A stretch of DNA of 64,000 nucleotides from positions 558,001 to 622,000 of the forward strand of contig NZ_JAMXMY010000001.1 of the NCBI RefSeq assembly GCF_024055795.1, written 5' to 3'. A model generated the notes under the pieces. It did no database searches. It had not been told where the DNA came from and saw only the letters and a list, made by a program, of their open reading frames with translations. Within the stretch, counting starts at the first letter, position 1, and each line of letters starts with the position of its first letter. The stretch comes from Actinoallomurus purpureus (GTDB lineage: Bacteria > Actinomycetota > Actinomycetes > Streptosporangiales > Streptosporangiaceae). A program made the position numbers and the translations under genes. Shown here piece after piece: positions 1 through 64,000 of this stretch.

Positions 1-1
1 G

Positions 2-796
2 CGGGATCTGAACGTCTCGACCCCCGAATCGCCCTACCTGGCCTTCATCGTCGGCCTGCACGTGGCGACCGCGATCGCGCTGCTGGCCTTCTTCTGGCGA
101 GACTGGATCCGCATCATCGGAGGCTTCCTGACCTCGCTGCGCGATCGCCGCATCGAGACCCCGGACCAGAGGCTGGCCTGGCTGATCATCGTCGCGACCA
201 TCCCGGTCGGCATCGTGGGACTCCTGGTGGAGCACGCGTTCCGGACCGTTCTCGGCAAACCGGTCCCCGCCGCGATCTTCCTCATCCTCAACGGAGGGGT
301 CCTGTACGCGGGGGAGCGGCTGCGCCGCCGTGAGTCGCGCGCCGCGGACCGGGCCGTCGCGGCATCGGTGGGGAGCACGGCGACCGATCTGGCCCTCGCG
401 TCGGACCAGCGCCTGGCCCGGCTGAGCTTCGGCCGGGGCATGAGCATCGGCGCGGCGGAGATCCTCGCGCTGCTGCCCGGCATCAGCCGGTCGGGTGTCA
501 CGATGGTCGCGGGCCTGCTGCGGGGGCTGTCGCACGAAGACGCCGCCCGGTTCTCGTTCCTGCTGGCCACCCCGGTGATCCTCGCCGCGGGGCTCCTGAA
601 GATCCCCGACCTGACCGGCCCGCTCGGCAACGGCATCCACGGCCAGGTCCTGGTCGGCAGCGTGCTGTCGGGCACCGGCGCCTACCTGTCGGTGCGTTTC
701 CTCACGCGGTACTTCGAGACCCGGACGCTGACGCCCTTCGCCGTCTACTGCGCCGTGGCCGGGCTCGCCAGTCTGGTCTGGCTCGGGGTTCGCTGA
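2..796 (+). CDS. uppP: Undecaprenyl-diphosphatase UppP/BacA, 5' end outside window
   Basis: This is the C-terminal 264 residues of a polytopic membrane undecaprenyl-diphosphatase. The family dephosphorylates undecaprenyl diphosphate at the cytoplasmic membrane so the lipid carrier can be reused for cell-wall synthesis. The reading frame is open from the first bases, so the start lies upstream. The family motif LLPGISRSGVTM is visible and is followed by several hydrophobic segments. The N-terminal acidic motif is missing because of the window edge. The 3' end overlaps the convergent M56 peptidase gene by 52 bp. The family call is secure; only completeness is unknown. Confidence 0.93.
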   Translation, partial: RDLNVSTPESPYLAFIVGLHVATAIALLAFFWRDWIRIIGGFLTSLRDRRIETPDQRLAWLIIVATIPVGIVGLLVEHAFRTVLGKPVPAAIFLILNGGVLYAGERLRRRESRAADRAVAASVGSTATDLALASDQRLARLSFGRGMSIGAAEILALLPGISRSGVTMVAGLLRGLSHEDAARFSFLLATPVILAAGLLKIPDLTGPLGNGIHGQVLVGSVLSGTGAYLSVRFLTRYFETRTLTPFAVYCAVAGLASLVWLGVR

Positions 797-1782
797 GACG
801 CCCGCGCTTCCAGACGCCGCGGGCGGTGAGCGCGCCGATGGCCTTCGTGCGCGTGGTGGGTCTCCACGGCCTCCAGGCTCCCGTGCAGATCGGTGGCGGC
901 GTCCAGCGCCCCCGCGCCGGACAGTGTCAGGCAGGCGGCCAGAGCCGCCGCCACGCCGGGGAGCAGCCGAGAGCGCCTCGGCGGCGCCTCCAACAGCGCC
1001 GCCACGCGCCGGGGGACGGGACCGGCGGTCGCGGACAGCACCGCCCCGCCCGCAGGGGCGGGGGAGCCCGCGCGTTTCCGCGCCAGCGCGGCCCGCGCGA
1101 TCGCGCGGGCCACGAGGCGCCGGTCCCCGCACCTGCACGCCGCCGACTCGTCGGCCCAGCGCTCGAGGTGATAGCGCAGGGGCGTACGGAGCGCGAGCAG
1201 CGCCGGATGCAGGACGGCCGCCACGTCCATCGCCAGGGTGAACCAGTGGTGGCGGCCGGACAGATGTGCGCGTTCGTGGGCGAGCAGCGCCTCCCGTTCG
1301 CGTGCGTCCAGGGCCCGGAGCATGCCGGTGGTGACCACCACGCTGCCCGGGCGGCCGGGTACGGCGTAGGCGTCCGGGAGATCGTCCGGGAGGACGGCCA
1401 GAGTGCCGGGCCGGGCACGGGCGGTCTTCCTGGCCAGTCTGAGGGCGCCGAGCCGCCGGTGGAGCGTCCCGATGGCGAGGGCGAGCGTCACGGCCAGGGC
1501 CAGGCCGGCCGCGCACGCCAGTGGTACGGGGATCGGTGACATCCGCCGCAGTAGGAGAGGGGACAGATGCTCGGCGGCCGCCACGAACCGAAGCCGGACG
1601 AGGCCCGCGCCGACCAGCAGGCAGAGGGCGAGCGTGGTGCAGCCGGACAGCACGGCGCCGGTGGCGGCGAGCAGCCATGAGGCCGGCCGGGGTGGAAGCC
1701 GATCCACCAGGAGGCGGACGAGGGGCACCGCGAGCAGGGGAACCAGCAGCGGCATCCATACGTCGACGACCATGCCGTTCAT
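745..1782 (-). CDS. M56-family membrane metallopeptidase (BlaR1-like)
   Basis: A 345-residue membrane protein with N-terminal transmembrane segments, then a cytoplasmic zinc-protease region containing HERAH (HExxH) and the downstream WADESAA segment typical of M56 peptidases. Family members such as BlaR1 cleave a BlaI-type repressor in response to a signal. This protein lacks the C-terminal penicillin-binding sensor domain of classical BlaR1. It is divergent from a BlaI-type repressor gene, the usual partner, and the spacer contains an inverted-repeat operator. The Ala/Arg-rich tail overlaps the end of uppP. Its signal is unknown. Confidence 0.88.
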   Translation of the reverse strand: MNGMVVDVWMPLLVPLLAVPLVRLLVDRLPPRPASWLLAATGAVLSGCTTLALCLLVGAGLVRLRFVAAAEHLSPLLLRRMSPIPVPLACAAGLALAVTLALAIGTLHRRLGALRLARKTARARPGTLAVLPDDLPDAYAVPGRPGSVVVTTGMLRALDAREREALLAHERAHLSGRHHWFTLAMDVAAVLHPALLALRTPLRYHLERWADESAACRCGDRRLVARAIARAALARKRAGSPAPAGGAVLSATAGPVPRRVAALLEAPPRRSRLLPGVAAALAACLTLSGAGALDAATDLHGSLEAVETHHAHEGHRRAHRPRRLEARASQRTPSQTRLASPATAQ

Positions 1783-1834
1783 TATGGGCGGGCGCGCGGG
1801 GCCTCCGAGCGGTGGGCCGCCGTATCCGTCTCAT

Positions 1835-1852
1835 CTACTATCGAGGTAATAC
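1835..1852. promoter_or_regulatory. BlaI-type operator between the M56 peptidase and blaI-like genes
   Basis: CTACTA, six bases, then TAATAC: an imperfect inverted repeat matching the half-site and spacing of the perfect copy at 2267-2284. It lies in the short divergent spacer, where it could control both genes. The BlaI assignment is inferred from position and from the TACT/AGTA-type half-sites known for this family. Confidence 0.7.
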
Positions 1853-1873
1853 CTTGGGTGCATGGAGCAGGAC

Positions 1874-2251
1874 GTGAGCAACGAGAGTGAGCCGGGGCGG
1901 CGGCCCGCCGGCATGCTGGAGGACGCCGTGCTGGCCGCCCTCTGGCACGGCGGCCGGCCGATGAGCCCCGCCGACGTGCAGGCCGTGCTTCCCGACAACC
2001 CGGCCTACACCACGGTGATGACGACCCTCGCCCGGCTGCACCGTAAAGGCCTGGCGACCCGCACGCGCGCGGGACGCGGATTCGTGTACTCGCCGAACGT
2101 CGACGAGGCGGCCCACACGGCCACCGCAATGCACGACCTGCTGCGCCGCCGCCGCGACCGGGCGGCCGTGCTGGCCCGCTTCGTCTCCGACCTGGCCCCC
2201 GAGGACGAAGTGCTGCTTCAACGACTGCTGCGTCAGGAGAACGCCGAGTGA
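1874..2251 (+). CDS. BlaI/MecI/CopY-family winged-helix repressor
   Basis: A 125-residue penicillinase-repressor-family regulator. The N-terminal winged helix (LEDAVLAALW, PAYTTVMTTLARLHRKGL) and the C-terminal dimerisation part fit the family. A start at GTG 1874 has GGAG six bases upstream; ATG 1862, in frame, is the alternative and would add four residues. It is divergent from the M56 peptidase that probably cleaves it. It is followed by an operator and the phosphoesterase gene. Regulation is probably autorepression relieved by M56 proteolysis, which is inferred from the family. Confidence 0.88.
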   Translation: MSNESEPGRRPAGMLEDAVLAALWHGGRPMSPADVQAVLPDNPAYTTVMTTLARLHRKGLATRTRAGRGFVYSPNVDEAAHTATAMHDLLRRRRDRAAVLARFVSDLAPEDEVLLQRLLRQENAE

Positions 2252-2266
2252 GGCACCGGACGATGA

Positions 2267-2284
2267 CTACTATCTGAGTAGTAG
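2267..2284. promoter_or_regulatory. Perfect BlaI-type operator upstream of the phosphoesterase
   Basis: CTACTA-N6-TAGTAG is a perfect inverted repeat starting 15 bases after the blaI-like stop codon and ending 28 bases before the phosphoesterase start. The half-site and 6-bp spacing match the site at 1835-1852. Two matching sites flanking a BlaI gene are good evidence for a small local regulon. Confidence 0.78.
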
Positions 2285-2312
2285 GAGCGTCCCCCCGCAT
2301 CGGAGGCCCGTC

Positions 2313-3200
2313 GTGAAGGTTCGGAGTGTCCGCTCCACCCTGCTCCTCGCGGTGGTGACCCTCGCCGCGTACCTGACGGGCGGCTGCGGCGGGGGCGGGA
2401 CCACCCAGGCGGCGGCCCCGCGCCCGACGGCCGACCCGGTGCCGCGATTCGCGCACGTGGTCGTGGTCGTGCTGGAGAACAAGTCCGACAGTCAGGTGAT
2501 CGGCGCCCGTGAAGCGCCGTACCTGACGTCGCTGGCCCGCTCCGGCGCGCTGTTCACGAGCTCCTACGCGGTCCGTCACCCCAGCCAGCCGAACTACCTG
2601 GCGCTGTTCTCCGGGTCGACGCAAGGTCTGACCGACGACTCGTGCCCGCACTCCTACTCGGGCGTTAACCTCGCCTCGGAGCTGGCCACGGCCAGGCTGA
2701 CCTTCGCCGGCTTCGCCGAGGGACTGCCGGCGTTCGACCGGTCCGCCTGCACCAGTGGCCGGTATGCCCGCAAGCACGCGCCGTGGGCGAACTTCCCCGA
2801 CCTGCCGGACACGGTGAGCCGGTCGTTCGCCGACTTCCCCGCTGATTACTCCGCGCTGCCCACAGTGTCCTTCGTCATCCCCGACATGTGCGATGACATG
2901 CACAACTGCTCCGTGAAGACGGGAGACTCCTGGGTCCGGGCGAATCTGGACGGGTATGTCCGGTGGGCGGGAACCCACGACAGCATGCTCATCGTGACCT
3001 TCGACGAGAATGACGGCTCACCCGGCAACAAGATCGCCACCATGTTCGCCGGAGCGTCCGTCAAGCCCGGGGTGTACCCCGAGAAGATCGATCACTACAG
3101 CGTGCTGCGGACCATCGAGGACGCCTACGGACTGTCCCATGCCGGCATGAGCGCCTCGCGGAGTCCCATCACCGACGTGTGGACGACCGCCCGGAAGTGA
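2313..3200 (+). CDS. Secreted phosphoesterase (acid phosphatase/phospholipase C-like, PF04185 type)
   Basis: A 295-residue exported protein. The N-terminus is a hydrophobic signal ending in LTGGC, so a lipoprotein is possible although the lipobox is atypical. The body has phosphoesterase-family signatures: VVVVLENKSDSQVIG near the start, HPSQPNYLALFSG, IPDMCDDMH, and FDENDG near the metal site. The family hydrolyses phosphate mono- or diesters outside the membrane. The GTG start has cggagg upstream. It follows the BlaI-like gene and its own operator, so it may be induced with the M56/BlaI pair. The substrate cannot be told from sequence. Confidence 0.87.
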   Translation: MKVRSVRSTLLLAVVTLAAYLTGGCGGGGTTQAAAPRPTADPVPRFAHVVVVVLENKSDSQVIGAREAPYLTSLARSGALFTSSYAVRHPSQPNYLALFSGSTQGLTDDSCPHSYSGVNLASELATARLTFAGFAEGLPAFDRSACTSGRYARKHAPWANFPDLPDTVSRSFADFPADYSALPTVSFVIPDMCDDMHNCSVKTGDSWVRANLDGYVRWAGTHDSMLIVTFDENDGSPGNKIATMFAGASVKPGVYPEKIDHYSVLRTIEDAYGLSHAGMSASRSPITDVWTTARK

Positions 3201-3300
3201 AACCGAAGGCGGAGGTCTTCCGACGGTACTTCCGGGTAGGGAGGTGTTGCCCTCCCATCTCTCCGACGGGCGACGTGCGCCGGATGGTGAGGCGACCGTG

Positions 3301-4086
3301 ATGAGAGGCCGGCGACCGGTGTCGCAGGCCGGCTGCCGGTGGTGGCTGGTCGCGTGCACTCTGGCGCTGCTGCCTCCGTGCGCCTGCACGGTGCCCCGTG
3401 ACACGGCGATGACCCGTCACCACGCCCGCGGCGCGCCCTCGTCCGCGACGATCCGCCGTACCGTTCCGCTCGGCGGTTCGGTCCGTGGTCGCCCGATCGT
3501 CGCGGTGGAGTCCGGCGATCCGTCGAGCCCGCGGAAGGTGCTGGTGGTGGGCTGCGTCCACGGGAACGAACCGGCGGGGGTGGCGGTCGCACGTGCGCTC
3601 ATCGACGGTCCCCCTCCCGCCCACACCGACCTGTGGGTGGTGCCGGTGCTCAACCCGGACGGGGCCGCCGCCCGTACGCGCGGCAACGCCCACGGGGTCG
3701 ACCTCAACCGGAACTTCCCCCTGCGCTGGCGGTCTCTCGGGCCGACGGGCTCGGAGTACTTCGCCGGCCCCCGGCCCCTGTCGGAGCCGGAGTCGAAGAT
3801 CGCCGCCGCCCTGATCCACCGGATCAGGCCGACCGTGGGAATCTGGTTCCACCAGCACATGGCCGTGGTCGACATCTCAGAGGGTCCGAAGGCGATCGAG
3901 CGGCGCTTCGCCGGCCAGGTGGGGCTCCCGGTGCGGGTACTGACCGACTACCCGGGCAGTGCCACCGGCTGGGAGAACACCGTGGTCCCCGACAGCGCGT
4001 TCGTCGTCGAGCTGCCGGCCGGATCACTGTCCCCGTCGGCGGTGCGCCGCTACGTCGCGGCCATCCGGGCGATCACGGGACCCTGA
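3301..4086 (+). CDS. M14-family zinc carboxypeptidase/amidase (MpaA-like), exported
   Basis: A 261-residue M14 metallopeptidase. It has the zinc motif HGNE, the substrate-binding stretch VDLNRNFP, a late zinc-ligand region FHQH, and a catalytic-Glu region FVVELPAGS. Short M14 proteins of this kind often act on murein peptides. The N-terminus has a hydrophobic segment ending in a Cys-rich PPCACT stretch, consistent with export or lipidation. ATG 3301 is preferred because ggtgagg lies upstream; an in-frame GTG at 3244 is the longer alternative. The location next to an M56/BlaI locus is consistent with envelope work, but this is inference. Confidence 0.84.
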   Translation: MRGRRPVSQAGCRWWLVACTLALLPPCACTVPRDTAMTRHHARGAPSSATIRRTVPLGGSVRGRPIVAVESGDPSSPRKVLVVGCVHGNEPAGVAVARALIDGPPPAHTDLWVVPVLNPDGAAARTRGNAHGVDLNRNFPLRWRSLGPTGSEYFAGPRPLSEPESKIAAALIHRIRPTVGIWFHQHMAVVDISEGPKAIERRFAGQVGLPVRVLTDYPGSATGWENTVVPDSAFVVELPAGSLSPSAVRRYVAAIRAITGP

Positions 4087-4215
4087 CCAGGGATACCACG
4101 TCGCCGACGTCGTTTTGCCGTCATTTGGCCGCCGGCATCGGTCCGCTTGCCGCGGAGTTCCCTGCGTAGGGATGAGAGTCTCGCCGGATCGCCGGCCGGC
4201 AACCGGATGCCGGCG

Positions 4216-4875
4216 TCATGAGGGCCGGATCAGCCCGGTCTGGTAGGCCAGCACGACGGCTTGGACGCGGTCGCGGAGGCCGAGCTTGGGCAGGATGCGG
4301 CTCACGTGCGTCTTGACGGTCGCTTCGGACAGGCCGAGTTCCGTCGCGATCTCCGCGTTGGAACGGCCCTTGGCGATCTCGATCAGTACTTCGCGCTCGC
4401 GGTCGGTGAGCCGGTCGAGCCGGGGGTCGTCGGCCGGGCCCGGTCGTGCTGCGTGCCGGCGGGTGAAGGTCTCGATGAGCAGCCGGGTCAGGCGCGGTGC
4501 CACGACGCTGTCACCCGCCGCGACCGTGCGGATGCCCGCGATCAGTTCGGCGGGCTGGACGTTCTTGAGCAGGAAACCGGCCGCACCGGCGTGCAGCGCG
4601 GCGAAGGCGTACTCGTCCATCTCGAACGTCGTGAGGATGAGGACCCGTGAACCCGCGTGGTCGCGCGCGATCCGTTCGGTGGCCTCGATGCCGTCCATGC
4701 CCGGCATCCGCACGTCCATCAGCACCACGTCCGGGGCCGACGAGGCCACCTGGGCGAGAGCCTCGGCGCCGTCGCCGGCCTCTCCGACGACGGTGATGTC
4801 GGGATGGGCCTCCAGCACCAGCCGGAAGCCCATGCGCAGCAGAGGCTGGTCGTCGACGAGGAGAACCTTGATCAT
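4216..4875 (-). CDS. NarL/LuxR-family response regulator
   Basis: A 219-residue response regulator. The receiver domain starts IKVLLVDDQPLLRMG, with the phosphoacceptor Asp in VVLMDVRMPGMDG and a conserved Lys in FLLKNVQP. The C-terminal LuxR helix-turn-helix reads LTDREREVLIEIAKGRSNAE. Its start overlaps the stop of the sensor kinase by 4 bp, so the two are translationally coupled. It is the last gene of a four-gene operon with an ABC exporter, and a likely target is that exporter. Confidence 0.94.
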   Translation of the reverse strand: MIKVLLVDDQPLLRMGFRLVLEAHPDITVVGEAGDGAEALAQVASSAPDVVLMDVRMPGMDGIEATERIARDHAGSRVLILTTFEMDEYAFAALHAGAAGFLLKNVQPAELIAGIRTVAAGDSVVAPRLTRLLIETFTRRHAARPGPADDPRLDRLTDREREVLIEIAKGRSNAEIATELGLSEATVKTHVSRILPKLGLRDRVQAVVLAYQTGLIRPS

Positions 4876-6098
4876 TGGGTGCTTTCCAGCTGGGCCGGCT
4901 CGAAGCGAGCGTAGACCCGCCAGCCACCGCCCTGCAGTGGACCGGCCTCGAACCGGCCGCCGTACACCGCGACGCGCTCGCGCATCCCGGCGATGCCGTG
5001 TCCGGTGCGCTGTGGTCCCGAGGGCACGCCGACGGCGGGCCGTCCGTTGTCGGTGATCTCGACCTCCACGTCGGCGGTGGTGTACCCGACTCGTACCCGT
5101 GCCGTCGTTCCCGGCGGAGTGTGCTTCCGCACGTTGGTGAGCGCCTCCTGGACGAGACGGTAGATGGCGAGTTCGGCGCCGGAGGCCATGTCCGGCGGCT
5201 GCCCGGTGACCACGAACTCCACTGGGAGGCCGGCGGCGCGGACCTCGGTGAGCAACCCGTCCAGCTGAGCGAGTCCGGGCTGCGGGCGCCTCAGCCGGGC
5301 GGAAGACGGCGCGTCCTGGCGGAGCACGTCCAGGACGCGCTGCATCTCGGAGATGGCCTGGCGGCCGATCTCCGACGCCTTGGACACGGCGTCGGCGGCC
5401 CGTTCGGGTGACGTGGGCAGGGTGTAGGCGGCGCCGTCAGTGAGGGCGACCATGACCGAGAGGCTGTGGGTGACGATGTCGTGGACGTCGCGGGCGATCC
5501 TCGCACGTTCCTCGGCGGCGACGATCCGGGACTGCTGGTCCCGTTCTTTCTCGAGGCGGGCGGCACGGTCCTCCAGCGACGCGAGGTAGGCACGGCGGGT
5601 CCGTATGTTCAGCCCGATGACGGCGGCGGCCGTGGTCATGCCGGACAACAGTACGAAGGCCTTTAGTAGGTGGACCCGGGGCACCCACTGGTCGGTGGCC
5701 AGCGCGACCCCGACCTCCACGACGCCCGCCGCCACGAGCAGCCGGCGCACCGTCGAGTGGGCGGCGACCGAGTACAGCGCGATGAGCACGGCGAGGTCAC
5801 CGGTCGACAGGAGCACTCCGCCGAGCCACTGCGCGAACGCCAGCGCGGCGACCACCGTGAAGGCGGCGAACGGGGCGCGGCGTCGCCAGATCAGCGGCAC
5901 GAGGAGCGCGATCTGCAGCGCCCAGCCGAGGAGGAGGTGGTTCGGCGGTTCCTTGATCAGATGAGGCACCCCGATGAGGAGCAGGGCGAGCGCGAACGCG
6001 CCGTCGACGGCGGCGGGATGCCGGCGGGCGAACGCGTACGCGCGGGAGCCCCGGCGCGCGATGGGCGCGCCGGGGCCGGCCTCAGGCGATTCGGCCAT
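4872..6098 (-). CDS. Sensor histidine kinase (HisKA_3/NarL-DesK type)
   Basis: A 408-residue membrane kinase. About four to six N-terminal hydrophobic segments precede a dimerisation domain with the phosphoacceptor His in ARIARDVHDIVTHSLSV. An ATPase domain follows, with LTNVRKHT and GHGIAGMRERV. It autophosphorylates and passes phosphate to the adjacent NarL-type regulator. ATG 6098 lies 5 bases after the upstream permease stop, so I chose it over an in-frame start at 6188 that would run into the permease gene. The signal is unknown; linked ABC genes suggest drug or envelope stress sensing. Confidence 0.92.
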   Translation of the reverse strand: MAESPEAGPGAPIARRGSRAYAFARRHPAAVDGAFALALLLIGVPHLIKEPPNHLLLGWALQIALLVPLIWRRRAPFAAFTVVAALAFAQWLGGVLLSTGDLAVLIALYSVAAHSTVRRLLVAAGVVEVGVALATDQWVPRVHLLKAFVLLSGMTTAAAVIGLNIRTRRAYLASLEDRAARLEKERDQQSRIVAAEERARIARDVHDIVTHSLSVMVALTDGAAYTLPTSPERAADAVSKASEIGRQAISEMQRVLDVLRQDAPSSARLRRPQPGLAQLDGLLTEVRAAGLPVEFVVTGQPPDMASGAELAIYRLVQEALTNVRKHTPPGTTARVRVGYTTADVEVEITDNGRPAVGVPSGPQRTGHGIAGMRERVAVYGGRFEAGPLQGGGWRVYARFEPAQLESTQ

Positions 6099-6103
6099 GA
6101 GGG

Positions 6104-6919
6104 TCAGGCGTCCCTCCGCTTGAGCAGATACGCCGCCACGGCCATCGCGATGGCGGTGTAGAGGACGAAGACCCCGAACCCGGTCCACGGACCGAGGGAA
6201 CCGGGGTCGGGGGCGTTGGTGAGCAGGTCACCGCCGGCGTTGCTCGGCAGGTAGGGCGTGATGTGCTTGCCCCACGAGGTGAGGTTGAGCACTTCGCCGA
6301 GGACCGGCAGCACCAGCAGGATGCCGAACAGCGCGGCGATGGCCCCGGCGGTGCTCCGGATGATGGTGCCGAGCGCGGTGCCCAGCAGGCCGACGACCGT
6401 GAGGTAGAGCCCGACACCGGTGACGATGCGCAGCGCCTGGGGCGAGGAGAGCGTGGCCTGCACGTGCTGGGAGGACAGGATCGCCTCGCCGCCGAAGAAG
6501 GTCAGGAAGGACACGATCTCCATGAGCACCAGGACGACCACACTGAACACCGCGGCCTTGGCCCACAGCACGGGCAGCCTGCCGGGGACGGCGGACAGCG
6601 TGGCGCGGATCATGCCGGTGGAGTACTCACCGGTGATCACCATGACGCCGAGCACTCCCACGGCGAGCTGGGCGATGACGTACGGCCGCAGCGGCACGGT
6701 CACCGCCATCGTCGCGGCGTCCCCGATCGGGTGGGAATGGTCGCTGAGCCGGCTGGCGAAGCCCCAGCTGAAGAGCATGCCGAGGCCGATGGTGGCGACG
6801 ACCGCGCCGAACAGCGTCCAGAAGGTGGAGCGAAGGGTCCGGAGTTTGATCCACTCGGAGTTCAGCACCCGCGTCTGGGTGACCTTGCCGGTCCGGACGG
6901 CGGTGGTGGCGGTGGTCAT
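6104..6919 (-). CDS. ABC-2 type transporter permease
   Basis: A 271-residue polytopic protein with six predicted hydrophobic segments, beginning after LNSEWIKLRTLRSTFWTLF, a common start of actinobacterial ABC-2 permeases. It forms the membrane part of an exporter with the ATPase encoded just upstream, whose stop overlaps this start by 4 bp. The substrate is unknown. The permease, ATPase, kinase and regulator form one operon. Confidence 0.92.
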   Translation of the reverse strand: MTTATTAVRTGKVTQTRVLNSEWIKLRTLRSTFWTLFGAVVATIGLGMLFSWGFASRLSDHSHPIGDAATMAVTVPLRPYVIAQLAVGVLGVMVITGEYSTGMIRATLSAVPGRLPVLWAKAAVFSVVVLVLMEIVSFLTFFGGEAILSSQHVQATLSSPQALRIVTGVGLYLTVVGLLGTALGTIIRSTAGAIAALFGILLVLPVLGEVLNLTSWGKHITPYLPSNAGGDLLTNAPDPGSLGPWTGFGVFVLYTAIAMAVAAYLLKRRDA

Positions 6920-7845
6920 GCCGCTCGCCTTTCTGCGCTGAGGGCGGGGGCCCGGTACTCCACGGAGTCGCCGGTCAGCTCCATGAACGCCTCTTCCAGT
7001 GAGGCCTGCTGCGGAGCGAGTTCGAAGAGGGTGACGCCGTTGTCCGAGGCGATCTGGCCGATCTGGTCGCTGGTCAGCCCGCTGACGACCAGAGTGCCCT
7101 CCTCGGTGTTCGCGACCGTGACGTCAGGCCCCGCCAGCAGCTCGCGCAGCCGGGACGCCTGGGGCGAACGGACCTTGACCCGCCCCGTCGAGGCCCGCTC
7201 GATGAACTCGGTGACCGACGTGTCGGCGATGAGCCTGCCCCGGCCGATGACGATGAGGTGCTCGGCGGTCAGGGCCATCTCGCTCATCAGATGGGAGGAG
7301 ACGAAGATCGCCCGGCCCTCGGCGGCCAGGTCCTTGAGCAGGTTGCGGATCCACAGGATGCCCTCGGGGTCCAGGCCGTTGACCGGCTCGTCGAGGATCA
7401 GCGTCTTGGGGTCGCCCAGCAGCGCGGACGCGATCCCGAGCCGCTGTCCCATGCCGAGGGAGAAGCCGCCGGCGCGCTTGCGGGCGACGTCCCGCAGCCC
7501 CACGAGGTCGATGACCTCGTCGACCCGGCCGCGCGGGATGCCGGTCGTGGCGGCCAGCGCCAGCAGGTGGTTGTAGGCGGTCCGGCCCGTGTGGATGGCC
7601 TTCGCCTCCAGCAGGGCGCCGACCTCGTGCAGCGGAGCCGGGTGGCCGGCGTACGGGCGGCCGTTGACGGTCACCGACCCGGACGAGGGCCGGTCCAGGC
7701 CGAGGATCATGCGCATCGTCGTGGACTTGCCCGCGCCGTTCGGGCCCAGGAACCCGGTGACGACCCCGGGTCTGACGGTGAACGACAGGTCGTGCACCGC
7801 CGTCTTGTCGCCGTAACGTTTCGTCAGGCCCCTGGCCTCGATCAT
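6916..7845 (-). CDS. ABC transporter ATP-binding protein
   Basis: A 309-residue ATPase. Walker A is GPNGAGKST, the signature region is FSLGMGQRLG, Walker B is LILDEPVNGLD, and the switch His is in FVSSHL. The C-terminal extension is typical of drug-export ABC-2 ATPases. The start MIEARGL at 7845 has AAGGGA upstream; the frame stays open further up but the extra residues look non-coding. It is first in the operon with the permease and two-component genes. Substrate unknown. Confidence 0.94.
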   Translation of the reverse strand: MIEARGLTKRYGDKTAVHDLSFTVRPGVVTGFLGPNGAGKSTTMRMILGLDRPSSGSVTVNGRPYAGHPAPLHEVGALLEAKAIHTGRTAYNHLLALAATTGIPRGRVDEVIDLVGLRDVARKRAGGFSLGMGQRLGIASALLGDPKTLILDEPVNGLDPEGILWIRNLLKDLAAEGRAIFVSSHLMSEMALTAEHLIVIGRGRLIADTSVTEFIERASTGRVKVRSPQASRLRELLAGPDVTVANTEEGTLVVSGLTSDQIGQIASDNGVTLFELAPQQASLEEAFMELTGDSVEYRAPALSAERRAA

Positions 7846-8033
7846 GTTCGTCCCTTGGAGTTCGTCGGTTTTCGCAGTCAGAACGCTACGGTGCGCCTCC
7901 TGGTGCGGTCGTCGCCCCAGGGGAGGAACCTCGCAGGTCACGGCCGTCCATCGGCCGATGTACGGCTACATCGCGGGATGGACATGAGCGAGTCGGCCGC
8001 GAGTGCGGCCGGATCCGGGCCGCGCAGCCAGGG

Positions 8034-8125
8034 TCCGTACTGGTCATGCTGACCGCTCGCGAGACGGAGATGGACGTCGTGGTGGGGCTGGAGGCCGGCG
8101 CCGACGACTATGTGCACATGCCATC
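8034..8125 (+). pseudogene. Remnant of an OmpR-type response-regulator receiver domain
   Basis: Reading from 8037, about 28 codons give VLVMLTARETEMDVVVGLEAGADDYV in two parts. This matches the beta-4 to beta-5 part of OmpR-family receivers (PVLMLTAR, GLDAGADDYLVKPF). The match stops before the conserved Lys, and there is no receiver start, Asp site or DNA-binding domain nearby. It is therefore a decayed fragment, and it lies divergent from the ABC operon. No start or ribosome site is evident. Confidence 0.75.
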
Positions 8126-8316
8126 AACCGGTGAGCGGCGCAGTCAGGAGGGCCGAGCAAATACATCGGACATTTAACCAGCAGCCGTACGCCGTCTGTC
8201 AATCACGGAATGCTGCCCGATCCTGCGGCTGCATCGGGCGTCGTGGCTTGGTCAGCGCTTCTCGGGTCCACGATAGAGGGCATATTCATCCGATCTCTGG
8301 ATCCGACGAGCCTGAC
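8126..8316. other. Intergenic gap with no recognised gene
   Basis: Between the receiver remnant and the MFS promoter I see only short frames without family signatures. The base composition is lower in GC than the flanking genes, consistent with decayed DNA. Confidence 0.5.
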
Positions 8317-8342
8317 TTAGTTATGACGATATAATAGTTATG
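8317..8342 (+). promoter_or_regulatory. Promoter/operator of the MFS-MarR operon; probably leaderless transcript
   Basis: A consensus -10 TATAAT lies at 8330-8335, placing the transcription start at or next to the GTG at 8342, so the mRNA is probably leaderless. TAGTTATG occurs twice (8318-8325 and 8335-8342), and TTAT-N6-ATAA (8321-8334) forms an inverted repeat over the -10. These are good candidates for binding by the MarR protein encoded downstream. Confidence 0.6.
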
Positions 8343-9823
8343 TGTCTATAATTGAAGGTGTTGCCGCTCGCGGTGGTGCCGCCAGGGCGCCGGGCCCTCG
8401 CTGGCGGTTGCTCGTCCTGGCGATCTGCTGCATGAGCCTGTTCATCGTCGGCCTGGACAACACGATCGTGAACATCGCCCTGCCGTCCATGCGCCGCGAT
8501 CTCCACGCCTCCCTCTCCGACCTGCAGTGGATCATCGACGCCTACACGGTCGTGCTCGCCGGCCTGCTGATGCTCTCCGGTTCCACGGCGGATCGGATCG
8601 GCCGGCGCCGCACCTTCCAGGCGGGCCTCATGCTGTTCACGCTCGGTTCCCTGCTGTGCTCGCTGTCGCCGAGCCTTGGCTGGCTGGTCGGTGCGCGGGC
8701 CCTCCAGGCGGTCGGCGGCTCCATGCTGAACCCGGTCGCGATGTCCATCATCACCAACACGTTCACCGACCCCCGGGAACGGGCGCGCGCCATCGGAGTG
8801 TGGGGCGGCGTGGTCGGGCTCAGCATGGCGCTGGGGCCGCTGATCGGCGGTGTGCTGGTCGCCTCGGTCGGCTGGCAGGCGATCTTCTGGATCAACATCC
8901 CGATGGGCCTGATCGCCTTCGTCCTGTGTGCGCTGTTCGTGCCCGAGTCCCGTGCTCCGCGGCCACGTCCGGTGGACCCGGTCGGTCAAATCCTGATCAT
9001 CGCGCTGCTCGCCGGCCTGACGTACGGAATCATCGAGGCGCCGTCGGCCGGATGGAGCTCCGCGCAGACCGTGGGCTGCTTCACGGGAGCCGCGCTGGCA
9101 CTGGCCTGCCTCGTGCCGTACGAGCTGCGGCGCGCCGAACCGCTGATCAACCCGCGCTTCTTCCGCAGCATCCCCTTCGCGGGGGCGACGCTCATCGCCA
9201 TCTGCGGCTTCGCCGCACTCGGCGGCTTCCTGTTCCTCAACACCCTCTACCTGCAGGACGCCCTCGGCCACACGGCGCTCCACGCCGGCCTGCTGACCCT
9301 GCCGATGGCCGGTCTGACGGCGGTCTGCGCGCCGCTGTCCGGGCGGATCGTGGGCAGCGCGGGTCCGCGCCTGCCGCTGCTCATCGCCGGTACGGCCATG
9401 GGTCTCAGCGCGCTGATGCTGACAGACCTCACCGCCCACACCCCGCTCTGGCGGCTCATGGCCTCGTACGTGCTGTTCGGCCTCGGCTTCGGCATGCTCA
9501 ACGCCCCGATCACCAACACCGCCGTCTCCGGCATGCCGCGGACCCAGGCGGGAGTCGCCGCCGCCGTCGCCTCCACCAGCCGGCAGATCGGCCAGTCGCT
9601 CGGCGTCGCCGTCGTGGGCTCCCTGGTCATCTCCGCCGTGCACGGACCACTTCGCACCGGGCTGCCGCCCGCCAGCCACGTCGGCTGGTGGATCGTCGCG
9701 GCGTGCGGTGTCGCCGTACTTCTGCTCGGTATCCTCACCACCGGGCGCTGGGCCGGGCGGACCGCCGAGCGTACGGCCGAGCGGCTCATTCACGGCTCGA
9801 CGGAAACGGCGGAGACCGCATGA
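8342..9823 (+). CDS. MFS drug transporter, DHA2 (14-TM, EmrB/QacA) type
   Basis: A 493-residue proton antiporter-type exporter. Motif LDNTIVNIALPSM in TM1, the loop motif GSTADRIGRRRTF, and WRAIFWINIP-like WQAIFWINIPMG are diagnostic of the DHA2 family. It sits in the cytoplasmic membrane and probably exports a toxic compound. The MarR gene overlaps its stop by 4 bp, and a MarR-like operator covers the promoter, so ligand-induced derepression is likely. The GTG start has no Shine-Dalgarno sequence, in keeping with a leaderless mRNA. Confidence 0.93.
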   Translation: MSIIEGVAARGGAARAPGPRWRLLVLAICCMSLFIVGLDNTIVNIALPSMRRDLHASLSDLQWIIDAYTVVLAGLLMLSGSTADRIGRRRTFQAGLMLFTLGSLLCSLSPSLGWLVGARALQAVGGSMLNPVAMSIITNTFTDPRERARAIGVWGGVVGLSMALGPLIGGVLVASVGWQAIFWINIPMGLIAFVLCALFVPESRAPRPRPVDPVGQILIIALLAGLTYGIIEAPSAGWSSAQTVGCFTGAALALACLVPYELRRAEPLINPRFFRSIPFAGATLIAICGFAALGGFLFLNTLYLQDALGHTALHAGLLTLPMAGLTAVCAPLSGRIVGSAGPRLPLLIAGTAMGLSALMLTDLTAHTPLWRLMASYVLFGLGFGMLNAPITNTAVSGMPRTQAGVAAAVASTSRQIGQSLGVAVVGSLVISAVHGPLRTGLPPASHVGWWIVAACGVAVLLLGILTTGRWAGRTAERTAERLIHGSTETAETA

Positions 9824-10359
9824 ACGACGAGACGAACGGCGCGGTCGGCAGCACCGCCCATGGCGACACGGTCTCCGGCTCCACGGTCCTCCGCGACGCG
9901 GAGACCTCGGCCGGAACCGATCCGGACGCGGTCGCCCGCGTCTGGGCGGCGATGTGCTCACTCGTCCTGAAACAGGAGGACCGGCGCAAGGAGGTCGCCG
10001 AAACGCTCGGCATGAGTTTCTTCCGCGCGAAGGCGCTGCGCCGCCTGCTGCCCGGCCCGCTGACCATGCGAGAGCTGACCGCCCGCCTGGCCACCGAGAA
10101 GCCGTACACCACCCTGATCGTCGACGACCTGGAGCGGCGCGGCTACGTCGAACGCAGCGTCCACCCGGACGACCGCCGCTCCAAGATCGTCACTCTCACT
10201 CCGGCCGGAGTGGCAGCCGCCGAACAGGCCGAACGCATCCTGGCCCGGCCACCGCGCTCCCTGCTCGCCCTGCCACCAGAGGACCTGGCGGTCCTCGACC
10301 GGATCATGGCCGGACTCCGGTCGCCGGACGCCGGACGGCCGCGCGACCGGCCCGCGTGA
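9820..10359 (+). CDS. MarR-family transcriptional regulator
   Basis: A 179-residue winged-helix repressor: LTMRELTARLATEKPYTTLIVDDLERRGYVERSVHPDDRRSK in sequence covers the recognition helix and wing. An approximately 40-residue low-complexity N-terminus precedes the domain. The ATG overlaps the MFS stop (ATGA), so the two are coupled. It probably represses the operon through the repeats at 8317-8342; this is inference from layout. Confidence 0.9.
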   Translation: MNDETNGAVGSTAHGDTVSGSTVLRDAETSAGTDPDAVARVWAAMCSLVLKQEDRRKEVAETLGMSFFRAKALRRLLPGPLTMRELTARLATEKPYTTLIVDDLERRGYVERSVHPDDRRSKIVTLTPAGVAAAEQAERILARPPRSLLALPPEDLAVLDRIMAGLRSPDAGRPRDRPA

Positions 10360-10372
10360 TCAAGGCCGGGGA

Positions 10373-11437
10373 TCACTCGGCCGCGTGCGCCGGGGCGTTG
10401 TCGCGTCCTCCCGGATGGCGGCGGCGCCAGGTCCAGAAGACGGCGGACGACAGCAGGGACCAGGCCGCCAGGACGAGGAACGGGAAGGCGTGCTGGTGGT
10501 GGGGAAAGTAGATGGCGGTGTGCTGGGCGTTGACCGAGGCACCCGGAGGGAGCCACCGGCCGATGGTCCCCAGGGGGGAGGGGAGAAGGGCCCAGGAGAC
10601 CGCACCCCCCGACGAGGGGTTGCCGAGCAGGACCATCAGGCTCCACGTGGGGATCATCGCCCAACGCCCGAACAGGGTGTTGAACATCGTGAACACCATG
10701 CCCGAGGTGAACATGGTGAACGTCAGGATCAGCCAGGACTCGACGAAGGGCAGGCGCAGGGCGCCGAGCAACCAGTCCACCACCGCGGCGATCGAGAACC
10801 CGCCGAGCACCGCGTACGCCACTGTGAACACGATCCGCTCGATCGGGTCGAGCCCCTTCGCGTGGACGCTGAGCTGGATCGCCCCGACGAACCCGATGAT
10901 CGCGGCGGCGAGCGAGATGTAGAAGACGGCCAGCCCCCGCGGATCGCCGCGCTGTAGCGGTTTGATGTCCCGGACCGTGACCGCGACGCCCGTCGCCTTC
11001 CCGACGCGGGGCGTCGTCTCCGAGAGCAGTTGGGCCACCGAGGCGCCCGAGGCTCCAGCCACCTCGACGGTCACCGCCCGGCCGGAGTCGTCGAACTCGA
11101 GGATGGCGAACACCTGCTGGTCGTCCACCGCCTCCACGGCCGCCGCCCGGCCGCCGAACGGGTAGATCCGCACCGAGGCGTTCAGCGCCTTCTCCAGCCT
11201 GCTGATGAAGGCCTCGCCGCGCGCCGTGTGATGGTTCCCGACGACCGCCGCAGGGATCGCGTGCGGAGTGGGTTTGGCCATGGAATACGTGTACGAGCCC
11301 GCGAAGAGCCCGGCGGCGGCCGCGATGATCAGGGTCAGCACGGTCGCGGGCAGGAAGGGTGACCGCGCGAACGCCGCCCACCGTTGTCTGGCGGTGGGCG
11401 GCCTGCCGTGGGCGCCATGAGGCGACGTCTCGGACAT
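10373..11437 (-). CDS. ABC-2-like/YhgE-Pip type membrane protein (DUF3533-like)
   Basis: A 354-residue membrane protein. One N-terminal transmembrane helix is followed by an extracytoplasmic domain of about 130 residues, then about five C-terminal helices, the arrangement of YhgE/Pip and DUF3533 proteins. These resemble ABC-2 permeases without an ATPase. There is no ATPase gene next to it. It converges with the MarR gene, 13 bp apart. The function is unknown; phage-infection-protein or export roles are known in relatives. Confidence 0.75.
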   Translation of the reverse strand: MSETSPHGAHGRPPTARQRWAAFARSPFLPATVLTLIIAAAAGLFAGSYTYSMAKPTPHAIPAAVVGNHHTARGEAFISRLEKALNASVRIYPFGGRAAAVEAVDDQQVFAILEFDDSGRAVTVEVAGASGASVAQLLSETTPRVGKATGVAVTVRDIKPLQRGDPRGLAVFYISLAAAIIGFVGAIQLSVHAKGLDPIERIVFTVAYAVLGGFSIAAVVDWLLGALRLPFVESWLILTFTMFTSGMVFTMFNTLFGRWAMIPTWSLMVLLGNPSSGGAVSWALLPSPLGTIGRWLPPGASVNAQHTAIYFPHHQHAFPFLVLAAWSLLSSAVFWTWRRRHPGGRDNAPAHAAE

Positions 11438-11517
11438 GCCACCACGCTAAGCACCCGGGTCCGCGAAGGAACGCCTGCCCCGTTCCCTGCGGTGGACACC
11501 GGCGTCCGGCAGCTGTA

Positions 11518-11533
11518 AGTTAGCCAACTAACT
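11518..11533. promoter_or_regulatory. Palindromic operator upstream of the haloalkane dehalogenase
   Basis: AGTTAG-CCAA-CTAACT is a perfect 6-bp-arm inverted repeat, 46 bases before the dehalogenase start and in the divergent spacer. The shape suits a TetR-family repressor, but no TetR gene is visible in the window, so the regulator is probably encoded elsewhere. Confidence 0.6.
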
Positions 11534-11579
11534 GAGGTCGATGAAACGACCTCGCTCCCGCAATGAAAGAGGCCCTGCC

Positions 11580-12440
11580 ATGCCCACCCAGCGCGTTCTC
11601 GACTCCACGATCTTCTACCGCGAGGTCGGAACCGGGGTCCCGATGGTCTTCCTGCACGGCAACCCCACGTCGTCGTATCTCTGGCGGAACATCCTGCCCG
11701 CGGTCGGCGACCCGGGCCGGCGGCTGGCGCCGGACCTGATCGGCATGGGTGACTCGGGTAAGCCGGACATCGAGTACACCTTCGACGATCACGCGCGATA
11801 CCTGGACGCGTGGTTCGACGCGCTCGGTCTCGAGAGCGTCGTCCTGGTCGGCCATGACTGGGGCGGTGCCCTGGCCTTCGACTGGGCCGCCCGCCATCCC
11901 GACCGCGTACGGGGCGTCGCGTTCGCCGAGACGATCCTCAAGCCGATGTACGGACAGGAGTTCCCCGAGGCCGGTCGCGCGCTGTTCGAAACGATCAAGG
12001 CTCCGGGTGTGGGGGAGGCCCTGATCCTCGAGCAGAACGCGTTCATCGACCAGGTGCTGCCCAAGACCGTCGTCAATCCCCTCGGCGAGGAGGAGTTCGA
12101 GACCTACCGAAAGCCCTACCCCACTCCGGAGAGCCGCCGGCCGCTGCTGCAGTGGGCGCGGGCGATGCCGCTGGACGGGCAGCCCGCCGACGTGGTGGCC
12201 AGGGTCGAGAGGTACGACGAGTGGCTGGCGGCGAGCACCGACGTTCCCAAGCTTCTCCTCGCCTTCGAACCCGGTCCCGGAGCGATGACCGGCCCGGAGG
12301 CCATCGACTGGTGCGCCGCCAACATCGCGAACCTGGAGATCTCCCGGAATGGGGCTGCCGGTCACCACGTCCAGGAGGACCAGCCCGCGGCGATCGCCGC
12401 GGCCATCGCCGCCTGGGCGGACAAGCACGCCCTGCGGTGA
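11580..12440 (+). CDS. Haloalkane dehalogenase (DhaA-like alpha/beta hydrolase)
   Basis: A 286-residue cytoplasmic alpha/beta hydrolase that hydrolyses carbon-halogen bonds. HGNPTSSYLWRNI provides the halide-binding Asn, the nucleophile motif is GHDWGG (Asp93, Trp94), and the catalytic acid is in FAETI, as in subfamily II enzymes such as DhaA/LinB. A late GHHVQED provides the catalytic His. ATG 11580 has AAAGAGG upstream; an in-frame ATG at 11541 would add 13 residues. Control by the palindrome at 11518-11533 is likely. Natural substrate unknown. Confidence 0.9.
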   Translation: MPTQRVLDSTIFYREVGTGVPMVFLHGNPTSSYLWRNILPAVGDPGRRLAPDLIGMGDSGKPDIEYTFDDHARYLDAWFDALGLESVVLVGHDWGGALAFDWAARHPDRVRGVAFAETILKPMYGQEFPEAGRALFETIKAPGVGEALILEQNAFIDQVLPKTVVNPLGEEEFETYRKPYPTPESRRPLLQWARAMPLDGQPADVVARVERYDEWLAASTDVPKLLLAFEPGPGAMTGPEAIDWCAANIANLEISRNGAAGHHVQEDQPAAIAAAIAAWADKHALR

Positions 12441-12442
12441 GA

Positions 12443-12462
12443 CGCCCGGCCCGGACCGGGCG
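12443..12462. terminator. GC-rich hairpin after the dehalogenase
   Basis: CGCCCGG and CCGGGCG arms (7 bp) flank a 6-base loop just after the stop codon. There is no T-run, which is common in actinobacterial terminators. Confidence 0.5.
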
Positions 12463-12743
12463 GGAGGGCGGCGCCGACGCCGGGCGGTGCTGGGGTGCCC
12501 GGGCCGGTCAGGGGAGGGCGGGTTGTTCTCCGTCCCTCCCGTCTGCCGGAGCGATGGAGGGGAGGCACGGCGTCGATCACCGCTCGGCGGCGCCGGTCAA
12601 CCCACGGTGACGAACCGGGTAAGCTGGGCGTTAATAACTTACATGTCATCACCTGTTGATGTTGCTGCCTTGCGCGCCCGGACCTTCCCCTGTTCCGACG
12701 GCGCCGCCGAGCAGGCGGGCGGCCGTTCGTAGGAGCTTCCCCC
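12463..12743. other. Upstream region of the FAD oxidoreductase
   Basis: No convincing gene. An AT-richer patch near 12630-12660 with GTTAATAAC suggests promoter or operator sequence. AGGAG at 12731-12735 is the ribosome site of the next gene. Confidence 0.45.
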
Positions 12744-14345
12744 ATGGAGATTCACGCCGATGCCCTGGTGGTGGGCGGAGGTCTGGGCGGTGTCGCCGCC
12801 GCGCTGGCGCTACTGAAGGCGGGCCGCTCGGTGGTGCTGACCGAGGAGCACGACTGGCTGGGCGGACAGCTCACCAGCCAAGCGGTGCCACCGGACGAGC
12901 ACACGTGGGTCGAGCGCTTCGGCGTCACGGCCGGCTACCGCGCGCTGCGCGACGGGATCCGGGACTACTACCGCGGTCACTACCCCCTGACCGGGCGAGC
13001 CCGCGCCTGGCGCGAGCTGAACCCCGGCGCGGGCTGGGTGAGCCGGCTCTGCCACGAGCCCCGCGTCGCCGTCGCGGTCATCGACGCCATGCTCGCCCCG
13101 TACCGCGGCTCCGGCCGGCTGCGCGTGCTTCAGCCGTACCGGCCGGCCGAGGCGGACGTCGACGGCGACCGCGTGACCGCCGTCACCCTGGCGCACCGGG
13201 ACACGGGTGCACGGACGACCGTGCACGCCCCGTTCGTGCTGGACGCCACCGAGACCGGCGAACTGCTGCCGCTGACGGGTACCGAGTACGTCACCGGCTT
13301 CGAGTCGCAGGCGGACACCGGGGAGCCGAGCGCCCCCGCGCAGGCCCAGCCGCAGAACATGCAGGCCATCTCGGTGTGCTTCGCCATCGACCACGTGGAC
13401 GGCGACCACACCATCGAGCGGCCGAGGACCTACGGCTACTGGCGGGAGTACCAGCCGGAGTTCTGGGGGGATCGCCTGCTGTCGTGGCGGGCTCCGGTGC
13501 CGCGCACGCTCGAGACGGTCGAGCGGGCGTTCACCCCGAACCCCGACGACGACCCGATGGACGTGCTGGGCGACCAGCAGCGTGTCGGCGGCGACATGAA
13601 CCTGTGGACCTTCCGCCGGATCGCCGCGCGGCGCAACTTCGAGGACGGCGCCTACGCCAGCGACATCACGCTGGTGAACTGGCCGATGATCGACTACCTC
13701 GACGGTTCGATCATCGACGTGCCGGACGCCGATCGGCACCTGGAGGCCGCACGCGAGCTGTCGCGATCGGTGCTGTACTGGATGCAGACCGAGGCGCCAC
13801 GGCCGGACGGCGGAACCGGATACCCGGGTCTGCGGCTGCGCGGCGACGTCACCGGCGGCGCCGACGGCCTCGCTCAGGCGCCGTACATCCGGGAGTCGCG
13901 ACGCATCCGCGCCCTCTCCACCATCCCCGAGCAGGACCTGTCCCTCGCCGTACGCGGCGACAGGGGTGCCGTCCGCTACCCGGACTCGGTCGGCATCGGC
14001 ATGTACCGGATCGACCTGCACCCGTCGACCGGCGGCGACAACTACATCGACGTGGCCTGCTCGCCGTTCGAGATCCCGCTCGGCGCCCTGATTCCCCGCC
14101 GCATGGACAACCTGCTGGCGGCGGCCAAGAACATCGGCACGACGCACATCAGCAACGGCGCCTACCGACTGCACCCCGTCGAGTGGAACATCGGCGAAGC
14201 GGCGGGGACCCTCGCGGCGTTCTGCCTGGACACGTCCACGACGCCCCACACCGTCCGCGACAAGGAGGAGCTGCTGACCGACTACCAGGACCGGCTCGTC
14301 CGTTCCGGCGTGGAGCTCCACTGGCCCCAGGTGATCGGCTACTGA
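12744..14345 (+). CDS. FAD-dependent oxidoreductase (FAD_oxidored family)
   Basis: A 533-residue flavoprotein. The N-terminal Rossmann fold has GGGLGGVAAALALLKAG, followed by WLGGQLTSQAVPPDE and a C-terminal FAD contact region KNIGTTHISNGAYRLHP, the pattern of the FAD_oxidored family whose members include putative xanthan-lyase-associated dehydrogenases. There is no signal peptide, so it is probably cytoplasmic. The start has a clear AGGAG eight bases upstream. It appears monocistronic. The substrate is not known; sugars or alcohols are possible. Confidence 0.85.
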   Translation: MEIHADALVVGGGLGGVAAALALLKAGRSVVLTEEHDWLGGQLTSQAVPPDEHTWVERFGVTAGYRALRDGIRDYYRGHYPLTGRARAWRELNPGAGWVSRLCHEPRVAVAVIDAMLAPYRGSGRLRVLQPYRPAEADVDGDRVTAVTLAHRDTGARTTVHAPFVLDATETGELLPLTGTEYVTGFESQADTGEPSAPAQAQPQNMQAISVCFAIDHVDGDHTIERPRTYGYWREYQPEFWGDRLLSWRAPVPRTLETVERAFTPNPDDDPMDVLGDQQRVGGDMNLWTFRRIAARRNFEDGAYASDITLVNWPMIDYLDGSIIDVPDADRHLEAARELSRSVLYWMQTEAPRPDGGTGYPGLRLRGDVTGGADGLAQAPYIRESRRIRALSTIPEQDLSLAVRGDRGAVRYPDSVGIGMYRIDLHPSTGGDNYIDVACSPFEIPLGALIPRRMDNLLAAAKNIGTTHISNGAYRLHPVEWNIGEAAGTLAAFCLDTSTTPHTVRDKEELLTDYQDRLVRSGVELHWPQVIGY

Positions 14346-14435
14346 GACGACCGCCGCTCACATGGTCGTGAGCATGAGGGTCCGGGGAACGGGTAGGTCC
14401 TGGTCACGGCGATGCTGAGCCGAAGGTGCCGTGCC

Positions 14436-14681
14436 ATGGTGGAGTCGGCGATCGAGAAGGTCGAAATGCGTCTCGGCAGGCCTGTGCGGCTGCCGATGCT
14501 GGGGCAGGTGACGCTGCCTCCGCCCGAGAGACTGGTCTATTACGCCGGGCTCGGGCTCCTCGCCGTCTTCGAGGTGGTGGAGTGGCCCGTCGCACTGGTC
14601 GTCGGCACCGGACACCTGCTGGCCGACCAGCAGCATCGGAAGCTGGTCCGGGGCTTGGGCGAGGCGCTCGAGGAAGCCTGA
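14436..14681 (+). CDS. Small conserved actinobacterial protein with one hydrophobic segment
   Basis: An 81-residue protein with LPPPERLVYYAGLGLLAVFE followed by a second hydrophobic stretch VVEWPVALVVGTGHLLA. I recall this LPPPE-YYAG-WPVA pattern in small actinobacterial proteins of unknown function. ATG 14436 is chosen because GAAGG lies upstream; ATG 14412 in frame is possible. The function is unknown. Confidence 0.65.
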   Translation: MVESAIEKVEMRLGRPVRLPMLGQVTLPPPERLVYYAGLGLLAVFEVVEWPVALVVGTGHLLADQQHRKLVRGLGEALEEA

Positions 14682-14802
14682 ACGACCGGCTCGGCTGAGG
14701 GCGACCGCGACGCGTGGCTCGGAGGCCGGGAAGATTAGGGTGGTGCATGTCGGCTCGCCTCGGCCGATGGCGAGCGTCGGCCCGAGCCGATCAGAGGCGG
14801 CC

Positions 14803-17136
14803 ATGACCACTGCCATGTCGATCACCTCGGGGCGAGGGCGTGATCTCGGACTCCCCGCCGAGGCGACCAGTTTCATCGGACGCCGGCACGAGATCGCCGA
14901 GGTCAAGCGTCTCGTGTCCGTCTCTCGCATGGTGACCCTCACCGGTCCGGGTGGTGTCGGGAAGACCCGGCTGGCCCTGCGGGTCGCCAACGACCTGCGG
15001 CGTGCCTTCCCCGAAGGCGTGTGGCTGGTCGAACTCGCGGAGCTGGACAACCCGGCGTTGCTGCCCCAGGCCGTGGTCGCCGCGCTGCGCATCGAGGACC
15101 GCACGGCCCACAGGCCCATCGAGGCACTGGTGGAGCATCTGGCCGGCGACCGGATGCTGGTGATCCTGGACAATTGCGAGCATCTGCTCCAGGAGACCGC
15201 CGTGCTGGCAGAGGCGCTGCTGCGCCGCGTTCCGGAGCTGCGGATCCTGGCCACCAGCCGCCAGCCGTTGGGGATCTTCAGCGAGCAGATGTTCACCGTG
15301 CCGATGCTGTCCCTGCCGGACGGCGGATCCCGGCCCGGCAGGCCCGGCACGTCGCCCGACGCCGTCCGGCTCTTCGCCGAGCGGGCCGGGGCGGTCCTTC
15401 CGGGATTCGCCGTCACGGAGCGGAACCGGGACGTCGTCGAACGGATCTGCCGTCGCCTGGACGGGCTGCCGCTCGGCATCGAGCTCGCCGCCGTGCGGCT
15501 GCGGGCACTGTCCCTTGAGCAGTTGCTCGACCGGCTGGACGACCGTTTCGGGCTGTTGTCCGCGGGATCGAGAGCCGTGGCGCCCCGGCACCAGACACTC
15601 CGCGCCCTGATCGACTGGAGCTACGCCCTGTGCACCGAGGAGGAGCGTCTGATGTGGGCGCGTGTCTCGGTGTTCACCGGCAGCCTGGACCTGGAGGCGG
15701 CCGAGGAGGTCTGTTCCGGAGACGGCATCGCCCGCGATGAGGTCGTCGGCCTGGCGATCGGCCTGGTCGAGAAGTCCGTCCTCGTCCGGGAGGAGTATCC
15801 GAGCGGCGTCCGGTACCGACTGCTCGACACCATCCGACAGTACGGCCGAGAGCGGCTGGCCGCCTCCGGGCAGGAGGCGACGATGAAACGGCGGTTCCGC
15901 GACTACTACCGGAACCTGTCGCGGGAGACGAAGGCGCGGCTGTTCGGCCCGGCGCAGGTCGAGCTGCTCACCCGGCTGCGAGTGGAGCATCCCAATCTTC
16001 GCACCGCCCTGGAGTACTGCCACGCCGAACACGCCGGACTGTGCATCGACATGGCCAGCGACCTGCTGTACCACTGGATCACCAGCTGTCACACCGGTGA
16101 GGGACGTGACTGGCTCGAACAGGGCCTCGCGGCCAGCGGCGGCCGCTCCGAGGTCAGGGCCCGGGCGCTCTGGGCGTGCAGCTGGCTCGCCATCATCCAG
16201 GGAGATCAGGGCTCGGCCAGGACGATGCTCGCGGAGAGCAAGGCCCTCGGCGAGCGACTCGGGCTGGAGCCGGTCCTCGGCTATGTCGCCCTCTACTCCG
16301 GGATGGTCGCCCTGAACCAGGGGGACGGCGCGGCGGCGGTCACGTGTCTCGAGGAGGCGGTGGCCCGTCATCGTGCCGCCCCGGACCCCCTTGGCGAGGC
16401 GCTGGCACTGAACCGGCTCTCCCTCGCCTACTCCTTCCTGGGGGATTCGAACCGTGCCATCGCCGCCGCCGAGGAGAGCCTGTCCGTCTGTGACGCCCAT
16501 GAGGAACGCTGGCACAAGGCGTACACGATGGCGGCCCTCGGCATCGAGGCCTGGCGCCAGGGTGACACCCGGCGGGCCGCCACCCTGGAGCGGGAGAGTC
16601 TGCGGTTCAACCGTTCGCTGGACGACTCACTCGGGGCGGGACTGAGCCTCGAGGTGCTGGCATGGATCGCCGGCACCGAACATGAGTACACACGCGCCGG
16701 GGAGATGTTGGGCATCCTGCGGACCGTCTGGGAGGCGGTCGGCGCGCCACTGCCGGGATACTCCCATCTCGCGCGCTACCACGATGAATGCGAGGCACGT
16801 ACGCTCCAGGCGCTCGGTGAGTCGGCCCTGCGCGCGGCCGTCGATCGAGGCGGGAGCCTCTCCTACGACGAAGCGCTCGCCTACGCTCTCGAGGAGCGCC
16901 GGCCCACGCCCGGCCGATCCGGCGGCGCGGACCGGTGGTCGCCTCTGACGCGACGTGAGACGGAGATCGCCCGGCTCGTCGCTCAGGGAATGAGCAACAA
17001 GGAGATCGCGGCGTCACTCGTGATCGCCCAGCGCACCGCCGAAGGTCACATCGAACACATCCTCCGGAAACTCGACTTCAGCTCCCGTGCCCAGATCGCC
17101 ACCTGGGTCACCGAGCAGGCCCCGACTGGGGACTGA
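14803..17136 (+). CDS. LuxR-family regulator with NB-ARC-type ATPase and TPR-like middle
   Basis: A 777-residue regulator. FIGRRHEIAEV leads into a P-loop GPGGVGKTR and Walker B MLVILDNCEHLL. A winged-helix region follows, then a helical TPR-like section, and a C-terminal LuxR helix-turn-helix LTRRETEIARLVAQGMSNKE. Such proteins act as ATP-dependent, ligand-sensing activators. ATG 14803 has agaggcgg upstream; an earlier in-frame start at 14740 lacks one. It lies 162 bp before fxsB on the same strand and may control the FxSxx cluster, which is inference from position only. Confidence 0.88.
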   Translation: MTTAMSITSGRGRDLGLPAEATSFIGRRHEIAEVKRLVSVSRMVTLTGPGGVGKTRLALRVANDLRRAFPEGVWLVELAELDNPALLPQAVVAALRIEDRTAHRPIEALVEHLAGDRMLVILDNCEHLLQETAVLAEALLRRVPELRILATSRQPLGIFSEQMFTVPMLSLPDGGSRPGRPGTSPDAVRLFAERAGAVLPGFAVTERNRDVVERICRRLDGLPLGIELAAVRLRALSLEQLLDRLDDRFGLLSAGSRAVAPRHQTLRALIDWSYALCTEEERLMWARVSVFTGSLDLEAAEEVCSGDGIARDEVVGLAIGLVEKSVLVREEYPSGVRYRLLDTIRQYGRERLAASGQEATMKRRFRDYYRNLSRETKARLFGPAQVELLTRLRVEHPNLRTALEYCHAEHAGLCIDMASDLLYHWITSCHTGEGRDWLEQGLAASGGRSEVRARALWACSWLAIIQGDQGSARTMLAESKALGERLGLEPVLGYVALYSGMVALNQGDGAAAVTCLEEAVARHRAAPDPLGEALALNRLSLAYSFLGDSNRAIAAAEESLSVCDAHEERWHKAYTMAALGIEAWRQGDTRRAATLERESLRFNRSLDDSLGAGLSLEVLAWIAGTEHEYTRAGEMLGILRTVWEAVGAPLPGYSHLARYHDECEARTLQALGESALRAAVDRGGSLSYDEALAYALEERRPTPGRSGGADRWSPLTRRETEIARLVAQGMSNKEIAASLVIAQRTAEGHIEHILRKLDFSSRAQIATWVTEQAPTGD

Positions 17137-17298
17137 CGGATAGGCCGGGAATAAGGTCCGACCGAAATATGGGCGAGATTGTGATGCGTGGAAGGCGGTC
17201 ATCATCCATGGTTGGGCGCTATTTCGCGATGCGAGCATATCGATCATAATTGCCGTACGCGCGACGCCGCGCGCTCAACGCACTGGGGGCTGATCGAC

Positions 17299-18510
17299 GT
17301 GGCAGACCGCACGGATGCGCTCGAATGGCCGATGAACCTCGACGTCGAGGCGTTGCTCCGCGACGGCTGGCACCCCACGCCGTTCCGGCAATTCATTGTT
17401 AAGATCCACAGCCGTTGCAATCTCGCTTGTGACTACTGTTACGTCTACGAAATGGCCGATCAGGGCTGGCGTGATCGGCCGCGCCGTATGACGCCGGCCA
17501 CCATCGCCCTCATCGCGTCCCGGATCGCCGAGCATGTCCGTGCGCACCGCATTCCAGAGGTCGATCTCATCTTTCACGGCGGTGAGCCGCTATTGGCCGG
17601 TATCGAGCTCATCCGGCACGCCGTCACCACGGTGAGGTCCGCCGTCGGTCCCGAGGCGTCGGTGAACGTCCGCGTGCAGAGCAACGGTCTGCTGCTCGAC
17701 TCCGCCTTCCTTCGCACCTTCGACGAGCTCGGCGTGCGGGTGGGGATCAGCCTCGACGGCGACGCGCGGGGCAACGACCGGCACCGTCGCCACGCCGACG
17801 GGCGCGGCAGCCACGACGAGGTACGGGCCGCTCTCGAGCGGCTGACCGCAGGACGGTACCGGCACCTGTTCGGCGGGCTGCTGGCAACGGTCGACCTGCG
17901 CAACGACCCGGTCGCCACCTATGAGGCACTGCTGGAGTTCGCGCCGGCGGAGGTCGACTTCCTGCTGCCGCACGGCAACTGGAACTCACCGCCGCCCGGA
18001 CTGTCGCCCGGCGAGCACGCGACCCCCTACGGAGACTGGCTCATCGCCGCGTTCGACCGCTGGTACGGCGCTCCGGTCAGGGAGACCCGCGTACGGCTGT
18101 TCGGCGAGATCATCCGATTGCTGCTCGGCGGGGCCTCCCGCATCGAGTCGGTCGGTCTCTCCCCGGTGGCCATGGTCGTCCTGGAGACCGACGGGAGCAT
18201 CGAGCAGGTCGACACTCTCAAGTCGGTCTACGAGGGCGCCTCCGCCACCGGCCTGCACGTCGCGCGGGACTCGTTCGACGCGGTGCTGCGGCTGCCGTCG
18301 GTCGCGGCTCGTCAGATCGGCGACCGGGCCCTGTCGGCGCAGTGCCGCGGCTGCGCCATCCGGCGGGTCTGCGGTGGGGGTCTGTACACGCATCGGTACC
18401 GCGCGGGCAGCGGGTTCGCCAATCCATCGGTGTACTGCGCCGACCTCGTACGCCTGATCACCCACGTGCACCAGGTGATCGCCGGTGACCTGAGGGAAGG
18501 GACCGCATGA
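17299..18510 (+). CDS. fxsB: FxsB-family radical SAM/SPASM peptide maturase
   Basis: A 403-residue radical SAM enzyme. FIVKIHSRCNLACDYCYVYE carries the CxxxCxxC cluster motif, FHGGEPLL is the GGE region, and CRGCAIRRVCGGG plus a later Cys form the SPASM domain. FxsB-family enzymes form a cyclophane crosslink in the C-terminal FxSxx core of a precursor peptide. GTG 17299 is chosen because a G-rich site lies upstream; a 37-codon in-frame extension to ATG 17188 looks non-coding. Its stop overlaps the HExxH gene by 4 bp. Precursor and FxsT genes lie 1.5-4.5 kb downstream, which supports the assignment. Confidence 0.92.
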   Translation: MADRTDALEWPMNLDVEALLRDGWHPTPFRQFIVKIHSRCNLACDYCYVYEMADQGWRDRPRRMTPATIALIASRIAEHVRAHRIPEVDLIFHGGEPLLAGIELIRHAVTTVRSAVGPEASVNVRVQSNGLLLDSAFLRTFDELGVRVGISLDGDARGNDRHRRHADGRGSHDEVRAALERLTAGRYRHLFGGLLATVDLRNDPVATYEALLEFAPAEVDFLLPHGNWNSPPPGLSPGEHATPYGDWLIAAFDRWYGAPVRETRVRLFGEIIRLLLGGASRIESVGLSPVAMVVLETDGSIEQVDTLKSVYEGASATGLHVARDSFDAVLRLPSVAARQIGDRALSAQCRGCAIRRVCGGGLYTHRYRAGSGFANPSVYCADLVRLITHVHQVIAGDLREGTA

Positions 18511-19910
18511 GACGACACCACGTACCCGCGAAGGTCTTCTACGCCCTGGCGGCCGGTGGCGGCGGCGCCCACGCCGTGGGTCATCTGCAGGCGGCGCAGT
18601 ACAGCAAGCGTCTGCTCCTCCTGCGTGCCGTACGGGACGCCGCGAGGGGGGAGGATCCCGTGCGGGCCCGGCGCGCGCGCCAGGCGTTCGCACTGCTGGC
18701 GGAGATCCAGCGGCAGGCTCCCGAGGCCGTGGACGCCGTCGTGCGGCACCCGGCCGTCGGAGCATGGGCGCGGGACGCGCTGCTCGGGTCGGGCGACACC
18801 GGCGGGCTGGCGGAACTGGCCGCCGCGGCGGCGGTGCGGGCCGGTTTCCCGCGGCCGGTGCAGGTGGTGGTGCGTGACGGTGCCGTCGTGCTGCCGTCCC
18901 TCGGCCGTGCGGTGCTCTCCGGCGACTCGGCCGCGGCGGCGGCTCGGCACGCGCCGGCCGATCGCGTTCGGCCACCCGGTCCGCTGACCGCGGCCGGCCG
19001 GGACATGCCGTCCGGGCCGGCCACGGCGACCGTGCGGCCCGGCCCCGGCCCCGGCCGGGCCGAGGTGATCGGGCCCGGCGGTCGGGTCCGGATTCCCGCC
19101 GACCCGCATCGGGACGCGCCGGGCTGGCAGGGGATACGGCGTCTGGAGGCCGAGTACCAGGGCATGGCGATCCGGCTGCTGCTGGACGACGTCGATCCGT
19201 ACCGGCTGCCCGGCGCCGGGATCAGGGCCTCACGGCCGGACGCGGAGGAACTGGACCTGTGGCGTTCCATGCTGAAGAGGGCCTGGCGGCTGCTGGTCCG
19301 CCGGCACTGGACGACGGCGGAGGAGGTCGCCGCCACCACGACCGTGCTGACCCCGCTCACCGCGCCCGATGAGGGGCTGAGCAGTGCGACGGCGACCGAG
19401 ACCTTCGGGGCGATCGGCGTGTCCGTCCCACCGGACGACCATTCTCTGGCGGTCAGCCTGGCGCACGAGGTGCAGCACGCCAAACTCGGCGCGCTGCTCG
19501 ACCTCGTCGAGCTGACCGGGCCGGACGACGGCAGGCGCTTCTACGCACCCTGGCGGGACGATCCTCGGCCGGCCTGGGGCTTGATCCAGGGCGTCTACGC
19601 GCACGTCGGGGTCGCCGGATACTGGCGCCGTCAGCGTGCGCACGAACAGGGCGATGTGGCGATGCGAGCGCACACCGAGTTCGCCCGCTGGCGGGACGCG
19701 TCGGTGCTGGTCGCTCGTACCCTGCAGTCGGGCGGTCTGCTCACGCCGGAGGGTGAGCTGTTCATGGCCGAGCTCACTCGCACGCTGCGCGTCTGGTGCC
19801 GCGAGCCGGTCCCGGCCGACGCGCTGGAGCGGGCCCACGCCGCCGCCGAGCAGCACCGGGAGCGGTGGCGGCGGCGTAACGGCGAGCCGGTCGGACCGAC
19901 GTCTCCCTGA
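18507..19910 (+). CDS. HExxH-motif protein (putative peptide beta-hydroxylase of the FxSxx system)
   Basis: A 467-residue protein with SLAHEVQHAKLGALLDLVEL, the HExxH motif of a family found with or fused to FxsB maturases. NCBI names such proteins as aKG-HExxH-type peptide beta-hydroxylases, which modify RiPP precursors. The middle (about residues 140-180) is Pro/Arg-rich and probably a linker. The start ATG overlaps the fxsB stop (ATGA), so the two are co-translated. In many relatives the two domains are one protein; here they are split. The exact chemistry on this precursor is inference. Confidence 0.85.
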   Translation: MRRHHVPAKVFYALAAGGGGAHAVGHLQAAQYSKRLLLLRAVRDAARGEDPVRARRARQAFALLAEIQRQAPEAVDAVVRHPAVGAWARDALLGSGDTGGLAELAAAAAVRAGFPRPVQVVVRDGAVVLPSLGRAVLSGDSAAAAARHAPADRVRPPGPLTAAGRDMPSGPATATVRPGPGPGRAEVIGPGGRVRIPADPHRDAPGWQGIRRLEAEYQGMAIRLLLDDVDPYRLPGAGIRASRPDAEELDLWRSMLKRAWRLLVRRHWTTAEEVAATTTVLTPLTAPDEGLSSATATETFGAIGVSVPPDDHSLAVSLAHEVQHAKLGALLDLVELTGPDDGRRFYAPWRDDPRPAWGLIQGVYAHVGVAGYWRRQRAHEQGDVAMRAHTEFARWRDASVLVARTLQSGGLLTPEGELFMAELTRTLRVWCREPVPADALERAHAAAEQHRERWRRRNGEPVGPTSP

Positions 19911-20041
19911 GCGTGCGAACGCGCCTCCACGCCCACATGCCGGCGTTCCGCGTCGCCGGTGGCTCCGGCCGGAGGACCTGGCATGCGCACGGCCGCCCTC
20001 CCGACGGCCGCCTGTCCGGCCGGGCACGCCGGGAAACGGGA
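19911..20041. other. Convergent spacer between the HExxH gene and fxsT
   Basis: A 131-bp spacer between convergent genes. I see no gene and no strong T-run terminator. Confidence 0.4.
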
Positions 20042-22621
20042 TCAGATCGGCGGAGGGTCGAAGTCGCAGTCCAGATGCCGTCCCTCGAGGGCCACGACCG
20101 CGTCGGGGTGATCGGGGCCCAGGACCCGGGCGTATCGATCGATCGTGTCCTCGAAGAGCCGCGTTCCCTCGTCCTCCGCGCCGTCCGCCCGTAGGTCGGC
20201 CGACAGGTTCGCGGCGCAGGCGAGCGTCATCGGATGATCCTCGCCCAGCAGGGCGCGTAGGCGGCGCAGAGTGCCGCGCCCGAGCCGGCACGCCGACTCC
20301 AGGTCGCCCAGGGCCGCCAGGTCGCTGGCGAGGTTGGTGGCGATCGTGAGGGAGTAGTGGTGGTCGCGGCCGAGCTTGGCCTCCAGACCGAGGAGGGACT
20401 TCTCGTTGAGCTCCCGTGCGCGTCGTACCTCTCCGGCGACCCGCAGCAGCAGCGCCAGGTTGCACGCGCAGCCGTGATAGTACGGGTGATCGATGCCGTA
20501 GACCTTCGGGTAGAGGTCCAGCGTCTCGGAGACCAGTTCGAAGGCCTTCTCGGTCTCTCCGATGCTGCGCAGGACGTTGGCCAGGCAGGTGGCGGAGGCC
20601 AGGGAGTCGGGGTGATCGAGGCCGAAGAGCCGCAGGTAACGTGCGTGGACGTCATCGGCCACCTCGATGGACGCGTCGAGCAGCCCGGCGCGGCGGCGGG
20701 CGATGGCGAGGTCCTTGGCCGTCCTCAACGTCCACGGGTGCTCGGCCCCCAGCTCCTCCGAGCCGTACGCGTGGGCGTCCTCGCCGAGGTCGCAGGACTC
20801 ACGGTAGCCGCCCGCGAGGCGGACGGCGCGGGCCAGCCCGCTCCATGAGCTGAGGATGTCCGCCCTGCCGATGCCGGGCGGCCCGGCCCACATCTCCAGG
20901 TAACACTTCTCGTGCGTCCCGCGGGCGGCCAGGTAGTCGCTCGCCAGACCGTGGTCCAGCGCCAGGTTGTTCATCACGCGCAGGGTGTTCGGGTGCTGCG
21001 GCCCGAACGCGTCCAGGTGCCGGCCAAGGGACTCCTGGTCATGGTCCCGCGCGGCGAAGAAGTCGCCGGCGGCCCGCAGGTCCGCGCCGATGCTGTTGAG
21101 CAGCAGCAGCAACGAGGCCTGCCGGCCGGGATCGTCGACTGCACTCGGCTCCATCCGGGCGAGCGTCTCCTGATTGAGCTCATAAGCCTCGGTGAAGCGC
21201 CCGAGTTCGCGGACGATGATGCCGCGCTGCCGCCGGGCGTCGACCACGTCGGCATCGTCGTCTCCGGAGTCGGCGCTCCAGCGTTCCTCGAAGCGCCGCA
21301 CGAAGATCTCGGCCGACCGGTAGTCACCGGAGAGGTAGAGGTAGTCGACGAAGTTGAGGGCGAGCCGGCGTACCGCGCCGTCACGGCTCTCGGCCACCCC
21401 CGACGGCTCGACGTGAGCCAGGAGTTCGAAGTAGCGGTTCCAGGTGGTGGTGTCCTCCGGCGCCGTGGGGGTCGCCGTGACCAGGAGACGGTGCACCTCC
21501 TGACGAATGCGCCCCTGCTCGTCCTGTGGCATCCCGTCGCGTACGAGTGCCTGGATCAGCCGGTGGACCTGAATCGTGCGCCCGGGAGTGTCGACCCGAG
21601 CGAGGGCGTACCGCCCCAGCTCCCCGATCGTGCGGCTGAGCCGGATCGGATCGCCGAGCAGGTCGGCCAGTTGCTCGTCGAGGCCCGGCGGGACCCGGCT
21701 GAACACCGCACGCGGGATCGGCTCGGGGCCGAACATCGCGCAACAGCGCAGCAGCTCGACCGCCTCGGGTAGCTTCTCGCTCAGCTTGGCCACCGACAGC
21801 GCCCAGGCGGCCGTCATCGAGACGGGGTACTCCGTCGGCTTGCCCTCGGCCAGCAGCTGGCTGGTCCGTCCCGAGAGCAGCCGGAGATACTCCTCGACCG
21901 TCATTCCCGTCTCGGCCTGCAGCGCCGCGGCCTGCTCCAGCGCCAAGGGCAGGTCGCCCAGCGCCTCCGCCAGGCGGTCGGCGTCGCCGGGGCTCATGGC
22001 GCGGGGGACCCGCTTGTTCAGGAACTCGATGCTCTCCTCGCGGGTGAAAACGTCGACGGCGACCGTGTCGACGACGCCCTTCCACCGGTGGTTGCGCGAG
22101 GTGATGATCGCGTGGCCCGGCCCGTGCGGTATGACGTCGCTGATGTCCTCCGGCTGGTCGGCGTTGTCGAAGATGAGCAGCCACCTGGAGTAGGGATCGC
22201 CGCGACGCAACCGGTCCAGCACGGCGTTGGCGGCGTCCTCGATGCCGGTGGTCGTGGCGGGCGGCAGCCCGAGGAAGGGCGCGAGGCCGGCCAGTGACGA
22301 GCGTACGAGCACGGGCTGGTCGCAGGGGATCCACCACACCAGGTCGTATTCGGAGCGGTAGCGGTACGCGTACTCCACCGTCATCTGCGTCTTACCGACA
22401 CCGCCGAGGCCGTGGAGGGCATGCGGCACCACCGCGGTGACGTCACCGGCGATGCCCGCTCGGAGCTTGGCGAGGAGTTCCTCGCGTCCGGTGAAATTCA
22501 TGTTGCGCGGTGGGATCCGTCCCCAGATCTCCGGCGTGCGTCCCGCCGGCCGTCCTGTGTACGCCGAACCTGCCACGGATTTCGCCTCCGCGTCGCTATT
22601 CATCCGCTTTTGGTGTGCCAT
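20042..22621 (-). CDS. fxsT: FxsT: FxSxx-COOH system NB-ARC/tetratricopeptide repeat protein
   Basis: An 859-residue protein. The opening PEIWGRIPPRNMNFTGREELL, P-loop HGLGGVGKTQ (about residues 70-79), Walker B WLLIFDNAD, and FTREESIEFL match the NB-ARC part of FxsT. The C-terminal half is at least eight TPR units with the repeated LG-DHP turn, ending CDFDPPPI, which resembles the usual FxsT tail. The family is a STAND-type NTPase of the FxSxx system and probably senses or scaffolds the peptide. ATG 22621 is chosen (GGGG upstream); 22603 is an alternative and the longer frame to 22792 looks non-coding. It is divergent from fxsA. Confidence 0.93.
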   Translation of the reverse strand: MAHQKRMNSDAEAKSVAGSAYTGRPAGRTPEIWGRIPPRNMNFTGREELLAKLRAGIAGDVTAVVPHALHGLGGVGKTQMTVEYAYRYRSEYDLVWWIPCDQPVLVRSSLAGLAPFLGLPPATTTGIEDAANAVLDRLRRGDPYSRWLLIFDNADQPEDISDVIPHGPGHAIITSRNHRWKGVVDTVAVDVFTREESIEFLNKRVPRAMSPGDADRLAEALGDLPLALEQAAALQAETGMTVEEYLRLLSGRTSQLLAEGKPTEYPVSMTAAWALSVAKLSEKLPEAVELLRCCAMFGPEPIPRAVFSRVPPGLDEQLADLLGDPIRLSRTIGELGRYALARVDTPGRTIQVHRLIQALVRDGMPQDEQGRIRQEVHRLLVTATPTAPEDTTTWNRYFELLAHVEPSGVAESRDGAVRRLALNFVDYLYLSGDYRSAEIFVRRFEERWSADSGDDDADVVDARRQRGIIVRELGRFTEAYELNQETLARMEPSAVDDPGRQASLLLLLNSIGADLRAAGDFFAARDHDQESLGRHLDAFGPQHPNTLRVMNNLALDHGLASDYLAARGTHEKCYLEMWAGPPGIGRADILSSWSGLARAVRLAGGYRESCDLGEDAHAYGSEELGAEHPWTLRTAKDLAIARRRAGLLDASIEVADDVHARYLRLFGLDHPDSLASATCLANVLRSIGETEKAFELVSETLDLYPKVYGIDHPYYHGCACNLALLLRVAGEVRRARELNEKSLLGLEAKLGRDHHYSLTIATNLASDLAALGDLESACRLGRGTLRRLRALLGEDHPMTLACAANLSADLRADGAEDEGTRLFEDTIDRYARVLGPDHPDAVVALEGRHLDCDFDPPPI

Positions 22622-22941
22622 CCTATGCCCCGGCCTCAACGGCCATCCAGGGTGAAGCGGGCGTGTCCTTGATGCCGGCTGAACGAGGTGTCGGCGGACT
22701 CGCGGGATGTGGCCTGAATTCCTTAATTCGGTCGACAATAAATTGGTATTCGGAAAGTCCGAAATCTGCTCCTTGGTCGCGGATCGAGACAATCGCCGCT
22801 CAGGGTATTAAACGATTCGCCGACGTGCTTGAATCGTAGACAAGGGCCGCCGGTGCGTCCCTGGCGAGGCGGCCGACGCGTTCCGGCCGGCCCTCCGGCG
22901 CGGGCCGCGGAAGACCCCGGCGGCGAGCAGAAGGAGTGCGC
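22622..22941. promoter_or_regulatory. Divergent promoter region of fxsT and fxsA
   Basis: This 320-bp spacer is AT-richer than its flanks around 22710-22770. TTCGGA-AAG-TCCGAA (22749-22763) is a perfect inverted repeat, a possible operator serving both directions. AAGGAG at 22931-22936 is the fxsA ribosome site. No other gene is seen. Confidence 0.55.
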
Positions 22942-23109
22942 ATGCGCGAAGAGACCGACTTCGGCGGCGGAATCATCGATCTTTCCGGCTTCTCGCTGAA
23001 GGACCTCGACGACCTTGCCGACTCGGCCCTCGCGGCGGAGCTGCGCGAGGTGCTCGACTCCTCGCGGTGCGACGCGGGCGTCGTGGCCGGATTCAACTCC
23101 ACGGTATAG
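22942..23109 (+). CDS. fxsA: FxsA: FxSxx-COOH RiPP precursor peptide
   Basis: A 55-residue peptide with AAGGAG five bases before the ATG. The leader is acidic and helical (IIDLSGFSLKDLDDLADSAL, then AAELREVLDS), and the protein ends GFNSTV, an exact F-x-S-x-x-COOH terminus. In this family FxsB crosslinks the core Phe and Ser regions into a cyclophane. It lies divergent from fxsT and is followed, 40 bases after its stop, by the nSTAND1 gene. The exact crosslink, any hydroxylation and any cleavage are not shown by sequence. Confidence 0.93.
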   Translation: MREETDFGGGIIDLSGFSLKDLDDLADSALAAELREVLDSSRCDAGVVAGFNSTV

Positions 23110-23149
23110 GCGGCCGGCCGGCCGGTAACCCGCCGGAAAGGCCATCGTC

Positions 23150-25153
23150 ATGGGGTCACTGACCTCTCCACCGGACGACCCGGATACCTTTCCGTATCCG
23201 GGGCTGCGCCCTTTCGTGGAAAAAGATCGTGGACGGTTCTTCGGGCGAGACGAGGAAGTCCGCGAGCTCGCGCGAATGTGGCGGCGAACCCGCATCACCG
23301 TCCTGTACGGCGAGAGCGGTGTGGGCAAGACCTCTCTCATCCGCGCGGGTGTGCTGCCCTGGCTGGCGCGGGAGGCGGCCAACGTGCTCCCCGTCGGAGC
23401 CGTCTCACGCGCTTTCACCTTCCCCGCGGCGGCCCTTCCGGAGCACAACCCCTACACGCTCGCCCTGCTGTCATCCTGGTCGCCGACCGAATCGCCGACC
23501 ATGCTGTCCGGCATGTCGATCGGCGCGTTCCTGCGTCGGCAACGGCGCACCGGCCGGTTCGGCGAGCCGCTGCCGACCCTGGTCGCGATCGACCGGGCCG
23601 AACGACTGTTCCGCAACGCCGATCCGGATCTCATCGGTCCATTCTTCGACGAACTCATCGAGGCCCTGAAGCACCGTCCGGACACCCACCTGCTCCTGTC
23701 CGTACGCGAGGACCATCTCGAGGACGCCCTGCAGATCGTCAAGCTGCTCGGGAGCGAGTTCTGCGCCCAGTTCCCGCTACCGCCGCTCGATCGGCGACGG
23801 GCGCTGGGGGCCATCGTCCGGCCGCTGGAAGACGTCGGCCGTCGTCTCGATCCGGAACTCGCGGCGCAGGTCATCGACGCGTTGGTCCTTCCGTCCGCCG
23901 ACGGCTCCGCCGAGGTCGTCGAACCGGTGCTGCTCCAGGTGGTCTGCCGGAGCCTGTGGGAACGGCTGCCCGCCGATGCGCGGGTCCTGACCGATCGGAT
24001 GCTTCCGGACCTGACCGAGGCGCTCGAATCGCTGTGCGCGCACGTCGTGACGGCCGTCGCGGCGAATCACGGCACGCGCCCGGGAAACCTCGTCTCGTGG
24101 TTGCGCGACACCTTCCTCAGACCGTCCGGGCGGGTGGCGGTGCACGAGGGATCCACTCATACCTCCGGCATGGCCAACTCCGTCGTGCACTCGATCGAGG
24201 ACGGATACCTCGTCAAGGGGCGGTGGCGCGACGGAGCCCGGTGGTATGAATTGCGGCACCCCCTGCTCATCGCGCCGATCCGGCGGCTGGTGACCGCGCA
24301 GTGGCCGATCCCGCCCTCGGACCCGGCGGGTCGACTGACCGCGGCGAAGGCGGCCCTGTCCGACGGCGATATCACGCTCGCCCGGCGGCACGCCGAAGGG
24401 GCGGTGGCGGCCTGCGACCGCGGCGACATGCGGATCCGTGGTGAGGCCGAATCCCTGCTGGGAAACATCGCCAATGAGGAAGGCGACGTCAAAGGTGCGA
24501 TCGAGCACTATCGCACGGCGGCGAGCCTCTTCGAGGCACTGCAGGACACCCCGTCCGTCGGACGCCTGCTGGCGGCGGTGGGGCGGCTCCGGCTGACTCA
24601 GGGGAAACGCGGCGAGGCGGTCGAAGACCTCGAGGCCGCCGTCGGGCGGATGCCGAACGATCCGACGGTGCAGGCCGGGCTCGGCCGCGCCCTGTGGTAC
24701 GCCGGGCAGCCCAAGGCGGCGCTGGCCGTGCTGGACGGCGTGCTACGGCGCGACGGTGACGCGCCTGAGGCACTGCGGGCACGCGGGGAGATCCTCGCCG
24801 ACCTCGGTGAGGCGGCATCGGCGCTTCGCGACCTCGACCGGATCGACCGGCGCGCCTCTCCGTCCGCGCGCGCGGCGCGTGCGCTGGCCCTGGCCACCCT
24901 CTCGAAGGTGGAGGCGGCTCGGCGCGAGCTCGACGACATCCTCGCCGAGGCCGCCGGCAGCGGGCCGGTGCTGTTGCGCGCGGCCCGGACCGAGCGCCTG
25001 TGCGGGGACATCCGAGCCGCCGCACGGCTGGCCGCCCGCGCCCTCGATGCGGACGATCCGCCGCTGCCGCCGCACCAGCGGGCAGAGGCGGTCCAGGTAT
25101 CCCGCCTTGTTGCATTCGGCACCTCTCCGGCCCCCCGCTCCACTCATCCTTGA
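23150..25153 (+). CDS. nSTAND1-type NTPase with C-terminal TPR repeats
   Basis: A 667-residue protein. YPGLRPFVEKDRGRFFGRDEE is the classic nSTAND1 opening, followed by P-loop GESGVGKTS (about residues 54-62) and Walker B TLVAIDRAERLF. The ATPase and winged-helix region runs to about residue 400. TPR-like repeats follow (NEEGDVKGAIEHYRTAASLF, then EDLEAAVGRMP). There is no obvious effector domain such as protease, TIR or nuclease. It lies 40 bp downstream of fxsA on the same strand, and the membrane gene follows after 3 bp. STAND proteins often act in immunity or signalling; its role with the peptide is inference. Confidence 0.88.
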   Translation: MGSLTSPPDDPDTFPYPGLRPFVEKDRGRFFGRDEEVRELARMWRRTRITVLYGESGVGKTSLIRAGVLPWLAREAANVLPVGAVSRAFTFPAAALPEHNPYTLALLSSWSPTESPTMLSGMSIGAFLRRQRRTGRFGEPLPTLVAIDRAERLFRNADPDLIGPFFDELIEALKHRPDTHLLLSVREDHLEDALQIVKLLGSEFCAQFPLPPLDRRRALGAIVRPLEDVGRRLDPELAAQVIDALVLPSADGSAEVVEPVLLQVVCRSLWERLPADARVLTDRMLPDLTEALESLCAHVVTAVAANHGTRPGNLVSWLRDTFLRPSGRVAVHEGSTHTSGMANSVVHSIEDGYLVKGRWRDGARWYELRHPLLIAPIRRLVTAQWPIPPSDPAGRLTAAKAALSDGDITLARRHAEGAVAACDRGDMRIRGEAESLLGNIANEEGDVKGAIEHYRTAASLFEALQDTPSVGRLLAAVGRLRLTQGKRGEAVEDLEAAVGRMPNDPTVQAGLGRALWYAGQPKAALAVLDGVLRRDGDAPEALRARGEILADLGEAASALRDLDRIDRRASPSARAARALALATLSKVEAARRELDDILAEAAGSGPVLLRAARTERLCGDIRAAARLAARALDADDPPLPPHQRAEAVQVSRLVAFGTSPAPRSTHP

Positions 25154-25156
25154 ACC

Positions 25157-25681
25157 ATGCCGGACACCGCATTGGTCGCGTTGTTCACCGGGGCGTCCAC
25201 CGCCATCGCGGCACTGGTCGGAGTCGGCTCGCAGCTGCTCGGGGAGAGCCGGCGGGCGCGGCACGAGCTCGAGCGGGTGCGCGACGCCCGCGACGCGGAA
25301 CGCGCGGCGGAACGCGAGCAGCGGCTCCGGCGCGGTACCGACCGGGTGCGGGCCGCCGTGCTCAGGCTCGCGGTGACCGTGCGCGTCTGCGCGGACATCC
25401 GCCGCGACCAGCACGCGCGCCTGCACGAGCGCGACCTGATCGACATGTTGGGTCAGGCACGCGATCACTATTACCGGGCGAACGTACGGATCGAGGCACT
25501 GCGTGCGCTCGTCGGCGGTAGTGCCGAGGCGGTGGCCGCGATCGAGGGGCTGCTGTCGGCGGTCACGGAAGCCTACGAGCACGTTCGCTCGGCGAGCAGC
25601 GAGCAGGCTGATCCAGAGCTGGTGGAGAAGCGGATCCGTTCCGAGCTGCGGAGGGTGTCCGAGGCCGTACTCGCCGAGTGA
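25157..25681 (+). CDS. Membrane-anchored coiled-coil protein of the FxSxx locus
   Basis: A 174-residue protein of unknown family. One N-terminal transmembrane helix (about residues 4-27) is followed by a charged RRARHELERVRDARDAERAA coiled coil and a helical C-terminal part. It starts 3 bases after the STAND stop, so it is co-translated and a probable partner. Its 3' end overlaps the convergent MFS gene by 119 bp. A membrane effector or anchor role is only a guess. Confidence 0.7.
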   Translation: MPDTALVALFTGASTAIAALVGVGSQLLGESRRARHELERVRDARDAERAAEREQRLRRGTDRVRAAVLRLAVTVRVCADIRRDQHARLHERDLIDMLGQARDHYYRANVRIEALRALVGGSAEAVAAIEGLLSAVTEAYEHVRSASSEQADPELVEKRIRSELRRVSEAVLAE

Positions 25682-27107
25682 ACTGCCCGGAGGCGACCGG
25701 CCCGGGCGCCGGGCCGGAGCCTGCCAGGTCGTCCACGTGGGCCGGGCCCTGTGCCGCCGGCGGGTCATGGGAGGCAGCCAAGTCCTGCCCGGCCTCCGGG
25801 CCGTACGCACCGGCCGGATCGTGCATGGCGCGGGGCAGGTCAGGCGGGTCCAGGGCGCCGGTCTGGACGGCCGTCACGGTCGGCAGGAGCGACCGGCGGA
25901 CCGTGAGGACCACCGCGGTCGCGCCGATGACGCCCACGGCGCCGATCAGTGTGCCCTCGGTGCCGACCGTCGCGATGACGTAACCACCGCAGAGGGTGCC
26001 GAGCGGGACGGCGCCCAGGGACAGGAAGCGGTTGGCTCCGGCCACGCGGCCCAGCAACCTCGGTGGTATTCGCGACGCCTGGTAGGTGTCCAGGGCGACG
26101 TTCATGTGCGCGCCCATGAAGCCGACCCCGCCCCACGCGAACAGCCACACCCACGGGTGCGATGAGGCGGCGATGACCGCGATGAGAGCGGTCCAGACCC
26201 ACGCGCAGGCGACGATCACCACGGTCGAACCTCTGCTCCGCAGGACCGCCGGGGCGAAGACGGTGCCGACGATGCCGCCGAGACCCGGCGCCGCCAGCAT
26301 CGCGCCGATCATGATCGACGGGAGACCGTGCTCCTTGCCGAGGATGACCAGGAGCACGACGACGGCCTGGAAGACGAAATTGGTGATCGTGCAGACGGTG
26401 AGGGCGGTGCGCAGGAAGAGGTCCGTCCAAAGCCGGGCGAGCCCCTCGATGAGGTCCCGCACGAGCGCGCGCACGCCTCGCCGCCGCGCCGCGACGTCGG
26501 TGATCAGGAACCGGTCGGCCCGGATGGACCCGAGCGCCCCCGCGGAAACGAAACAGCAGACCGCGTCGACGAGGAACGGGATCGTACGACCCAGGCTGTA
26601 CAGCAGTCCCCCGAGCGGTGATCCGAGGAGCAGAGCGACATGGCTCCGGGCCTCATTGGTCGCCATGGCCTCGGACAACCGCTCACGCGGCACGATCTGT
26701 GCGACGGCGCTGACCTCGGCCACGCTGTAGAACGTCAGGCAGATTCCACTGATGGCCGCCGCGCACGTGAGCAGGGACATCGACCGCTCGCCGGCCAGCA
26801 GGAACACGGTCAGGGTCGCCGCCACCGCTCCCCGGAGCAACTGACTCACCAGCATGATGCGCCGGCGGTCCAGCCGGTCGGCCAGGACTCCCGCCGGCAG
26901 GTGCAGCAGCAGGTTGGGCAACGTCCCGGCGGCCGCGACCCAGCCGGCGGCCACCGGCGATCGCATCATCGACAGGGCGAGCAGCGGCCCGGCGACGCTG
27001 GCGCTCATGCTTCCGAGCAGCGACACCGCCGAGCCGCTCCAGAGCAGCAGGAAGTCGTGCCGCCATCGGACGTGGCCTACGGCGGCGGGCGGATCACCGG
27101 GCGGCAT
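25563..27107 (-). CDS. MFS transporter (MFS_3/EntS-like exporter)
   Basis: A 514-residue major-facilitator protein with about twelve helices. FLLLWSGSAVSLLGS in TM1, LPAGVLADRLDRRRIMLVSQ in the loop, and RIPPRLLGRVAGANRFLSLG in the second half fit the MFS_3/EntS family. The C-terminal 110 residues are Pro/Ala-rich and unlike the family, and overlap the convergent coiled-coil gene by 119 bp; the tail may come from a lost stop. Its substrate is unknown, and export of an FxSxx product is possible only by location. Confidence 0.85.
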   Translation of the reverse strand: MPPGDPPAAVGHVRWRHDFLLLWSGSAVSLLGSMSASVAGPLLALSMMRSPVAAGWVAAAGTLPNLLLHLPAGVLADRLDRRRIMLVSQLLRGAVAATLTVFLLAGERSMSLLTCAAAISGICLTFYSVAEVSAVAQIVPRERLSEAMATNEARSHVALLLGSPLGGLLYSLGRTIPFLVDAVCCFVSAGALGSIRADRFLITDVAARRRGVRALVRDLIEGLARLWTDLFLRTALTVCTITNFVFQAVVVLLVILGKEHGLPSIMIGAMLAAPGLGGIVGTVFAPAVLRSRGSTVVIVACAWVWTALIAVIAASSHPWVWLFAWGGVGFMGAHMNVALDTYQASRIPPRLLGRVAGANRFLSLGAVPLGTLCGGYVIATVGTEGTLIGAVGVIGATAVVLTVRRSLLPTVTAVQTGALDPPDLPRAMHDPAGAYGPEAGQDLAASHDPPAAQGPAHVDDLAGSGPAPGPVASGQFTRRVRPRTPSAARNGSASPPALDQPARCSPSERARRLP

Positions 27108-27639
27108 CGATGACCGGAGCCGTGGAAGCGGTCATCGGCTCTGCGCCTCCCCCCGTGACGGCCGTAGTGATCCCCTGTGAACGACGAGAAGCCGTACCGG
27201 GGGAGTCCCGGGTACGGAGTTCGGTTCAGCGGAGTGGCGATGAGCGCCGCCTAACGCGGCACGAGCGGCGATCGCCGTGGTGAAACTACCCCCACGGAAC
27301 CGCGCCACGCAGGGAAACCGCCAATAATGATCACGCCTTGACGAGCCGGGGCCCGGCAAGAGGGAGAGCCGTACCAAAAGACTCGATGATCCGGTGCTCG
27401 TATGCCGAGAATCCCGGCCGGTCGGCGCCTCTCCGGCCTTTTCCCGGAGCCTGTTTCATGGCTGCGGGCGTGCGAACCCGGTGGTCGGTCTGGGGCGCGA
27501 CCGCATGCCGCGATCGGTCGGGTCGGTCAGAGGATGGTGAGTTGCTCGGGGGCGGGGGATCGCTCCGGTGGGGCTTCTTCAACCGTGTGATCGACACGCT
27601 GGAACTCCTCGCCACACGCTGACCGGTCCCCGAGGCGCC
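27108..27639. other. Gene-poor region before the transposase scar
   Basis: Frames here have mixed base composition and no recognised domains. A minus-strand frame ending PAPEQLTIL looks like a C-terminus of an unknown gene. CCGTACC and GGTACGG at about 27196-27222 form an imperfect hairpin. I support no intact gene. Confidence 0.45.
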
Positions 27640-27862
27640 CTCGTTTTGCGAGGGCGGCTGTTGAGCGCGGCGGCTGCGGCGTCCAGCTCGTCCTGGCAGT
27701 GTCGGCTTAGGTCGGTTCCCTTGGGGAAGTATTGGCGCAGCAGCCGGGTGGAAACCCAGACCACCTCGTGGCCGGCGAGTAGCAGTCCGTCGGCCAGGCG
27801 GCGGGCGAACCCTGGGCCATCCTCGATGGCCCAGGTGACAGGTGTGCCGTCGGTGATCGACC
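27640..27862 (-). mobile_element. Composite transposase scar: IS110-like fragment joined to IS30-like C-terminus
   Basis: One minus-strand frame reads [17 protein letters not shown], then [15 protein letters not shown], as in the N-terminal part of IS110-type transposases (27751-27862). It continues without interruption into [19 protein letters not shown] and LNSRPRKT, the C-terminal part of IS30 transposases (27640-27743). Neither transposase is complete and I saw no terminal inverted repeats. A deletion or nested insertion probably made the joint. It cannot be an active element. Confidence 0.78.
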
Positions 27863-27975
27863 GAGCGGCTCATCGACTACATCCGGACGTCCGTCGCGCA
27901 CGCGGGCGGCATCTCCCACGTACGCCGGATCATGGACCTGGCCGACCTGTACGGCGTCCGCTCCGGCTCACACGG
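27863..27975 (+). pseudogene. Remnant of a RspA/mannonate-dehydratase-type enolase-superfamily gene
   Basis: Directly after the transposase scar the plus strand reads [19 protein letters not shown], then [18 protein letters not shown]. This matches the conserved C-terminal part of RspA/D-mannonate dehydratase proteins. There is no start and the frame then loses similarity. It is a fragment left by the rearrangement. Confidence 0.75.
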
Positions 27976-28094
27976 CCTGCAGCGGGCATGGGCGAGACCC
28001 GTCCTGCCTGCTGCACCGCTCGGCTTACGGTGCGGTCTCGGTGGGAACTTCCCGGACCCCGACTGCACGATCGCCGACTACCTGAACAGCGGCT

Positions 28095-29012
28095 TCAGCG
28101 GGCGGGCCGGGCCGGGCGGTACCGGCTACGGAAGGTGGCTGGTGTGGTGCCGGTGCGCTGTGTGAGGTATTTGACGAAGTTGCTGGTGTCGAGGAAGCCG
28201 AGGCGGGTCCCGATGGCCGCGACGGGTTCGTCGCCGTGGGCGAGGAGGCGTTTGGCCTCCAGCACGACGCGACGGTCGATGAACTCCTTGGCGCCGACGC
28301 CGGCCGCGGCGAGCGCAGCCCGGGTCAAGGTGCGCGGCGAGTATCCGAGGACGCGTGCGTAGTGTCCGACGTCTCGGGCCCGGGTGAAGTCGGTTTCGAC
28401 GGCGGCGCGGAAGCGCTGGAAGGTTTCCGCGTGCTCGGCGGGCAGGGTGCCCACGGGTGCGGTCAGGTGGGTCAGGCGCAGCAGGAGCACGGCGAGCAGC
28501 CGCTGGAGGATGGCAGAGCGCGTGGGAGCCGGCATGCGGGTGGTGCCGTATTCGTGGGCGAGGTGTTCAAGGGCCTGGCGCAGGGCGGGGGTGTCCTCTC
28601 CGGCGATCTGCCACAGGGTGCGTCCGAAGGGGTCGTCGAGGCGGACGTCGGTGACGGTGGCGGGGTCGAGGAAGTCGGGCTGGAACAGCACCAGAGTGCC
28701 GGTCGCCGCGCTGAGGTCGCCGAAGCGCTGTACCTGGCCGGGGCGGACCCACAGCCAGGTGCTGTCGGTGACGGCGTAGTCGGCGAAGTCGACCATGTGC
28801 CACAGCAGCCCCTGTTCTACCGTGAGGAGCAGGTGGAAGTCCGGGCGCTGTGCGCGGCCGGCTCCCTCGGCGTCTCGGGTGCCTTCCGGCCCGCCGTGGC
28901 GATGCATGCGGCGGCGCAGTTCGGCGATCGGCATCACCTCGATACCGACCGCGCTGGCGGCCGACGGGACGTACTGGATCTCCGGGATCGCTTCGTGTCG
29001 GTTTTTCACCAC
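28095..29012 (-). CDS. AraC-family transcriptional regulator
   Basis: A 305-residue regulator. The N-terminal part has a cupin-like sensor ([18 protein letters not shown]), and the C-terminal AraC helix-turn-helix reads [22 protein letters not shown] and [21 protein letters not shown]. It is divergent from the DsbA-family and NAD(P)-binding genes and probably regulates them, with control sites in the 140-bp spacer. The effector is unknown. Confidence 0.9.
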
Positions 29013-29152
29013 GACGAGACCTCACCGTACCTGGGCGGAACCTTTCGCGGCTCCTACCTTTGAAGTCAGTCGAGAGCATATGCGGCGGCAAGGACGTCGC
29101 AGCTCCCGGCCGATATCGATGACTGACTTCTACCAATGTCAGGAGGCCCAGA

Positions 29153-29791
29153 ATTACCGACCGTATCCGTCTGACCTACGCGTTCGACGCCTACTGCGGC
29201 TGGTGCTACGGCTTCGAGACAGCGTTGCGGCAGTTCGCGGACGGCAACGCGGACCGTATCGAGCTGCGGGTGTTGTCCGGGGGGCTGTTCTCCGGCCCGC
29301 GTGCCCTGCCCGTGGCGGCGTACCCGCACATCCCGGCCGCCGACCAGCGCATCGCCATCGCCACCGGGGTCGCCTTCGGTGACGGCTACCAGCAGGTCCT
29401 GGCCGAGGGCACCGCGGTGATGGACTCCACCGACGCCGCCACCGGCCTGGTCGCACTGCGCCGCCAGGCTCCCGGACGCACTCTGGAACTGGCGGGCGCC
29501 CTGCAGCGTGCCTGGTACGTCGACGGCCGCAGTCTCTCCGACGTCGACGTGCACCGGTCCATCGCCGCCGGGCACGGCCTCGACGCCGACGCCGTCGCCG
29601 AAGCCTTCCTCGACCCGGCCACTCGCACCGAAGCCGAAGGCGAATTCAGGGAACTGCGCCGGCTCGGTGTCGACGCCTACCCGACCCTGCTCCTGCACAC
29701 CCCCACCGGTACCCACCGGCTCGGCGGACCGGTCTCCAGCGCCCTCCAGCTCACCGAGGCGCTCGATCGGTATCCGGCCGCCTCGGCCTGA
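29153..29791 (+). CDS. DsbA-family protein (thioredoxin-fold CGWC), apparent ATT start
   Basis: A 212-residue thioredoxin-fold oxidoreductase. LTYAFDAYCGWCYGFETAL carries the CxxC active site at the N-terminus, and GVDAYPTLLLHTP has the cis-Pro. There is no signal peptide, so it is a cytoplasmic FrnE-like DsbA protein. No ATG/GTG/TTG gives the CGWC motif: the frame is closed by TGA at 29120, and a perfect AGGAGG (29141-29146) sits six bases before ATT 29153. That makes ATT the best start. It is co-directional with the NAD(P)-binding gene. Confidence 0.85.
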   Translation: MTDRIRLTYAFDAYCGWCYGFETALRQFADGNADRIELRVLSGGLFSGPRALPVAAYPHIPAADQRIAIATGVAFGDGYQQVLAEGTAVMDSTDAATGLVALRRQAPGRTLELAGALQRAWYVDGRSLSDVDVHRSIAAGHGLDADAVAEAFLDPATRTEAEGEFRELRRLGVDAYPTLLLHTPTGTHRLGGPVSSALQLTEALDRYPAASA

Positions 29792-29836
29792 GCTCCCACC
29801 GAACCACCACGACAGATCACGAAGGAAAGCACTGCC

Positions 29837-30487
29837 ATGACGAACATCGCTGTTTTCGGCGCCAACGGCACCATCGGCTCCGCCATCGTCCGCGAGGCCC
29901 TTGACCGTGGCCACACCGTCACCGCCGTCGTCCGCGACCCCGCCAAGGCCACCGAACGCCACGCGAACCTGGCCGTCACCACCGGCGACGTCCTCGACGC
30001 CCAGTCGGTCGCCGCCGCCGCGAAGGGTCACGACGTCGTCGTCAGCGCTGTCGGCGGCGGTGACGGCCCGGGCCACATCGCCACCATCAAGCCTGCCGCC
30101 GTCGCCCTCACCGAAGGAGTGCGGACCCTCGGCGGGCAGGCCCCCCGCCTGATCGCCGTCGGCGGCGCCGGTTCCCTGAGCACCCCCGACGGCAAGCAGG
30201 TGTGGGACGCCCCGGGCCTGCCCGACTTCCTGCTGCAGATCATGCACGCCCACGGCGACGCCCTCGACTACTACCGGACCGTCACCGACGTCGACTGGAC
30301 CAACATCAGCCCCGCGGCCAGCATCGAGCCCGGCACCCGCAGCGGCAGTTACCGCACCGCCCTGGACGACCTCATCACCGATGACGATGGCAACAGCGCC
30401 ATCACGGTGGAGGACTACGCGGTCGCCCTCCTCGACGAGATCGAGCAGCCCCGCCACCGCCGGCAGCGCTTCACCGTCGGCTACTGA
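29837..30487 (+). CDS. NAD(P)H-binding oxidoreductase (atypical SDR, NmrA-like)
   Basis: A 216-residue Rossmann-fold protein. FGANGTIGSAIVREALDRGH is the GxxGxxG dinucleotide motif, and DVVVSAVGGGDG and DWTNISPAASI fit the NAD(P)H-binding SDR subgroup. It is probably cytoplasmic. It follows the DsbA-family gene by 45 bp in an apparent operon controlled by the divergent AraC gene. A role in redox or electrophile detoxification is possible but not shown. Confidence 0.87.
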   Translation: MTNIAVFGANGTIGSAIVREALDRGHTVTAVVRDPAKATERHANLAVTTGDVLDAQSVAAAAKGHDVVVSAVGGGDGPGHIATIKPAAVALTEGVRTLGGQAPRLIAVGGAGSLSTPDGKQVWDAPGLPDFLLQIMHAHGDALDYYRTVTDVDWTNISPAASIEPGTRSGSYRTALDDLITDDDGNSAITVEDYAVALLDEIEQPRHRRQRFTVGY

Positions 30488-30552
30488 CCGACAGGCACAG
30501 GCTCACTTCTTTTCTTAGTCACTCTTGGCAATGTCGTGGCGCATACCCGACA

Positions 30553-30570
30553 TCCAGTCGGACGACTGGA
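30553..30570. promoter_or_regulatory. Perfect 18-bp palindromic operator
   Basis: TCCAGTC-GGAC-GACTGGA has perfect 7-bp arms. It lies upstream of the truncated SDR. Its size is typical for a TetR-type dimer, but no such regulator is nearby. Confidence 0.65.
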
Positions 30571-30586
30571 CTGTACGGTTTTCGGT

Positions 30587-30609
30587 GTAACTCCTGATCA
30601 AGGAGTTAC
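30587..30609 (+). promoter_or_regulatory. Hairpin containing the ribosome-binding site of a short broken ORF
   Basis: GTAACTCCT and AGGAGTTAC are perfect 9-bp arms around a 5-base loop. The 3' arm holds AGGAG, nine bases before ATG 30615. That ORF runs only 13 codons before a stop, apparently because of a deletion joining it to SDR sequence in another frame. The hairpin could hide the ribosome site or be an operator. Confidence 0.55.
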
Positions 30610-30630
30610 CTCCGATGACGACAACTAGAC

Positions 30631-31176
30631 GACGCAGCGGTGCGGGCGATGTATGAGACCAACGTGTTCGGTGTCCTTGCCGTACAGCGTGCCGTGCTGC
30701 CTGTGCTGCGACGCCAGCGTTCTGGGCACGTGATCAACGTCAGTTCCATCGTGGGTTTTGCGACGGCGCCGGGCTGGGGTGTTTACGCGTCGTCGAAGTT
30801 CGCCGTCGAGGGGTTCACCGAGACTCTCGCGACCGAGCTGGCGCCTTTGGGTGTGCATGTGACGCTCGTGGAGCCGGGCTTCTTCCGCACCGACTTCCTC
30901 GACCCGGCCAGCCTGAACACCGACGTCGAGGTGATCGATGACTACGCGGCCACGGCCGGCGCGATGCGTGATGCCGCTGCGGGCCTCAACCACGCCCAGC
31001 CCGGCGACCCGGCCAAGGCGGCCCGGGCCATCGTCGAGATCGCCTCCGCTTCCCAGCCGCCACTGCGACTCCAACTCGGAGCCGACACCCTGCAGGCGTT
31101 CGAAGCCAAGCTGGACAGCTTCCACAAGGAACTGGACGCCTGGCGGCACGTCGCCCTCTCCACCGACCACGACTAA
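30631..31176 (+). pseudogene. N-terminally truncated short-chain dehydrogenase
   Basis: About 180 residues of a classical SDR: METNVFG-type YETNVFGVLAVQRAVLPVLR, the catalytic Ser in VINVSSIVGF, Tyr and Lys in YASSKFAVEGF, and PGFFRTDF. The first 80-90 residues, including the NAD(P) GxxxGxG motif, are missing, and the frame is closed by TGA at 30616. GTG 30640 could start translation but the product would not bind cofactor. The upstream ATG at 30615 is in another frame. This looks like a deletion of the 5' part of the gene. Confidence 0.82.
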
Positions 31177-31204
31177 AACCAACAAGGCTCTACCCGTGGC
31201 CAAT

Positions 31205-34048
31205 ATGGATGGCACGGATTCGATGAACGGACCCGACTCATGCCAGGGAGCAGCGACGGCCGGCCCTCTTCAGCGCCTTAGGGTTTGTCCAGTGGACGAG
31301 CTGTTCGGGCGGGACGAGGAATGTGGTCGGCTGGCGGCAGCGCTCGAGGATGCCCGGCAGGGGATGAGTGCGGTCGTCGTACTGCGGGGCGGGCCCGGGA
31401 CCGGCAAGAGCGCACTGCTCGATCACGTTCGGTCCACGGCGGCCGCCGACTTCGAGATCATGCGTTTCGACGCCGTGGAATCTGAGACCGAGCTCGGTTT
31501 CGCCGCGCTGCACCAGCTGCTCAGGCCGCATTTGGCTCAGCTGTCCACGTTGCCCGATCCGCAGCGTGACGCACTGTGCCAGGTGTTCGGGCTTCAGGAG
31601 CGGACCAGTCCGCCGGACCGTTTCCTCGTCGGGCTGGCCTCGCTCGGGCTGCTGGCCGCGCGCGCCGAGAACGGCCCGTTGCTGTGCCTGGTGGATGACG
31701 CCCACTGGCTCGATGAGGAGTCCGCGGCGGTGCTCGCCTTCGTGGCTCGCCGGCTGTACGCGGACTCCGTCGCGATGGTGTTCGCCGTCCGGGATCAGAC
31801 GGATCGCGTCGACCATCTGGCGGGGCTGCCTGAGCTGGCCGTGACCAGTCTGGGTGCGGAAGCGGCCGGGCGGCTGCTGGAATCGGCGGTGTCCGGTGTC
31901 CTGGATCCAGACGTCCGCAGCCGGGTGGTCGTCTCTACCGGAGGCAATCCTCTCGCCTTGATCGAGGCGGCCCGGGAACTGAGTTCCGATCAGCTCAGCG
32001 GTGAGGCGCCGTTGCCGGAGCCCATCCCGCTCGGCCGGGCCCTGGAACGGAAGTACCTGCGCGAAGCGCTGGCGCTGCCACCGCAGACGCGGACTCTGCT
32101 GCTGGCCTCCGCGGCCGACCCCACGAGTGATCCGAACGTGCTGTGGCGGGCCGGTCCGGAACTGGGCTTCGATGCGACCGCCGCCGCGGCCGCCGAGGAG
32201 CGGCACCTCCTTTCGATCCGGGAGACCGTCAAGTTCCGCCATCCTCTGATCCGCTCGGCCGTCTATTACGGCGCCCCGCTGTCGCAGCGTGCGAGGGTCC
32301 ACGCCGCTCTGGCCGAGGTCGCGGGAGACCTCGGCGAAGTCGACCTGCGCGCCTGGCACTTGGCGGCGGCGGCAACCGACCCGGACGACGTCGTGGCGAC
32401 GGAGCTCGAACGCGCCGCGGAGCGCATCCGCGATCGCGGCGGCTGGACCGGCAGTTCGACGCTTCTGGCGCGAGCCGCATCCTTGACGCCGGACCTGCCC
32501 ACCCGTGCCCGCCGCCTCCTGGCGGCGGCGGAGGCCAGCGCCGTGGCCGGCTCACCCGGACGAGCCCAGGCCCTGCTCGACGAGGCGGCCGCCCACCGCG
32601 AGGACCGGCGCTACACCGGCGTGCTGCAGCGCGTTCAAGCGCGGATCCACCGTCTTATGGGCGCGCCGGCGGCGGCGACCTACTCCCTGTTGGCGGCGGC
32701 CCGGGAGCTGGGATCCGTCGACATCCGGCTTGCTCGCGACATCCTCGTGGAAGCGCTCGTCCAGGCGCAGATCAGCGGCTCGCTCGCGCCGCAGGGTGCA
32801 TCACGCCTCAGCGTGGCCGAGACGGTCCGTTCCCTGCCGCTTCCTGCCGGGACACCGGCTACGACGGGCGACGCGGTGCTCGAAGCCGACACGGCGGTCC
32901 ATCTCGAAGGACTCGGCGGCGCAGGCCCGCGGCTTCAGCAGGCCATTGAGGCGGTACGGCGTGAGGAGTCGACGGATCCTGAACTGTTCCAGTGGCTGGC
33001 CGCAGCCTGCTCGCACGCGACCATCCTCGGCGACGACATCGCCCTGCACGAACTCGCCTGGCGGCTGGAGGCTGAAGCCCGGCGGCAAGGTGCCGTCATC
33101 CCGATGGCCCTGGCCCTCAGCCACACGGCGCTGTCCGAGCTGATCGCCGGCCGCATCGCGGAATCGGAGCGCCTGTTCGACCAGTCTGCGGCGCTGGAAG
33201 AAGCCCGGGGTTCACAGCTGTACCTGGGCGCCCTGCTCGTCGCCGCGTGGCGCGGACGGTTCGAGGAGGCCCGTGCACTGACGGAAGCCGTCCAGGAGCA
33301 CGCCGCCCGCACCGGCCAGGGGTATCAGCTGATCTTCTACGACTACGCACGCAGCGTGATCGAGCTGAGCCAGGGCCGGTACCACGAGGCGTACCTCAGT
33401 CTGGAGGACAAGATCGGGGACACCTGCCAGGTCAAGTTCGCCCTTGTCGACATGGTCGAGGCAGCGGCCCGTTGCGGCAAGGACGACGAGGCGACGCGTC
33501 TGCTGGAACGCCTGTCCCATCTCGCCGACAGGAGCCCCGTTCCGGGCCTGCTCGGTGACCTTGCCCGCGCGCAGGCACTGACCACCGCCGACCCCTCGGC
33601 TGCGGAAGAGCTGTACCTGCGGGCCATCCGGCATCATGAGAACACTCGGGGCCCGTCGCGCAGGGCGCGGAGCCATCAGCTCTACGGGGAATGGCTACGG
33701 CGAGAGCGCAGAACCAAGGAGGCGCGTTACGAACTGCGGATCGCCTATGAGCTCTTCGACGGAATGGGCGCTCAAGGCTACGCGGCCCGTACGGCACAGG
33801 AGCTTTACGCGGCCGGCGATCCGGTTCAGTCCCGTGGGGACGCGCACGGCGGTGGCAGTCGGCTGACTCCCCAGGAGGCGCGTGTCGCCCGCTTGGCGGC
33901 CGGCGGGGCCACGAACGCGGAGATCGCGGCCCAGCTGTACCTCAGCGTGCATACCGTGGACTACCACTTGCGGAAGGTGTTCCGGAAACTCGACGTCCAT
34001 TCCCGGCGCGAGCTGGCCGACCGGCGAGATCGCATCACCTCGGCGTAG
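31205..34048 (+). CDS. Large LuxR-family ATPase regulator
   Basis: A regulator of about 947 residues. LFGRDEECGRLAAAL leads to the P-loop GGPGTGKSA and Walker B LLCLVDDAHWLDEES, an AAA/STAND ATPase. A long helical region follows, then a C-terminal LuxR domain LTPQEARVARLAAGGATNAE. Such LAL-type proteins activate metabolic or secondary-metabolite genes. The start is uncertain: 31205 and 31223 (ATG) and a GTG at about 31290 are in frame, none with a strong ribosome site. It follows the broken SDR on the same strand. Confidence 0.88.
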   Translation: MDGTDSMNGPDSCQGAATAGPLQRLRVCPVDELFGRDEECGRLAAALEDARQGMSAVVVLRGGPGTGKSALLDHVRSTAAADFEIMRFDAVESETELGFAALHQLLRPHLAQLSTLPDPQRDALCQVFGLQERTSPPDRFLVGLASLGLLAARAENGPLLCLVDDAHWLDEESAAVLAFVARRLYADSVAMVFAVRDQTDRVDHLAGLPELAVTSLGAEAAGRLLESAVSGVLDPDVRSRVVVSTGGNPLALIEAARELSSDQLSGEAPLPEPIPLGRALERKYLREALALPPQTRTLLLASAADPTSDPNVLWRAGPELGFDATAAAAAEERHLLSIRETVKFRHPLIRSAVYYGAPLSQRARVHAALAEVAGDLGEVDLRAWHLAAAATDPDDVVATELERAAERIRDRGGWTGSSTLLARAASLTPDLPTRARRLLAAAEASAVAGSPGRAQALLDEAAAHREDRRYTGVLQRVQARIHRLMGAPAAATYSLLAAARELGSVDIRLARDILVEALVQAQISGSLAPQGASRLSVAETVRSLPLPAGTPATTGDAVLEADTAVHLEGLGGAGPRLQQAIEAVRREESTDPELFQWLAAACSHATILGDDIALHELAWRLEAEARRQGAVIPMALALSHTALSELIAGRIAESERLFDQSAALEEARGSQLYLGALLVAAWRGRFEEARALTEAVQEHAARTGQGYQLIFYDYARSVIELSQGRYHEAYLSLEDKIGDTCQVKFALVDMVEAAARCGKDDEATRLLERLSHLADRSPVPGLLGDLARAQALTTADPSAAEELYLRAIRHHENTRGPSRRARSHQLYGEWLRRERRTKEARYELRIAYELFDGMGAQGYAARTAQELYAAGDPVQSRGDAHGGGSRLTPQEARVARLAAGGATNAEIAAQLYLSVHTVDYHLRKVFRKLDVHSRRELADRRDRITSA

Positions 34049-34084
34049 GGCTGCGGCGCCGGTCGGCGACTGCCAAGCGGGGCA

Positions 34085-34507
34085 TCAGCCCTTGCCGAGG
34101 AGTTCGCGCACGTGCGTCACGATTTCGTCGTTGGTGTAGGCGTGTCCGCCGATGCCCCAGCCCCCGGGAACCGCCTCGGTCAGGGCGACCCAGGTTCGTT
34201 CCGCCAGTGAGGGGTCTCCGGATGCCTTGGCCACCAGTTCGGAGATCTCCTTGACCAGGCCGAGTTGCTGCTCCCGGTCGAGGGCGCCGGCGTTGGTGGT
34301 CACGGTGACGCGCACATGGTCGTTGCTGCCACCCGCGGTGGAAAAGGCGTCCCCGTCCAGCTCGTGGATGAAAGCGGCCGTGTTGTCGGTAAAGAACGGG
34401 ATGACGGGAACCTTCTCCCATCGCATGATCGCTTGAGCGAGCTCCTGCGCCAAACCCTTGCGGTCCTTGATGACTCCCCGGGCGGCGTACACGTCGATCA
34501 TTGGCAT
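34085..34507 (-). CDS. Tautomerase-family protein (4-oxalocrotonate tautomerase-like)
   Basis: A 140-residue protein starting MPMIDVYAARGVI, with the catalytic Pro exposed after Met removal. The repeat-like second half and PGGWGIGGHAY tail fit longer tautomerase-family members. An upstream in-frame extension to 34735 is unlikely to be coding. It converges with the LuxR regulator. The physiological substrate is unknown. Confidence 0.82.
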   Translation of the reverse strand: MPMIDVYAARGVIKDRKGLAQELAQAIMRWEKVPVIPFFTDNTAAFIHELDGDAFSTAGGSNDHVRVTVTTNAGALDREQQLGLVKEISELVAKASGDPSLAERTWVALTEAVPGGWGIGGHAYTNDEIVTHVRELLGKG

Positions 34508-34731
34508 GAGGGATCCCTGCTGTGCTGAGTGGGCGCCGTTTCGGCTCCCAGTACGGGCTTTCGTGCGACCCTGCCGGTCCTCGGCAGGCGTGGACATCAC
34601 GCGACGCACGTAGTCCCGTCGTAGCGGCTCGTAGGCGAGCGCCCCAGCACGGTACGGCGCAGCGCCCGTGCACACGCAACCTGAAACGGCGGCGGGGCAG
34701 GCCATTGACCGGCACGTCCCCGGGTACGCCT

Positions 34732-36174
34732 TCAAGGTCTCGGCGTAGCCGCATTGCCGTTGTACGGCAGTTCAGCCTCGAACAGTGCGCCTCCGCCCGG
34801 CCGGGCGCGTACGACGAGTGATCCGCCGTGTCGCACCGTCACATCGCGCGCGATGGCGAGACCGAGCCCGGCGCCGCCGTCGTCGTCCGCGCGGCGCGCG
34901 GCATCGAGGCGTACGAACCTCTCGAAGATCCGCTCACGCTGATTCTCCGGTACGCCGTCCCCGTCGTCGGCGACCTGCAGGACGGCCATGCCGTCGCGGG
35001 CTCGTACCGACACCACCACCTCGGAGGCGGCGTGGCGTTGCGCGTTGTCGACCAGATTTCCCAGCACTCGGGCCAGTTGGCTTCGCGCCCCCTCCACGTT
35101 CAGATCCGCCAACGGCTCCAGCCTGACGGGGATCCGGTCGCCGACCCGCTGAGCGAGTTCCTCCTCCACCAGGTCGGCGAGGCTGATCTCCGACCTGGAG
35201 AGCGGTTGTTCTCCCGCGTCCAGCCTCGCCAGCAGGAGAAGGTCGGTCGTCAGCCGCTGCAGGCGCGCCACGTCCTCGGCGGCGGCCCCGACATCGAGCA
35301 GCGCTGGGTGGGAGGCGCCCACCTCGAGTTGCGTCCGCAGTGACGCGATGGGGTTTCTGAGCTCGTGGGAGGCGTCCGCCACGAATCGGCGCTGTCGTTC
35401 CACCGCCCCCTCCAGCGTCGCGAGCGTGGCGTTGGTCGTACGTGCCAACCGGGCGATCTCATCGCGTGACGCGGGTACTGGTACCCGGCGCGACAGGTCG
35501 GAGCTCGCGGTGATGGCGGCCATCTCCCGCCGAATGTTCTCGACCGGCCGCAGCGCCCGTCCGGTCACCAGCCATGTCGCGACGCCGACCACCGCCAGCA
35601 GCAATGGCAGCCCGATCAGCAACGACCCCTTTACCGCCCGCATCACACTGCGCTCGGTGGCCACCGGGGAGCCGACATTCACGATGATCGGTTCGCCGCC
35701 GGCGCCGGTGACCTCGTGCGCGGCCCAGCGATAATCTCCCGTCACCCCGTCGGCCCGGACGGTCTTCGGCGGGGCCGGTCGGCCCTGGGGTTCTGGCGTA
35801 AGGGACGGCGGATCGATGGTGACCGAGGGCAGCGGTACGGGCGTCGCCGTCGCCGCCGTCGCTGTGGGGAGCGCATCCTGGCCGACCGTGCCGACCGGTG
35901 TCAGATGGACGTTGGACGCCAGCACCCTGCCTCGCGAGTCCGTGATCTCAGTAGGGGTCGCCTCGTCCAGCCGAACCGCATCGGGAGGCGTCCCAGACGC
36001 GAGCGTCGTCGCGATGGAATGCGCCTCGATCCTTGCCTGCTCGTCGGCTTTCTTCCGCAGATCGGCCCGCAGCACCAGCAGCACGGCCATCCCGGTGATC
36101 ACCAAAGCGACCGCCACGACCGCGGTCGCTCCGGCGGCCGCCCGTAGCCGAACCGATCCCCGCGGTCTACGCAT
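34732..36174 (-). CDS. Sensor histidine kinase, OmpR-partner type
   Basis: A 480-residue membrane kinase. A first helix (residues about 12-33) is followed by a periplasmic sensor loop, a second helix, HAMP, the H-box VADASHELRNPIASLRTQL, and the ATPase boxes NLVDNAQRHA, DDGDGVP and GAGLGLAI. Its start overlaps the response-regulator stop by 8 bp. It probably senses an envelope condition. A gene for a small secreted protein is divergent from the operon. Confidence 0.93.
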   Translation of the reverse strand: MRRPRGSVRLRAAAGATAVVAVALVITGMAVLLVLRADLRKKADEQARIEAHSIATTLASGTPPDAVRLDEATPTEITDSRGRVLASNVHLTPVGTVGQDALPTATAATATPVPLPSVTIDPPSLTPEPQGRPAPPKTVRADGVTGDYRWAAHEVTGAGGEPIIVNVGSPVATERSVMRAVKGSLLIGLPLLLAVVGVATWLVTGRALRPVENIRREMAAITASSDLSRRVPVPASRDEIARLARTTNATLATLEGAVERQRRFVADASHELRNPIASLRTQLEVGASHPALLDVGAAAEDVARLQRLTTDLLLLARLDAGEQPLSRSEISLADLVEEELAQRVGDRIPVRLEPLADLNVEGARSQLARVLGNLVDNAQRHAASEVVVSVRARDGMAVLQVADDGDGVPENQRERIFERFVRLDAARRADDDGGAGLGLAIARDVTVRHGGSLVVRARPGGGALFEAELPYNGNAATPRP

Positions 36175-36835
36175 CGGTGATCACCCGGTAGCCCGCTCCG
36201 CGGACCGTCTCGATCACGCCGGCTCCCAGCTTGCGGCGCAGTCCGCTCACGTACACCTCGACGATGTTGGGATCGCCGTCGTACGAGAAGTCCCAGACAT
36301 GCTCCATGATCTCCACTTTCGAGACGACGTTTCCCGCGCTGAGCGCGAGTTGTTCCAGTACGGAGAACTGCTTGGTGGACAGCCGGACCTCATCCTCGCC
36401 CAGCCGTACCTTGCGGGCGCTGCGGTCGATGATCAGATTCCCGACCCGCACGACCGGCGATGCGCTCTGCCCGGCCCGGCGCAGCAGAGCCCGTATCCGC
36501 GCCAGCAGCACCATGTAGGAAAACGGCTTGGTCAGATAGTCGTCCGCACCGCTGTCCAGGCCCTCGGCCTCGTCGTACTCTCCGTCTTTCGCCGTGAGCA
36601 TCAAGACCGGCACATCGTTGCCTGAGCGCCGCAAGGCCTCGCACAGGTGATAGCCGTTCATCCCGGGAAGGTTGATGTCGAGGATGATCAGGTCGTAGGG
36701 CACTTCGCCCGCGAGGTGCAGGCCATCCCTGCCGTCATGCGCGACATCAACGGCGAAGCCCTCAGCTCTGAGTCCCCTCGCCAGCGAAACCGCAAGCCGC
36801 CTTTCGTCCTCCACGATCAGCAAGCGCATTGCCAC
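36167..36835 (-). CDS. OmpR/PhoP-type response regulator
   Basis: A 222-residue regulator with receiver LLIVEDERRLAVSLARGL, phosphoacceptor Asp in LIILDINLPGMNG, Lys in YLTKPF, and a winged helix ending VETVRGAGYRVIT-like IETVRGAGYRV. It pairs with the kinase encoded by the overlapping next gene. The upstream palindrome and CTTCAG repeats at 36849-36889 are probable binding sites, giving autoregulation and control of the divergent secreted protein. Confidence 0.94.
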   Translation of the reverse strand: MAMRLLIVEDERRLAVSLARGLRAEGFAVDVAHDGRDGLHLAGEVPYDLIILDINLPGMNGYHLCEALRRSGNDVPVLMLTAKDGEYDEAEGLDSGADDYLTKPFSYMVLLARIRALLRRAGQSASPVVRVGNLIIDRSARKVRLGEDEVRLSTKQFSVLEQLALSAGNVVSKVEIMEHVWDFSYDGDPNIVEVYVSGLRRKLGAGVIETVRGAGYRVITDA

Positions 36836-36848
36836 AGTCTCACCTATG

Positions 36849-36889
36849 TCACCTGAAGAGTTCTTCAGGTGACTTCAGCCTGCCTTCAG
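36849..36889. promoter_or_regulatory. Palindrome and CTTCAG repeats between the two-component operon and a secreted protein gene
   Basis: TCACCTGAAGA and TCTTCAGGTGA are perfect 11-bp arms with a 2-bp spacer (36849-36872). CTTCAG recurs at 36863, 36873 and 36884, about one helical turn apart, the usual spacing of OmpR/PhoP-family sites. The divergent position suggests one site array controls both directions. Confidence 0.72.
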
Positions 36890-36943
36890 CCGCGTTCTGC
36901 GAGCTTCTGTCCCGAAGCGACCACGCGACAGAAGGGAAACGCA

Positions 36944-37375
36944 GTGAAGCGCACTCTCATCCTCGGTGGCTTGACGGCCATCACCTCGGCGGCTCTGATC
37001 GGCGGCACGGCCTCGGCCTTCGCCGACACCGGCAACGCCGGTCGGGCGCACACGACGACTTGCGACGGCGGCTCGTGGCTGATTCCGGCCGGTCCGGGGA
37101 AGACCACGACGCCTCCGGGGAAGACCACGACGCCTCCGGGCCGCCCGGGGAAGACCACGACGGGTTCGGGGCTGACTCCGTTCGGTCCGGGGAAGACCGT
37201 GACGGGTCCGGTGACGGTCGTGGACGGTTCGGGGCTGACTCCGTGCTGCCTGGTGCTGACCCCGGCCGACCCGGTGCTGACTCCCGCGAAGGGGAAGCCC
37301 TCCCACGTTCGCTGGGGCCACGCGCACCCTGTCGCGAAGCCGGTGCCGGGCGACAACTGCGGAAACACCCGCTGA
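36944..37375 (+). CDS. Small secreted Pro/Thr/Gly-rich repeat protein
   Basis: A 143-residue protein of no known family. MKRTLILGGLTAITSAALIGGTASAFA is a Sec signal with AFA cleavage (described in parts: KRTLILGG, then hydrophobic core). The mature part has repeats PGKTTTPPGKTTTPPG and GLTPFGPGKTVTG. Three Cys are spread in the mature chain. GTG 36944 has GAAGGGA upstream. It is divergent from the OmpR two-component operon and probably its target. Confidence 0.78.
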   Translation: MKRTLILGGLTAITSAALIGGTASAFADTGNAGRAHTTTCDGGSWLIPAGPGKTTTPPGKTTTPPGRPGKTTTGSGLTPFGPGKTVTGPVTVVDGSGLTPCCLVLTPADPVLTPAKGKPSHVRWGHAHPVAKPVPGDNCGNTR

Positions 37376-37386
37376 GTGGTTCGAAC

Positions 37387-37418
37387 CGCCGGGGCCGCGC
37401 GTCTGCGCGGCCCCGGCG
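37387..37418. terminator. Strong GC-rich bidirectional hairpin
   Basis: CGCCGGGGCCGCGC and GCGCGGCCCCGGCG are perfect 14-bp arms with a 4-base loop, between the convergent secreted-protein and beta-helix genes. There is no T-run. Confidence 0.7.
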
Positions 37419-37457
37419 GGCCCTTCTCGGCACCTCCAGCTCTGGGGCTAAGGGCTA

Positions 37458-40421
37458 TCAGGGTGTCGGGTTGTCGATCTCAAAGCCGTCGAAGGTGGCG
37501 TACTGTCCGGAGAGCTTGGTCACGACGATCTTGTGGACGCCCGCCGAGAGCGTGGGGCTGGTGTAGACGGCGACGTCGGCGTGACGTGTGCCGTCAGCGG
37601 GCACCGTGTTGACGACGGTCGGGGTTTCCCCGTCGATGGACACGCTGATCTCGCCTTGGTCGGTGTACTGCTCGCCGAACACCTTGATTCCGGTTCCGAT
37701 GAACGTGAACGTGAGGTTGCTGCCGTTGGTCACCGCGTAGTGGAGGTCGTCGTTGTGGTCCCCGAGGCCTCGGCCGCCCGAGTAGTCCCAGGCGCTGTAG
37801 GTGATCGATGGGTCGGTGTCGTCGATCCGTGATGCGGCCGGCGGTGTTCCGATGTAGACAGTGACGCCTGCTGACGGTTTTGATGTGGCTCCGTCCTTGC
37901 CGGACTGCGTGGCGGTCAGCGTGTGCTGGCCCTCTGAGGAACTGGTGAGAGCGCAGGCCCACGTGCCGTCAGCGCCGGTCACTGCAGTACAGCCGGTCTT
38001 GTCCACGTTGTCGCCGGCCGCGACGGTGTCGCCGGGCACTCCGGTTCCGCTCACCGTGTAGGTGTGGGGCAAGCCGGTGGTGCCGTTCTTGGGGGCGGTG
38101 ATCACCGGCCTGGGCACGTACGTGCCGACGCTGACGTCGGTGCCGTCCGCTCCCGACGGCACTGTCGCGATCAGGAACCCGGAGGAGACCGACCGCACAT
38201 CGGTCGCGCGCTGGTCACCGAAGAACACCGGGGTGCTCGGCGAGAAGTTCGCGCCGGCGATGAGCACATGCTCGGTCGTGGATCCAGTGGTGACCGGGGC
38301 GGGCGCGGAGACATAGCTCGCTTCGGCTCGCCCGCCTGCCAGTGACTGGTACTGGCTGGTCAGTCCCGCGTTGGCGAGCATCGATTCCGGGATGTCGCCC
38401 GGGCGCGGCGATGCGGGGACCGTGGTGTTGTCGCTGATGTGTGAGTCGACTGGCGAATTGCAGAAGTAGCTGCCTGGATTGTCGGAGAAGAAGTTGCCGG
38501 TGACCCAGAAGTGGCCGGTGGCCGAGCAGCCGCCCTGCGCGCCCAGGGAGGTCAGCGGGTGGAACTCCACGTTGCCGCTGAAGGAGATCCATTCCGAACC
38601 CGCGTCGTCGTAGAACGCGTTGAATCTGGAGCCATCGTTGTACACGACATTGCCGGTGACGTGCAGGCCGTGGGCGAGCGTCGCCTCCGCGTCGATCGTG
38701 CCGTCGGTCTTGTAGACGTACTGCGCCTGGTGGCCTTCCATGTAGACCGCCCCGCCGTCGTCGAGTACCTGCATGACGTTGAAGATCAGGTTGTTGCTGA
38801 TCGTGTTGTCGGCGTTGACGTTGGTCGAGTTCTGTGGGTGGTCGGCGTCATCGACGTGGCCCTGGATGACGCCCGCGGTGATGCCGGTGTACGGCAGGTC
38901 GTAGAGGTCGTTGTGGGTGATCGTGGTGTGCTGGCTGAACAGCAGTGTGATTCCACAGGCCGAGCGGTAGTCGGTGCCGACGTCATGAATCACGTTGTTC
39001 GCGACCGTGGTGTGGTTCAGGATCTCGTTCTGCCCGACCGGGTCCGCCGCGACCGCCTTCGGGTCGGGGGTGCAGCCGGCCTTGATCACCGAAGCCGGCG
39101 TGGTCGTGGGAGTCGGATCGTAGGTGCAGCCGAGCAGCAGCGCGGTTGAGGCGATCTGGGTGAACTCGTTTCCTTCGATGAGGTTGTCCGAGCCGCCGTA
39201 CATGAAGCTCAGGCCGGCACCGCCGAGGTCGACGAATCGGTTGCCGGTGATCGTGACGTGGCTGGACGCGGTGAAGGCGACGTTGGCCCTGGGTTGAGTG
39301 AGCGCGCCCCACGGGCAACTGCCGGGGGGTGTGGAGAAGGTGCACAGACCCTGGTTGTTCGCGCCGGTCCTGTGCAGGTTGCTCTGTACGTCGGCGAATC
39401 CCGCGGTGGAGGACGGATCGTTCCAGGTGGCACCGGAGAATTGGAGGCCCGCGAAGGTGATGTCGTGCAAGGGCTTGGTGAGGCTCCCGGCGCCTTGCAG
39501 CAGTGTTTCCAACCGAGGCAGCTCGACGTCCAGGCTCGCCATCTGCTGACCGCTCTTGGGCGCGTAGTAGAGCATGTTCTCGGCACTGTCGAGGAACCAC
39601 TGTCCGGTCCGGAGCAGCCCGTGGGCGTTCTGGATCGTCGAGGGCATCTGCGAGGTGGACATCGACGGCAGGCCGCCGGTGCCCTGGCTGAACGGGGCGC
39701 TATCAGTGACGTTGGTCCAGCAGGGCTGATCCATGATCAGCGTGCTGCCGGACATACGTGCGACCCCGCACTTCGAGTCCGTCCACGCCCCGTTGCCACC
39801 GGGGTAGTCGAACTCGACCTGTGCCAGCTGCGCGGGTGTGAGCTCGGCGAACCAGCCCCGTGCCGCGGCGTCCTTCGACAGGTCGTACCCGGCGGCCGAG
39901 CCGACCCAGCCGTCGGCGAAGTGCAGGGCCGCCGGCGTGGCCTGCGCGATGGGCGCTTCCGCGCCGTCGACGTAGAGCTGCCGGCTGAAGCTGTGAGGGG
40001 GCACCCTCGCCGACCACACGCCGGTGCTGCCGACCTGGGCCCAGCCGGTGACCCCGGTGGCGCCGGAGATCACCGGGTGCGCGCCCGGCGCTGCCTGCCA
40101 TACGACCGGGTGACCGGCGCTGCCGGAGTCGGCCGTACCGAACTCCCACGGTTCGCTCAACCGGTATGTGCCATCGCGGAGCTCGACCGTGACGTCCGCC
40201 GGCTCAGCGCCCTGCTCGATCTTGCGCACCGCAGCCTGCGCCGTGGCCGGCGAGCACGGATTACTCGACGTACACGCCGCGCCGTGGCCATCGGGTGCCG
40301 CCCACAGCACCGATCGCGTCGCCGCCTGTGCGGGACCCGCCGACCAGGCGAACACCCCCGCACCGGCCAAGCCGAGCACGATGGAGACGAAAACCTTGCA
40401 CGCTGACACCAACCACTTCAT
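37458..40421 (-). CDS. Large secreted parallel beta-helix protein with Ig/TIG-like and C-terminal beta-sandwich domains
   Basis: A 987-residue exported protein. The signal peptide ends AWSAGPAQA. Residues about 40-600 have right-handed beta-helix repeats with NNVIHDVG, THNDLYDLPYTGI, DNTISNNLIFNV and TGNVVYNDGS, as in polysaccharide lyases and glycosidases. Then come a TIG-like segment, a Ig-like repeat (YTVSGTGVPGDTV), and a C-terminal carbohydrate-binding-like domain ending DGFEID. ATG 40421 has GGAG upstream; the longer frame is not convincing. It is divergent from a GH92 mannosidase, so a shared glycan target is likely. Confidence 0.82.
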   Translation of the reverse strand: MKWLVSACKVFVSIVLGLAGAGVFAWSAGPAQAATRSVLWAAPDGHGAACTSSNPCSPATAQAAVRKIEQGAEPADVTVELRDGTYRLSEPWEFGTADSGSAGHPVVWQAAPGAHPVISGATGVTGWAQVGSTGVWSARVPPHSFSRQLYVDGAEAPIAQATPAALHFADGWVGSAAGYDLSKDAAARGWFAELTPAQLAQVEFDYPGGNGAWTDSKCGVARMSGSTLIMDQPCWTNVTDSAPFSQGTGGLPSMSTSQMPSTIQNAHGLLRTGQWFLDSAENMLYYAPKSGQQMASLDVELPRLETLLQGAGSLTKPLHDITFAGLQFSGATWNDPSSTAGFADVQSNLHRTGANNQGLCTFSTPPGSCPWGALTQPRANVAFTASSHVTITGNRFVDLGGAGLSFMYGGSDNLIEGNEFTQIASTALLLGCTYDPTPTTTPASVIKAGCTPDPKAVAADPVGQNEILNHTTVANNVIHDVGTDYRSACGITLLFSQHTTITHNDLYDLPYTGITAGVIQGHVDDADHPQNSTNVNADNTISNNLIFNVMQVLDDGGAVYMEGHQAQYVYKTDGTIDAEATLAHGLHVTGNVVYNDGSRFNAFYDDAGSEWISFSGNVEFHPLTSLGAQGGCSATGHFWVTGNFFSDNPGSYFCNSPVDSHISDNTTVPASPRPGDIPESMLANAGLTSQYQSLAGGRAEASYVSAPAPVTTGSTTEHVLIAGANFSPSTPVFFGDQRATDVRSVSSGFLIATVPSGADGTDVSVGTYVPRPVITAPKNGTTGLPHTYTVSGTGVPGDTVAAGDNVDKTGCTAVTGADGTWACALTSSSEGQHTLTATQSGKDGATSKPSAGVTVYIGTPPAASRIDDTDPSITYSAWDYSGGRGLGDHNDDLHYAVTNGSNLTFTFIGTGIKVFGEQYTDQGEISVSIDGETPTVVNTVPADGTRHADVAVYTSPTLSAGVHKIVVTKLSGQYATFDGFEIDNPTP

Positions 40422-40811
40422 GACCGCTCCGGAACCGTTGCCGACGGGTCCCACCCGCAGGGCAATACATCGGATGAATGTGACATCACTGTTCTCGGTC
40501 ATCTGCGTGTTGGGATCACGAACGGCACGTGGTCGCACGACAGAAATCACGCGGCAGGCCATCCCGTGAGGCGCGTGGTCTTTGTGCGCAGCGCGTAGTC
40601 TGCCTCGCCAGTTCGATCGATAAGGGGACCGAACCTGGCATCTCCTTCGTCACGGATGGTTGTTGATCGGCGAAGACGGCGTGACGAATGGTCGGTGGTC
40701 TGCACATCGGTGCCGCCTTTGTCTACCTCTCTGGCCGGTTTAGGACGCCCGGTATGTCATTAAGTGCACCGGGTTGACCTTCTTCTGGGTGAGGGTTCAC
40801 GATGCCTTGGA
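40422..40811. other. Divergent spacer between the beta-helix and GH92 genes
   Basis: Most of a 434-bp spacer. I see no gene. It should hold promoters for both secreted enzymes; the only clear operator is at 40812-40825. Confidence 0.45.
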
Positions 40812-40825
40812 TGACAACGTTGTCA
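40812..40825. promoter_or_regulatory. LacI-type operator upstream of the GH92 gene
   Basis: TGACAACGTTGTCA is a perfect 14-bp palindrome with the central CG typical of LacI-family sites. It lies 31 bases before the GH92 start. A second half, TTGTCA, follows at once. No LacI gene is visible in the window. Confidence 0.68.
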
Positions 40826-40855
40826 GTTGTCAACGATCTCCCGAGAGGAGACGCG

Positions 40856-43800
40856 ATGAGGAGACCGGCGGCGCTCCTGGCGACTGCCGTGGCACTGGTC
40901 ACGGTGGCGTCCATCGGCAGCGGCCCTCCCGCCATGGCGCAGGTCCCGCACCCTTCGCCCAGTCTTGGATCCCAGCTCGGCAACGCTCGTACGGCCACCT
41001 GCGTCAAGGGGCCCGGCGGACGTCTGACCAACTGTCCGAAACCCCTCGCGGCCAAGGCACTGCCGAAGGCCGCCCGTGACACCTCCACCCTCGCGTCCGT
41101 GAGCGACCCCGCCTCACTCGTCGACACGCGTACCTGGACGACCGGCGGCGGCAACACCTTCCCTGGCGCCGACGTGCCGTATGGCATGGTCCAGTGGAGC
41201 CCCGACACGATGCCGCACCGGAACGCGGGCGGCGGCTACAACTACGGTGACGAGCAGCTCACCGGCTACAGCCTGACGCACGTCAGCGGCCCTGGTTGCG
41301 GCGCGGCTGGGGACATGCCGATCCTGCCGATCACCGGCGACCTGCCCAGCGGCAATGTGAACGACGCCACGACGTCGTTCACCAACGCCGGCGAGGTCGC
41401 CCAGGCGGGCTACTACTCGGCGCAGAGCAACCTTCCCGACACCATCACCTCGCAGTTCACCGAGACCCCGCACAGCGCGATGGGCCGGTTCACCTTCCCC
41501 TCCACCAACCAGGCGGGCTTCCTCGTCAAACTGAAGGACAGCCAGAACGGCGACTCCGCCTCCAGCGCCCAGATCGTTGGGAACAACGAGATCAAGGGCT
41601 CGGACACGAGCGGTGGCTTCTGCGGCGACTCCGCCCAGTACACCCTCTACTACGACATCATCTTCGACCGGCCCTTCACCGCGTCCAAGGTCATCACCGG
41701 GTCGGACTCGAGCCTCGACGCCGTGTCGGTCACCTTCGACACGACGGAGAACGCGACCGTACAGGCGAAGGTCGGCATCTCGTACGTGAGCACCGACAAC
41801 GCGAACCTCAACTGGCGCACCGAGAACCCGGGCTGGAACTTCGACCAGGTCAAGAGGGCCGCCCAGGCGTCGTGGAACAGCCTGCTCGGCCGGATCAACG
41901 TCTCCGGCGGCACGTACGCCACGACGCAGGAGTTCTACAGCCTGCTCTACAAGGACTTCATCCAGCCGAACATCACGAGCGACGTGAACGGCCAGTTCAT
42001 GGGCTCGGACGTCAAGGTGCACTCGGTCACCGGCAAGCAGAAACAGCAGTACGGCATGTACTCGGGCTGGGACACGTATCACTCGCTCGCTCAGTTGCAG
42101 GCGATGTTGACGCCCAAGGAGGCCGGCGACCAGGCGCAGTCCCAGGTCAACTACTACGCCGAGAACGGCATCATCCAGCAGTGGGGCTACCTGCACCTGG
42201 ACAACTGGGTGATGGCGGGCGACCCGGGCACCGCGATCGTCGCCGACTACTACGCGTTCGGGGCCAAGGACTTCGACACGAAGACCGCGCTGGCCTCGAT
42301 GCTGAAGCAGGCGACGACGGTCAACGACGTACGCCCGGGTACGGCGCTGGAGGAGAAGTACGGCTACCTGCCCGAGGACGGCAAGTACGGCTGCTGCAAC
42401 CCGCACAGCCAGGTCTCCTCGCTGCTGGAGTACGACAACGCCGACTTCGCGCTGTCGCGCTTCGCCGCGGCCCTCGGCGACTCGGCGAACGCCAAGAAGC
42501 TGGAGGACCGGGCGAACAACTGGGTGAACGTCTTCAACACCTCCACCGGACTCCTGACGCCTCGTCTGCAGAGCGGCGCGTTCCTCTCCGGCATCGCGCC
42601 GTCGACGGGCAGCCACTACATCGAGGGGACCGCGGAGGAGTACCTGTGGGACGTCCCGAACAACTACGCGGGTCTGTTCTCGCTGCTCGGCGGCAATGCC
42701 AAGGTCAAGCCGGCGCTGCGGAAGTTCCTGTCCCGCCCGGACGGCTATGGCGAGTACGCCCAGCTGTCGAATGAGTTCGGCTCGGGCGAGGAATACGCGC
42801 CGGACTACGCCGGCGACCCGGCCGGTACCCAGCAGGCCGTCAACACCCTGCGGTACGGGCTCTACCTGCCCGGCCCGTCGGGCCTGCCCGACAACGACGA
42901 CCTCGGGGCCAACAGCTCCGCGTTCGTCTGGGCGATGCTTGGAATGTTCCCGGAGAACCCGGGCAGCGACACACTGGTCTTCGGCAGCCCTGGCTTCCCA
43001 CACGCGACGATCACGCTGCCGAGCGGCAAGACCATCAAGATCAACGCTCCGGGAGCTTCGGCGTCCACGTACTACGTGAAGTCCCAGAAGATCAACGGCC
43101 GGCCCAACAGCAAGCTGTCCGTGCCGTTCTCGACCCTCGCCAAGGGCTCGACGGTGGACTGGACGATGAGCTCCTCAGAGACCTCGTGGGGCACGGGCGC
43201 GGAGAACGCCCCGCCGTCGTACGGCCCGACGTTCCCCGCCACCGGCGCGGCGAGCCCATCGTCGCTGATCATGCAACCGGGCGAGTCCGGGAAGACCACG
43301 TTGACGGTGCGGTCCTCGGGCCCGTCGGACCAGGCGGTGACGTGGCAGGCCACGGCCTCGCCGGGGATCACGGTCACTCCGTCCTCGGGAACCTTGAACG
43401 TCCCGGCCGGCGGCAGCGCCTCGGTGGACATCACGGTCAAGGCGGGTGACACGGACGGGAACTACCCGGTGCAGTTCTCCTTGACCAGTCCGCAGGGCCG
43501 CATCCTGCCGGCGGCGCTGTCGGTAATCGTCGCTAAGCCGGGCGATCTGGCGCCGTTCGCCGACAACACCGGCATCAGCGACGACAGTGCCCCGTCTTCG
43601 GCGAACTACGACGGAGGGGGCTGGAGCTACTCTGAGCAGGCGCTGACGGCGGCGGGCCTGGCACCGGGCGCGTCGGTGTCGTCGGGCGGGATCACCTACA
43701 CCTGGCCCAACGTCCCGGCCGGACAGCCGGACAACGTCACGGCCGGGGGCCAGACCATCCCGATCACGGCCCCAGCGGGTGCCACGAAACTGGGCTTCCT

Positions 43801-44116
43801 GGGCAGCGCGTACAACGCGGGCGAGGAAGGCTCGTCGGGCACGGCCACGATCACCTACACGGACGGGTCGACGTCGACGGCCTCACTCGGGTTCAGCGAC
43901 TGGACCCTGGCCGGTGGCGGAGGCACGCCCCAGTTCGGCAACGTGATTGCGGCCGCCACTCCGTACCGCAACCACACGAGTGGAAAGGACAACGTGAAGA
44001 CGTACGTCTTCTCCCAGACCCTGCCCATCTCCAGCGGCAAGACGGTTCAGAGCGTGACATTGCCGTCGTCGCTCAGCCGAGGCTCGATCGGCATCTTCGC
44101 CATCGCAGGCGGCTGA
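40856..44116 (+). CDS. Secreted GH92 alpha-mannosidase
   Basis: A 1086-residue exported enzyme. A Sec signal ends PPAMAQ. LVDTRTWTTGGGNTFPGA, VPYGMVQWSPDT and LTGYSLTHVSGPGCGAAGD are GH92 hallmarks, and the catalytic (alpha/alpha)6 barrel runs to about residue 800 (DLGANSSAFVWAMLGMFP). A C-terminal NEW3-like beta domain (LTVRSSGPSDQAVTWQA) and a further beta-sandwich follow. The family cleaves alpha-mannose from glycans with calcium. ATG 40856 has GAGAGGAG upstream. LacI-like control is suggested by 40812-40825. Confidence 0.92.
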   Translation: MRRPAALLATAVALVTVASIGSGPPAMAQVPHPSPSLGSQLGNARTATCVKGPGGRLTNCPKPLAAKALPKAARDTSTLASVSDPASLVDTRTWTTGGGNTFPGADVPYGMVQWSPDTMPHRNAGGGYNYGDEQLTGYSLTHVSGPGCGAAGDMPILPITGDLPSGNVNDATTSFTNAGEVAQAGYYSAQSNLPDTITSQFTETPHSAMGRFTFPSTNQAGFLVKLKDSQNGDSASSAQIVGNNEIKGSDTSGGFCGDSAQYTLYYDIIFDRPFTASKVITGSDSSLDAVSVTFDTTENATVQAKVGISYVSTDNANLNWRTENPGWNFDQVKRAAQASWNSLLGRINVSGGTYATTQEFYSLLYKDFIQPNITSDVNGQFMGSDVKVHSVTGKQKQQYGMYSGWDTYHSLAQLQAMLTPKEAGDQAQSQVNYYAENGIIQQWGYLHLDNWVMAGDPGTAIVADYYAFGAKDFDTKTALASMLKQATTVNDVRPGTALEEKYGYLPEDGKYGCCNPHSQVSSLLEYDNADFALSRFAAALGDSANAKKLEDRANNWVNVFNTSTGLLTPRLQSGAFLSGIAPSTGSHYIEGTAEEYLWDVPNNYAGLFSLLGGNAKVKPALRKFLSRPDGYGEYAQLSNEFGSGEEYAPDYAGDPAGTQQAVNTLRYGLYLPGPSGLPDNDDLGANSSAFVWAMLGMFPENPGSDTLVFGSPGFPHATITLPSGKTIKINAPGASASTYYVKSQKINGRPNSKLSVPFSTLAKGSTVDWTMSSSETSWGTGAENAPPSYGPTFPATGAASPSSLIMQPGESGKTTLTVRSSGPSDQAVTWQATASPGITVTPSSGTLNVPAGGSASVDITVKAGDTDGNYPVQFSLTSPQGRILPAALSVIVAKPGDLAPFADNTGISDDSAPSSANYDGGGWSYSEQALTAAGLAPGASVSSGGITYTWPNVPAGQPDNVTAGGQTIPITAPAGATKLGFLGSAYNAGEEGSSGTATITYTDGSTSTASLGFSDWTLAGGGGTPQFGNVIAAATPYRNHTSGKDNVKTYVFSQTLPISSGKTVQSVTLPSSLSRGSIGIFAIAGG

Positions 44117-44128
44117 CACAGTGATCGC

Positions 44129-44159
44129 AGAGGCCGGGGTCGTCACGGCCCCGGCCTCT
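44129..44159. terminator. Bidirectional hairpin terminator
   Basis: AGAGGCCGGGG and CCCCGGCCTCT are perfect 11-bp arms around a 9-base loop, between the convergent GH92 gene and a small minus-strand membrane gene whose stop lies in the loop. Confidence 0.65.
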
Positions 44160-44466
44160 CGCCGTCGTGCGCCCAGGCGCGGCCCAGCGCGCGGAGCGCG
44201 AGCATGCCGCCGATGCCGGGGATGACGGCTCGCACCGCGATCCCGGCGGTCCGGCTCGGGTCGCGCCAGGTGGCGAAGATTGCGAAGAGCCAGGCGATGC
44301 CATGGACTGGGCCGAAGAGCGCGGCGATCCCGTGCACGTCCGCGGTCGCCATGTTGACGAGCAGGACGGCGAGGCTGACCAGTTCGACGGTCGCGGAGAC
44401 GCGCAGCGGCCGGCGCGTGGGCCGTGGTGCCGGGTTGATGGTCGCGGCGATGGGGTCACACTCCAG
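44143..44466 (-). CDS. Small membrane protein, DUF3817-like; start uncertain
   Basis: About 107 residues with three hydrophobic segments (VELVSLAVLLVNMATADVHG, LFGPVHGIAWLFAIFATW, AVIPGIGGMLAL), resembling DUF3817 integral membrane proteins. The coding signal extends upstream of ATG 44352 but no ATG/GTG/TTG lies there in frame; a CTG at 44466 is the only candidate. The shorter ATG 44352 version would lose the first helix. It abuts the next upstream membrane gene. Confidence 0.6.
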   Translation of the reverse strand: MECDPIAATINPAPRPTRRPLRVSATVELVSLAVLLVNMATADVHGIAALFGPVHGIAWLFAIFATWRDPSRTAGIAVRAVIPGIGGMLALRALGRAWAHDGERPGP

Positions 44467-44971
44467 TGGTGGAGCCGGGGCGGACGATCATCAGGACGGT
44501 GACCGTGGCCCACAGCAGGTTGAAACAGCCGGTCACCATGGCCAGCCGTCGGATCTGGGCGCCATCGAGCCGTGCCGCCGCCGTCGCGGTGCCGGAGTTG
44601 CTACCGCCCGAGCCATCGCCGGAGCCGCTGCCGCTCAGACCGGCGATGGCGGTCTCCTGAGCCGGAAGGACCAGCAGCGCGAGTACGAGGGCGGCGACAC
44701 CGGTCAGAGCGATCGAGACGATCAGCCAGGGGCTGCCCAGGACGTGCATGCTGCTGGCGGTCGCGAAGCCGAAGACGGGGACGGCCAGGCCGACGACGGC
44801 GTAGACGCGGCAGATGTGGTGCAGCAGCCGCACGGCGACGACCGCTTCATGCCTGTCGGGTGCCCCGGCGGCCCTGCGGAGCGAGGCGGGGAACATGCTG
44901 CCCGCGACGGCGACCGGGCCTACGGCGACGACCGCCGCGAGTACGTGGATGATGAGGAGGATCTTGCTCAT
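44456..44971 (-). CDS. Integral membrane protein, DUF2269-like
   Basis: A 171-residue protein with four hydrophobic segments: LLIIHVLAAVVAVGPVAVAG at the start, then a His-containing RLLHHICRVYAVVG, ALVLALLVLPA and LWATVTVLMIV. A Gly/Ser linker is inserted near residue 115. It resembles DUF2269 membrane proteins of unknown function. It is co-directional with the next small membrane gene. Confidence 0.72.
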   Translation of the reverse strand: MSKILLIIHVLAAVVAVGPVAVAGSMFPASLRRAAGAPDRHEAVVAVRLLHHICRVYAVVGLAVPVFGFATASSMHVLGSPWLIVSIALTGVAALVLALLVLPAQETAIAGLSGSGSGDGSGGSNSGTATAAARLDGAQIRRLAMVTGCFNLLWATVTVLMIVRPGSTTGV

Positions 44972-45159
44972 CGCTGAGTGTGTGCTTTCGTCGGAGGGCG
45001 GCTGCCGCGCCCACGTTAGGAGACGCGGCGAGCACGGGCCATGGGCTGAATCGACACACTACGACGGATTCTCGCCAACTGGCTGAGCTGGGCAGTCGTC
45101 TCTACTGCCGGTATGGCACACGGCTATGCGCTGGCTGGAACTCGTCGTACGCTGCGTTC

Positions 45160-46107
45160 GTGCACACAGTGGCGATCCTGGCGCTGGACCAGACGGTGGT
45201 CTTCGACATGGCCGTTCCGATCGAGGTGTTCGGCCGGGTCCGCCTGCCGGACGGGCGCCGTCCGTACCGGGTGCAGACGTGCGGCACGCGCCCGGAGGTG
45301 CCGACCCAGACCTTCACCATCCACACCCAGTGGGGGCTGGAAGCTCTCGCGGACGCCGACACGATCATCGTGCCGGGTCGCGAGGAGACCGCCGGCCCGC
45401 CGCCGGTCGAGGCCCTGGAGGCGCTGCGGGACGCGGCCGCGCACGGCACGCGCATCGCCTCGATCTGCGGCGGTGCCTTCATCCTGGCCGCCACCGGCCT
45501 CCTGGACGGTTTGGCCGCGACCACGCACTGGATCGCCGCGCAGCGATTCGCCGAGATGTTCCCGAAGGTCGACGTGCGGCCCGACGTGCTGTACGTGGAC
45601 AACGGGCAGTTGCTCACCTCGGCCGGCGCGTCCGCGGGACTCGACCTGTGCCTGCACATGGTCCGCCGCGACCTGGGCTCGGCCGTCGCGGCCGATGCCG
45701 CACGGCTGGCCGTAGCCCCCCTGGAGCGCGAGGGCGGCCAGGCCCAGTACATCGCCCACGAGCAACCGCCGGTGCCGCGCGGCTCCCTGCTGGAGCCGAC
45801 GCTGACCTGGATCGAGGACCACCTGAAGGACGACCTCACCCTCGAGGCCATGGCCGCCCACTGCGGCATGAGCACACGCACCTTCAGCCGCCGCTTCCGC
45901 GAGCACACCGGCACCACACCCCTGCAGTGGCTGCTGCGCGCCCGGGTCAGACGGGCACAGTACCTGCTCGAGTACACCGACCACTCCGTGGAACGGATCG
46001 CCACCCAGGCCGGCTTCGGATCCGCGACGGCCTTCCGCGAACGCTTCAAGCGCGTCGCCGGCACGACCCCGCACGCCTACCGAGCCGCTTTCCGCAGTTC
46101 CCGCTGA
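45160..46107 (+). CDS. GlxA-family (DJ-1/PfpI + AraC) transcriptional regulator
   Basis: A 315-residue regulator. The N-terminal DJ-1/PfpI-like domain has the elbow ASICGGAFILAATGLLDG, and the C-terminal AraC domain reads LTLEAMAAHCGMSTRTFSRR and HSVERIATQAGFGSATAF. GTG 45160 is the start: no Shine-Dalgarno is present, and TACGCT seven bases upstream could be a -10 of a leaderless mRNA. An in-frame ORF further up is not convincing. The target is unknown; the divergent membrane genes are possible. Confidence 0.88.
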   Translation: MHTVAILALDQTVVFDMAVPIEVFGRVRLPDGRRPYRVQTCGTRPEVPTQTFTIHTQWGLEALADADTIIVPGREETAGPPPVEALEALRDAAAHGTRIASICGGAFILAATGLLDGLAATTHWIAAQRFAEMFPKVDVRPDVLYVDNGQLLTSAGASAGLDLCLHMVRRDLGSAVAADAARLAVAPLEREGGQAQYIAHEQPPVPRGSLLEPTLTWIEDHLKDDLTLEAMAAHCGMSTRTFSRRFREHTGTTPLQWLLRARVRRAQYLLEYTDHSVERIATQAGFGSATAFRERFKRVAGTTPHAYRAAFRSSR

Positions 46108-46167
46108 ACGACCACGCCCGGACGCCGTGAGAGCGAAGGCGATCCGCCTCGGGGCTTCGGCGATCAG

Positions 46168-46710
46168 CTATCCGAGCCGCAGGAGCCACTTGAGGATGGA
46201 CGGTGGCTGCAGTTCGCGGGCGAGGGCCAGGGGAGTGACCGCGCTGCCCGCCGTCACGGCGCCGAGTACATGGGCCACGCCAAGCGGACGCTCGGGCTCC
46301 CCGACTTCGTTCCCGCGGGCTTCCTCGTCGGCGAGGTAGAACCATACGATTGCGACGAAGTCGGCGGCCGCACCGCTGGCTCGGCGCAGGACAGCATCCT
46401 CCGCTGCCCGGCTGGCTTGCTCCAGGTCGGCTATGGCTTGCAGGGCACTGGTAGCGGCCATGGACGAGGAGATGGTCAGTTCCTCGGCCGTCGGGGCCAG
46501 ATCAGCGAAGTCGGCGTCAGAGGGGTCGGCTGCTCGGACGAGCACGATCCATCCTTCGATCTCCTTGCCCGCCCGGCCGGCGCGCCACGGCGTTGACCAT
46601 CCGTGGGCCTTGCAGCCTGGCGTCTTCGGGCATGCCGTCGTAGTTCTCGTCGTAGATGACGACGGTGTGGACGGGGAGGTCGACGCCGTCGGTGAGGGTG
46701 GAGGTGTGAG
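46168..46710 (-). pseudogene. Frameshifted gene of unknown function
   Basis: Two overlapping minus-strand frames each look coding. The upstream one reads HTVVIYDENYDGMPEDARLQ; the downstream one reads GKEIEGWIVLVRAADPSDAD, then ADLEQASRAAEDAVL and ends ILKWLLRLG. The switch lies near 46570-46600, in a GC-rich stretch. A one- or two-base indel would join them. No ATG or GTG start is clear for the first part. I do not recognise the family; a sequencing error is possible. Confidence 0.6.
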
Positions 46711-46939
46711 GTGACGGTGACGCCTGGCCAAGGCGGCGCCCGCCGGGCGGAATGCAATGACGGCACGGCCGTCGTCCTCACCACCTGGCCTGCTTGGACT
46801 GCTGCACCCATGACTGGGCTGACGCGGACTTGGCTGCGCTGCTCGCCGGCGGAGAATGCTCGGGCACAACAGTGACGCAGAGTCGCGGGCAGGTATTCGG
46901 TGTGGGGTCTGTCCTTCGTCAGGGAGTTCTCGGGGGTGT
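46711..46939. other. Spacer with no recognised gene
   Basis: Between the frameshifted gene and the radical SAM gene I see only short frames without a match. Confidence 0.4.
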
Positions 46940-48964
46940 TCAGAGCAGGGTGAGTTGTTCGGGCTCGGGAGGCTGTGTTGGAGAGGTGGGCATGCGGCGG
47001 ACGTTGCGGCGACCGGCGATGCCGTACTTGTCGGCGAGATCCTTGACGCGTTGGGCGATGCGGTGCTGGTAGTCCTTGGGCGCGTACGCGCCCTGGCCGT
47101 AGAGGCGGGCGTAGGGAGCGATGAGTTCGGGGTGGTGCTCGCGGAGCCAGTGGGTGAACCACTCGCGGGCGCCCGGGCGCAGGTGCAGGACGATGGCCGA
47201 GAGGGAGGTGGCGCCGGTCTCGGCGATCCGGCGCACGGCCGCATCGAGCTGGCGCGGGCCGTCGGTGAGGTAGGGGACGATCGGGCCCATCAGGACGCCG
47301 CACGCGATGCCGTGTTCGTTCAGCGTCGCGCAGACCTCGAGGCGCTTGAGGGGGCTGGGCGTGCCCGGCTCGAGCAGGCGCCACAGCTCCTTGTCGACGA
47401 AGCCAACCGACACGGCCGCGCTGACGTCGGTGCGCTCGGCGGCCTCTTCCAGCAGCGGCAGGTCGCGGAGGATCAGTGACCCCTTGGTCAGGATCGAGAA
47501 CGGGTTGGCGGCGTCCCGCAGCGCCTCGATGATGCCGGGCATCAACTGGTAACGGCCCTCGGCCCGCTGGTAGCAGTCGACGTTGGTGCCCATCGCGATG
47601 GGCTCACCGGCCCACTTCGGCGCGGCGAGCTCCCGGCGCACGAGCTCCGGAGCATTCACCTTCACGACGATCTGAGAGTCGAAATCCCGCCCCGAATCGA
47701 AGTCCAGGTATTCATGTGTGCGGCGGGCGAAGCAGTTGTGTGAAACGACGCCGTTGGCGATGAAGTCTCCGGTCCCGGTGGTGATGTCGTACATCGGCAG
47801 CTCCAGGCCGATAGCTTCGATGGACGTCACACCCAGCCGGGCGCTCGTCTTGATCGCGAGACCTTCGATGTTCTGCTTCCGCGTGATCGCCGGATCCACG
47901 GTATGGAAGAAGCGGAGACGCTCAGCGATGCCGCCCAGGAGCCGGATCACGATGACCGGCAGGCCCACAGGCTTCTTCGGCTGCTCAATCCTGTATTCGA
48001 ACCTCAGATATTCGAGGCTTTCCTTGATGTGCTTGATGATTTCCTGGTCGGTATTCGATATTCGGAGAATGCCGTAGGAGCAGCTTCCTTCTGCGTCGAA
48101 TATCCCAGCAAGAAAACCTTTGTACCAATCCGTCGTTGCTTCGATGGGCCATGCGATCATCTGCCGAATGGCTGCGTTACCTGCCTTGCTCTGATTGCGG
48201 ATGGCGGGAATTTGCCGACGGCCGAGCTCGGTGTTCTGGAATGTGAACTCGATCGTCGGAACGCCGAGGTCGTCAAGGTAGGTGCGTGAGCGGTCCAAAG
48301 CCTCTCGGTCCACCAGTGCGAGCCGAAAGCGGTGAACATCGCCGCTGGGATATGAATACGACCCGAGTTGTCCGTCTCCCCGAATCATCCCGCACAGGTA
48401 ACCGGCTCGATAGTCGGCGTCCTTCTTTGGCGGTTCGGTGAATTGTCCGGTCCCCACCAGCTTGTTGTTGCAGGTCAGGTGTGGCCGGCGAGCGGCGCCG
48501 CACTCGGTGCCGGTAACGTACTTCCAGCCGCGATCGCTCAGGAATCTATGATCGCCGCTCGCGACCAACTCCGTCCCGTCCTCTAGGCGGATCCTGTATG
48601 CGGGCTTGACGGTGCTCCAGTGCGCGAGGACCTTCGTGACGACATACCGGCGGTAACTTCCGACCACCTCGGTGCCGTACACCGCATCGCCGACTCGAAC
48701 GTCACGCAGTGGCTTGGTGCGTCCATCCGCCATGAGGATCGGCGTGTCCCCGGACAGGCAGTAAACACATGCATGACTGCAGCCCCTATAGGGGTTGATC
48801 GTCCATTGGAAGGGCACGCGGGAGGCGGCGGGGACCCGGTTGATGATCGACTTGGCTCGGATCTCGTGGAAGGTGATCCCGCGGAACTCCGGGGTGTCGA
48901 CAGTCACGGGGCGGCCGAACGGCCCCGGATCCTCACCGTCCAGTGACAACGCATCCCAACGCAT
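46940..48964 (-). CDS. Intein-containing Rv2578c-family radical SAM protein
   Basis: A 674-residue precursor. The host protein (332 residues after splicing) is an Rv2578c-like radical SAM enzyme. N-terminal INPYRGCSHACVYC gives Cys62, Cys66 and, from the intein, Cys69; the spliced form continues CFARRTHEYLDFD, restoring CxxxCxxC. The rest has MGTNVDCYQRAE and YGQGAYAPKDYQHRIAQ, and ends EPEQLTLL. Intein residues 69-410 lie at 48760-47735. The host enzyme's reaction is unknown. The gene is alone on this strand and divergent from the sigma factor gene. Confidence 0.92.
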   Translation of the reverse strand: MRWDALSLDGEDPGPFGRPVTVDTPEFRGITFHEIRAKSIINRVPAASRVPFQWTINPYRGCSHACVYCLSGDTPILMADGRTKPLRDVRVGDAVYGTEVVGSYRRYVVTKVLAHWSTVKPAYRIRLEDGTELVASGDHRFLSDRGWKYVTGTECGAARRPHLTCNNKLVGTGQFTEPPKKDADYRAGYLCGMIRGDGQLGSYSYPSGDVHRFRLALVDREALDRSRTYLDDLGVPTIEFTFQNTELGRRQIPAIRNQSKAGNAAIRQMIAWPIEATTDWYKGFLAGIFDAEGSCSYGILRISNTDQEIIKHIKESLEYLRFEYRIEQPKKPVGLPVIVIRLLGGIAERLRFFHTVDPAITRKQNIEGLAIKTSARLGVTSIEAIGLELPMYDITTGTGDFIANGVVSHNCFARRTHEYLDFDSGRDFDSQIVVKVNAPELVRRELAAPKWAGEPIAMGTNVDCYQRAEGRYQLMPGIIEALRDAANPFSILTKGSLILRDLPLLEEAAERTDVSAAVSVGFVDKELWRLLEPGTPSPLKRLEVCATLNEHGIACGVLMGPIVPYLTDGPRQLDAAVRRIAETGATSLSAIVLHLRPGAREWFTHWLREHHPELIAPYARLYGQGAYAPKDYQHRIAQRVKDLADKYGIAGRRNVRRMPTSPTQPPEPEQLTLL
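47735..48760 (-). mobile_element. Intein with LAGLIDADG homing endonuclease
   Basis: The intein (342 residues) begins with a Cys (CLSGDTPILMADG), has a block-B-like ASGDHRFL, and ends VVSHN followed by Cys+1. GYLCGMIRGDG and GFLAGIFDAEG are two LAGLIDADG helices about 98 residues apart, so the homing endonuclease is probably intact. The region is visibly richer in A/T than the host exteins, consistent with acquisition by homing. The insertion separates the third cluster Cys from the first two. Confidence 0.92.
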
Positions 48965-49030
48965 GAACCCACCTTAGAACATGCGTTCGATGATCGCCTA
49001 TGTAAGCGGATCGGGCCCGCCGGGCGTGTA

Positions 49031-49531
49031 GTGGGTGTGAAGCAGCTGGAGTTCCAGGAGTTCTACCTGTCCAGCCGGGACGTGTGCCTGCGGGCCGTCC
49101 TGGCCGGTGTCGGTGATCGGCAGCTGGCCGAGGATCTGGTCGCCGAGGCGTTCACCCGGGCCTGGACGTCGTGGCACAGGGTCAGCCGACATCCCGCGCC
49201 GTCCGCGTGGATCGTGCGCACGGCGCTCAACACCCGGGTCTCGTGGTGGCGCCGCCGGCGGCGGGAGGTCGCCCTGGAGGGCGATCACGAGGTCGCAGAC
49301 ACCTCGGCCGGCGACGCCGGCCTGGATCCCGCGCTGCTCGCCGTGCTGCGGCGGCTGCCGCAGCGACAACGGGAGGTGATCGCGTTCCGGATCTTCCTCG
49401 ACCTGGACACCCGGACCACGGCAGAGATCCTCGGCATCGCCCCGGGGACCGTCACCGCCCACCTGTCGCGCGCCGTCACGGCGCTTCGCGACCATCTCGT
49501 CACCGCCGACAACCCGGAGGCCGGATCATGA
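49031..49531 (+). CDS. ECF-type RNA polymerase sigma factor
   Basis: A 166-residue sigma-70 family protein. The region-2 part has [20 protein letters not shown], and region 4 has [44 protein letters not shown]. The start is GTG 49031 or 49037. The next gene starts inside its stop (ATGA), and is probably its anti-sigma or signal partner. It is divergent from the radical SAM gene with a 66-bp spacer. Confidence 0.9.
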
Positions 49532-50229
49532 GCACCCACGAGACGGACACACCAGCGGTACTGCACGCGTTGAAGGGCTCTTTCGACCGCGTCACCATGC
49601 ACACCCCGGTCGAGCAGGTCGTGACCGCGGGCCGCGTCCGGCGCCGCCGGCGCCGCCTCATCGGGGCGGCGGCGGGCGTCGCGGCGATGACCGGGCTCGC
49701 GCTCGGCGTGCCCGCCCTCCGTCACCCGTCGACCGCGCCGCCCGAGGCGGGTCTCGACACCGGGGCAGGCTCGGTTCACATCCGCACCGCCGCGTTCACC
49801 GTGGACAGCCACAGCGACGGCACCGTCCACGTGACCTGGGACAAGGGGCGATACTTCCAGGACCACGAGGGCCTGCAACGGGCCTTGCGCCAGGCCGGGT
49901 TCCCCGTGCTCATCAAGGAAGGCGTCTTCTGCAAGGGGCCACAGGACGACGGATCCCTGGATCCGAGCGGCGTCGGGCGCGGGGTCGAGCACGTCATGAA
50001 GGGGGAGCGGAGAGCCGACGGCACCGTCGTGTTCGTCTTCAAGCCCTCGGCGGTGCCCGCCGGGAGGCAGTTGTTCATCGGCTACCTGTCGCCGTCCCAG
50101 CTGGCCGTCACGCACGGGCGGCCCGGATCCGTCGAACGCCTGGTCCCCACCGGAGGTCCGCTGACGTGCACCACCCAGGCGCCTCCGCCGGGGCACCAGG
50201 GGAACGGGCCCGTCAAGCATCGCGGCTGA
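49528..50229 (+). CDS. Membrane protein coupled to the ECF sigma factor (putative anti-sigma)
   Basis: A 233-residue protein: about 43 cytoplasmic residues ending [14 protein letters not shown], one transmembrane helix ([15 protein letters not shown]), then an extracytoplasmic domain with two or three Cys. The ATG overlaps the sigma stop by 4 bp. The layout is typical of actinobacterial anti-sigma factors, but I see no zinc-binding anti-sigma motif, so the role is inferred. Confidence 0.72.
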
Positions 50230-50259
50230 GCCGCACACGCCGGATCCGAACAGGGGAAG

Positions 50260-50293
50260 GTGAGGGGCGGCCGCGACGACGGCCGCCCCTCAC
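50260..50293. terminator. Strong bidirectional hairpin
   Basis: GTGAGGGGCGGCCG and CGGCCGCCCCTCAC are perfect 14-bp arms around a 6-base loop, between the convergent sigma operon and the next minus-strand gene. Confidence 0.7.
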
Positions 50294-50315
50294 CCGCGAT
50301 CAGGCGAACTCGGCC

Positions 50316-51167
50316 TCATCCGCGGGCCGGCGGTTCGATGGCGACGGCGCCGAAGCGGTCGTCGGCCGGTGCCTCCCGGTAGAGGAGCAGCCCGGCGTCG
50401 GGCACGTGGACGGCGGCGGCGCGGTCGATGGGGTCCAGGCCGACTTCGCCGAGCAGCCACAGGACGTCGCCGGCGGTCTCGCCGAGCAGGTCGATGCCGT
50501 CGAGATCGGCGCGCAGGGTGGGAGAGCCGCCCCACTTCGGTGGCCTCCCGGCGTAGATCTGGCCGACCCGCTCCGTACCGTCGTCAAGGCGGCGGGTGCA
50601 GATCGACAACTGCCCGCGGCCGATCCGTACGCTCCGCTGGTCCGCCCAACCGCACATGAACGACGCGTGGGGCGGCTCTCCGCCCAGACGGTGCGCGACA
50701 TCCGTCAGCACGGACCAGGCGCGCATCGCGGGTGTGGCGAAGGGCAGATCCGTGCCGTCGATGTCCGCGCCCTGGCCTGGCAGGAGCCGCACGACGAATG
50801 GGGGGACGTGTCCGGGGAAACGGCCCGGATCCGGTGGGGCCAGCGTGATGGTGCCCTCCCAGGGGCCGGCGTCGCCGCCGGCGGATCGCCAGTCGACGGC
50901 GGCGTCCATCTGGAAGGTGTCGAAGCATCGGTCGGTGAGGAGCAGGCCGAGGTACTCCCTCAGGTCGGCGGCGACCTGCCCGGCCGAAGCATCCCACCAT
51001 TCCGGGTCGTGACCGCGGCGGGTGGCGGGCGGCCATCGGCTCGCCGCCATGGCCCCGAGGTCGACGTGCTCCTCGGCGCCGGACCGATTGATGATCGTGT
51101 ACTGCCAGCCGTCCGGTCCGCCTCGCAGGACGACGCGGGCCGGGAGATGATCGGGCCGGGCTGCCAT
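50316..51167 (-). CDS. Hypothetical protein, 283 residues
   Basis: A cytoplasmic protein of no recognised family. It has no signal peptide or membrane segment. Notable are many Trp and Asp residues, MCGWADQRSVRIGRGQ, and PGQGADIDGTDLPFAT. The ATG is at 51167 with no clear ribosome site. It is convergent with the sigma operon and divergent from DUF4865. It may be a folded enzyme or immunity protein; I cannot say. Confidence 0.65.
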   Translation of the reverse strand: MAARPDHLPARVVLRGGPDGWQYTIINRSGAEEHVDLGAMAASRWPPATRRGHDPEWWDASAGQVAADLREYLGLLLTDRCFDTFQMDAAVDWRSAGGDAGPWEGTITLAPPDPGRFPGHVPPFVVRLLPGQGADIDGTDLPFATPAMRAWSVLTDVAHRLGGEPPHASFMCGWADQRSVRIGRGQLSICTRRLDDGTERVGQIYAGRPPKWGGSPTLRADLDGIDLLGETAGDVLWLLGEVGLDPIDRAAAVHVPDAGLLLYREAPADDRFGAVAIEPPARG

Positions 51168-51269
51168 CCGCCAAAGGTTACGCGGCGTCCCCGCGCCGGG
51201 GCGGTATCGGTGCCCGGGCCAGGGTGCCTCGCTGAGCGGATCAATGACGAACCCCTTCTGTACCTACTA

Positions 51270-51285
51270 GTCTGTACGGACAGAC
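51270..51285. promoter_or_regulatory. Palindromic operator upstream of the DUF4865 gene
   Basis: GTCTGT-ACGG-ACAGAC has perfect 6-bp arms, 18 bases before the DUF4865 start. This is a typical TetR-type dimer site. No TetR gene lies nearby. Confidence 0.65.
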
Positions 51286-51302
51286 GATCTGAAGGACGGC
51301 TC

Positions 51303-51920
51303 ATGTACGCGATGCAGTACGCATTCCCCCTGCCTGCCGGCTATGACATGCCGGGTCTCCGCGACCGGATCGGACTCGCCATGCGCAGCCTCGACGACCG
51401 GGCCGGACTAGGTCTCAAGGCATATCTCTTCCGGGAGCGGGGGGCCGGCGGCTCGCCGGTCGACGAGTACGCCTGTTTCTACCTGTGGAACGACACCGGC
51501 TCGATGGCCGACTTTCTGGTCACCGGCAGCGGCCGGTTTCAGAACATCATCCGCTTTTTCGGCCGCCCCGCCGTCGACCACTGGACCGGCATCGCCACCG
51601 TCGCCGGTCCGGCCCGTGGCGCGGTGCCGAAGGCCGCTTCACGCCGCCTCACCGTGGTCCCGCCGGCTGCCGACGCGGACGAGACCGGCCTCGACCTCGC
51701 CGCCCGCATCGAGCACGAGGTCGCCGAACTCCACGCCCTCGCGAAGCGCGACGCGGTGCACACCGCCGCTCTCGGTCTCGATCCGCGAGACTGGCGGCTG
51801 GTCAGATTCGTCCTGTGGCAGGACACCGTGCCCTCCGACGAGGACGCCACTGAGCGGTACGAGGTGTTGCACATGTCCGGGCCCGGTCTGGCCGACCTGC
51901 CGGAGGGCCCTCGCTTTTAG
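51303..51920 (+). CDS. DUF4865 family protein
   Basis: A 205-residue protein beginning MYAMQYAFPLPAGYDMPGLR, then GLGLKAYLFRERG and YACFYLWNDT, as in DUF4865 proteins. These often sit near TetR regulators and MFS exporters and may be stress-responsive enzymes. The ATG has GAAGGACGG upstream. It is downstream of a palindromic operator. Function unknown. Confidence 0.82.
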   Translation: MYAMQYAFPLPAGYDMPGLRDRIGLAMRSLDDRAGLGLKAYLFRERGAGGSPVDEYACFYLWNDTGSMADFLVTGSGRFQNIIRFFGRPAVDHWTGIATVAGPARGAVPKAASRRLTVVPPAADADETGLDLAARIEHEVAELHALAKRDAVHTAALGLDPRDWRLVRFVLWQDTVPSDEDATERYEVLHMSGPGLADLPEGPRF

Positions 51921-52014
51921 GGCGCGACGGCGGCGGTCGCGGCGACGAGGGCGGTGGCGGCAGGGTGCCATGGCCGGTCGGCCGGTCCGCCTCGCCGGGA
52001 GCAGGGCCCGGCCG

Positions 52015-53118
52015 TCAGCGCGCCGGGAAGCCGGGGACCTCGCGGGCGAGGTGTTCGAGTTCGCGGGTGAGGTCGTGGGGCGTCACGATGCCGACGAGCC
52101 GGTCCCCGTCGAAGACGAGGAGGCGTTCGCGGGTCAGCCGGGCGAGCAGTTCGGTCAGCGGCGTCTCGGTCGTCGTCCGCTCCGCGTCCTCCACGAGGGC
52201 GCCGACGGGCGTGTCGGGCGGCTCACTGCGGATGCGCTCGGTGGTGACGACGCCGTGGACGACGCCATCGTCGACCACCGGATAGGCGGAGTGCCGGTGC
52301 CGGGGCAGCATCTCGTGCAGGAACTCCGCGACCGGCATGGAACTCGGCACCGTGAACGGGTCGGGCGTCATGATCCGGCGGATCGGGATGCCATCGAGGC
52401 GCGCGCGGGCCCGGGCCTGTCCCGCCTCCAGGCCGGCGGCCGTGATCAGGAACCAGCCGACGAGCGTCAGCCACAGGCCGTCCGCGCTCCACATCGAGAG
52501 GTAGAAGCCGGTGAGCATGGTCACCCAGCCGAAGGCGCGGCCGACCTGGGTGGTGTGCAGGGTCGCCTTCAGCCGGTCGCCCGACAGACGCCACAGCAGG
52601 GCGTGCACGAGCCGCCCGCCGTCCAGGGGAGCGGCGGGGATCACGTTGAAGGCCGCCAGCAGCGCGTTGATCACGGCCAGCCAGGTGACACAGCCGCTCA
52701 CCAGGCCGTCCACCCCCGCGAGGAGCATGCCTGCCGAAGCGGTCCCGAACGTGATCGCCAGCAGCAGGCTGACCAGCGGTCCCGAACCGGCGATGCGCAG
52801 TTCGGCGGCCGGAGTGGGCGGCTCGCCCTCGTAGCGGGCGACGCCGCCCAGCAGCCACAGGGTGATCCCCGTGACCGTGAGGCCGTTGCGGCGGGCCACG
52901 ATGGCGTGCGCGAGTTCGTGGGCCAGCAGTGAGACCAGGAACACCGTGGCGGTGAGCAGCCCGGCGAGCGCGTAGAACAGGGGATGCAGCCCCTTGTACG
53001 TCCGGGGCAACTGCTCGCCGGCCAGGCCGTACGTGATGAGCGCGAAGATCACCAGGACGGTCCAGTTGACGCCGACGCGCACGCCGCCGATCCGGCCCAG
53101 CCGGAGGGTGTCGTTCAT
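52015..53118 (-). CDS. Site-2 protease family protein (M50) with CBS domains
   Basis: A 367-residue membrane zinc protease. HELAHA in the second helix and NVIPAAPLDGGRLVHALLW in a later helix are the M50 motifs. Two CBS-like domains follow (MTPDPFTVPSSMPVAEFLHE, then LVEDAERTTTETPLTEL). It cleaves membrane-bound substrates such as anti-sigma factors in relatives (Rip3-like). It is divergent from a GHL10 lipoprotein gene with a 77-bp spacer. Targets are not known, though sigma loci lie nearby. Confidence 0.9.
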   Translation of the reverse strand: MNDTLRLGRIGGVRVGVNWTVLVIFALITYGLAGEQLPRTYKGLHPLFYALAGLLTATVFLVSLLAHELAHAIVARRNGLTVTGITLWLLGGVARYEGEPPTPAAELRIAGSGPLVSLLLAITFGTASAGMLLAGVDGLVSGCVTWLAVINALLAAFNVIPAAPLDGGRLVHALLWRLSGDRLKATLHTTQVGRAFGWVTMLTGFYLSMWSADGLWLTLVGWFLITAAGLEAGQARARARLDGIPIRRIMTPDPFTVPSSMPVAEFLHEMLPRHRHSAYPVVDDGVVHGVVTTERIRSEPPDTPVGALVEDAERTTTETPLTELLARLTRERLLVFDGDRLVGIVTPHDLTRELEHLAREVPGFPAR

Positions 53119-53195
53119 AGCCGCCGCCTTATTGTCGTCCCGTTATAAGGGATACCCGCCAAAGCACTTGGAAGTCTCCGGCAGAATGCCCTCTC

Positions 53196-54761
53196 GTGGG
53201 TTCATCCATCGCCAAGAGGAGCATCGCGGCCCTCGCGGCCGTGGCCGTCGCGGCAGGATGCGGGGGCCACGGCGATCCGTCCGCGCCCTCAGGGGCCAAG
53301 GCGGCCGAATGCGGCCAGGTCACGATGGCCCGTGCGGACGCGCAGCGACAGACCCGTGCGATGTGGATCGTCTCGGTGGGCAACGGCGACTGGCCGACCA
53401 GGCCGGGGCTGTCGGCGGCCCGGCAGCAGGCCGAGTACCGCTCACTCCTCGACATGGCCGTACGACGGAACCTCAATACCGTCTACGTGCAGATCCGGCC
53501 GGCCGCCGACGCGTTCTACCCCTCCCCGTACGAACCGTGGTCGAAGTACCTCACCGGCAAGCAGGGCCGGAGCCCGGGCTATGACCCGCTGCGGTTCCTG
53601 GTCGACGAGGCCCACAAGCGCGGGCTGGAGTTCCACGCCTGGTTCAACCCCTACCGCGTGAGCACCGGGCCCCACCGCGACAGCCTGGCGCCGGGCAACC
53701 CGGCCCGGCGGCATCCGGACTGGGTGCACCGCTACGGCGACGCCCTGTGGTACGACCCCGGTCTGCCCCAGGTTCGCGACTTGGTGGAGAAGGTGGTCCT
53801 CGACGTGGTCGGCAGGTACGACATCGACGGCGTCCACTTCGACGACTACTTCTATCCCTACCCCCTGCCGGGGGAGGAGTTCCCCGACAAGGCGACGTTC
53901 AAGAAGTACGGCACGGGTTTCAAGAGCGTCGCCGACTGGCGCCGGCACAACGTCGACGTGCTCGTGCAGACACTGTCGGGCCGGATCCACCAGGCCAAAC
54001 CGTGGGTCAGGTTCGGCATCAGTCCGTTCGGGGTGTGGCGGAACAGGTCCGAGGACCCGAACGGCTCGGCGACCCACGCGCTGCAGAGCTACGACGAGAT
54101 CTACGCTGACACCCGCAAATGGATCAAGAACGACTGGATCGACTATGTCGCGCCCCAGTTGTACTGGCCGATCGGGTTCGGCGCCGCCGACTACCGGACG
54201 CTGGTCGCGTGGTGGGCCAGACAGGTGGCGGGCACCCGCGTGCAGCTGATCATCGGGCAGGCCGGATACCAGGTCGGGCACGGTGGGCCGTGGAACGCGA
54301 CCGCCGAACTGTCCCGGCATCTGACGCTCGACGCGAAGTACCCCCAAGTCACCGGGGAGGCGTTGTTCAGCGCGACCGATATGAAGCAGGATCGCCGCGG
54401 CTTCGCCTCCCGGCTCGTCCGCGACCACTTCGGCCGTCCGGCGGTCGCTCCCGCGAGCCCGCGCACGGCCGGCACACGGCCTTCGGCGCCCACCCGCCTG
54501 GAGGCCAAGGACCGCCGGGTGAGCTGGCAGGGTTCCGGCGCCGCGGCGTACGCCGTCTACCGTTCTCCGGCGAAGGGCCCGGCGTGCGCCGCCCCGGATC
54601 CCCGGGATCTCCTCACGGTGGTGCCGGGGCCGACGACGCAGATCACCGACCACACCGCGAAATCGGGTCAGGTCTACACGTACTACGTGACCGCGCTGGA
54701 CCAGCGGCGCCGGGAGAGCCCGCCGACCCGGGGCGCCCACATGACCGCCCGGGGCGGCTGA
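53196..54761 (+). CDS. GHL10/family 10-like glycosylhydrolase lipoprotein
   Basis: A 521-residue exported protein. The start is a hydrophobic segment ending VAAGCGG, a likely lipobox. RAMWIVSVGNGDW, YVQIRPAADAFYPSPYEPWS and VHFDDYFYPYP are GHL10 signatures, and PQLYWPIGFGAADYRTLV is from the same barrel. A C-terminal fibronectin-type segment follows. The family acts on envelope polysaccharides. GTG 53196 is the only good start. It is divergent from the site-2 protease. Confidence 0.88.
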   Translation: MGSSIAKRSIAALAAVAVAAGCGGHGDPSAPSGAKAAECGQVTMARADAQRQTRAMWIVSVGNGDWPTRPGLSAARQQAEYRSLLDMAVRRNLNTVYVQIRPAADAFYPSPYEPWSKYLTGKQGRSPGYDPLRFLVDEAHKRGLEFHAWFNPYRVSTGPHRDSLAPGNPARRHPDWVHRYGDALWYDPGLPQVRDLVEKVVLDVVGRYDIDGVHFDDYFYPYPLPGEEFPDKATFKKYGTGFKSVADWRRHNVDVLVQTLSGRIHQAKPWVRFGISPFGVWRNRSEDPNGSATHALQSYDEIYADTRKWIKNDWIDYVAPQLYWPIGFGAADYRTLVAWWARQVAGTRVQLIIGQAGYQVGHGGPWNATAELSRHLTLDAKYPQVTGEALFSATDMKQDRRGFASRLVRDHFGRPAVAPASPRTAGTRPSAPTRLEAKDRRVSWQGSGAAAYAVYRSPAKGPACAAPDPRDLLTVVPGPTTQITDHTAKSGQVYTYYVTALDQRRRESPPTRGAHMTARGG

Positions 54762-54798
54762 TCAGCGTTTCCGCCGCGGGGATGCCACATGTGGCCGT

Positions 54799-54823
54799 AA
54801 AAGCCGGTGCTCGCTGGCTTTTT
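54799..54823 (+). terminator. Intrinsic terminator after the GHL10 gene
   Basis: AAAAGCC and GGCTTTT arms with a 10-base loop and a T-run, 38 bases after the stop. Confidence 0.7.
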
Positions 54824-54889
54824 GAGGTTTCCCGTGCGTAACAAACAGGGGATGATTCCTGGAAATCTGTGACCCCCTGGAGGTGCGGT

Positions 54890-55093
54890 ATGGCGCTCTC
54901 GATGGAGGAGGAGCGAATCCTCACCGAGATCGCATCTCAACTCGGCCAGGAAGACCCCCGCCTGGCCGACCGGCTGTCCAACTTCGGGCGCCTGCGCCGC
55001 CGGCGGCGCATTCGGGCCGTCCTGGCGATCGTGGTCGCCGTGCTCGTGATCGCCTCGTTGTTGGCCGCGGCGCTCGTCACCGTGCCCGGGTGA
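54890..55093 (+). CDS. DUF3040 small membrane protein
   Basis: A 67-residue protein MALSMEEERILTEIASQL, then a basic RLRRRRRIRA and one transmembrane helix, as in DUF3040 proteins common in actinobacteria. ATG 54890 has GGAGG upstream, chosen over an in-frame start at 54869. The ribosome site is within a potential hairpin of CAGGGG (54846-54851) with CCCCTG (54874-54879). Function unknown. Confidence 0.85.
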   Translation: MALSMEEERILTEIASQLGQEDPRLADRLSNFGRLRRRRRIRAVLAIVVAVLVIASLLAAALVTVPG

Positions 55094-55425
55094 CGAACGG
55101 AGACGCCCCCGCGGGAGATTTCCGCGGGGGCGCCGCACGCCTGGGCCGGTGTGGTGGTCGCCTCTCGGCGAAAGGCACAACGCGGCTCCTGCTCCGACCG
55201 TGCGGCCGGACGGTATTCCGCGAAGGCGGTAGGTGCGGCCCGGGGACACATGCCACACCGGCCCCACCAGCCTAACCGATCGCAGCGGTGACGTGGCATA
55301 TCTCCGGTGGCCGTTCTCAGCGCAGCATAATGATCTACAATGTAAGGGCGGCATCCTGGTGACTAACACGTCAAGATGAAGGTGATGCTCCGCAACCCCA
55401 TGACCCCGGCCGGTGTTCTACGAGC
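55094..55425. other. Spacer with terminator and promoter
   Basis: Holds the hairpin at 55104-55132, then a region without a supported gene, with an AT-rich patch near 55320-55340 (ATCTACAATG) that could be a -10 for the sigma gene. Confidence 0.5.
55104..55132. terminator. GC-rich hairpin after DUF3040
   Basis: CGCCCCCGCGG and CCGCGGGGGCG are perfect 11-bp arms around a 7-base loop, 10 bases after the stop. Confidence 0.65.
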
Positions 55426-56001
55426 GTGACCGAGACCGACATCCGCCTTCCGATCGTCGCCGCGCTCACGGAGGACCTCGACACCGGCTTCGTCGCGTTG
55501 TTCGACGGCTACCGCAACGTCGTGTTCTCCGCCGCGCTGCGGCTCTGCGGGCGGTGGGCCGACGCGGAGGACCTCACGGCGGAGGCGTTCCTGCGCGCCT
55601 ACCGCGCGCTCGCCGGTTATGAGCCGCAGCGCATCGCGACCCTGCAGCCGCGTCCGTGGCTCATGACGATCCTGGCGAATCTCTGGCGCAACACCGCGCG
55701 CTCGGCCGCCCGGCATCCACCACCGGCGCCGCTCGAACAGGCACCGGAGGCGGTCGATCCGGCCGAACCGACCGAGCAGGTCGCCGAGCGGTCCGAGACG
55801 GGCCGTGAGCTGGCCGCGCTGCTCGGCGAGCTGACGGAGGACCAGCGGCTCGCGGTCGTGCTGCGGCACGTCGCCGATCTGCCGATCGCGGAGATCGCCA
55901 CGGCTCTCGGCGTGCCCGAAGGCACGGTCAAGTCCCACATCTCGCGGGGCCTCAAGCGGCTCCGCCTGCTCTACCCGGGGAGGCACGATGAGCGCCTTTG
56001 A
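55426..56001 (+). CDS. ECF-type sigma factor coupled to the MGMT-Ada gene
   Basis: A 191-residue sigma-70 family protein. Region 2 has GRWADAEDLTAEAFLRAYRAL, and region 4 has LTEDQRLAVVLRHVADLPIAEIATALGVPEGTVKSHISRGLKRL. The GTG start has a weak ribosome site. Its last 14 bases overlap the alkyl-transferase gene, so the two are translationally coupled. A role in alkylation stress is suggested only by this coupling. Confidence 0.9.
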   Translation: MTETDIRLPIVAALTEDLDTGFVALFDGYRNVVFSAALRLCGRWADAEDLTAEAFLRAYRALAGYEPQRIATLQPRPWLMTILANLWRNTARSAARHPPPAPLEQAPEAVDPAEPTEQVAERSETGRELAALLGELTEDQRLAVVLRHVADLPIAEIATALGVPEGTVKSHISRGLKRLRLLYPGRHDERL

Positions 56002-56779
56002 GCCCACCGACCCACAGGCCTCCGGCCGGCACGATCCGCTGGTCGCCGGTCTCGCCGCGCTGGCCACCGACGCGCCGGCGGGCCTGCTCGACCGGGTGGC
56101 GGCGCGCTGGGTGCGCGTCGACGCCTCGATCGGCGGCGTCTACGTCGCGATGACCGACCAGGGCATCGCCTATCTGCGCACCGGACAGGACGAGGAGCAG
56201 TTCGTCGCGTCGTACCGGAGCCGGTTCGCGCGGCCGCTGCTGCCGGGCGGCAGCCCGCCCTCGGCCCTGGAGCGGGCGCTGCGGACGGGCCGGGCCGCCG
56301 GTGTCCGCCTGGATCTGCGGGGGCTGCGGCCCTTCGAGGAGGCGGTGCTGCGCGCGGCCGCGGCCATTCCGCGGGGGGAGATGCGGCCGTACGCCTGGAT
56401 CGCCGAGCGGATCGGCCGGCCCAAGGCCGTCCGCGCGGTCGGCACCGCGCTCGGTCACAACCCGGTGCCGTTGCTGATCCCCTGTCACCGGGTGATCCGG
56501 TCCGATGGGCGGATCGGGCAGTACGTCTTCGGCGAGCGGGCCAAAGAACGGCTGCTGCGCATGGAGGAGGTCAACCTCGACGAGGTCAACACACTGGCGG
56601 CGAAGAACGTCCATTTCGTCGGCAGTGACACCACCGGCGTCGTCTGCTTCCCCAGCTGCCGCGACGCGCGGCGCATCACACCGGCGCACTGGCACGGCTT
56701 TCGTACCCTGGCACAGGCCGAGAGCGCCGGCTACCGATCGTGCCGGCACTGCCGGCCGGGGGCGGCCGTCGTCCCCTGA
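55988..56779 (+). CDS. Methylated-DNA-protein cysteine methyltransferase with a C-terminal Ada-type zinc domain
   Basis: A 263-residue DNA repair protein. The MGMT domain has the acceptor Cys166 in IPCHRVIRSDGRIG and the Arg-finger region RPKAVRAVG. Residues 207-258 resemble the Ada N-terminal zinc domain: FVGSDTTGVVCFPSC, then SAGYRSCRHCRP, supplying Cys220, Cys224, Cys252 and Cys255. In classical Ada this domain is N-terminal. It removes O6-alkyl groups from guanine, and could also sense methylphosphotriesters. Start overlaps the sigma gene by 14 bp. Confidence 0.88.
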   Translation: MSAFEPTDPQASGRHDPLVAGLAALATDAPAGLLDRVAARWVRVDASIGGVYVAMTDQGIAYLRTGQDEEQFVASYRSRFARPLLPGGSPPSALERALRTGRAAGVRLDLRGLRPFEEAVLRAAAAIPRGEMRPYAWIAERIGRPKAVRAVGTALGHNPVPLLIPCHRVIRSDGRIGQYVFGERAKERLLRMEEVNLDEVNTLAAKNVHFVGSDTTGVVCFPSCRDARRITPAHWHGFRTLAQAESAGYRSCRHCRPGAAVVP

Positions 56780-56810
56780 GCCCCCGTGTCACCGGAGCGC
56801 GGGTGTTCAG

Positions 56811-56897
56811 GCCGTTTTGAGCATCTGTTCAGACACACCGTGTTGACTGATCCGGTAACTCGCCGTCTCCGACCAGGGTTCTGCCGTTTTGAGCATC
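56811..56897. repeat. Direct repeat of 15 bp flanking the acyltransferase start
   Basis: GCCGTTTTGAGCATC occurs at 56811-56825 and 56883-56897. The second copy contains the TTG start of the acyltransferase; a duplication of the gene's 5' end is likely. Confidence 0.75.
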
Positions 56898-57995
56898 CGC
56901 ACCGACCTCGTCCGCACCGACCTCGTCCGCACCGACCCTGTCCGCACCGATCACCCGCGTACCGATCGAGACCCCTACTTCGACAACGCCAAGTTCCTCG
57001 CCGTGGTCCTCGTGGTCATCGGCCACGCCTGGGAGCCCCTGCGGGGGGCCGACGTCGGCGGGCGGCTGCTGGAGGCCGCGCAGACGTTCATCTACGTCTT
57101 CCACCTGCCGGCCTTCATCGTGATGTGCGGGTACTTCTCCCGCGGCTTCCCGACCGCACGCGCTCGCACCCGCAAGCTCGTCGCCACGATCGTGGTGCCC
57201 TACGTGCTGTTCAGCGTGGCGTATCCGCTGTGGGCCGGATTCCTGTCCGGGAGCCACGTCGGCTGGGATCCGCTGGAGCCGTACTACCTGACCTGGTTCC
57301 TGCCCGCCCTGCTGCTGTGGCGGCTGTCCACGCCGTTGTGGCAGCAGATCCGTCACCCCGTCGTCATCGCGGTGCTGATCTCGATGCTCGCCGGGTTCGT
57401 CACCCTGCCGAGCACGCTCAACGCCGCGCAGGTGCTGTCGTTCCTGCCCTTCTTCGTGCTCGGGCTGACCCTGCGGCCGCACCACTTCGCCGTCCTGCAC
57501 CGTCGTGCGGTCCGCATCGCGGGCGCGGTCGTGCTCGTCCTCGGCGGTCTCGCCGCGTACCTGCTCGCGCTCAGCGTCGATCCCGAGTGGGTGCACTGGC
57601 GGCGCAGCTTCGGACAGCTCGGCGTCGGCGCCCCGGCGGGCGTCGGATTCCGGGTGGTGGCGATGGCCGCGGCGGTGATCCTGACGGTGGCGTTCCTGGC
57701 CGTCGTGCCCGCCCGGCGCACGTGGTTCACCCGGCTGGGCGCGGCCACGATGTACGCCTACCTGCTCCACGGCTTCGTCACGCTCTTCCTGGGCTACCAG
57801 GGCTGGTACTTCGGCCTCTCCGGCTGGCAGGTCGTGCTGGTGACGGTCGGCTGCGTGATCCTGGCGGTCGTTCTGTCCGGCGATATGACGCGCAGGGTCT
57901 TCCGGTGGGCGGTGGAGCCCAGCCTGGACTGGCTCTTCCGCGCGGCTCCCCACGGAATGAGGGGGATGGACGGGCGGGCGCGGTCCCCCGAGTGA
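56889..57995 (+). CDS. Acyltransferase family membrane protein (fucose O-acetylase-like)
   Basis: A 368-residue polytopic protein. RDPYFDNAKFLAVVLVVIGH is the N-terminal acyltransferase-3 signature with the active His, followed by about ten helices including VFHLPAFIVMCGYFSRG and YAYLLHGFVTLF. The family transfers acyl groups to sugars or envelope lipids. The first 20 residues are RTDLV-type repeats from a 15-bp tandem repeat (56898-56966). The start may be TTG 56889 or a later codon. Substrate unknown. Confidence 0.87.
   Translation: MSIRTDLVRTDLVRTDPVRTDHPRTDRDPYFDNAKFLAVVLVVIGHAWEPLRGADVGGRLLEAAQTFIYVFHLPAFIVMCGYFSRGFPTARARTRKLVATIVVPYVLFSVAYPLWAGFLSGSHVGWDPLEPYYLTWFLPALLLWRLSTPLWQQIRHPVVIAVLISMLAGFVTLPSTLNAAQVLSFLPFFVLGLTLRPHHFAVLHRRAVRIAGAVVLVLGGLAAYLLALSVDPEWVHWRRSFGQLGVGAPAGVGFRVVAMAAAVILTVAFLAVVPARRTWFTRLGAATMYAYLLHGFVTLFLGYQGWYFGLSGWQVVLVTVGCVILAVVLSGDMTRRVFRWAVEPSLDWLFRAAPHGMRGMDGRARSPE
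56898..56966 (+). repeat. 15-bp tandem repeat encoding RTD-x-x
   Basis: Four full copies and a partial fifth of CGCACCGACCTCGTC-type units encode RTDLV, RTDLV, RTDPV, RTDHP and RTD at the protein's N-terminus. The copies differ by a few bases. This can change length by slippage. Confidence 0.85.
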
Positions 57996-58015
57996 CCTGC
58001 CCGCCCGCGCCGGGC

Positions 58016-58771
58016 TCAGCGTACGACGATCGCCTGCCGGCTGATCGGCAGCCGATGCGCCGCGTCGGCGATGGTCGCCACCTCCTCGGGGGAGAAGCGG
58101 TTGCGCTGGCGCCGGATCCAGCCGGGAAGGCGGTGGGCGCGGATGAGCGTGACGCCGTCGGCCTCGACGAGGGCCCGGGCGAGGTGACCGCCGTGGATGA
58201 CGGCCACGGCCTCGACGGCGACCTCGCCGCCGAGCCGCTCGGCGAGCAGCGCGGCGGTGGCGTCGGCCCGTTCGCGCAGCGCGGCGGCCATCTTGGCGCC
58301 GGAACGCTCGTCGACGAACAGCGTCCCCTTGTAGGCGGCGATGTCCGTGTCGGGCGCGATCGCCTGATTATCGATCATCAGCACGCCGGTCGGGCCGATC
58401 ACCAGGTGATCGATCTGTCCCTGGCCTGGAACGTTCCTGCCCTGCAGGACGCGGTATCCCCGCCAGTCGAGAGTGAGGCGGAGGAGGGCGGACGTGCGTC
58501 GTTCGCCGCGTTGGCCCTTACGCCAGGCGCTGGACGCGATCCGCTGGCGCAGGTAGTAGAGCGTGTCCACCAGGGCGATCACCGCGGCGGCCAGCAGCCC
58601 GAACCAGAAGTCGACGAGTACCGTGCCGATCACCAGGCCGAGGGCGGCGAGCGCGCCGCGCACCTGAAGCCGACGGCGCTTTCCCTGCGCCCACAGCTGC
58701 TCGTGCACCGCTTGGGGGGACCCGCCGGTCAGCGCCGGGTTGTCCGGAACATAGATCGACCCACCGAACAT
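58016..58771 (-). CDS. NERD-domain (nuclease-related) membrane protein
   Basis: A 251-residue protein. Two helices (about residues 40-80) are followed by a NERD domain: WRKGQRGERRTSALLRLTLD, GRNVPGQGQIDHLVIGPTGVLMIDNQ. NERD domains resemble restriction-type nuclease folds and are found in DNA-processing or surface proteins. ATG 58771 has AAAGGG nine bases upstream; ATG 58801 would add 10 residues. Function unknown. It converges with the acyltransferase. Confidence 0.82.
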   Translation of the reverse strand: MFGGSIYVPDNPALTGGSPQAVHEQLWAQGKRRRLQVRGALAALGLVIGTVLVDFWFGLLAAAVIALVDTLYYLRQRIASSAWRKGQRGERRTSALLRLTLDWRGYRVLQGRNVPGQGQIDHLVIGPTGVLMIDNQAIAPDTDIAAYKGTLFVDERSGAKMAAALRERADATAALLAERLGGEVAVEAVAVIHGGHLARALVEADGVTLIRAHRLPGWIRRQRNRFSPEEVATIADAAHRLPISRQAIVVR

Positions 58772-59094
58772 CACGCGACCCTTTCGCTCGTGGAAATTCA
58801 TTGTCTCTTAATAACCGCGAGAGGGCCGCTCGGGTAACACGGTTAGTACATAAAAGTAACATAGAGAAATTGCCGGGTATCGTGTGCGGGAACTTCACGT
58901 GCAACCTGCAGCTCAAGTTTCACGTGCTGGTGAGGAGTGCGCGAGGCCGATCCGCGAGATGGTCGCCACGGGGCGTTCCCGGCGATGAAGACGTCAGCCT
59001 ATCGCCATCCGCCCGACTATTGTCGTGGTTCTGTGATTGGCGGCGATTCGATTTATTTCAGCCGTGCTCCGAGCCATGGGCGCCCGTCGGCCGG
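58772..59094. other. AT-richer gap between NERD and MarC genes
   Basis: I see no supported gene. Two copies of TTCACGTG-like sequence (near 58899 and 58920) may be regulatory. Confidence 0.45.
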
Positions 59095-59709
59095 TCACGG
59101 GTGCCCGGATCGCGCGATGATGCCCATCGCCTGAAGGCCGACGATGGCCAGATCCACCCCGACGGCCGCGAGCAGCAGGCCCAGCAGGCGCCCGCCGACC
59201 TCGATCCAGGTCCGCGGCACCCAGTGCAGGACGTACGTCAGCGCCAGCATGGTGACCAGGTTGGCCGCGACGACGGCCAGGTAGGCCAGGGCGACGAGGG
59301 CGGGCCACCACCATCCGTTCCGGGTCACCGCCAGCACGATGACCGATGTCATCGCGAGCGGGCTGGCGACGTAGGGCAGCAGCAGCGCCATGAACCCCTC
59401 GTCCGGGGCTCCGGCGGGAGCGTCGGCGTGCCCGTCCAGAACGAGGCGCAGGGCGTACACGAAGAAGATGCCGCCGCCGGCGATCATGACGTCGGCGTCC
59501 CCGATGTGGAACAGGTGCAGCAGCGGCTCGGCCGTCATCGCCACGACCACACCGCACACCGTCGCGGCGGCGGCGGTCCGCAGGGCCAGGCGCCGCAACT
59601 CCCGCGCTTCGCGTCCCTCGGCGAGTCGTGCGAAACTCAGGATCACCTTGGGCGGCCCGGCCACCGCGATGAGCACGACGAAGACGTCCCACAGGTTCAG
59701 GTGCGCCAC
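59095..59709 (-). CDS. MarC-family integral membrane protein
   Basis: A 204-residue protein with six hydrophobic segments. VAHLNLWDVFVVLIAVAGPPK at the N-terminus, FVVLIAVAGPPKVILSFARL and LLPYVASPLAMTSVIVL fit the MarC/UPF0056 family. GTG 59709 is chosen; residues before it look non-coding. Function unknown, and drug resistance is not established for the family. Confidence 0.85.
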   Translation of the reverse strand: MAHLNLWDVFVVLIAVAGPPKVILSFARLAEGREARELRRLALRTAAAATVCGVVVAMTAEPLLHLFHIGDADVMIAGGGIFFVYALRLVLDGHADAPAGAPDEGFMALLLPYVASPLAMTSVIVLAVTRNGWWWPALVALAYLAVVAANLVTMLALTYVLHWVPRTWIEVGGRLLGLLLAAVGVDLAIVGLQAMGIIARSGHP

Positions 59710-59926
59710 TCCGGCGTCATGCCTTGGCGCGGGCGGGGGCAAACCTCCAGGCCGGGGCCCGGCCGATGCGGACCGGCAGGCCGTCGCGGGCCAGTACGGC
59801 GATACTCGCTGGACGGTTCACCCGCGACCGCCAGCCGTTCGGTGAGCGCTCGCGCCCGCGACGGTGCCGGAGCCGCGCCCGTCTCTCGCGCGGAAGGCCG
59901 CGTGAGAACGGGTCACGCCTTCATCG

Positions 59927-60328
59927 TCACTCGCCGGAGCCTGGATGGGAAGGCCTCCCGGCGTCTCGCCGCGGTCGCACGTCCGACCGCACCCTGCCGA
60001 CCTCGGCGACGGCATCGTCCCGCGCCGCCTCGACGAAGGTCGGCAGCGAGCGCAGCCGGTCCTCGTCGAAGGTGGCCAGGACGTCGTGGGTGCGGTCGGT
60101 CAGTCCGGCGTAATAGTCGGCGACGCGCTTCAGGCCCTCCGGGGTCGGCTCGATGAGCACCTTGCGCCGGTCGTCCGGGTCGGGGCGACGCCGGACGCAG
60201 CCGGCGGCGTCCAGCCGGTCGATCATGCGGGACACCGAGCCCGGTGTCAGGCCGACCCGTGCGGCCCGGGCGGCGGCGGTGGTGGGGCCGCCTCGGTTGC
60301 TGCCGAAGGCCCGCAGTCTCGCCCGCAA
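59927..60328 (-). pseudogene. N-terminally truncated MarR-family regulator
   Basis: About 133 residues from a TTG at 60328. GLTPGSVSRMIDRLDAAGCV and RRRPDPDDRRKVLIEPTPEG give the recognition helix and wing, followed by the C-terminal dimer helix. The N-terminal dimerisation helix is missing and upstream sequence is antisense of the SWIM gene. It looks broken at 5' end. Confidence 0.68.
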
Positions 60329-60764
60329 CGACGCCGTCGTGATCCGTACGGCGGAGGACGGCCGTCTCGACGCGGAGGTGACCGTACGCGGGGCCGTCCA
60401 CCGGGTCTCGGTCGGGCTGCCGTGCTGGAGTGGCGCCGCGCGGACCGAGGCCGCGGGTCTCGTCACCGCGGCGCTCGCCGATCCGGGCCTGCCTCCGGGT
60501 GACCTGCCCGACGCCCTCGCGGCGGATCTGACCGGACGCGGCGCCGACCTCGCCGTTCCTGACGGCGAGCGGGTCACCGACTGCACCTGCCGGGCGCGGG
60601 AGGACGGCTGCGTCCACGTCCGGGCCGTCCTTTACGCCCTCGTCCAGCGCGTCGACGAGCGGCCGCTCCTCGCCGTCGAGCTGCGAGGGATCAGGGCCGA
60701 GGCGTCCGATCCCGACTGGATCCCGCTGGGCGACGTCCCCGTCGCGGGCTTCTACGGGATCTGA
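60300..60764 (+). pseudogene. N-terminally truncated SWIM zinc-finger protein
   Basis: About 154 residues. VTDCTCRAREDGCVHVRAVLYAL has the SWIM CxC-n-CxH zinc motif, and ARNDAVVIRTAEDGRLDAEV resembles the region before it in SWIM proteins. The first part, normally about 35 residues with the Trp-rich start, is absent and no good start is present (GTG 60339 has no ribosome site). It faces the truncated MarR gene head-to-head. Confidence 0.66.
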
Positions 60765-61588
60765 CCGCCGAGCCCGGCGCCGTCCCGGGACACGGCGCCC
60801 GGCCGCGGTCGGTCCGCGCTGCCCTCCAGGAGGACGCGGGCCACGAGGTGCGGGTCGTCGGCCATGGGGACGTGCCCACAGTCCTGAAGCCAGACGAAAC
60901 GTGCGTGCGGCAGCGCCTGCTGCGCGCGGATCGCCTGACGGGATCGCAGGAGGCGGTCGTGGGTGCCCCAGGCGATCGTGACCGGGACGTCCTGGACGCT
61001 GCCGCGGAACGTCGTCTCGCGACCCGCCCGCAGGGTCGGCTCGAACCCGGCCGCGCCGCGCAGCGCGGCCGCGTCGTCCAGGAGCGTGTCGATGGCGATC
61101 AGATCCGGCCGTCCGTAGATCATCCCGAACATCAGGGCGCGCATCCGCGGCGAGCGCGCCAGTCGGCGCATGGTGGAGGCGGGTACCCCGGCGCCGAGGC
61201 GGCACGCGCGCAGAGCGAGCGCCGCGTACCGCAGTTCGACCGGCGTGTAGAACCCGGCGGGGGACAAGGCGGTCACCGAGCGCGCGAGCCCGCGGTCGGC
61301 GGCCTCCAGCGCGAACAGTCCGCCGAGTGAGTTGCCGGCGACGTTCGGGCGGTCGAGGCCGAGCCGGTCGATGAACTCGCTCAGCAGGCTCACCACGGTG
61401 TCGAGGTCGTACGGGGTCCCGGGCGGCAGGGGAGGTGAGGCGCCGAAGCCGGGCAGGTCGACCGCGATGACGTCGCGTTCCTCGGCGAGCAGGTCGATGA
61501 CCGGCTCCCAGGCCTGCCAGCGGTGGCCGATGCCGTGCATGAGCAGCAGAGGCGGGCCGTCACCCCGCCGTTCGAAGACGATGTCCAC
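60752..61588 (-). CDS. Alpha/beta hydrolase
   Basis: A 278-residue cytoplasmic hydrolase. The oxyanion-hole region is LLMHGIGHRWQAWEP, the nucleophile elbow GNSLGG has the catalytic Ser, Asp is in WGTHDRLL, and His is in CGHVPMADDP. The substrate is unknown; esters are likely for this fold. The 3' end overlaps the SWIM remnant by 13 bp. ATG 61588. Confidence 0.9.
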   Translation of the reverse strand: MDIVFERRGDGPPLLLMHGIGHRWQAWEPVIDLLAEERDVIAVDLPGFGASPPLPPGTPYDLDTVVSLLSEFIDRLGLDRPNVAGNSLGGLFALEAADRGLARSVTALSPAGFYTPVELRYAALALRACRLGAGVPASTMRRLARSPRMRALMFGMIYGRPDLIAIDTLLDDAAALRGAAGFEPTLRAGRETTFRGSVQDVPVTIAWGTHDRLLRSRQAIRAQQALPHARFVWLQDCGHVPMADDPHLVARVLLEGSADRPRPGAVSRDGAGLGGQIP

Positions 61589-61648
61589 CCGCCGAGCGTA
61601 AGTCGAAGTTACCGCTCGGTCACTATGACGGCGCTCACAGGCCGACGT

Positions 61649-62026
61649 TCAGCCGGACTCCGGGATCCAGACGGCGACGAGGTCCAGCAAGCCCGGAAAA
61701 CGGGTGTCGAGGTCCTCGACGCGGACGTGGCTGCGGCGCTCGAGGCCGTACTGGCGCTGCCTGATGACGCCCGCCTCGCGCAGCGCCCGGAAGTGATGGG
61801 TGAGAGAGGACTTCGGACGGTCCAGGCCGAACCAGCCGCACGGGTGGTCGAACTCCTCGCGGTCGAGCAGGAGCTTGCGCACGATGCGCAGCCGCAAGGG
61901 GTCGCTCAGCGCCCCCAGTACCGTCTCCAGGCGCAGCTCCCCGGCGGCCGGTTCGGGCAGCGGGGGCGGCGCACCGGGCGGCTCGGGCAGCACCGTGACG
62001 ACCGGTCTCGCCTGTGTCGCCGGCAT
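61649..62026 (-). CDS. ArsR-family transcriptional regulator
   Basis: A 125-residue winged-helix regulator: LGALSDPLRLRIVRKLLLD and KSSLTHHFRALREAGVIRQRQYG. There are no typical metal-binding Cys of the arsenic group, so it may sense a drug. It is divergent from an MFS transporter, and the spacer holds several TCGTA-type palindromes, so autorepression and control of the transporter are likely. Confidence 0.9.
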   Translation of the reverse strand: MPATQARPVVTVLPEPPGAPPPLPEPAAGELRLETVLGALSDPLRLRIVRKLLLDREEFDHPCGWFGLDRPKSSLTHHFRALREAGVIRQRQYGLERRSHVRVEDLDTRFPGLLDLVAVWIPESG

Positions 62027-62057
62027 CGGCGGTCCTCCCTCTCTTCGTCTCCGCTTA

Positions 62058-62073
62058 TACGACTTGAATCGTA
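62058..62073. promoter_or_regulatory. ArsR-type operator 1
   Basis: TACGA-N6-TCGTA in the divergent ArsR/MFS spacer. Half-site matches the site at 62099-62112. Confidence 0.65.
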
Positions 62074-62098
62074 CTACGTGTGTTAAGTTCGAGTCTGT

Positions 62099-62112
62099 TC
62101 GTACCAGTACGA
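62099..62112. promoter_or_regulatory. ArsR-type operator 2
   Basis: TCGTAC-CA-GTACGA is a perfect palindrome, followed by a further half-site GTCGTAC near 62119. The cluster lies between divergent ArsR and MFS genes. Confidence 0.65.
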
Positions 62113-62154
62113 GTTATGTCGTACTTGTGCTCGACGAGAGGGTGAGGAGATTCC

Positions 62155-63408
62155 ATGGCGAACATCCGGACAGGGCGTGCCGGCGCGGCCCCCGCTCGGC
62201 CACGGATCCGGAGGGAGGACGTCACCGGCGCCGCGCCCACCTGGTGGGTGTGGCTGGCGGCGTGGCCGGTGACGGCGGTCTTCGTCCTGTCGAACGCGGC
62301 CACGCCGCTGTACGTCCTGTGGCAGCACGACATCGGTTTCTCCAAGGGCACGCTGACCGTCATCTTCGCCTGCTACATCGCCGGGCTGCTCGGATCGCTG
62401 CTGGTCTCCGGCGTGCTGTCCGACCGCGTCGGCCGCAAGCCGGTCCTCCTGCCGGCGCTGGTCCTCGCGATGGCGGCATGTGTGATGTTCGCGACCGCGT
62501 CGACGGTGGCGGCGCTGATCACGGCCCGGCTGTTCACCGGCATCGCCGTCGGCGCGGTCGTCTCCGCCGGCATGGCGGCGGTGACGGACGTGGCGGGACC
62601 GCACCGTAAGCGGCTCGCGGCGCTGCTCGCGTCGTGCGCGATGGTCTTCGGCGCCGGCCTCGGACCCTTCCTCGCCGGCGTGCTGTCCGAGAGCCTGCCG
62701 GCTCCGACCGTCACCGTCTTCCTGGTCGAGGCGGCCCTGCTGGCGACGGCGGTGCTCACCACGCTGCGGATGCCGGTCCGTCGCTCCGCCGCTCCGGCAC
62801 CGGCCGCCCGCTCCTTGATACGCGTTCCCGGGGTACCGCGAGGCAGCGGCATTCGGCTCGTGCTCGGGATCGCCGTGTTCGCCCCCGGCATCACCGCGAC
62901 GTCCTTCGTCCTGTCCCTCGGCCCGTCACTGCTCGCCGGGCTGCTGAACACCACCGACCGCGCGCTCGCCGGGGGCATGGCCTTCGTCATGTTCCTCGCC
63001 GCCACCGGGGTGCAGTTCGCGGTGCAGCGCCTGCGCAGGCCGACGGTCCTCCTCATCGGGGCGGTGAGCACGACGGCCGCGATGGCCGCTCTCGTCGCGG
63101 CGGTGCACACCTCGTCGGTCCCGTCTCTCATCGCCGCGGCCGTGCTCGCGGGCGCGGGCCAGGGAGCGGGTCAGCTCGGCGGCCTGTCCCTGCTCAACGC
63201 GAGCGTCCCGCCGCAGCGCCTGGCCGAGGCCAACGCGGCGCTCAACGTGGGCGGCTACGTGCCCGCGGGCGTCCTGCCGGTGATCGCCGGGTACCTCAGC
63301 GACGCCATCGGGCTGACGGTCGGCGCGACGCTGTTCGGCGCGCTCCTCGCCACCTTGGCGACCACCGGAGGTCTGATCGTCCTCGGCGCGCGCCGAAGGC
63401 TCCGGTGA
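62155..63408 (+). CDS. MFS transporter, ArsR-linked
   Basis: A 417-residue transporter with about twelve helices. NAATPLYVLWQHDIGFSKGTL, LVSGVLSDRVGRKPVL in the loop, and GLGPFLAGVLSES fit MFS sugar/drug exporters. It is divergent from the ArsR gene. Likely induced by the same ligand. Substrate unknown. Confidence 0.9.
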   Translation: MANIRTGRAGAAPARPRIRREDVTGAAPTWWVWLAAWPVTAVFVLSNAATPLYVLWQHDIGFSKGTLTVIFACYIAGLLGSLLVSGVLSDRVGRKPVLLPALVLAMAACVMFATASTVAALITARLFTGIAVGAVVSAGMAAVTDVAGPHRKRLAALLASCAMVFGAGLGPFLAGVLSESLPAPTVTVFLVEAALLATAVLTTLRMPVRRSAAPAPAARSLIRVPGVPRGSGIRLVLGIAVFAPGITATSFVLSLGPSLLAGLLNTTDRALAGGMAFVMFLAATGVQFAVQRLRRPTVLLIGAVSTTAAMAALVAAVHTSSVPSLIAAAVLAGAGQGAGQLGGLSLLNASVPPQRLAEANAALNVGGYVPAGVLPVIAGYLSDAIGLTVGATLFGALLATLATTGGLIVLGARRRLR

Positions 63409-63444
63409 CCGGCCGATAGCGTGCTCCGGACCGCCGGGGAACGT

Positions 63445-64000
63445 TCAGGACCCGAGTTCGGCGGCGACGCCCCGGAAGTCCTCCATGGAGAGGGTCAGGG
63501 TGTTCTGGCCCTGGAACATCTGGGTCTCGCCCGCCTGGCCGAGGTGGTGGTTGCAGGCCCGGTCGAGGTAGGCCTCGACGAGCCGGGCGTTGGTGAGCCG
63601 GCCGCGTCCCCGGAGCGCCGCGAGGTCGCGCCGTGCCACCTGCCAGGCCTCCGGCGCCAGCTTGAGGCGGCGTTCCCCCGCCAGCAGCGCCGCCAGGTGC
63701 ACGCGGAGCCCCGGGTCGGACAGGTCCGGCAGCCGTACGGTGCGCAAGTCCGTGACCAGCTCAGGGATGGCGTCGGTCAGCTCCCGCAGCCGGCCGGGCG
63801 CGCAGGTGGCCGCGATGACGGTCTCACTGACGCCCTCCACCCGCGCGCGGTACAGCGCCGAGGCGTACGCCGCGCCGCGATCGTCGTCGAGGACCACCGT
63901 GTCGAGGCCGTCGATCAACAGCGTGTGACCGCGGTACGCGGCGATGCGTTCGCGCAGCTGCCGGGGGTCGATCTCGGCGAGCTCGTCGGCGAGCAGCGTG
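63445..64000 (-). CDS. AAA ATPase (CbxX/SpoVK-like), 5' end outside window
   Basis: The C-terminal 184 residues of an AAA protein: LLIDGLDTVVLDDDRGAAYAS is Walker B and beyond, followed by arginine-region IAATCAPGRLRELTD and a lid LTNARLVEAYLDRACNHHL. The frame runs open to the window end. CbxX-type proteins include type VII secretion EccA and RuBisCO activases. The exact family needs the N-terminus. Confidence 0.78.
   Translation of the reverse strand, partial: TLLADELAEIDPRQLRERIAAYRGHTLLIDGLDTVVLDDDRGAAYASALYRARVEGVSETVIAATCAPGRLRELTDAIPELVTDLRTVRLPDLSDPGLRVHLAALLAGERRLKLAPEAWQVARRDLAALRGRGRLTNARLVEAYLDRACNHHLGQAGETQMFQGQNTLTLSMEDFRGVAAELGS

What the first reader, a model, noticed from the sequence alone, without database searches (positions are those of the whole stretch)
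22942..23109. Unannotated 55-aa FxSxx-COOH precursor peptide
A small ORF with a strong ribosome site encodes an acidic helical leader and ends FNSTV, the exact F-x-S-x-x terminus of FxsA. Its neighbours are fxsT (divergent) and the STAND gene, with fxsB 4.4 kb away. It is likely missed by length cut-offs.
Basis: partly seen in the sequence, partly recalled or inferred. Interest (0 to 1): 0.85.

Follow-up and report, generated by a model that had tools for sequence, protein, structure and literature searches.

The report
Cyclophane peptide gene beside immune-like ATPase
The small gene is real and encodes a 55-residue precursor of a known class of enzyme-crosslinked bacterial peptide; less expectedly, related loci pair such genes with an immune-type switch ATPase and, in a subset, with a gene of an NAD-degrading enzyme family, so the peptide may be an internal signal rather than an antibiotic.

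Summary
Observation confirmed. Window 22942-23109 (+) encodes 55 aa ending FNSTV, with AAGGAG 5 nt before the ATG. It scores 29.8 bits on NCBIfam TIGR04268 (cut-off 28), and a profile built without it finds it at E 9.9e-16 among 22,419 ORFs. fxsB, an HExxH hydroxylase and divergent fxsT are present. It is an FxsA precursor; 'unannotated' could not be tested.

The less expected part is the neighbour. The STAND gene, 40 nt downstream, is nSTAND1-TPR; its relatives lie within 15 kb of an fxsB at 48 of 56 places in 149 relatives and 38 of 45 in 345 class genomes (overlapping sets). At 30 of 73 such places a ThsA-like SIR2 gene adjoins it. The window has no SIR2 there; it has a small putative membrane protein. 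Precursors of these loci also end FxN, FxA or HxS, or are extended or two-core.

Best reading, inferred: the cyclophane peptide is an intracellular ligand of STAND-TPR switches in a conflict-type system. PMC7159879 already predicted FxSxx peptides as toxins or signals; its main text names neither SIR2 nor nSTAND.

The parts
22931..22936 (+). AAGGAG ribosome-binding site of fxsA, 5 nt before the ATG
   Evidence: read directly from the sequence
22942..23109 (+). fxsA: 55-aa FxSxx-COOH precursor; leader-like region with GIIDLSGFSLKDLDDL, core at the C terminus
   Evidence: TIGR04268 29.8 bits, cut-off 28; leave-one-out profile E 9.9e-16
23092..23106 (+). core F51-N52-S53-T54-V55; predicted crosslink Phe51 ring to Ser53 C-beta
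   Evidence: sequence; chemistry inferred from MscB in PMC11002830 (passages)
17188..18510 (+). fxsB, radical SAM/SPASM cyclophane-forming maturase (no fused hydroxylase)
   Evidence: TIGR04269 481.7 bits, cut-off 370
18507..19910 (+). HExxH protein, named by NCBIfam a peptide beta-hydroxylase; HEVQH motif present
   Evidence: TIGR04267 157.7 bits, cut-off 40; sequence
20042..22792 (-). fxsT, NB-ARC STAND ATPase with TPR repeats, divergent to fxsA; the TTG start is doubtful, the conserved part begins near residue 92
   Evidence: NF040586 1013.5 bits; conservation
23150..25153 (+). nSTAND1-TPR ATPase, 40 nt after the fxsA stop; Walker A GESGVGKT; TPR solenoid about residues 390-656
   Evidence: PF20703 E 5e-36; AlphaFold2 good for the TPR part only, NTPase part below pLDDT 50; recurrent near fxsB
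25157..25681 (+). 174-aa protein, N-terminal hydrophobic stretch then charged helix (by eye); possible membrane effector or partner (speculative)
   Evidence: nothing below E 0.06 in NCBIfam or Pfam, nothing at E 0.01 in PADLOC; profile hits in 4 other loci, each just downstream of the STAND gene
25563..27107 (-). MFS transporter, convergent; relatives within 1.3 kb downstream of the STAND gene at 24 of 73 places; possible exporter
   Evidence: PF07690 E 4.9e-32; count

Best explanation
Shown by sequence: the ORF is an fxsA gene in a locus with fxsB, an HExxH protein, fxsT and an nSTAND1-TPR gene. Inferred from characterised relatives: FxsB joins the Phe51 ring to Ser53 C-beta (three-residue cyclophane) and the HExxH enzyme hydroxylates a beta carbon of the precursor. 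Inferred from locus architecture only: the modified peptide or precursor stays in the cell and is the ligand that sets the on/off state of one or both STAND-TPR ATPases (FxsT, nSTAND1-TPR), through their TPR solenoids, in a conflict or immune-type response. In a subset of relatives the output would be the adjacent ThsA-like SIR2 protein. In the window the output is unknown; the 174-aa putative membrane protein is a candidate. I put about 0.97 on the fxsA identity, 0.85 on the cyclophane and 0.4 on the intracellular STAND-ligand role; the single number given is a compromise over these three.
For: TIGR04268, TIGR04269, TIGR04267 and NF040586 are all over cut-off in one locus. nSTAND1-TPR relatives lie within 15 kb of an fxsB at 48 of 56 places and 38 of 45 (the two sets overlap). 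Genomes: 38 with both, 1 STAND only, 22 FxsB only, 88 neither. At 73 STAND places FxsT is divergent within 2 kb at 65, and fxsA lies within 1.3 kb upstream at 41. Of 26 high-scoring, long-frame FxsB places (likely the fused FxsB-hydroxylase form) only 3 have a STAND gene within 11 kb, and those contigs also bear another fxsB near that STAND gene. A SIR2 gene adjoins the STAND gene at 30 of 73 places; 24 of 30 keep both catalytic-type motifs as scored; three tested are Pfam SIR2_2 with ThsA as best PADLOC match, and one aligns with ThsA chains. Walker A pattern in 70 of 73 STAND and 71 of 71 FxsT rows. The order fxsB, HExxH, fxsT, fxsA, STAND, 174-aa gene, MFS is kept in L017, a named Actinoallomurus MAG.
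Against: No direct evidence that the peptide binds a STAND protein. The window has no SIR2 nearby, and its STAND protein lies in a 21-row branch with none. 36 of the 83 other FxsB places have no such STAND gene within 11 kb, and 21 FxsB-bearing genomes of family f20 have none at E 1e-40, so the STAND protein is not needed for FxSxx modification as such. In most f19 loci fxsA sits near fxsB, 5.8-7.6 kb from the STAND gene, so fxsA-STAND adjacency is not universal. 11 of 73 STAND rows had no fxsA profile hit. Six of 30 SIR2 genes lack a motif as scored. MFS relatives at 24 of 73 places fit an exported product. PADLOC gives nothing at E 0.01 for the window's STAND protein, and nothing below 0.027 when the limit is raised.
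Confidence: 0.6

Rival explanations
1. The peptide is an ordinary secreted RiPP (antibiotic or signal between cells); the MFS protein exports it and the STAND-TPR proteins only regulate the cluster.
For: An MFS relative lies within 1.3 kb downstream of the STAND gene at 24 of 73 places and is convergent in the window. A STAND protein with a LuxR DNA-binding domain lies beside fxsB here (14740-17136).
Against: The MFS is not found within that distance at 49 of 73 places (some are contig ends) and changes strand. The listed Pfam matches of FxsT (9) and of the nSTAND1 protein (best 25 of 29) hold no helix-turn-helix DNA-binding domain (a weak BTAD match, E 0.069, aside). A SIR2 gene beside the STAND gene at 30 of 73 places is not expected of a mere regulator of biosynthesis.
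Confidence: 0.3
2. FxsT and the nSTAND1-TPR protein are accessory factors of maturation: they present the precursor to FxsB and the hydroxylase, and the product's target lies elsewhere.
For: NCBIfam names TPR proteins as parts of such systems (NF040586 FxSxx_TPR; NF041717 'cyclophane-containing RiPP biosynthesis TPR protein'). FxsT is found at 70 of 73 STAND places and is well conserved.
Against: Many FxsB places have no such nSTAND1 gene (36 of 83; 21 f20 genomes). Related maturases co-expressed with their precursors in E. coli gave the crosslinks (PMC11002830 passages). The SIR2 association stays unexplained.
Confidence: 0.2
3. The HExxH protein is a metallopeptidase that cuts the precursor to release a C-terminal peptide, as PMC7159879 states, and the released peptide is itself a toxin.
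For: PMC7159879 describes the system's core as a zincin-like metallopeptidase cleaving the small protein and suggests a peptide toxin or signal (section 24).
Against: The present NCBIfam model names the family an alpha-ketoglutarate HExxH peptide beta-hydroxylase (TIGR04267), and related HEXXH enzymes are described as alpha-ketoglutarate dependent in the abstract listed for PMC12636437.
Confidence: 0.1
4. Chance ORF without function.
For: Short, and only just over the TIGR04268 cut-off.
Against: Leave-one-out profile E 9.9e-16; relatives in the same slot in the same genus.
Confidence: 0.01

Closest known systems
FxSxx-COOH cyclophane RiPP (FxsA/FxsB; NCBIfam TIGR04268/TIGR04269)
   Same: precursor, maturase, HExxH family and FxsT all match the curated models
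   Different: separate fxsB and HExxH genes, precursor beside an nSTAND1-TPR gene; related loci carry FxN, FxA, HxS, extended or two-core precursors
Triceptides made by MscB-type 3-CyFE enzymes (PMC11002830, passages seen)
   Same: predicted Phe to Ser (i to i+2) C-C link
   Different: no chemistry shown here; biological function not addressed in the passages seen
FxSxx peptide-processing modules of ternary conflict systems, and standalone ones (PMC7159879, section 24 and passages seen)
   Same: FxSxx precursor, radical SAM/SPASM, an AP-ATPase with TPRs; the authors suggest a peptide toxin or signal
   Different: no vWA or MoxR among the 20 window ORFs scanned (not all genes of the region); extra nSTAND1-TPR and, in a subset of relatives, SIR2: the words SIR2, sirtuin and nSTAND are absent from that main text
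Thoeris ThsA and SIR2-STAND type defence (latter recalled)
   Same: SIR2 gene beside a STAND ATPase gene at 30 of 73 places; ThsA is the best PADLOC match of three tested
   Different: the window itself has no SIR2; coupled to a RiPP locus

Membership tests
FxSxx-COOH precursor (FxsA, TIGR04268) | score over the curated cut-off of 28 bits | tested here: met
   29.8 bits; 28.5 bits with 15 residues added at the N terminus
FxSxx-COOH precursor (FxsA, TIGR04268) | F-x-S-x-x at the extreme C terminus | tested here: met
   FNSTV then stop
FxSxx-COOH precursor (FxsA, TIGR04268) | FxsB-family maturase in the same locus | tested here: met
   TIGR04269 481.7 bits, 4.4 kb away
FxSxx-COOH precursor (FxsA, TIGR04268) | cyclophane actually formed | not testable with these tools
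   needs mass spectrometry and NMR
FxsT (NF040586) | score over cut-off 300 | tested here: met
   1013.5 bits
nSTAND1 NTPase (PF20703) | score over gathering cut-off, Walker A present | tested here: met
   125.6 bits against 27.1; GESGVGKT in the sequence; pattern in 70 of 73 relatives
SIR2-STAND or Thoeris-type defence system | SIR2 gene beside the STAND gene | tested here: not met
   none in window 8001-36000; present at 30 of 73 related places
SIR2-STAND or Thoeris-type defence system | anti-phage activity | not testable with these tools
   bench test needed
VMAP ternary system | vWA and MoxR components | tested here: inconclusive
   none among the 20 proteins scanned with Pfam, which are not all the genes of the region

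The most novel reading that the evidence does not exclude
A radical-SAM-made cyclophane peptide is the endogenous ligand of a bacterial NLR-like module: the FxsA product holds or flips the nSTAND1-TPR ATPase (with FxsT), which in a large subset of relatives controls a ThsA-like SIR2 NADase, giving a RiPP-gated immune or cell-death switch.
Probability: 0.3. Interest if true: 0.9.

Novelty: new variant of a known kind. Interest (0 to 1): 0.55.

Why it matters
In the papers seen here the function of FxSxx peptides is a prediction only. A recurrent genetic tie to STAND ATPases and, in a subset, to a SIR2 gene makes one function testable: a crosslinked peptide as an intracellular trigger or lock of an immune-type switch. 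The wider precursor set (FxN, FxA, HxS, extended and two-core tails) would also widen searches that rely on the FxSxx-COOH rule: 21 of 61 precursor candidates do not match TIGR04268 at E 0.001.

Tried and rejected
Fixed C-terminal pattern as detector: only 23 of 43 fxsT-STAND gaps had an ORF ending [FHYW]x[SN] plus 2-3 residues (27 of 279 gap ORFs against 141 of 6947 in whole loci). A profile found more.

Mutual exclusion of SIR2 and the small membrane proteins (30 and 13 of 73 places, no overlap, Fisher p 5e-4) is not used as evidence of interchangeable effectors: both traits are clustered on the tree (SIR2 7 changes, membrane proteins 3), and the two membrane families align over 13 columns only.

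Plasmid collection: no match for the peptide. One record holds STAND relatives, without annotation there; none of the eight other profiles (FxsB, HExxH, FxsT, fxsA, SIR2, MFS, P174, C24) hit within 10 kb of it.

The AlphaFold2 model of the STAND protein (two sequences) is good only for the TPR part, so no fold search was run.

Limits of the counts. Rows dropped before the 73-place count: L017, L068, L110, L119, L135 and L102 (same stretch twice, overlapping stretches, or short contigs). Dropping L102 lost one real STAND place (G051:C57:25585), which has an FxSSAL-ending peptide about 1 kb upstream; dropping L068 and L110 lost the two of G027, both on contigs under 5 kb. The loci were mostly fetched around STAND hits, so partner counts hold for STAND-bearing loci only. 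The genome searches scored at most 8 or 3 STAND candidates a genome, so places are lower bounds. fxsA candidates in L133 and L137 have no F-x-x core and are doubtful. Of the 11 rows without an fxsA profile hit, L105, L106 and one of the two in L112 have an FxN-type ORF in the gap, L089 is on a 9.2 kb contig, and L115's weak TIGR04268 match lies outside the stretch.

Full report
Observation. The ORF at 22942-23109 (+) is as described: 55 codons, AAGGAG 5 nt before the ATG, last five residues FNSTV. It scores 29.8 bits on TIGR04268, cut-off 28. In a six-frame search of the whole genome only two places pass that cut-off, this one and C11:324108. A profile of 16 relatives made without the window sequence gives E 9.9e-16 for it among 22,419 ORFs. 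In the same genus, peptides 46-51% identical lie just upstream of a relative of the STAND gene in G001, G004 and G007; G004's contig has the same length and coordinates as that of L017, a named Actinoallomurus MAG, where the order fxsB, HExxH, fxsT, fxsA, STAND, 174-aa gene, MFS is the same.

Locus. Along the window: a LuxR-type STAND protein (14740-17136), fxsB (17188-18510, 481.7 bits on TIGR04269), an HExxH protein (18507-19910, 157.7 bits on TIGR04267), fxsT on the other strand (20042-22792, 1013.5 bits on NF040586), fxsA, an nSTAND1-TPR ATPase (23150-25153, PF20703 E 5e-36), a 174-aa protein without a family, and a convergent MFS transporter. 40 nt separate fxsA from the STAND gene, which suggests one transcript (inference).

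The STAND gene is a recurrent partner. Relatives at E 1e-40 or better occur in 39 of 149 relatives, at 56 places. FxsB (E 1e-60) occurs in 60 of the 149, at 109 places, two of them under the curated cut-off. 48 of the 56 STAND places lie within 15 kb of an fxsB; of the other eight, three are on contigs under 10 kb and one lies 2.5 kb from a contig end. Genomes: 38 with both, 1 with STAND only, 22 with FxsB only, 88 with neither (Fisher p 1e-18; genomes are related, so the p value is only indicative). In 345 genomes of the class, a set that overlaps the first, 38 of 45 STAND places are near an fxsB; of the 30 places in genomes without a match in the first set, 25 are. In family f20, 21 genomes have FxsB and none has the STAND protein at this threshold. 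Of 26 high-scoring, long-frame FxsB places, which by frame length look like the fused FxsB-hydroxylase form, three lie within 11 kb of a STAND gene, and each of those contigs also has another fxsB near that STAND gene. Of the 83 other FxsB places 47 have a STAND gene within 11 kb and 36 do not. So the STAND protein marks a subtype and is not a universal part.

Gene order. At 73 STAND places in 79 examined loci, FxsT is found for 70 (divergent within 2 kb at 65), FxsB for 64, the HExxH protein for 66 and an fxsA candidate for 62. fxsA lies within 1.3 kb upstream of the STAND gene at 41, and 5-8 kb upstream, near fxsB, at 17, of which 15 are in family f19. Motifs: Walker A pattern in 70 of 73 STAND and 71 of 71 FxsT rows, HExxH in 67 of 67, CxxxCxxC in 64 of 64 FxsB rows. 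These loci were fetched mainly because they hold the STAND gene, so the counts say what accompanies it, not how common it is.

SIR2. At 30 of the 73 places a SIR2-like gene on the STAND strand adjoins the STAND gene; at 26 of the 30 the matched parts are within 100 nt. Three tested members match Pfam SIR2_2 (E 1.1e-23, 4e-25, 1.6e-29), and their best PADLOC match is ThsA. PDB matches of one member include the ThsA chains 8wc0, 6lhx and 8bto. Its TTNYD and HLHG motifs align with ThsA; counting along chain 6lhx puts the Asn at 112 and the His at 152, which from memory are the catalytic residues. 24 of 30 keep both motifs as scored; the six that do not are a fused copy in L100 and five f19 copies. 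On a quick STAND tree the SIR2 state needs 7 changes and all 30 lie in one branch of 37 rows (support 91); the window's STAND protein belongs to another branch of 21 rows with no SIR2. In the window the extra gene beside the STAND gene is the 174-aa protein with a hydrophobic N terminus; its relatives sit in the same place in four other loci.

Precursor variety. Of the 62 rows with an fxsA candidate the termini are FxSxx (27), FxAxx (6), FxNxx (4), HxSxx (2), FxQxx (1), FxDxx (1) and other or extended (21, one precursor counted twice). L152, L157 and L158 carry two F-x-S cores. 40 of 61 distinct candidates match TIGR04268 at E 0.001. In characterised triceptides links of Phe to Asn, Phe to Ser and His to Ala are reported (PMC11002830, passages seen), so these variants are chemically plausible.

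Mechanism. Shown by sequence: precursor, maturase, HExxH protein, two STAND-TPR ATPases. Inferred from relatives: a Phe51-Ser53 cyclophane (MscB of IPR026335, C4 Phe to C-beta Ser; that IPR026335 corresponds to TIGR04269 is recalled) and beta-hydroxylation (NCBIfam's name for TIGR04267; PMC7159879 instead takes the partner protein for a metallopeptidase). Inferred from architecture only: the peptide acts on the STAND-TPR proteins. The TPR part of the nSTAND1 protein is predicted with good confidence as a helical solenoid at residues 390-656; C-terminal repeats are the usual signal-binding part of STAND proteins, as PMC7159879 says of eukaryotic ones (passages). I rate this last step at about 0.4.

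What is known. PMC7159879 (section 24 and passages seen) describes FxSxx precursors with radical SAM/SPASM proteins and AP-ATPases with TPRs, tied to VMAP systems or standalone, and suggests a peptide toxin or signal. The words SIR2, sirtuin and nSTAND do not occur in its main text. Searches of the held library for FxSxx, FxsA/FxsB with cyclophane terms, HExxH with RiPP terms, TIGR04268/TIGR04269/IPR026335, and combinations of SIR2, STAND, radical SAM and RiPP showed no other paper on this association in what was listed. Some of these lists were cut (30 of 35, 15 of 58, 8 of 302 shown), PMC12734244, a fungal paper that holds 'FxSxx-COOH', was not opened, and most subscription papers are not held, so this is not proof of novelty.

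Verdict. The peptide is a new member of a known family. The locus type, an FxSxx system with an nSTAND1-TPR ATPase and in a subset a SIR2 gene, is a variant of which I found no description. The functional reading is a hypothesis that the listed experiments can decide.

Noticed in passing
L152, L157, L158 (fxsA upstream of fxsB): Precursors with two F-x-S cores near the C terminus, so multi-core FxsA exist in family f19.
   Followed up: partly
L085, L088, L104, L113, L118, L129; L098, L101, L108, L114; L099, L107: FxA, FxN and HxS termini, in that order, in fxsA relatives of the same loci.
   Followed up: partly
L100:7270-9963 (+): An FxsT-like protein fused to a C-terminal SIR2-like domain whose motifs look lost, just upstream of an nSTAND1 gene.
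   Followed up: partly
L143, L144, L145, L146, L149: SIR2 genes of family f19 with a changed Asn or His motif, possibly inactive enzymes.
   Followed up: no
window 14740-17136 (+); L014 and L015: A LuxR-type NB-ARC-TPR protein (85.8 bits to HaaT model NF041717, far below its cut-off of 1125) sits next to fxsB here; relatives sit next to or near two other fxsB genes of this genome.
   Followed up: no
L015:9899-10990 (+) (G000:C2:99901): A third fxsB of this genome without an fxsA profile hit in the 19.9 kb stretch.
   Followed up: no
L014:10070-10285 (+) (G000:C11:324108): The second FxsA of this genome has an extended tail after a VGFQN core and no nSTAND1-TPR gene in its 19 kb stretch.
   Followed up: no
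L163:9950-11635 (+), Nonomuraea gerenzanensis NZ_LT559118.1: An nSTAND1-TPR relative with none of the other parts found within 10 kb.
   Followed up: no
window 30938-34048 (+): A 1036-aa AAA_16 and LuxR-domain regulator further downstream.
   Followed up: no
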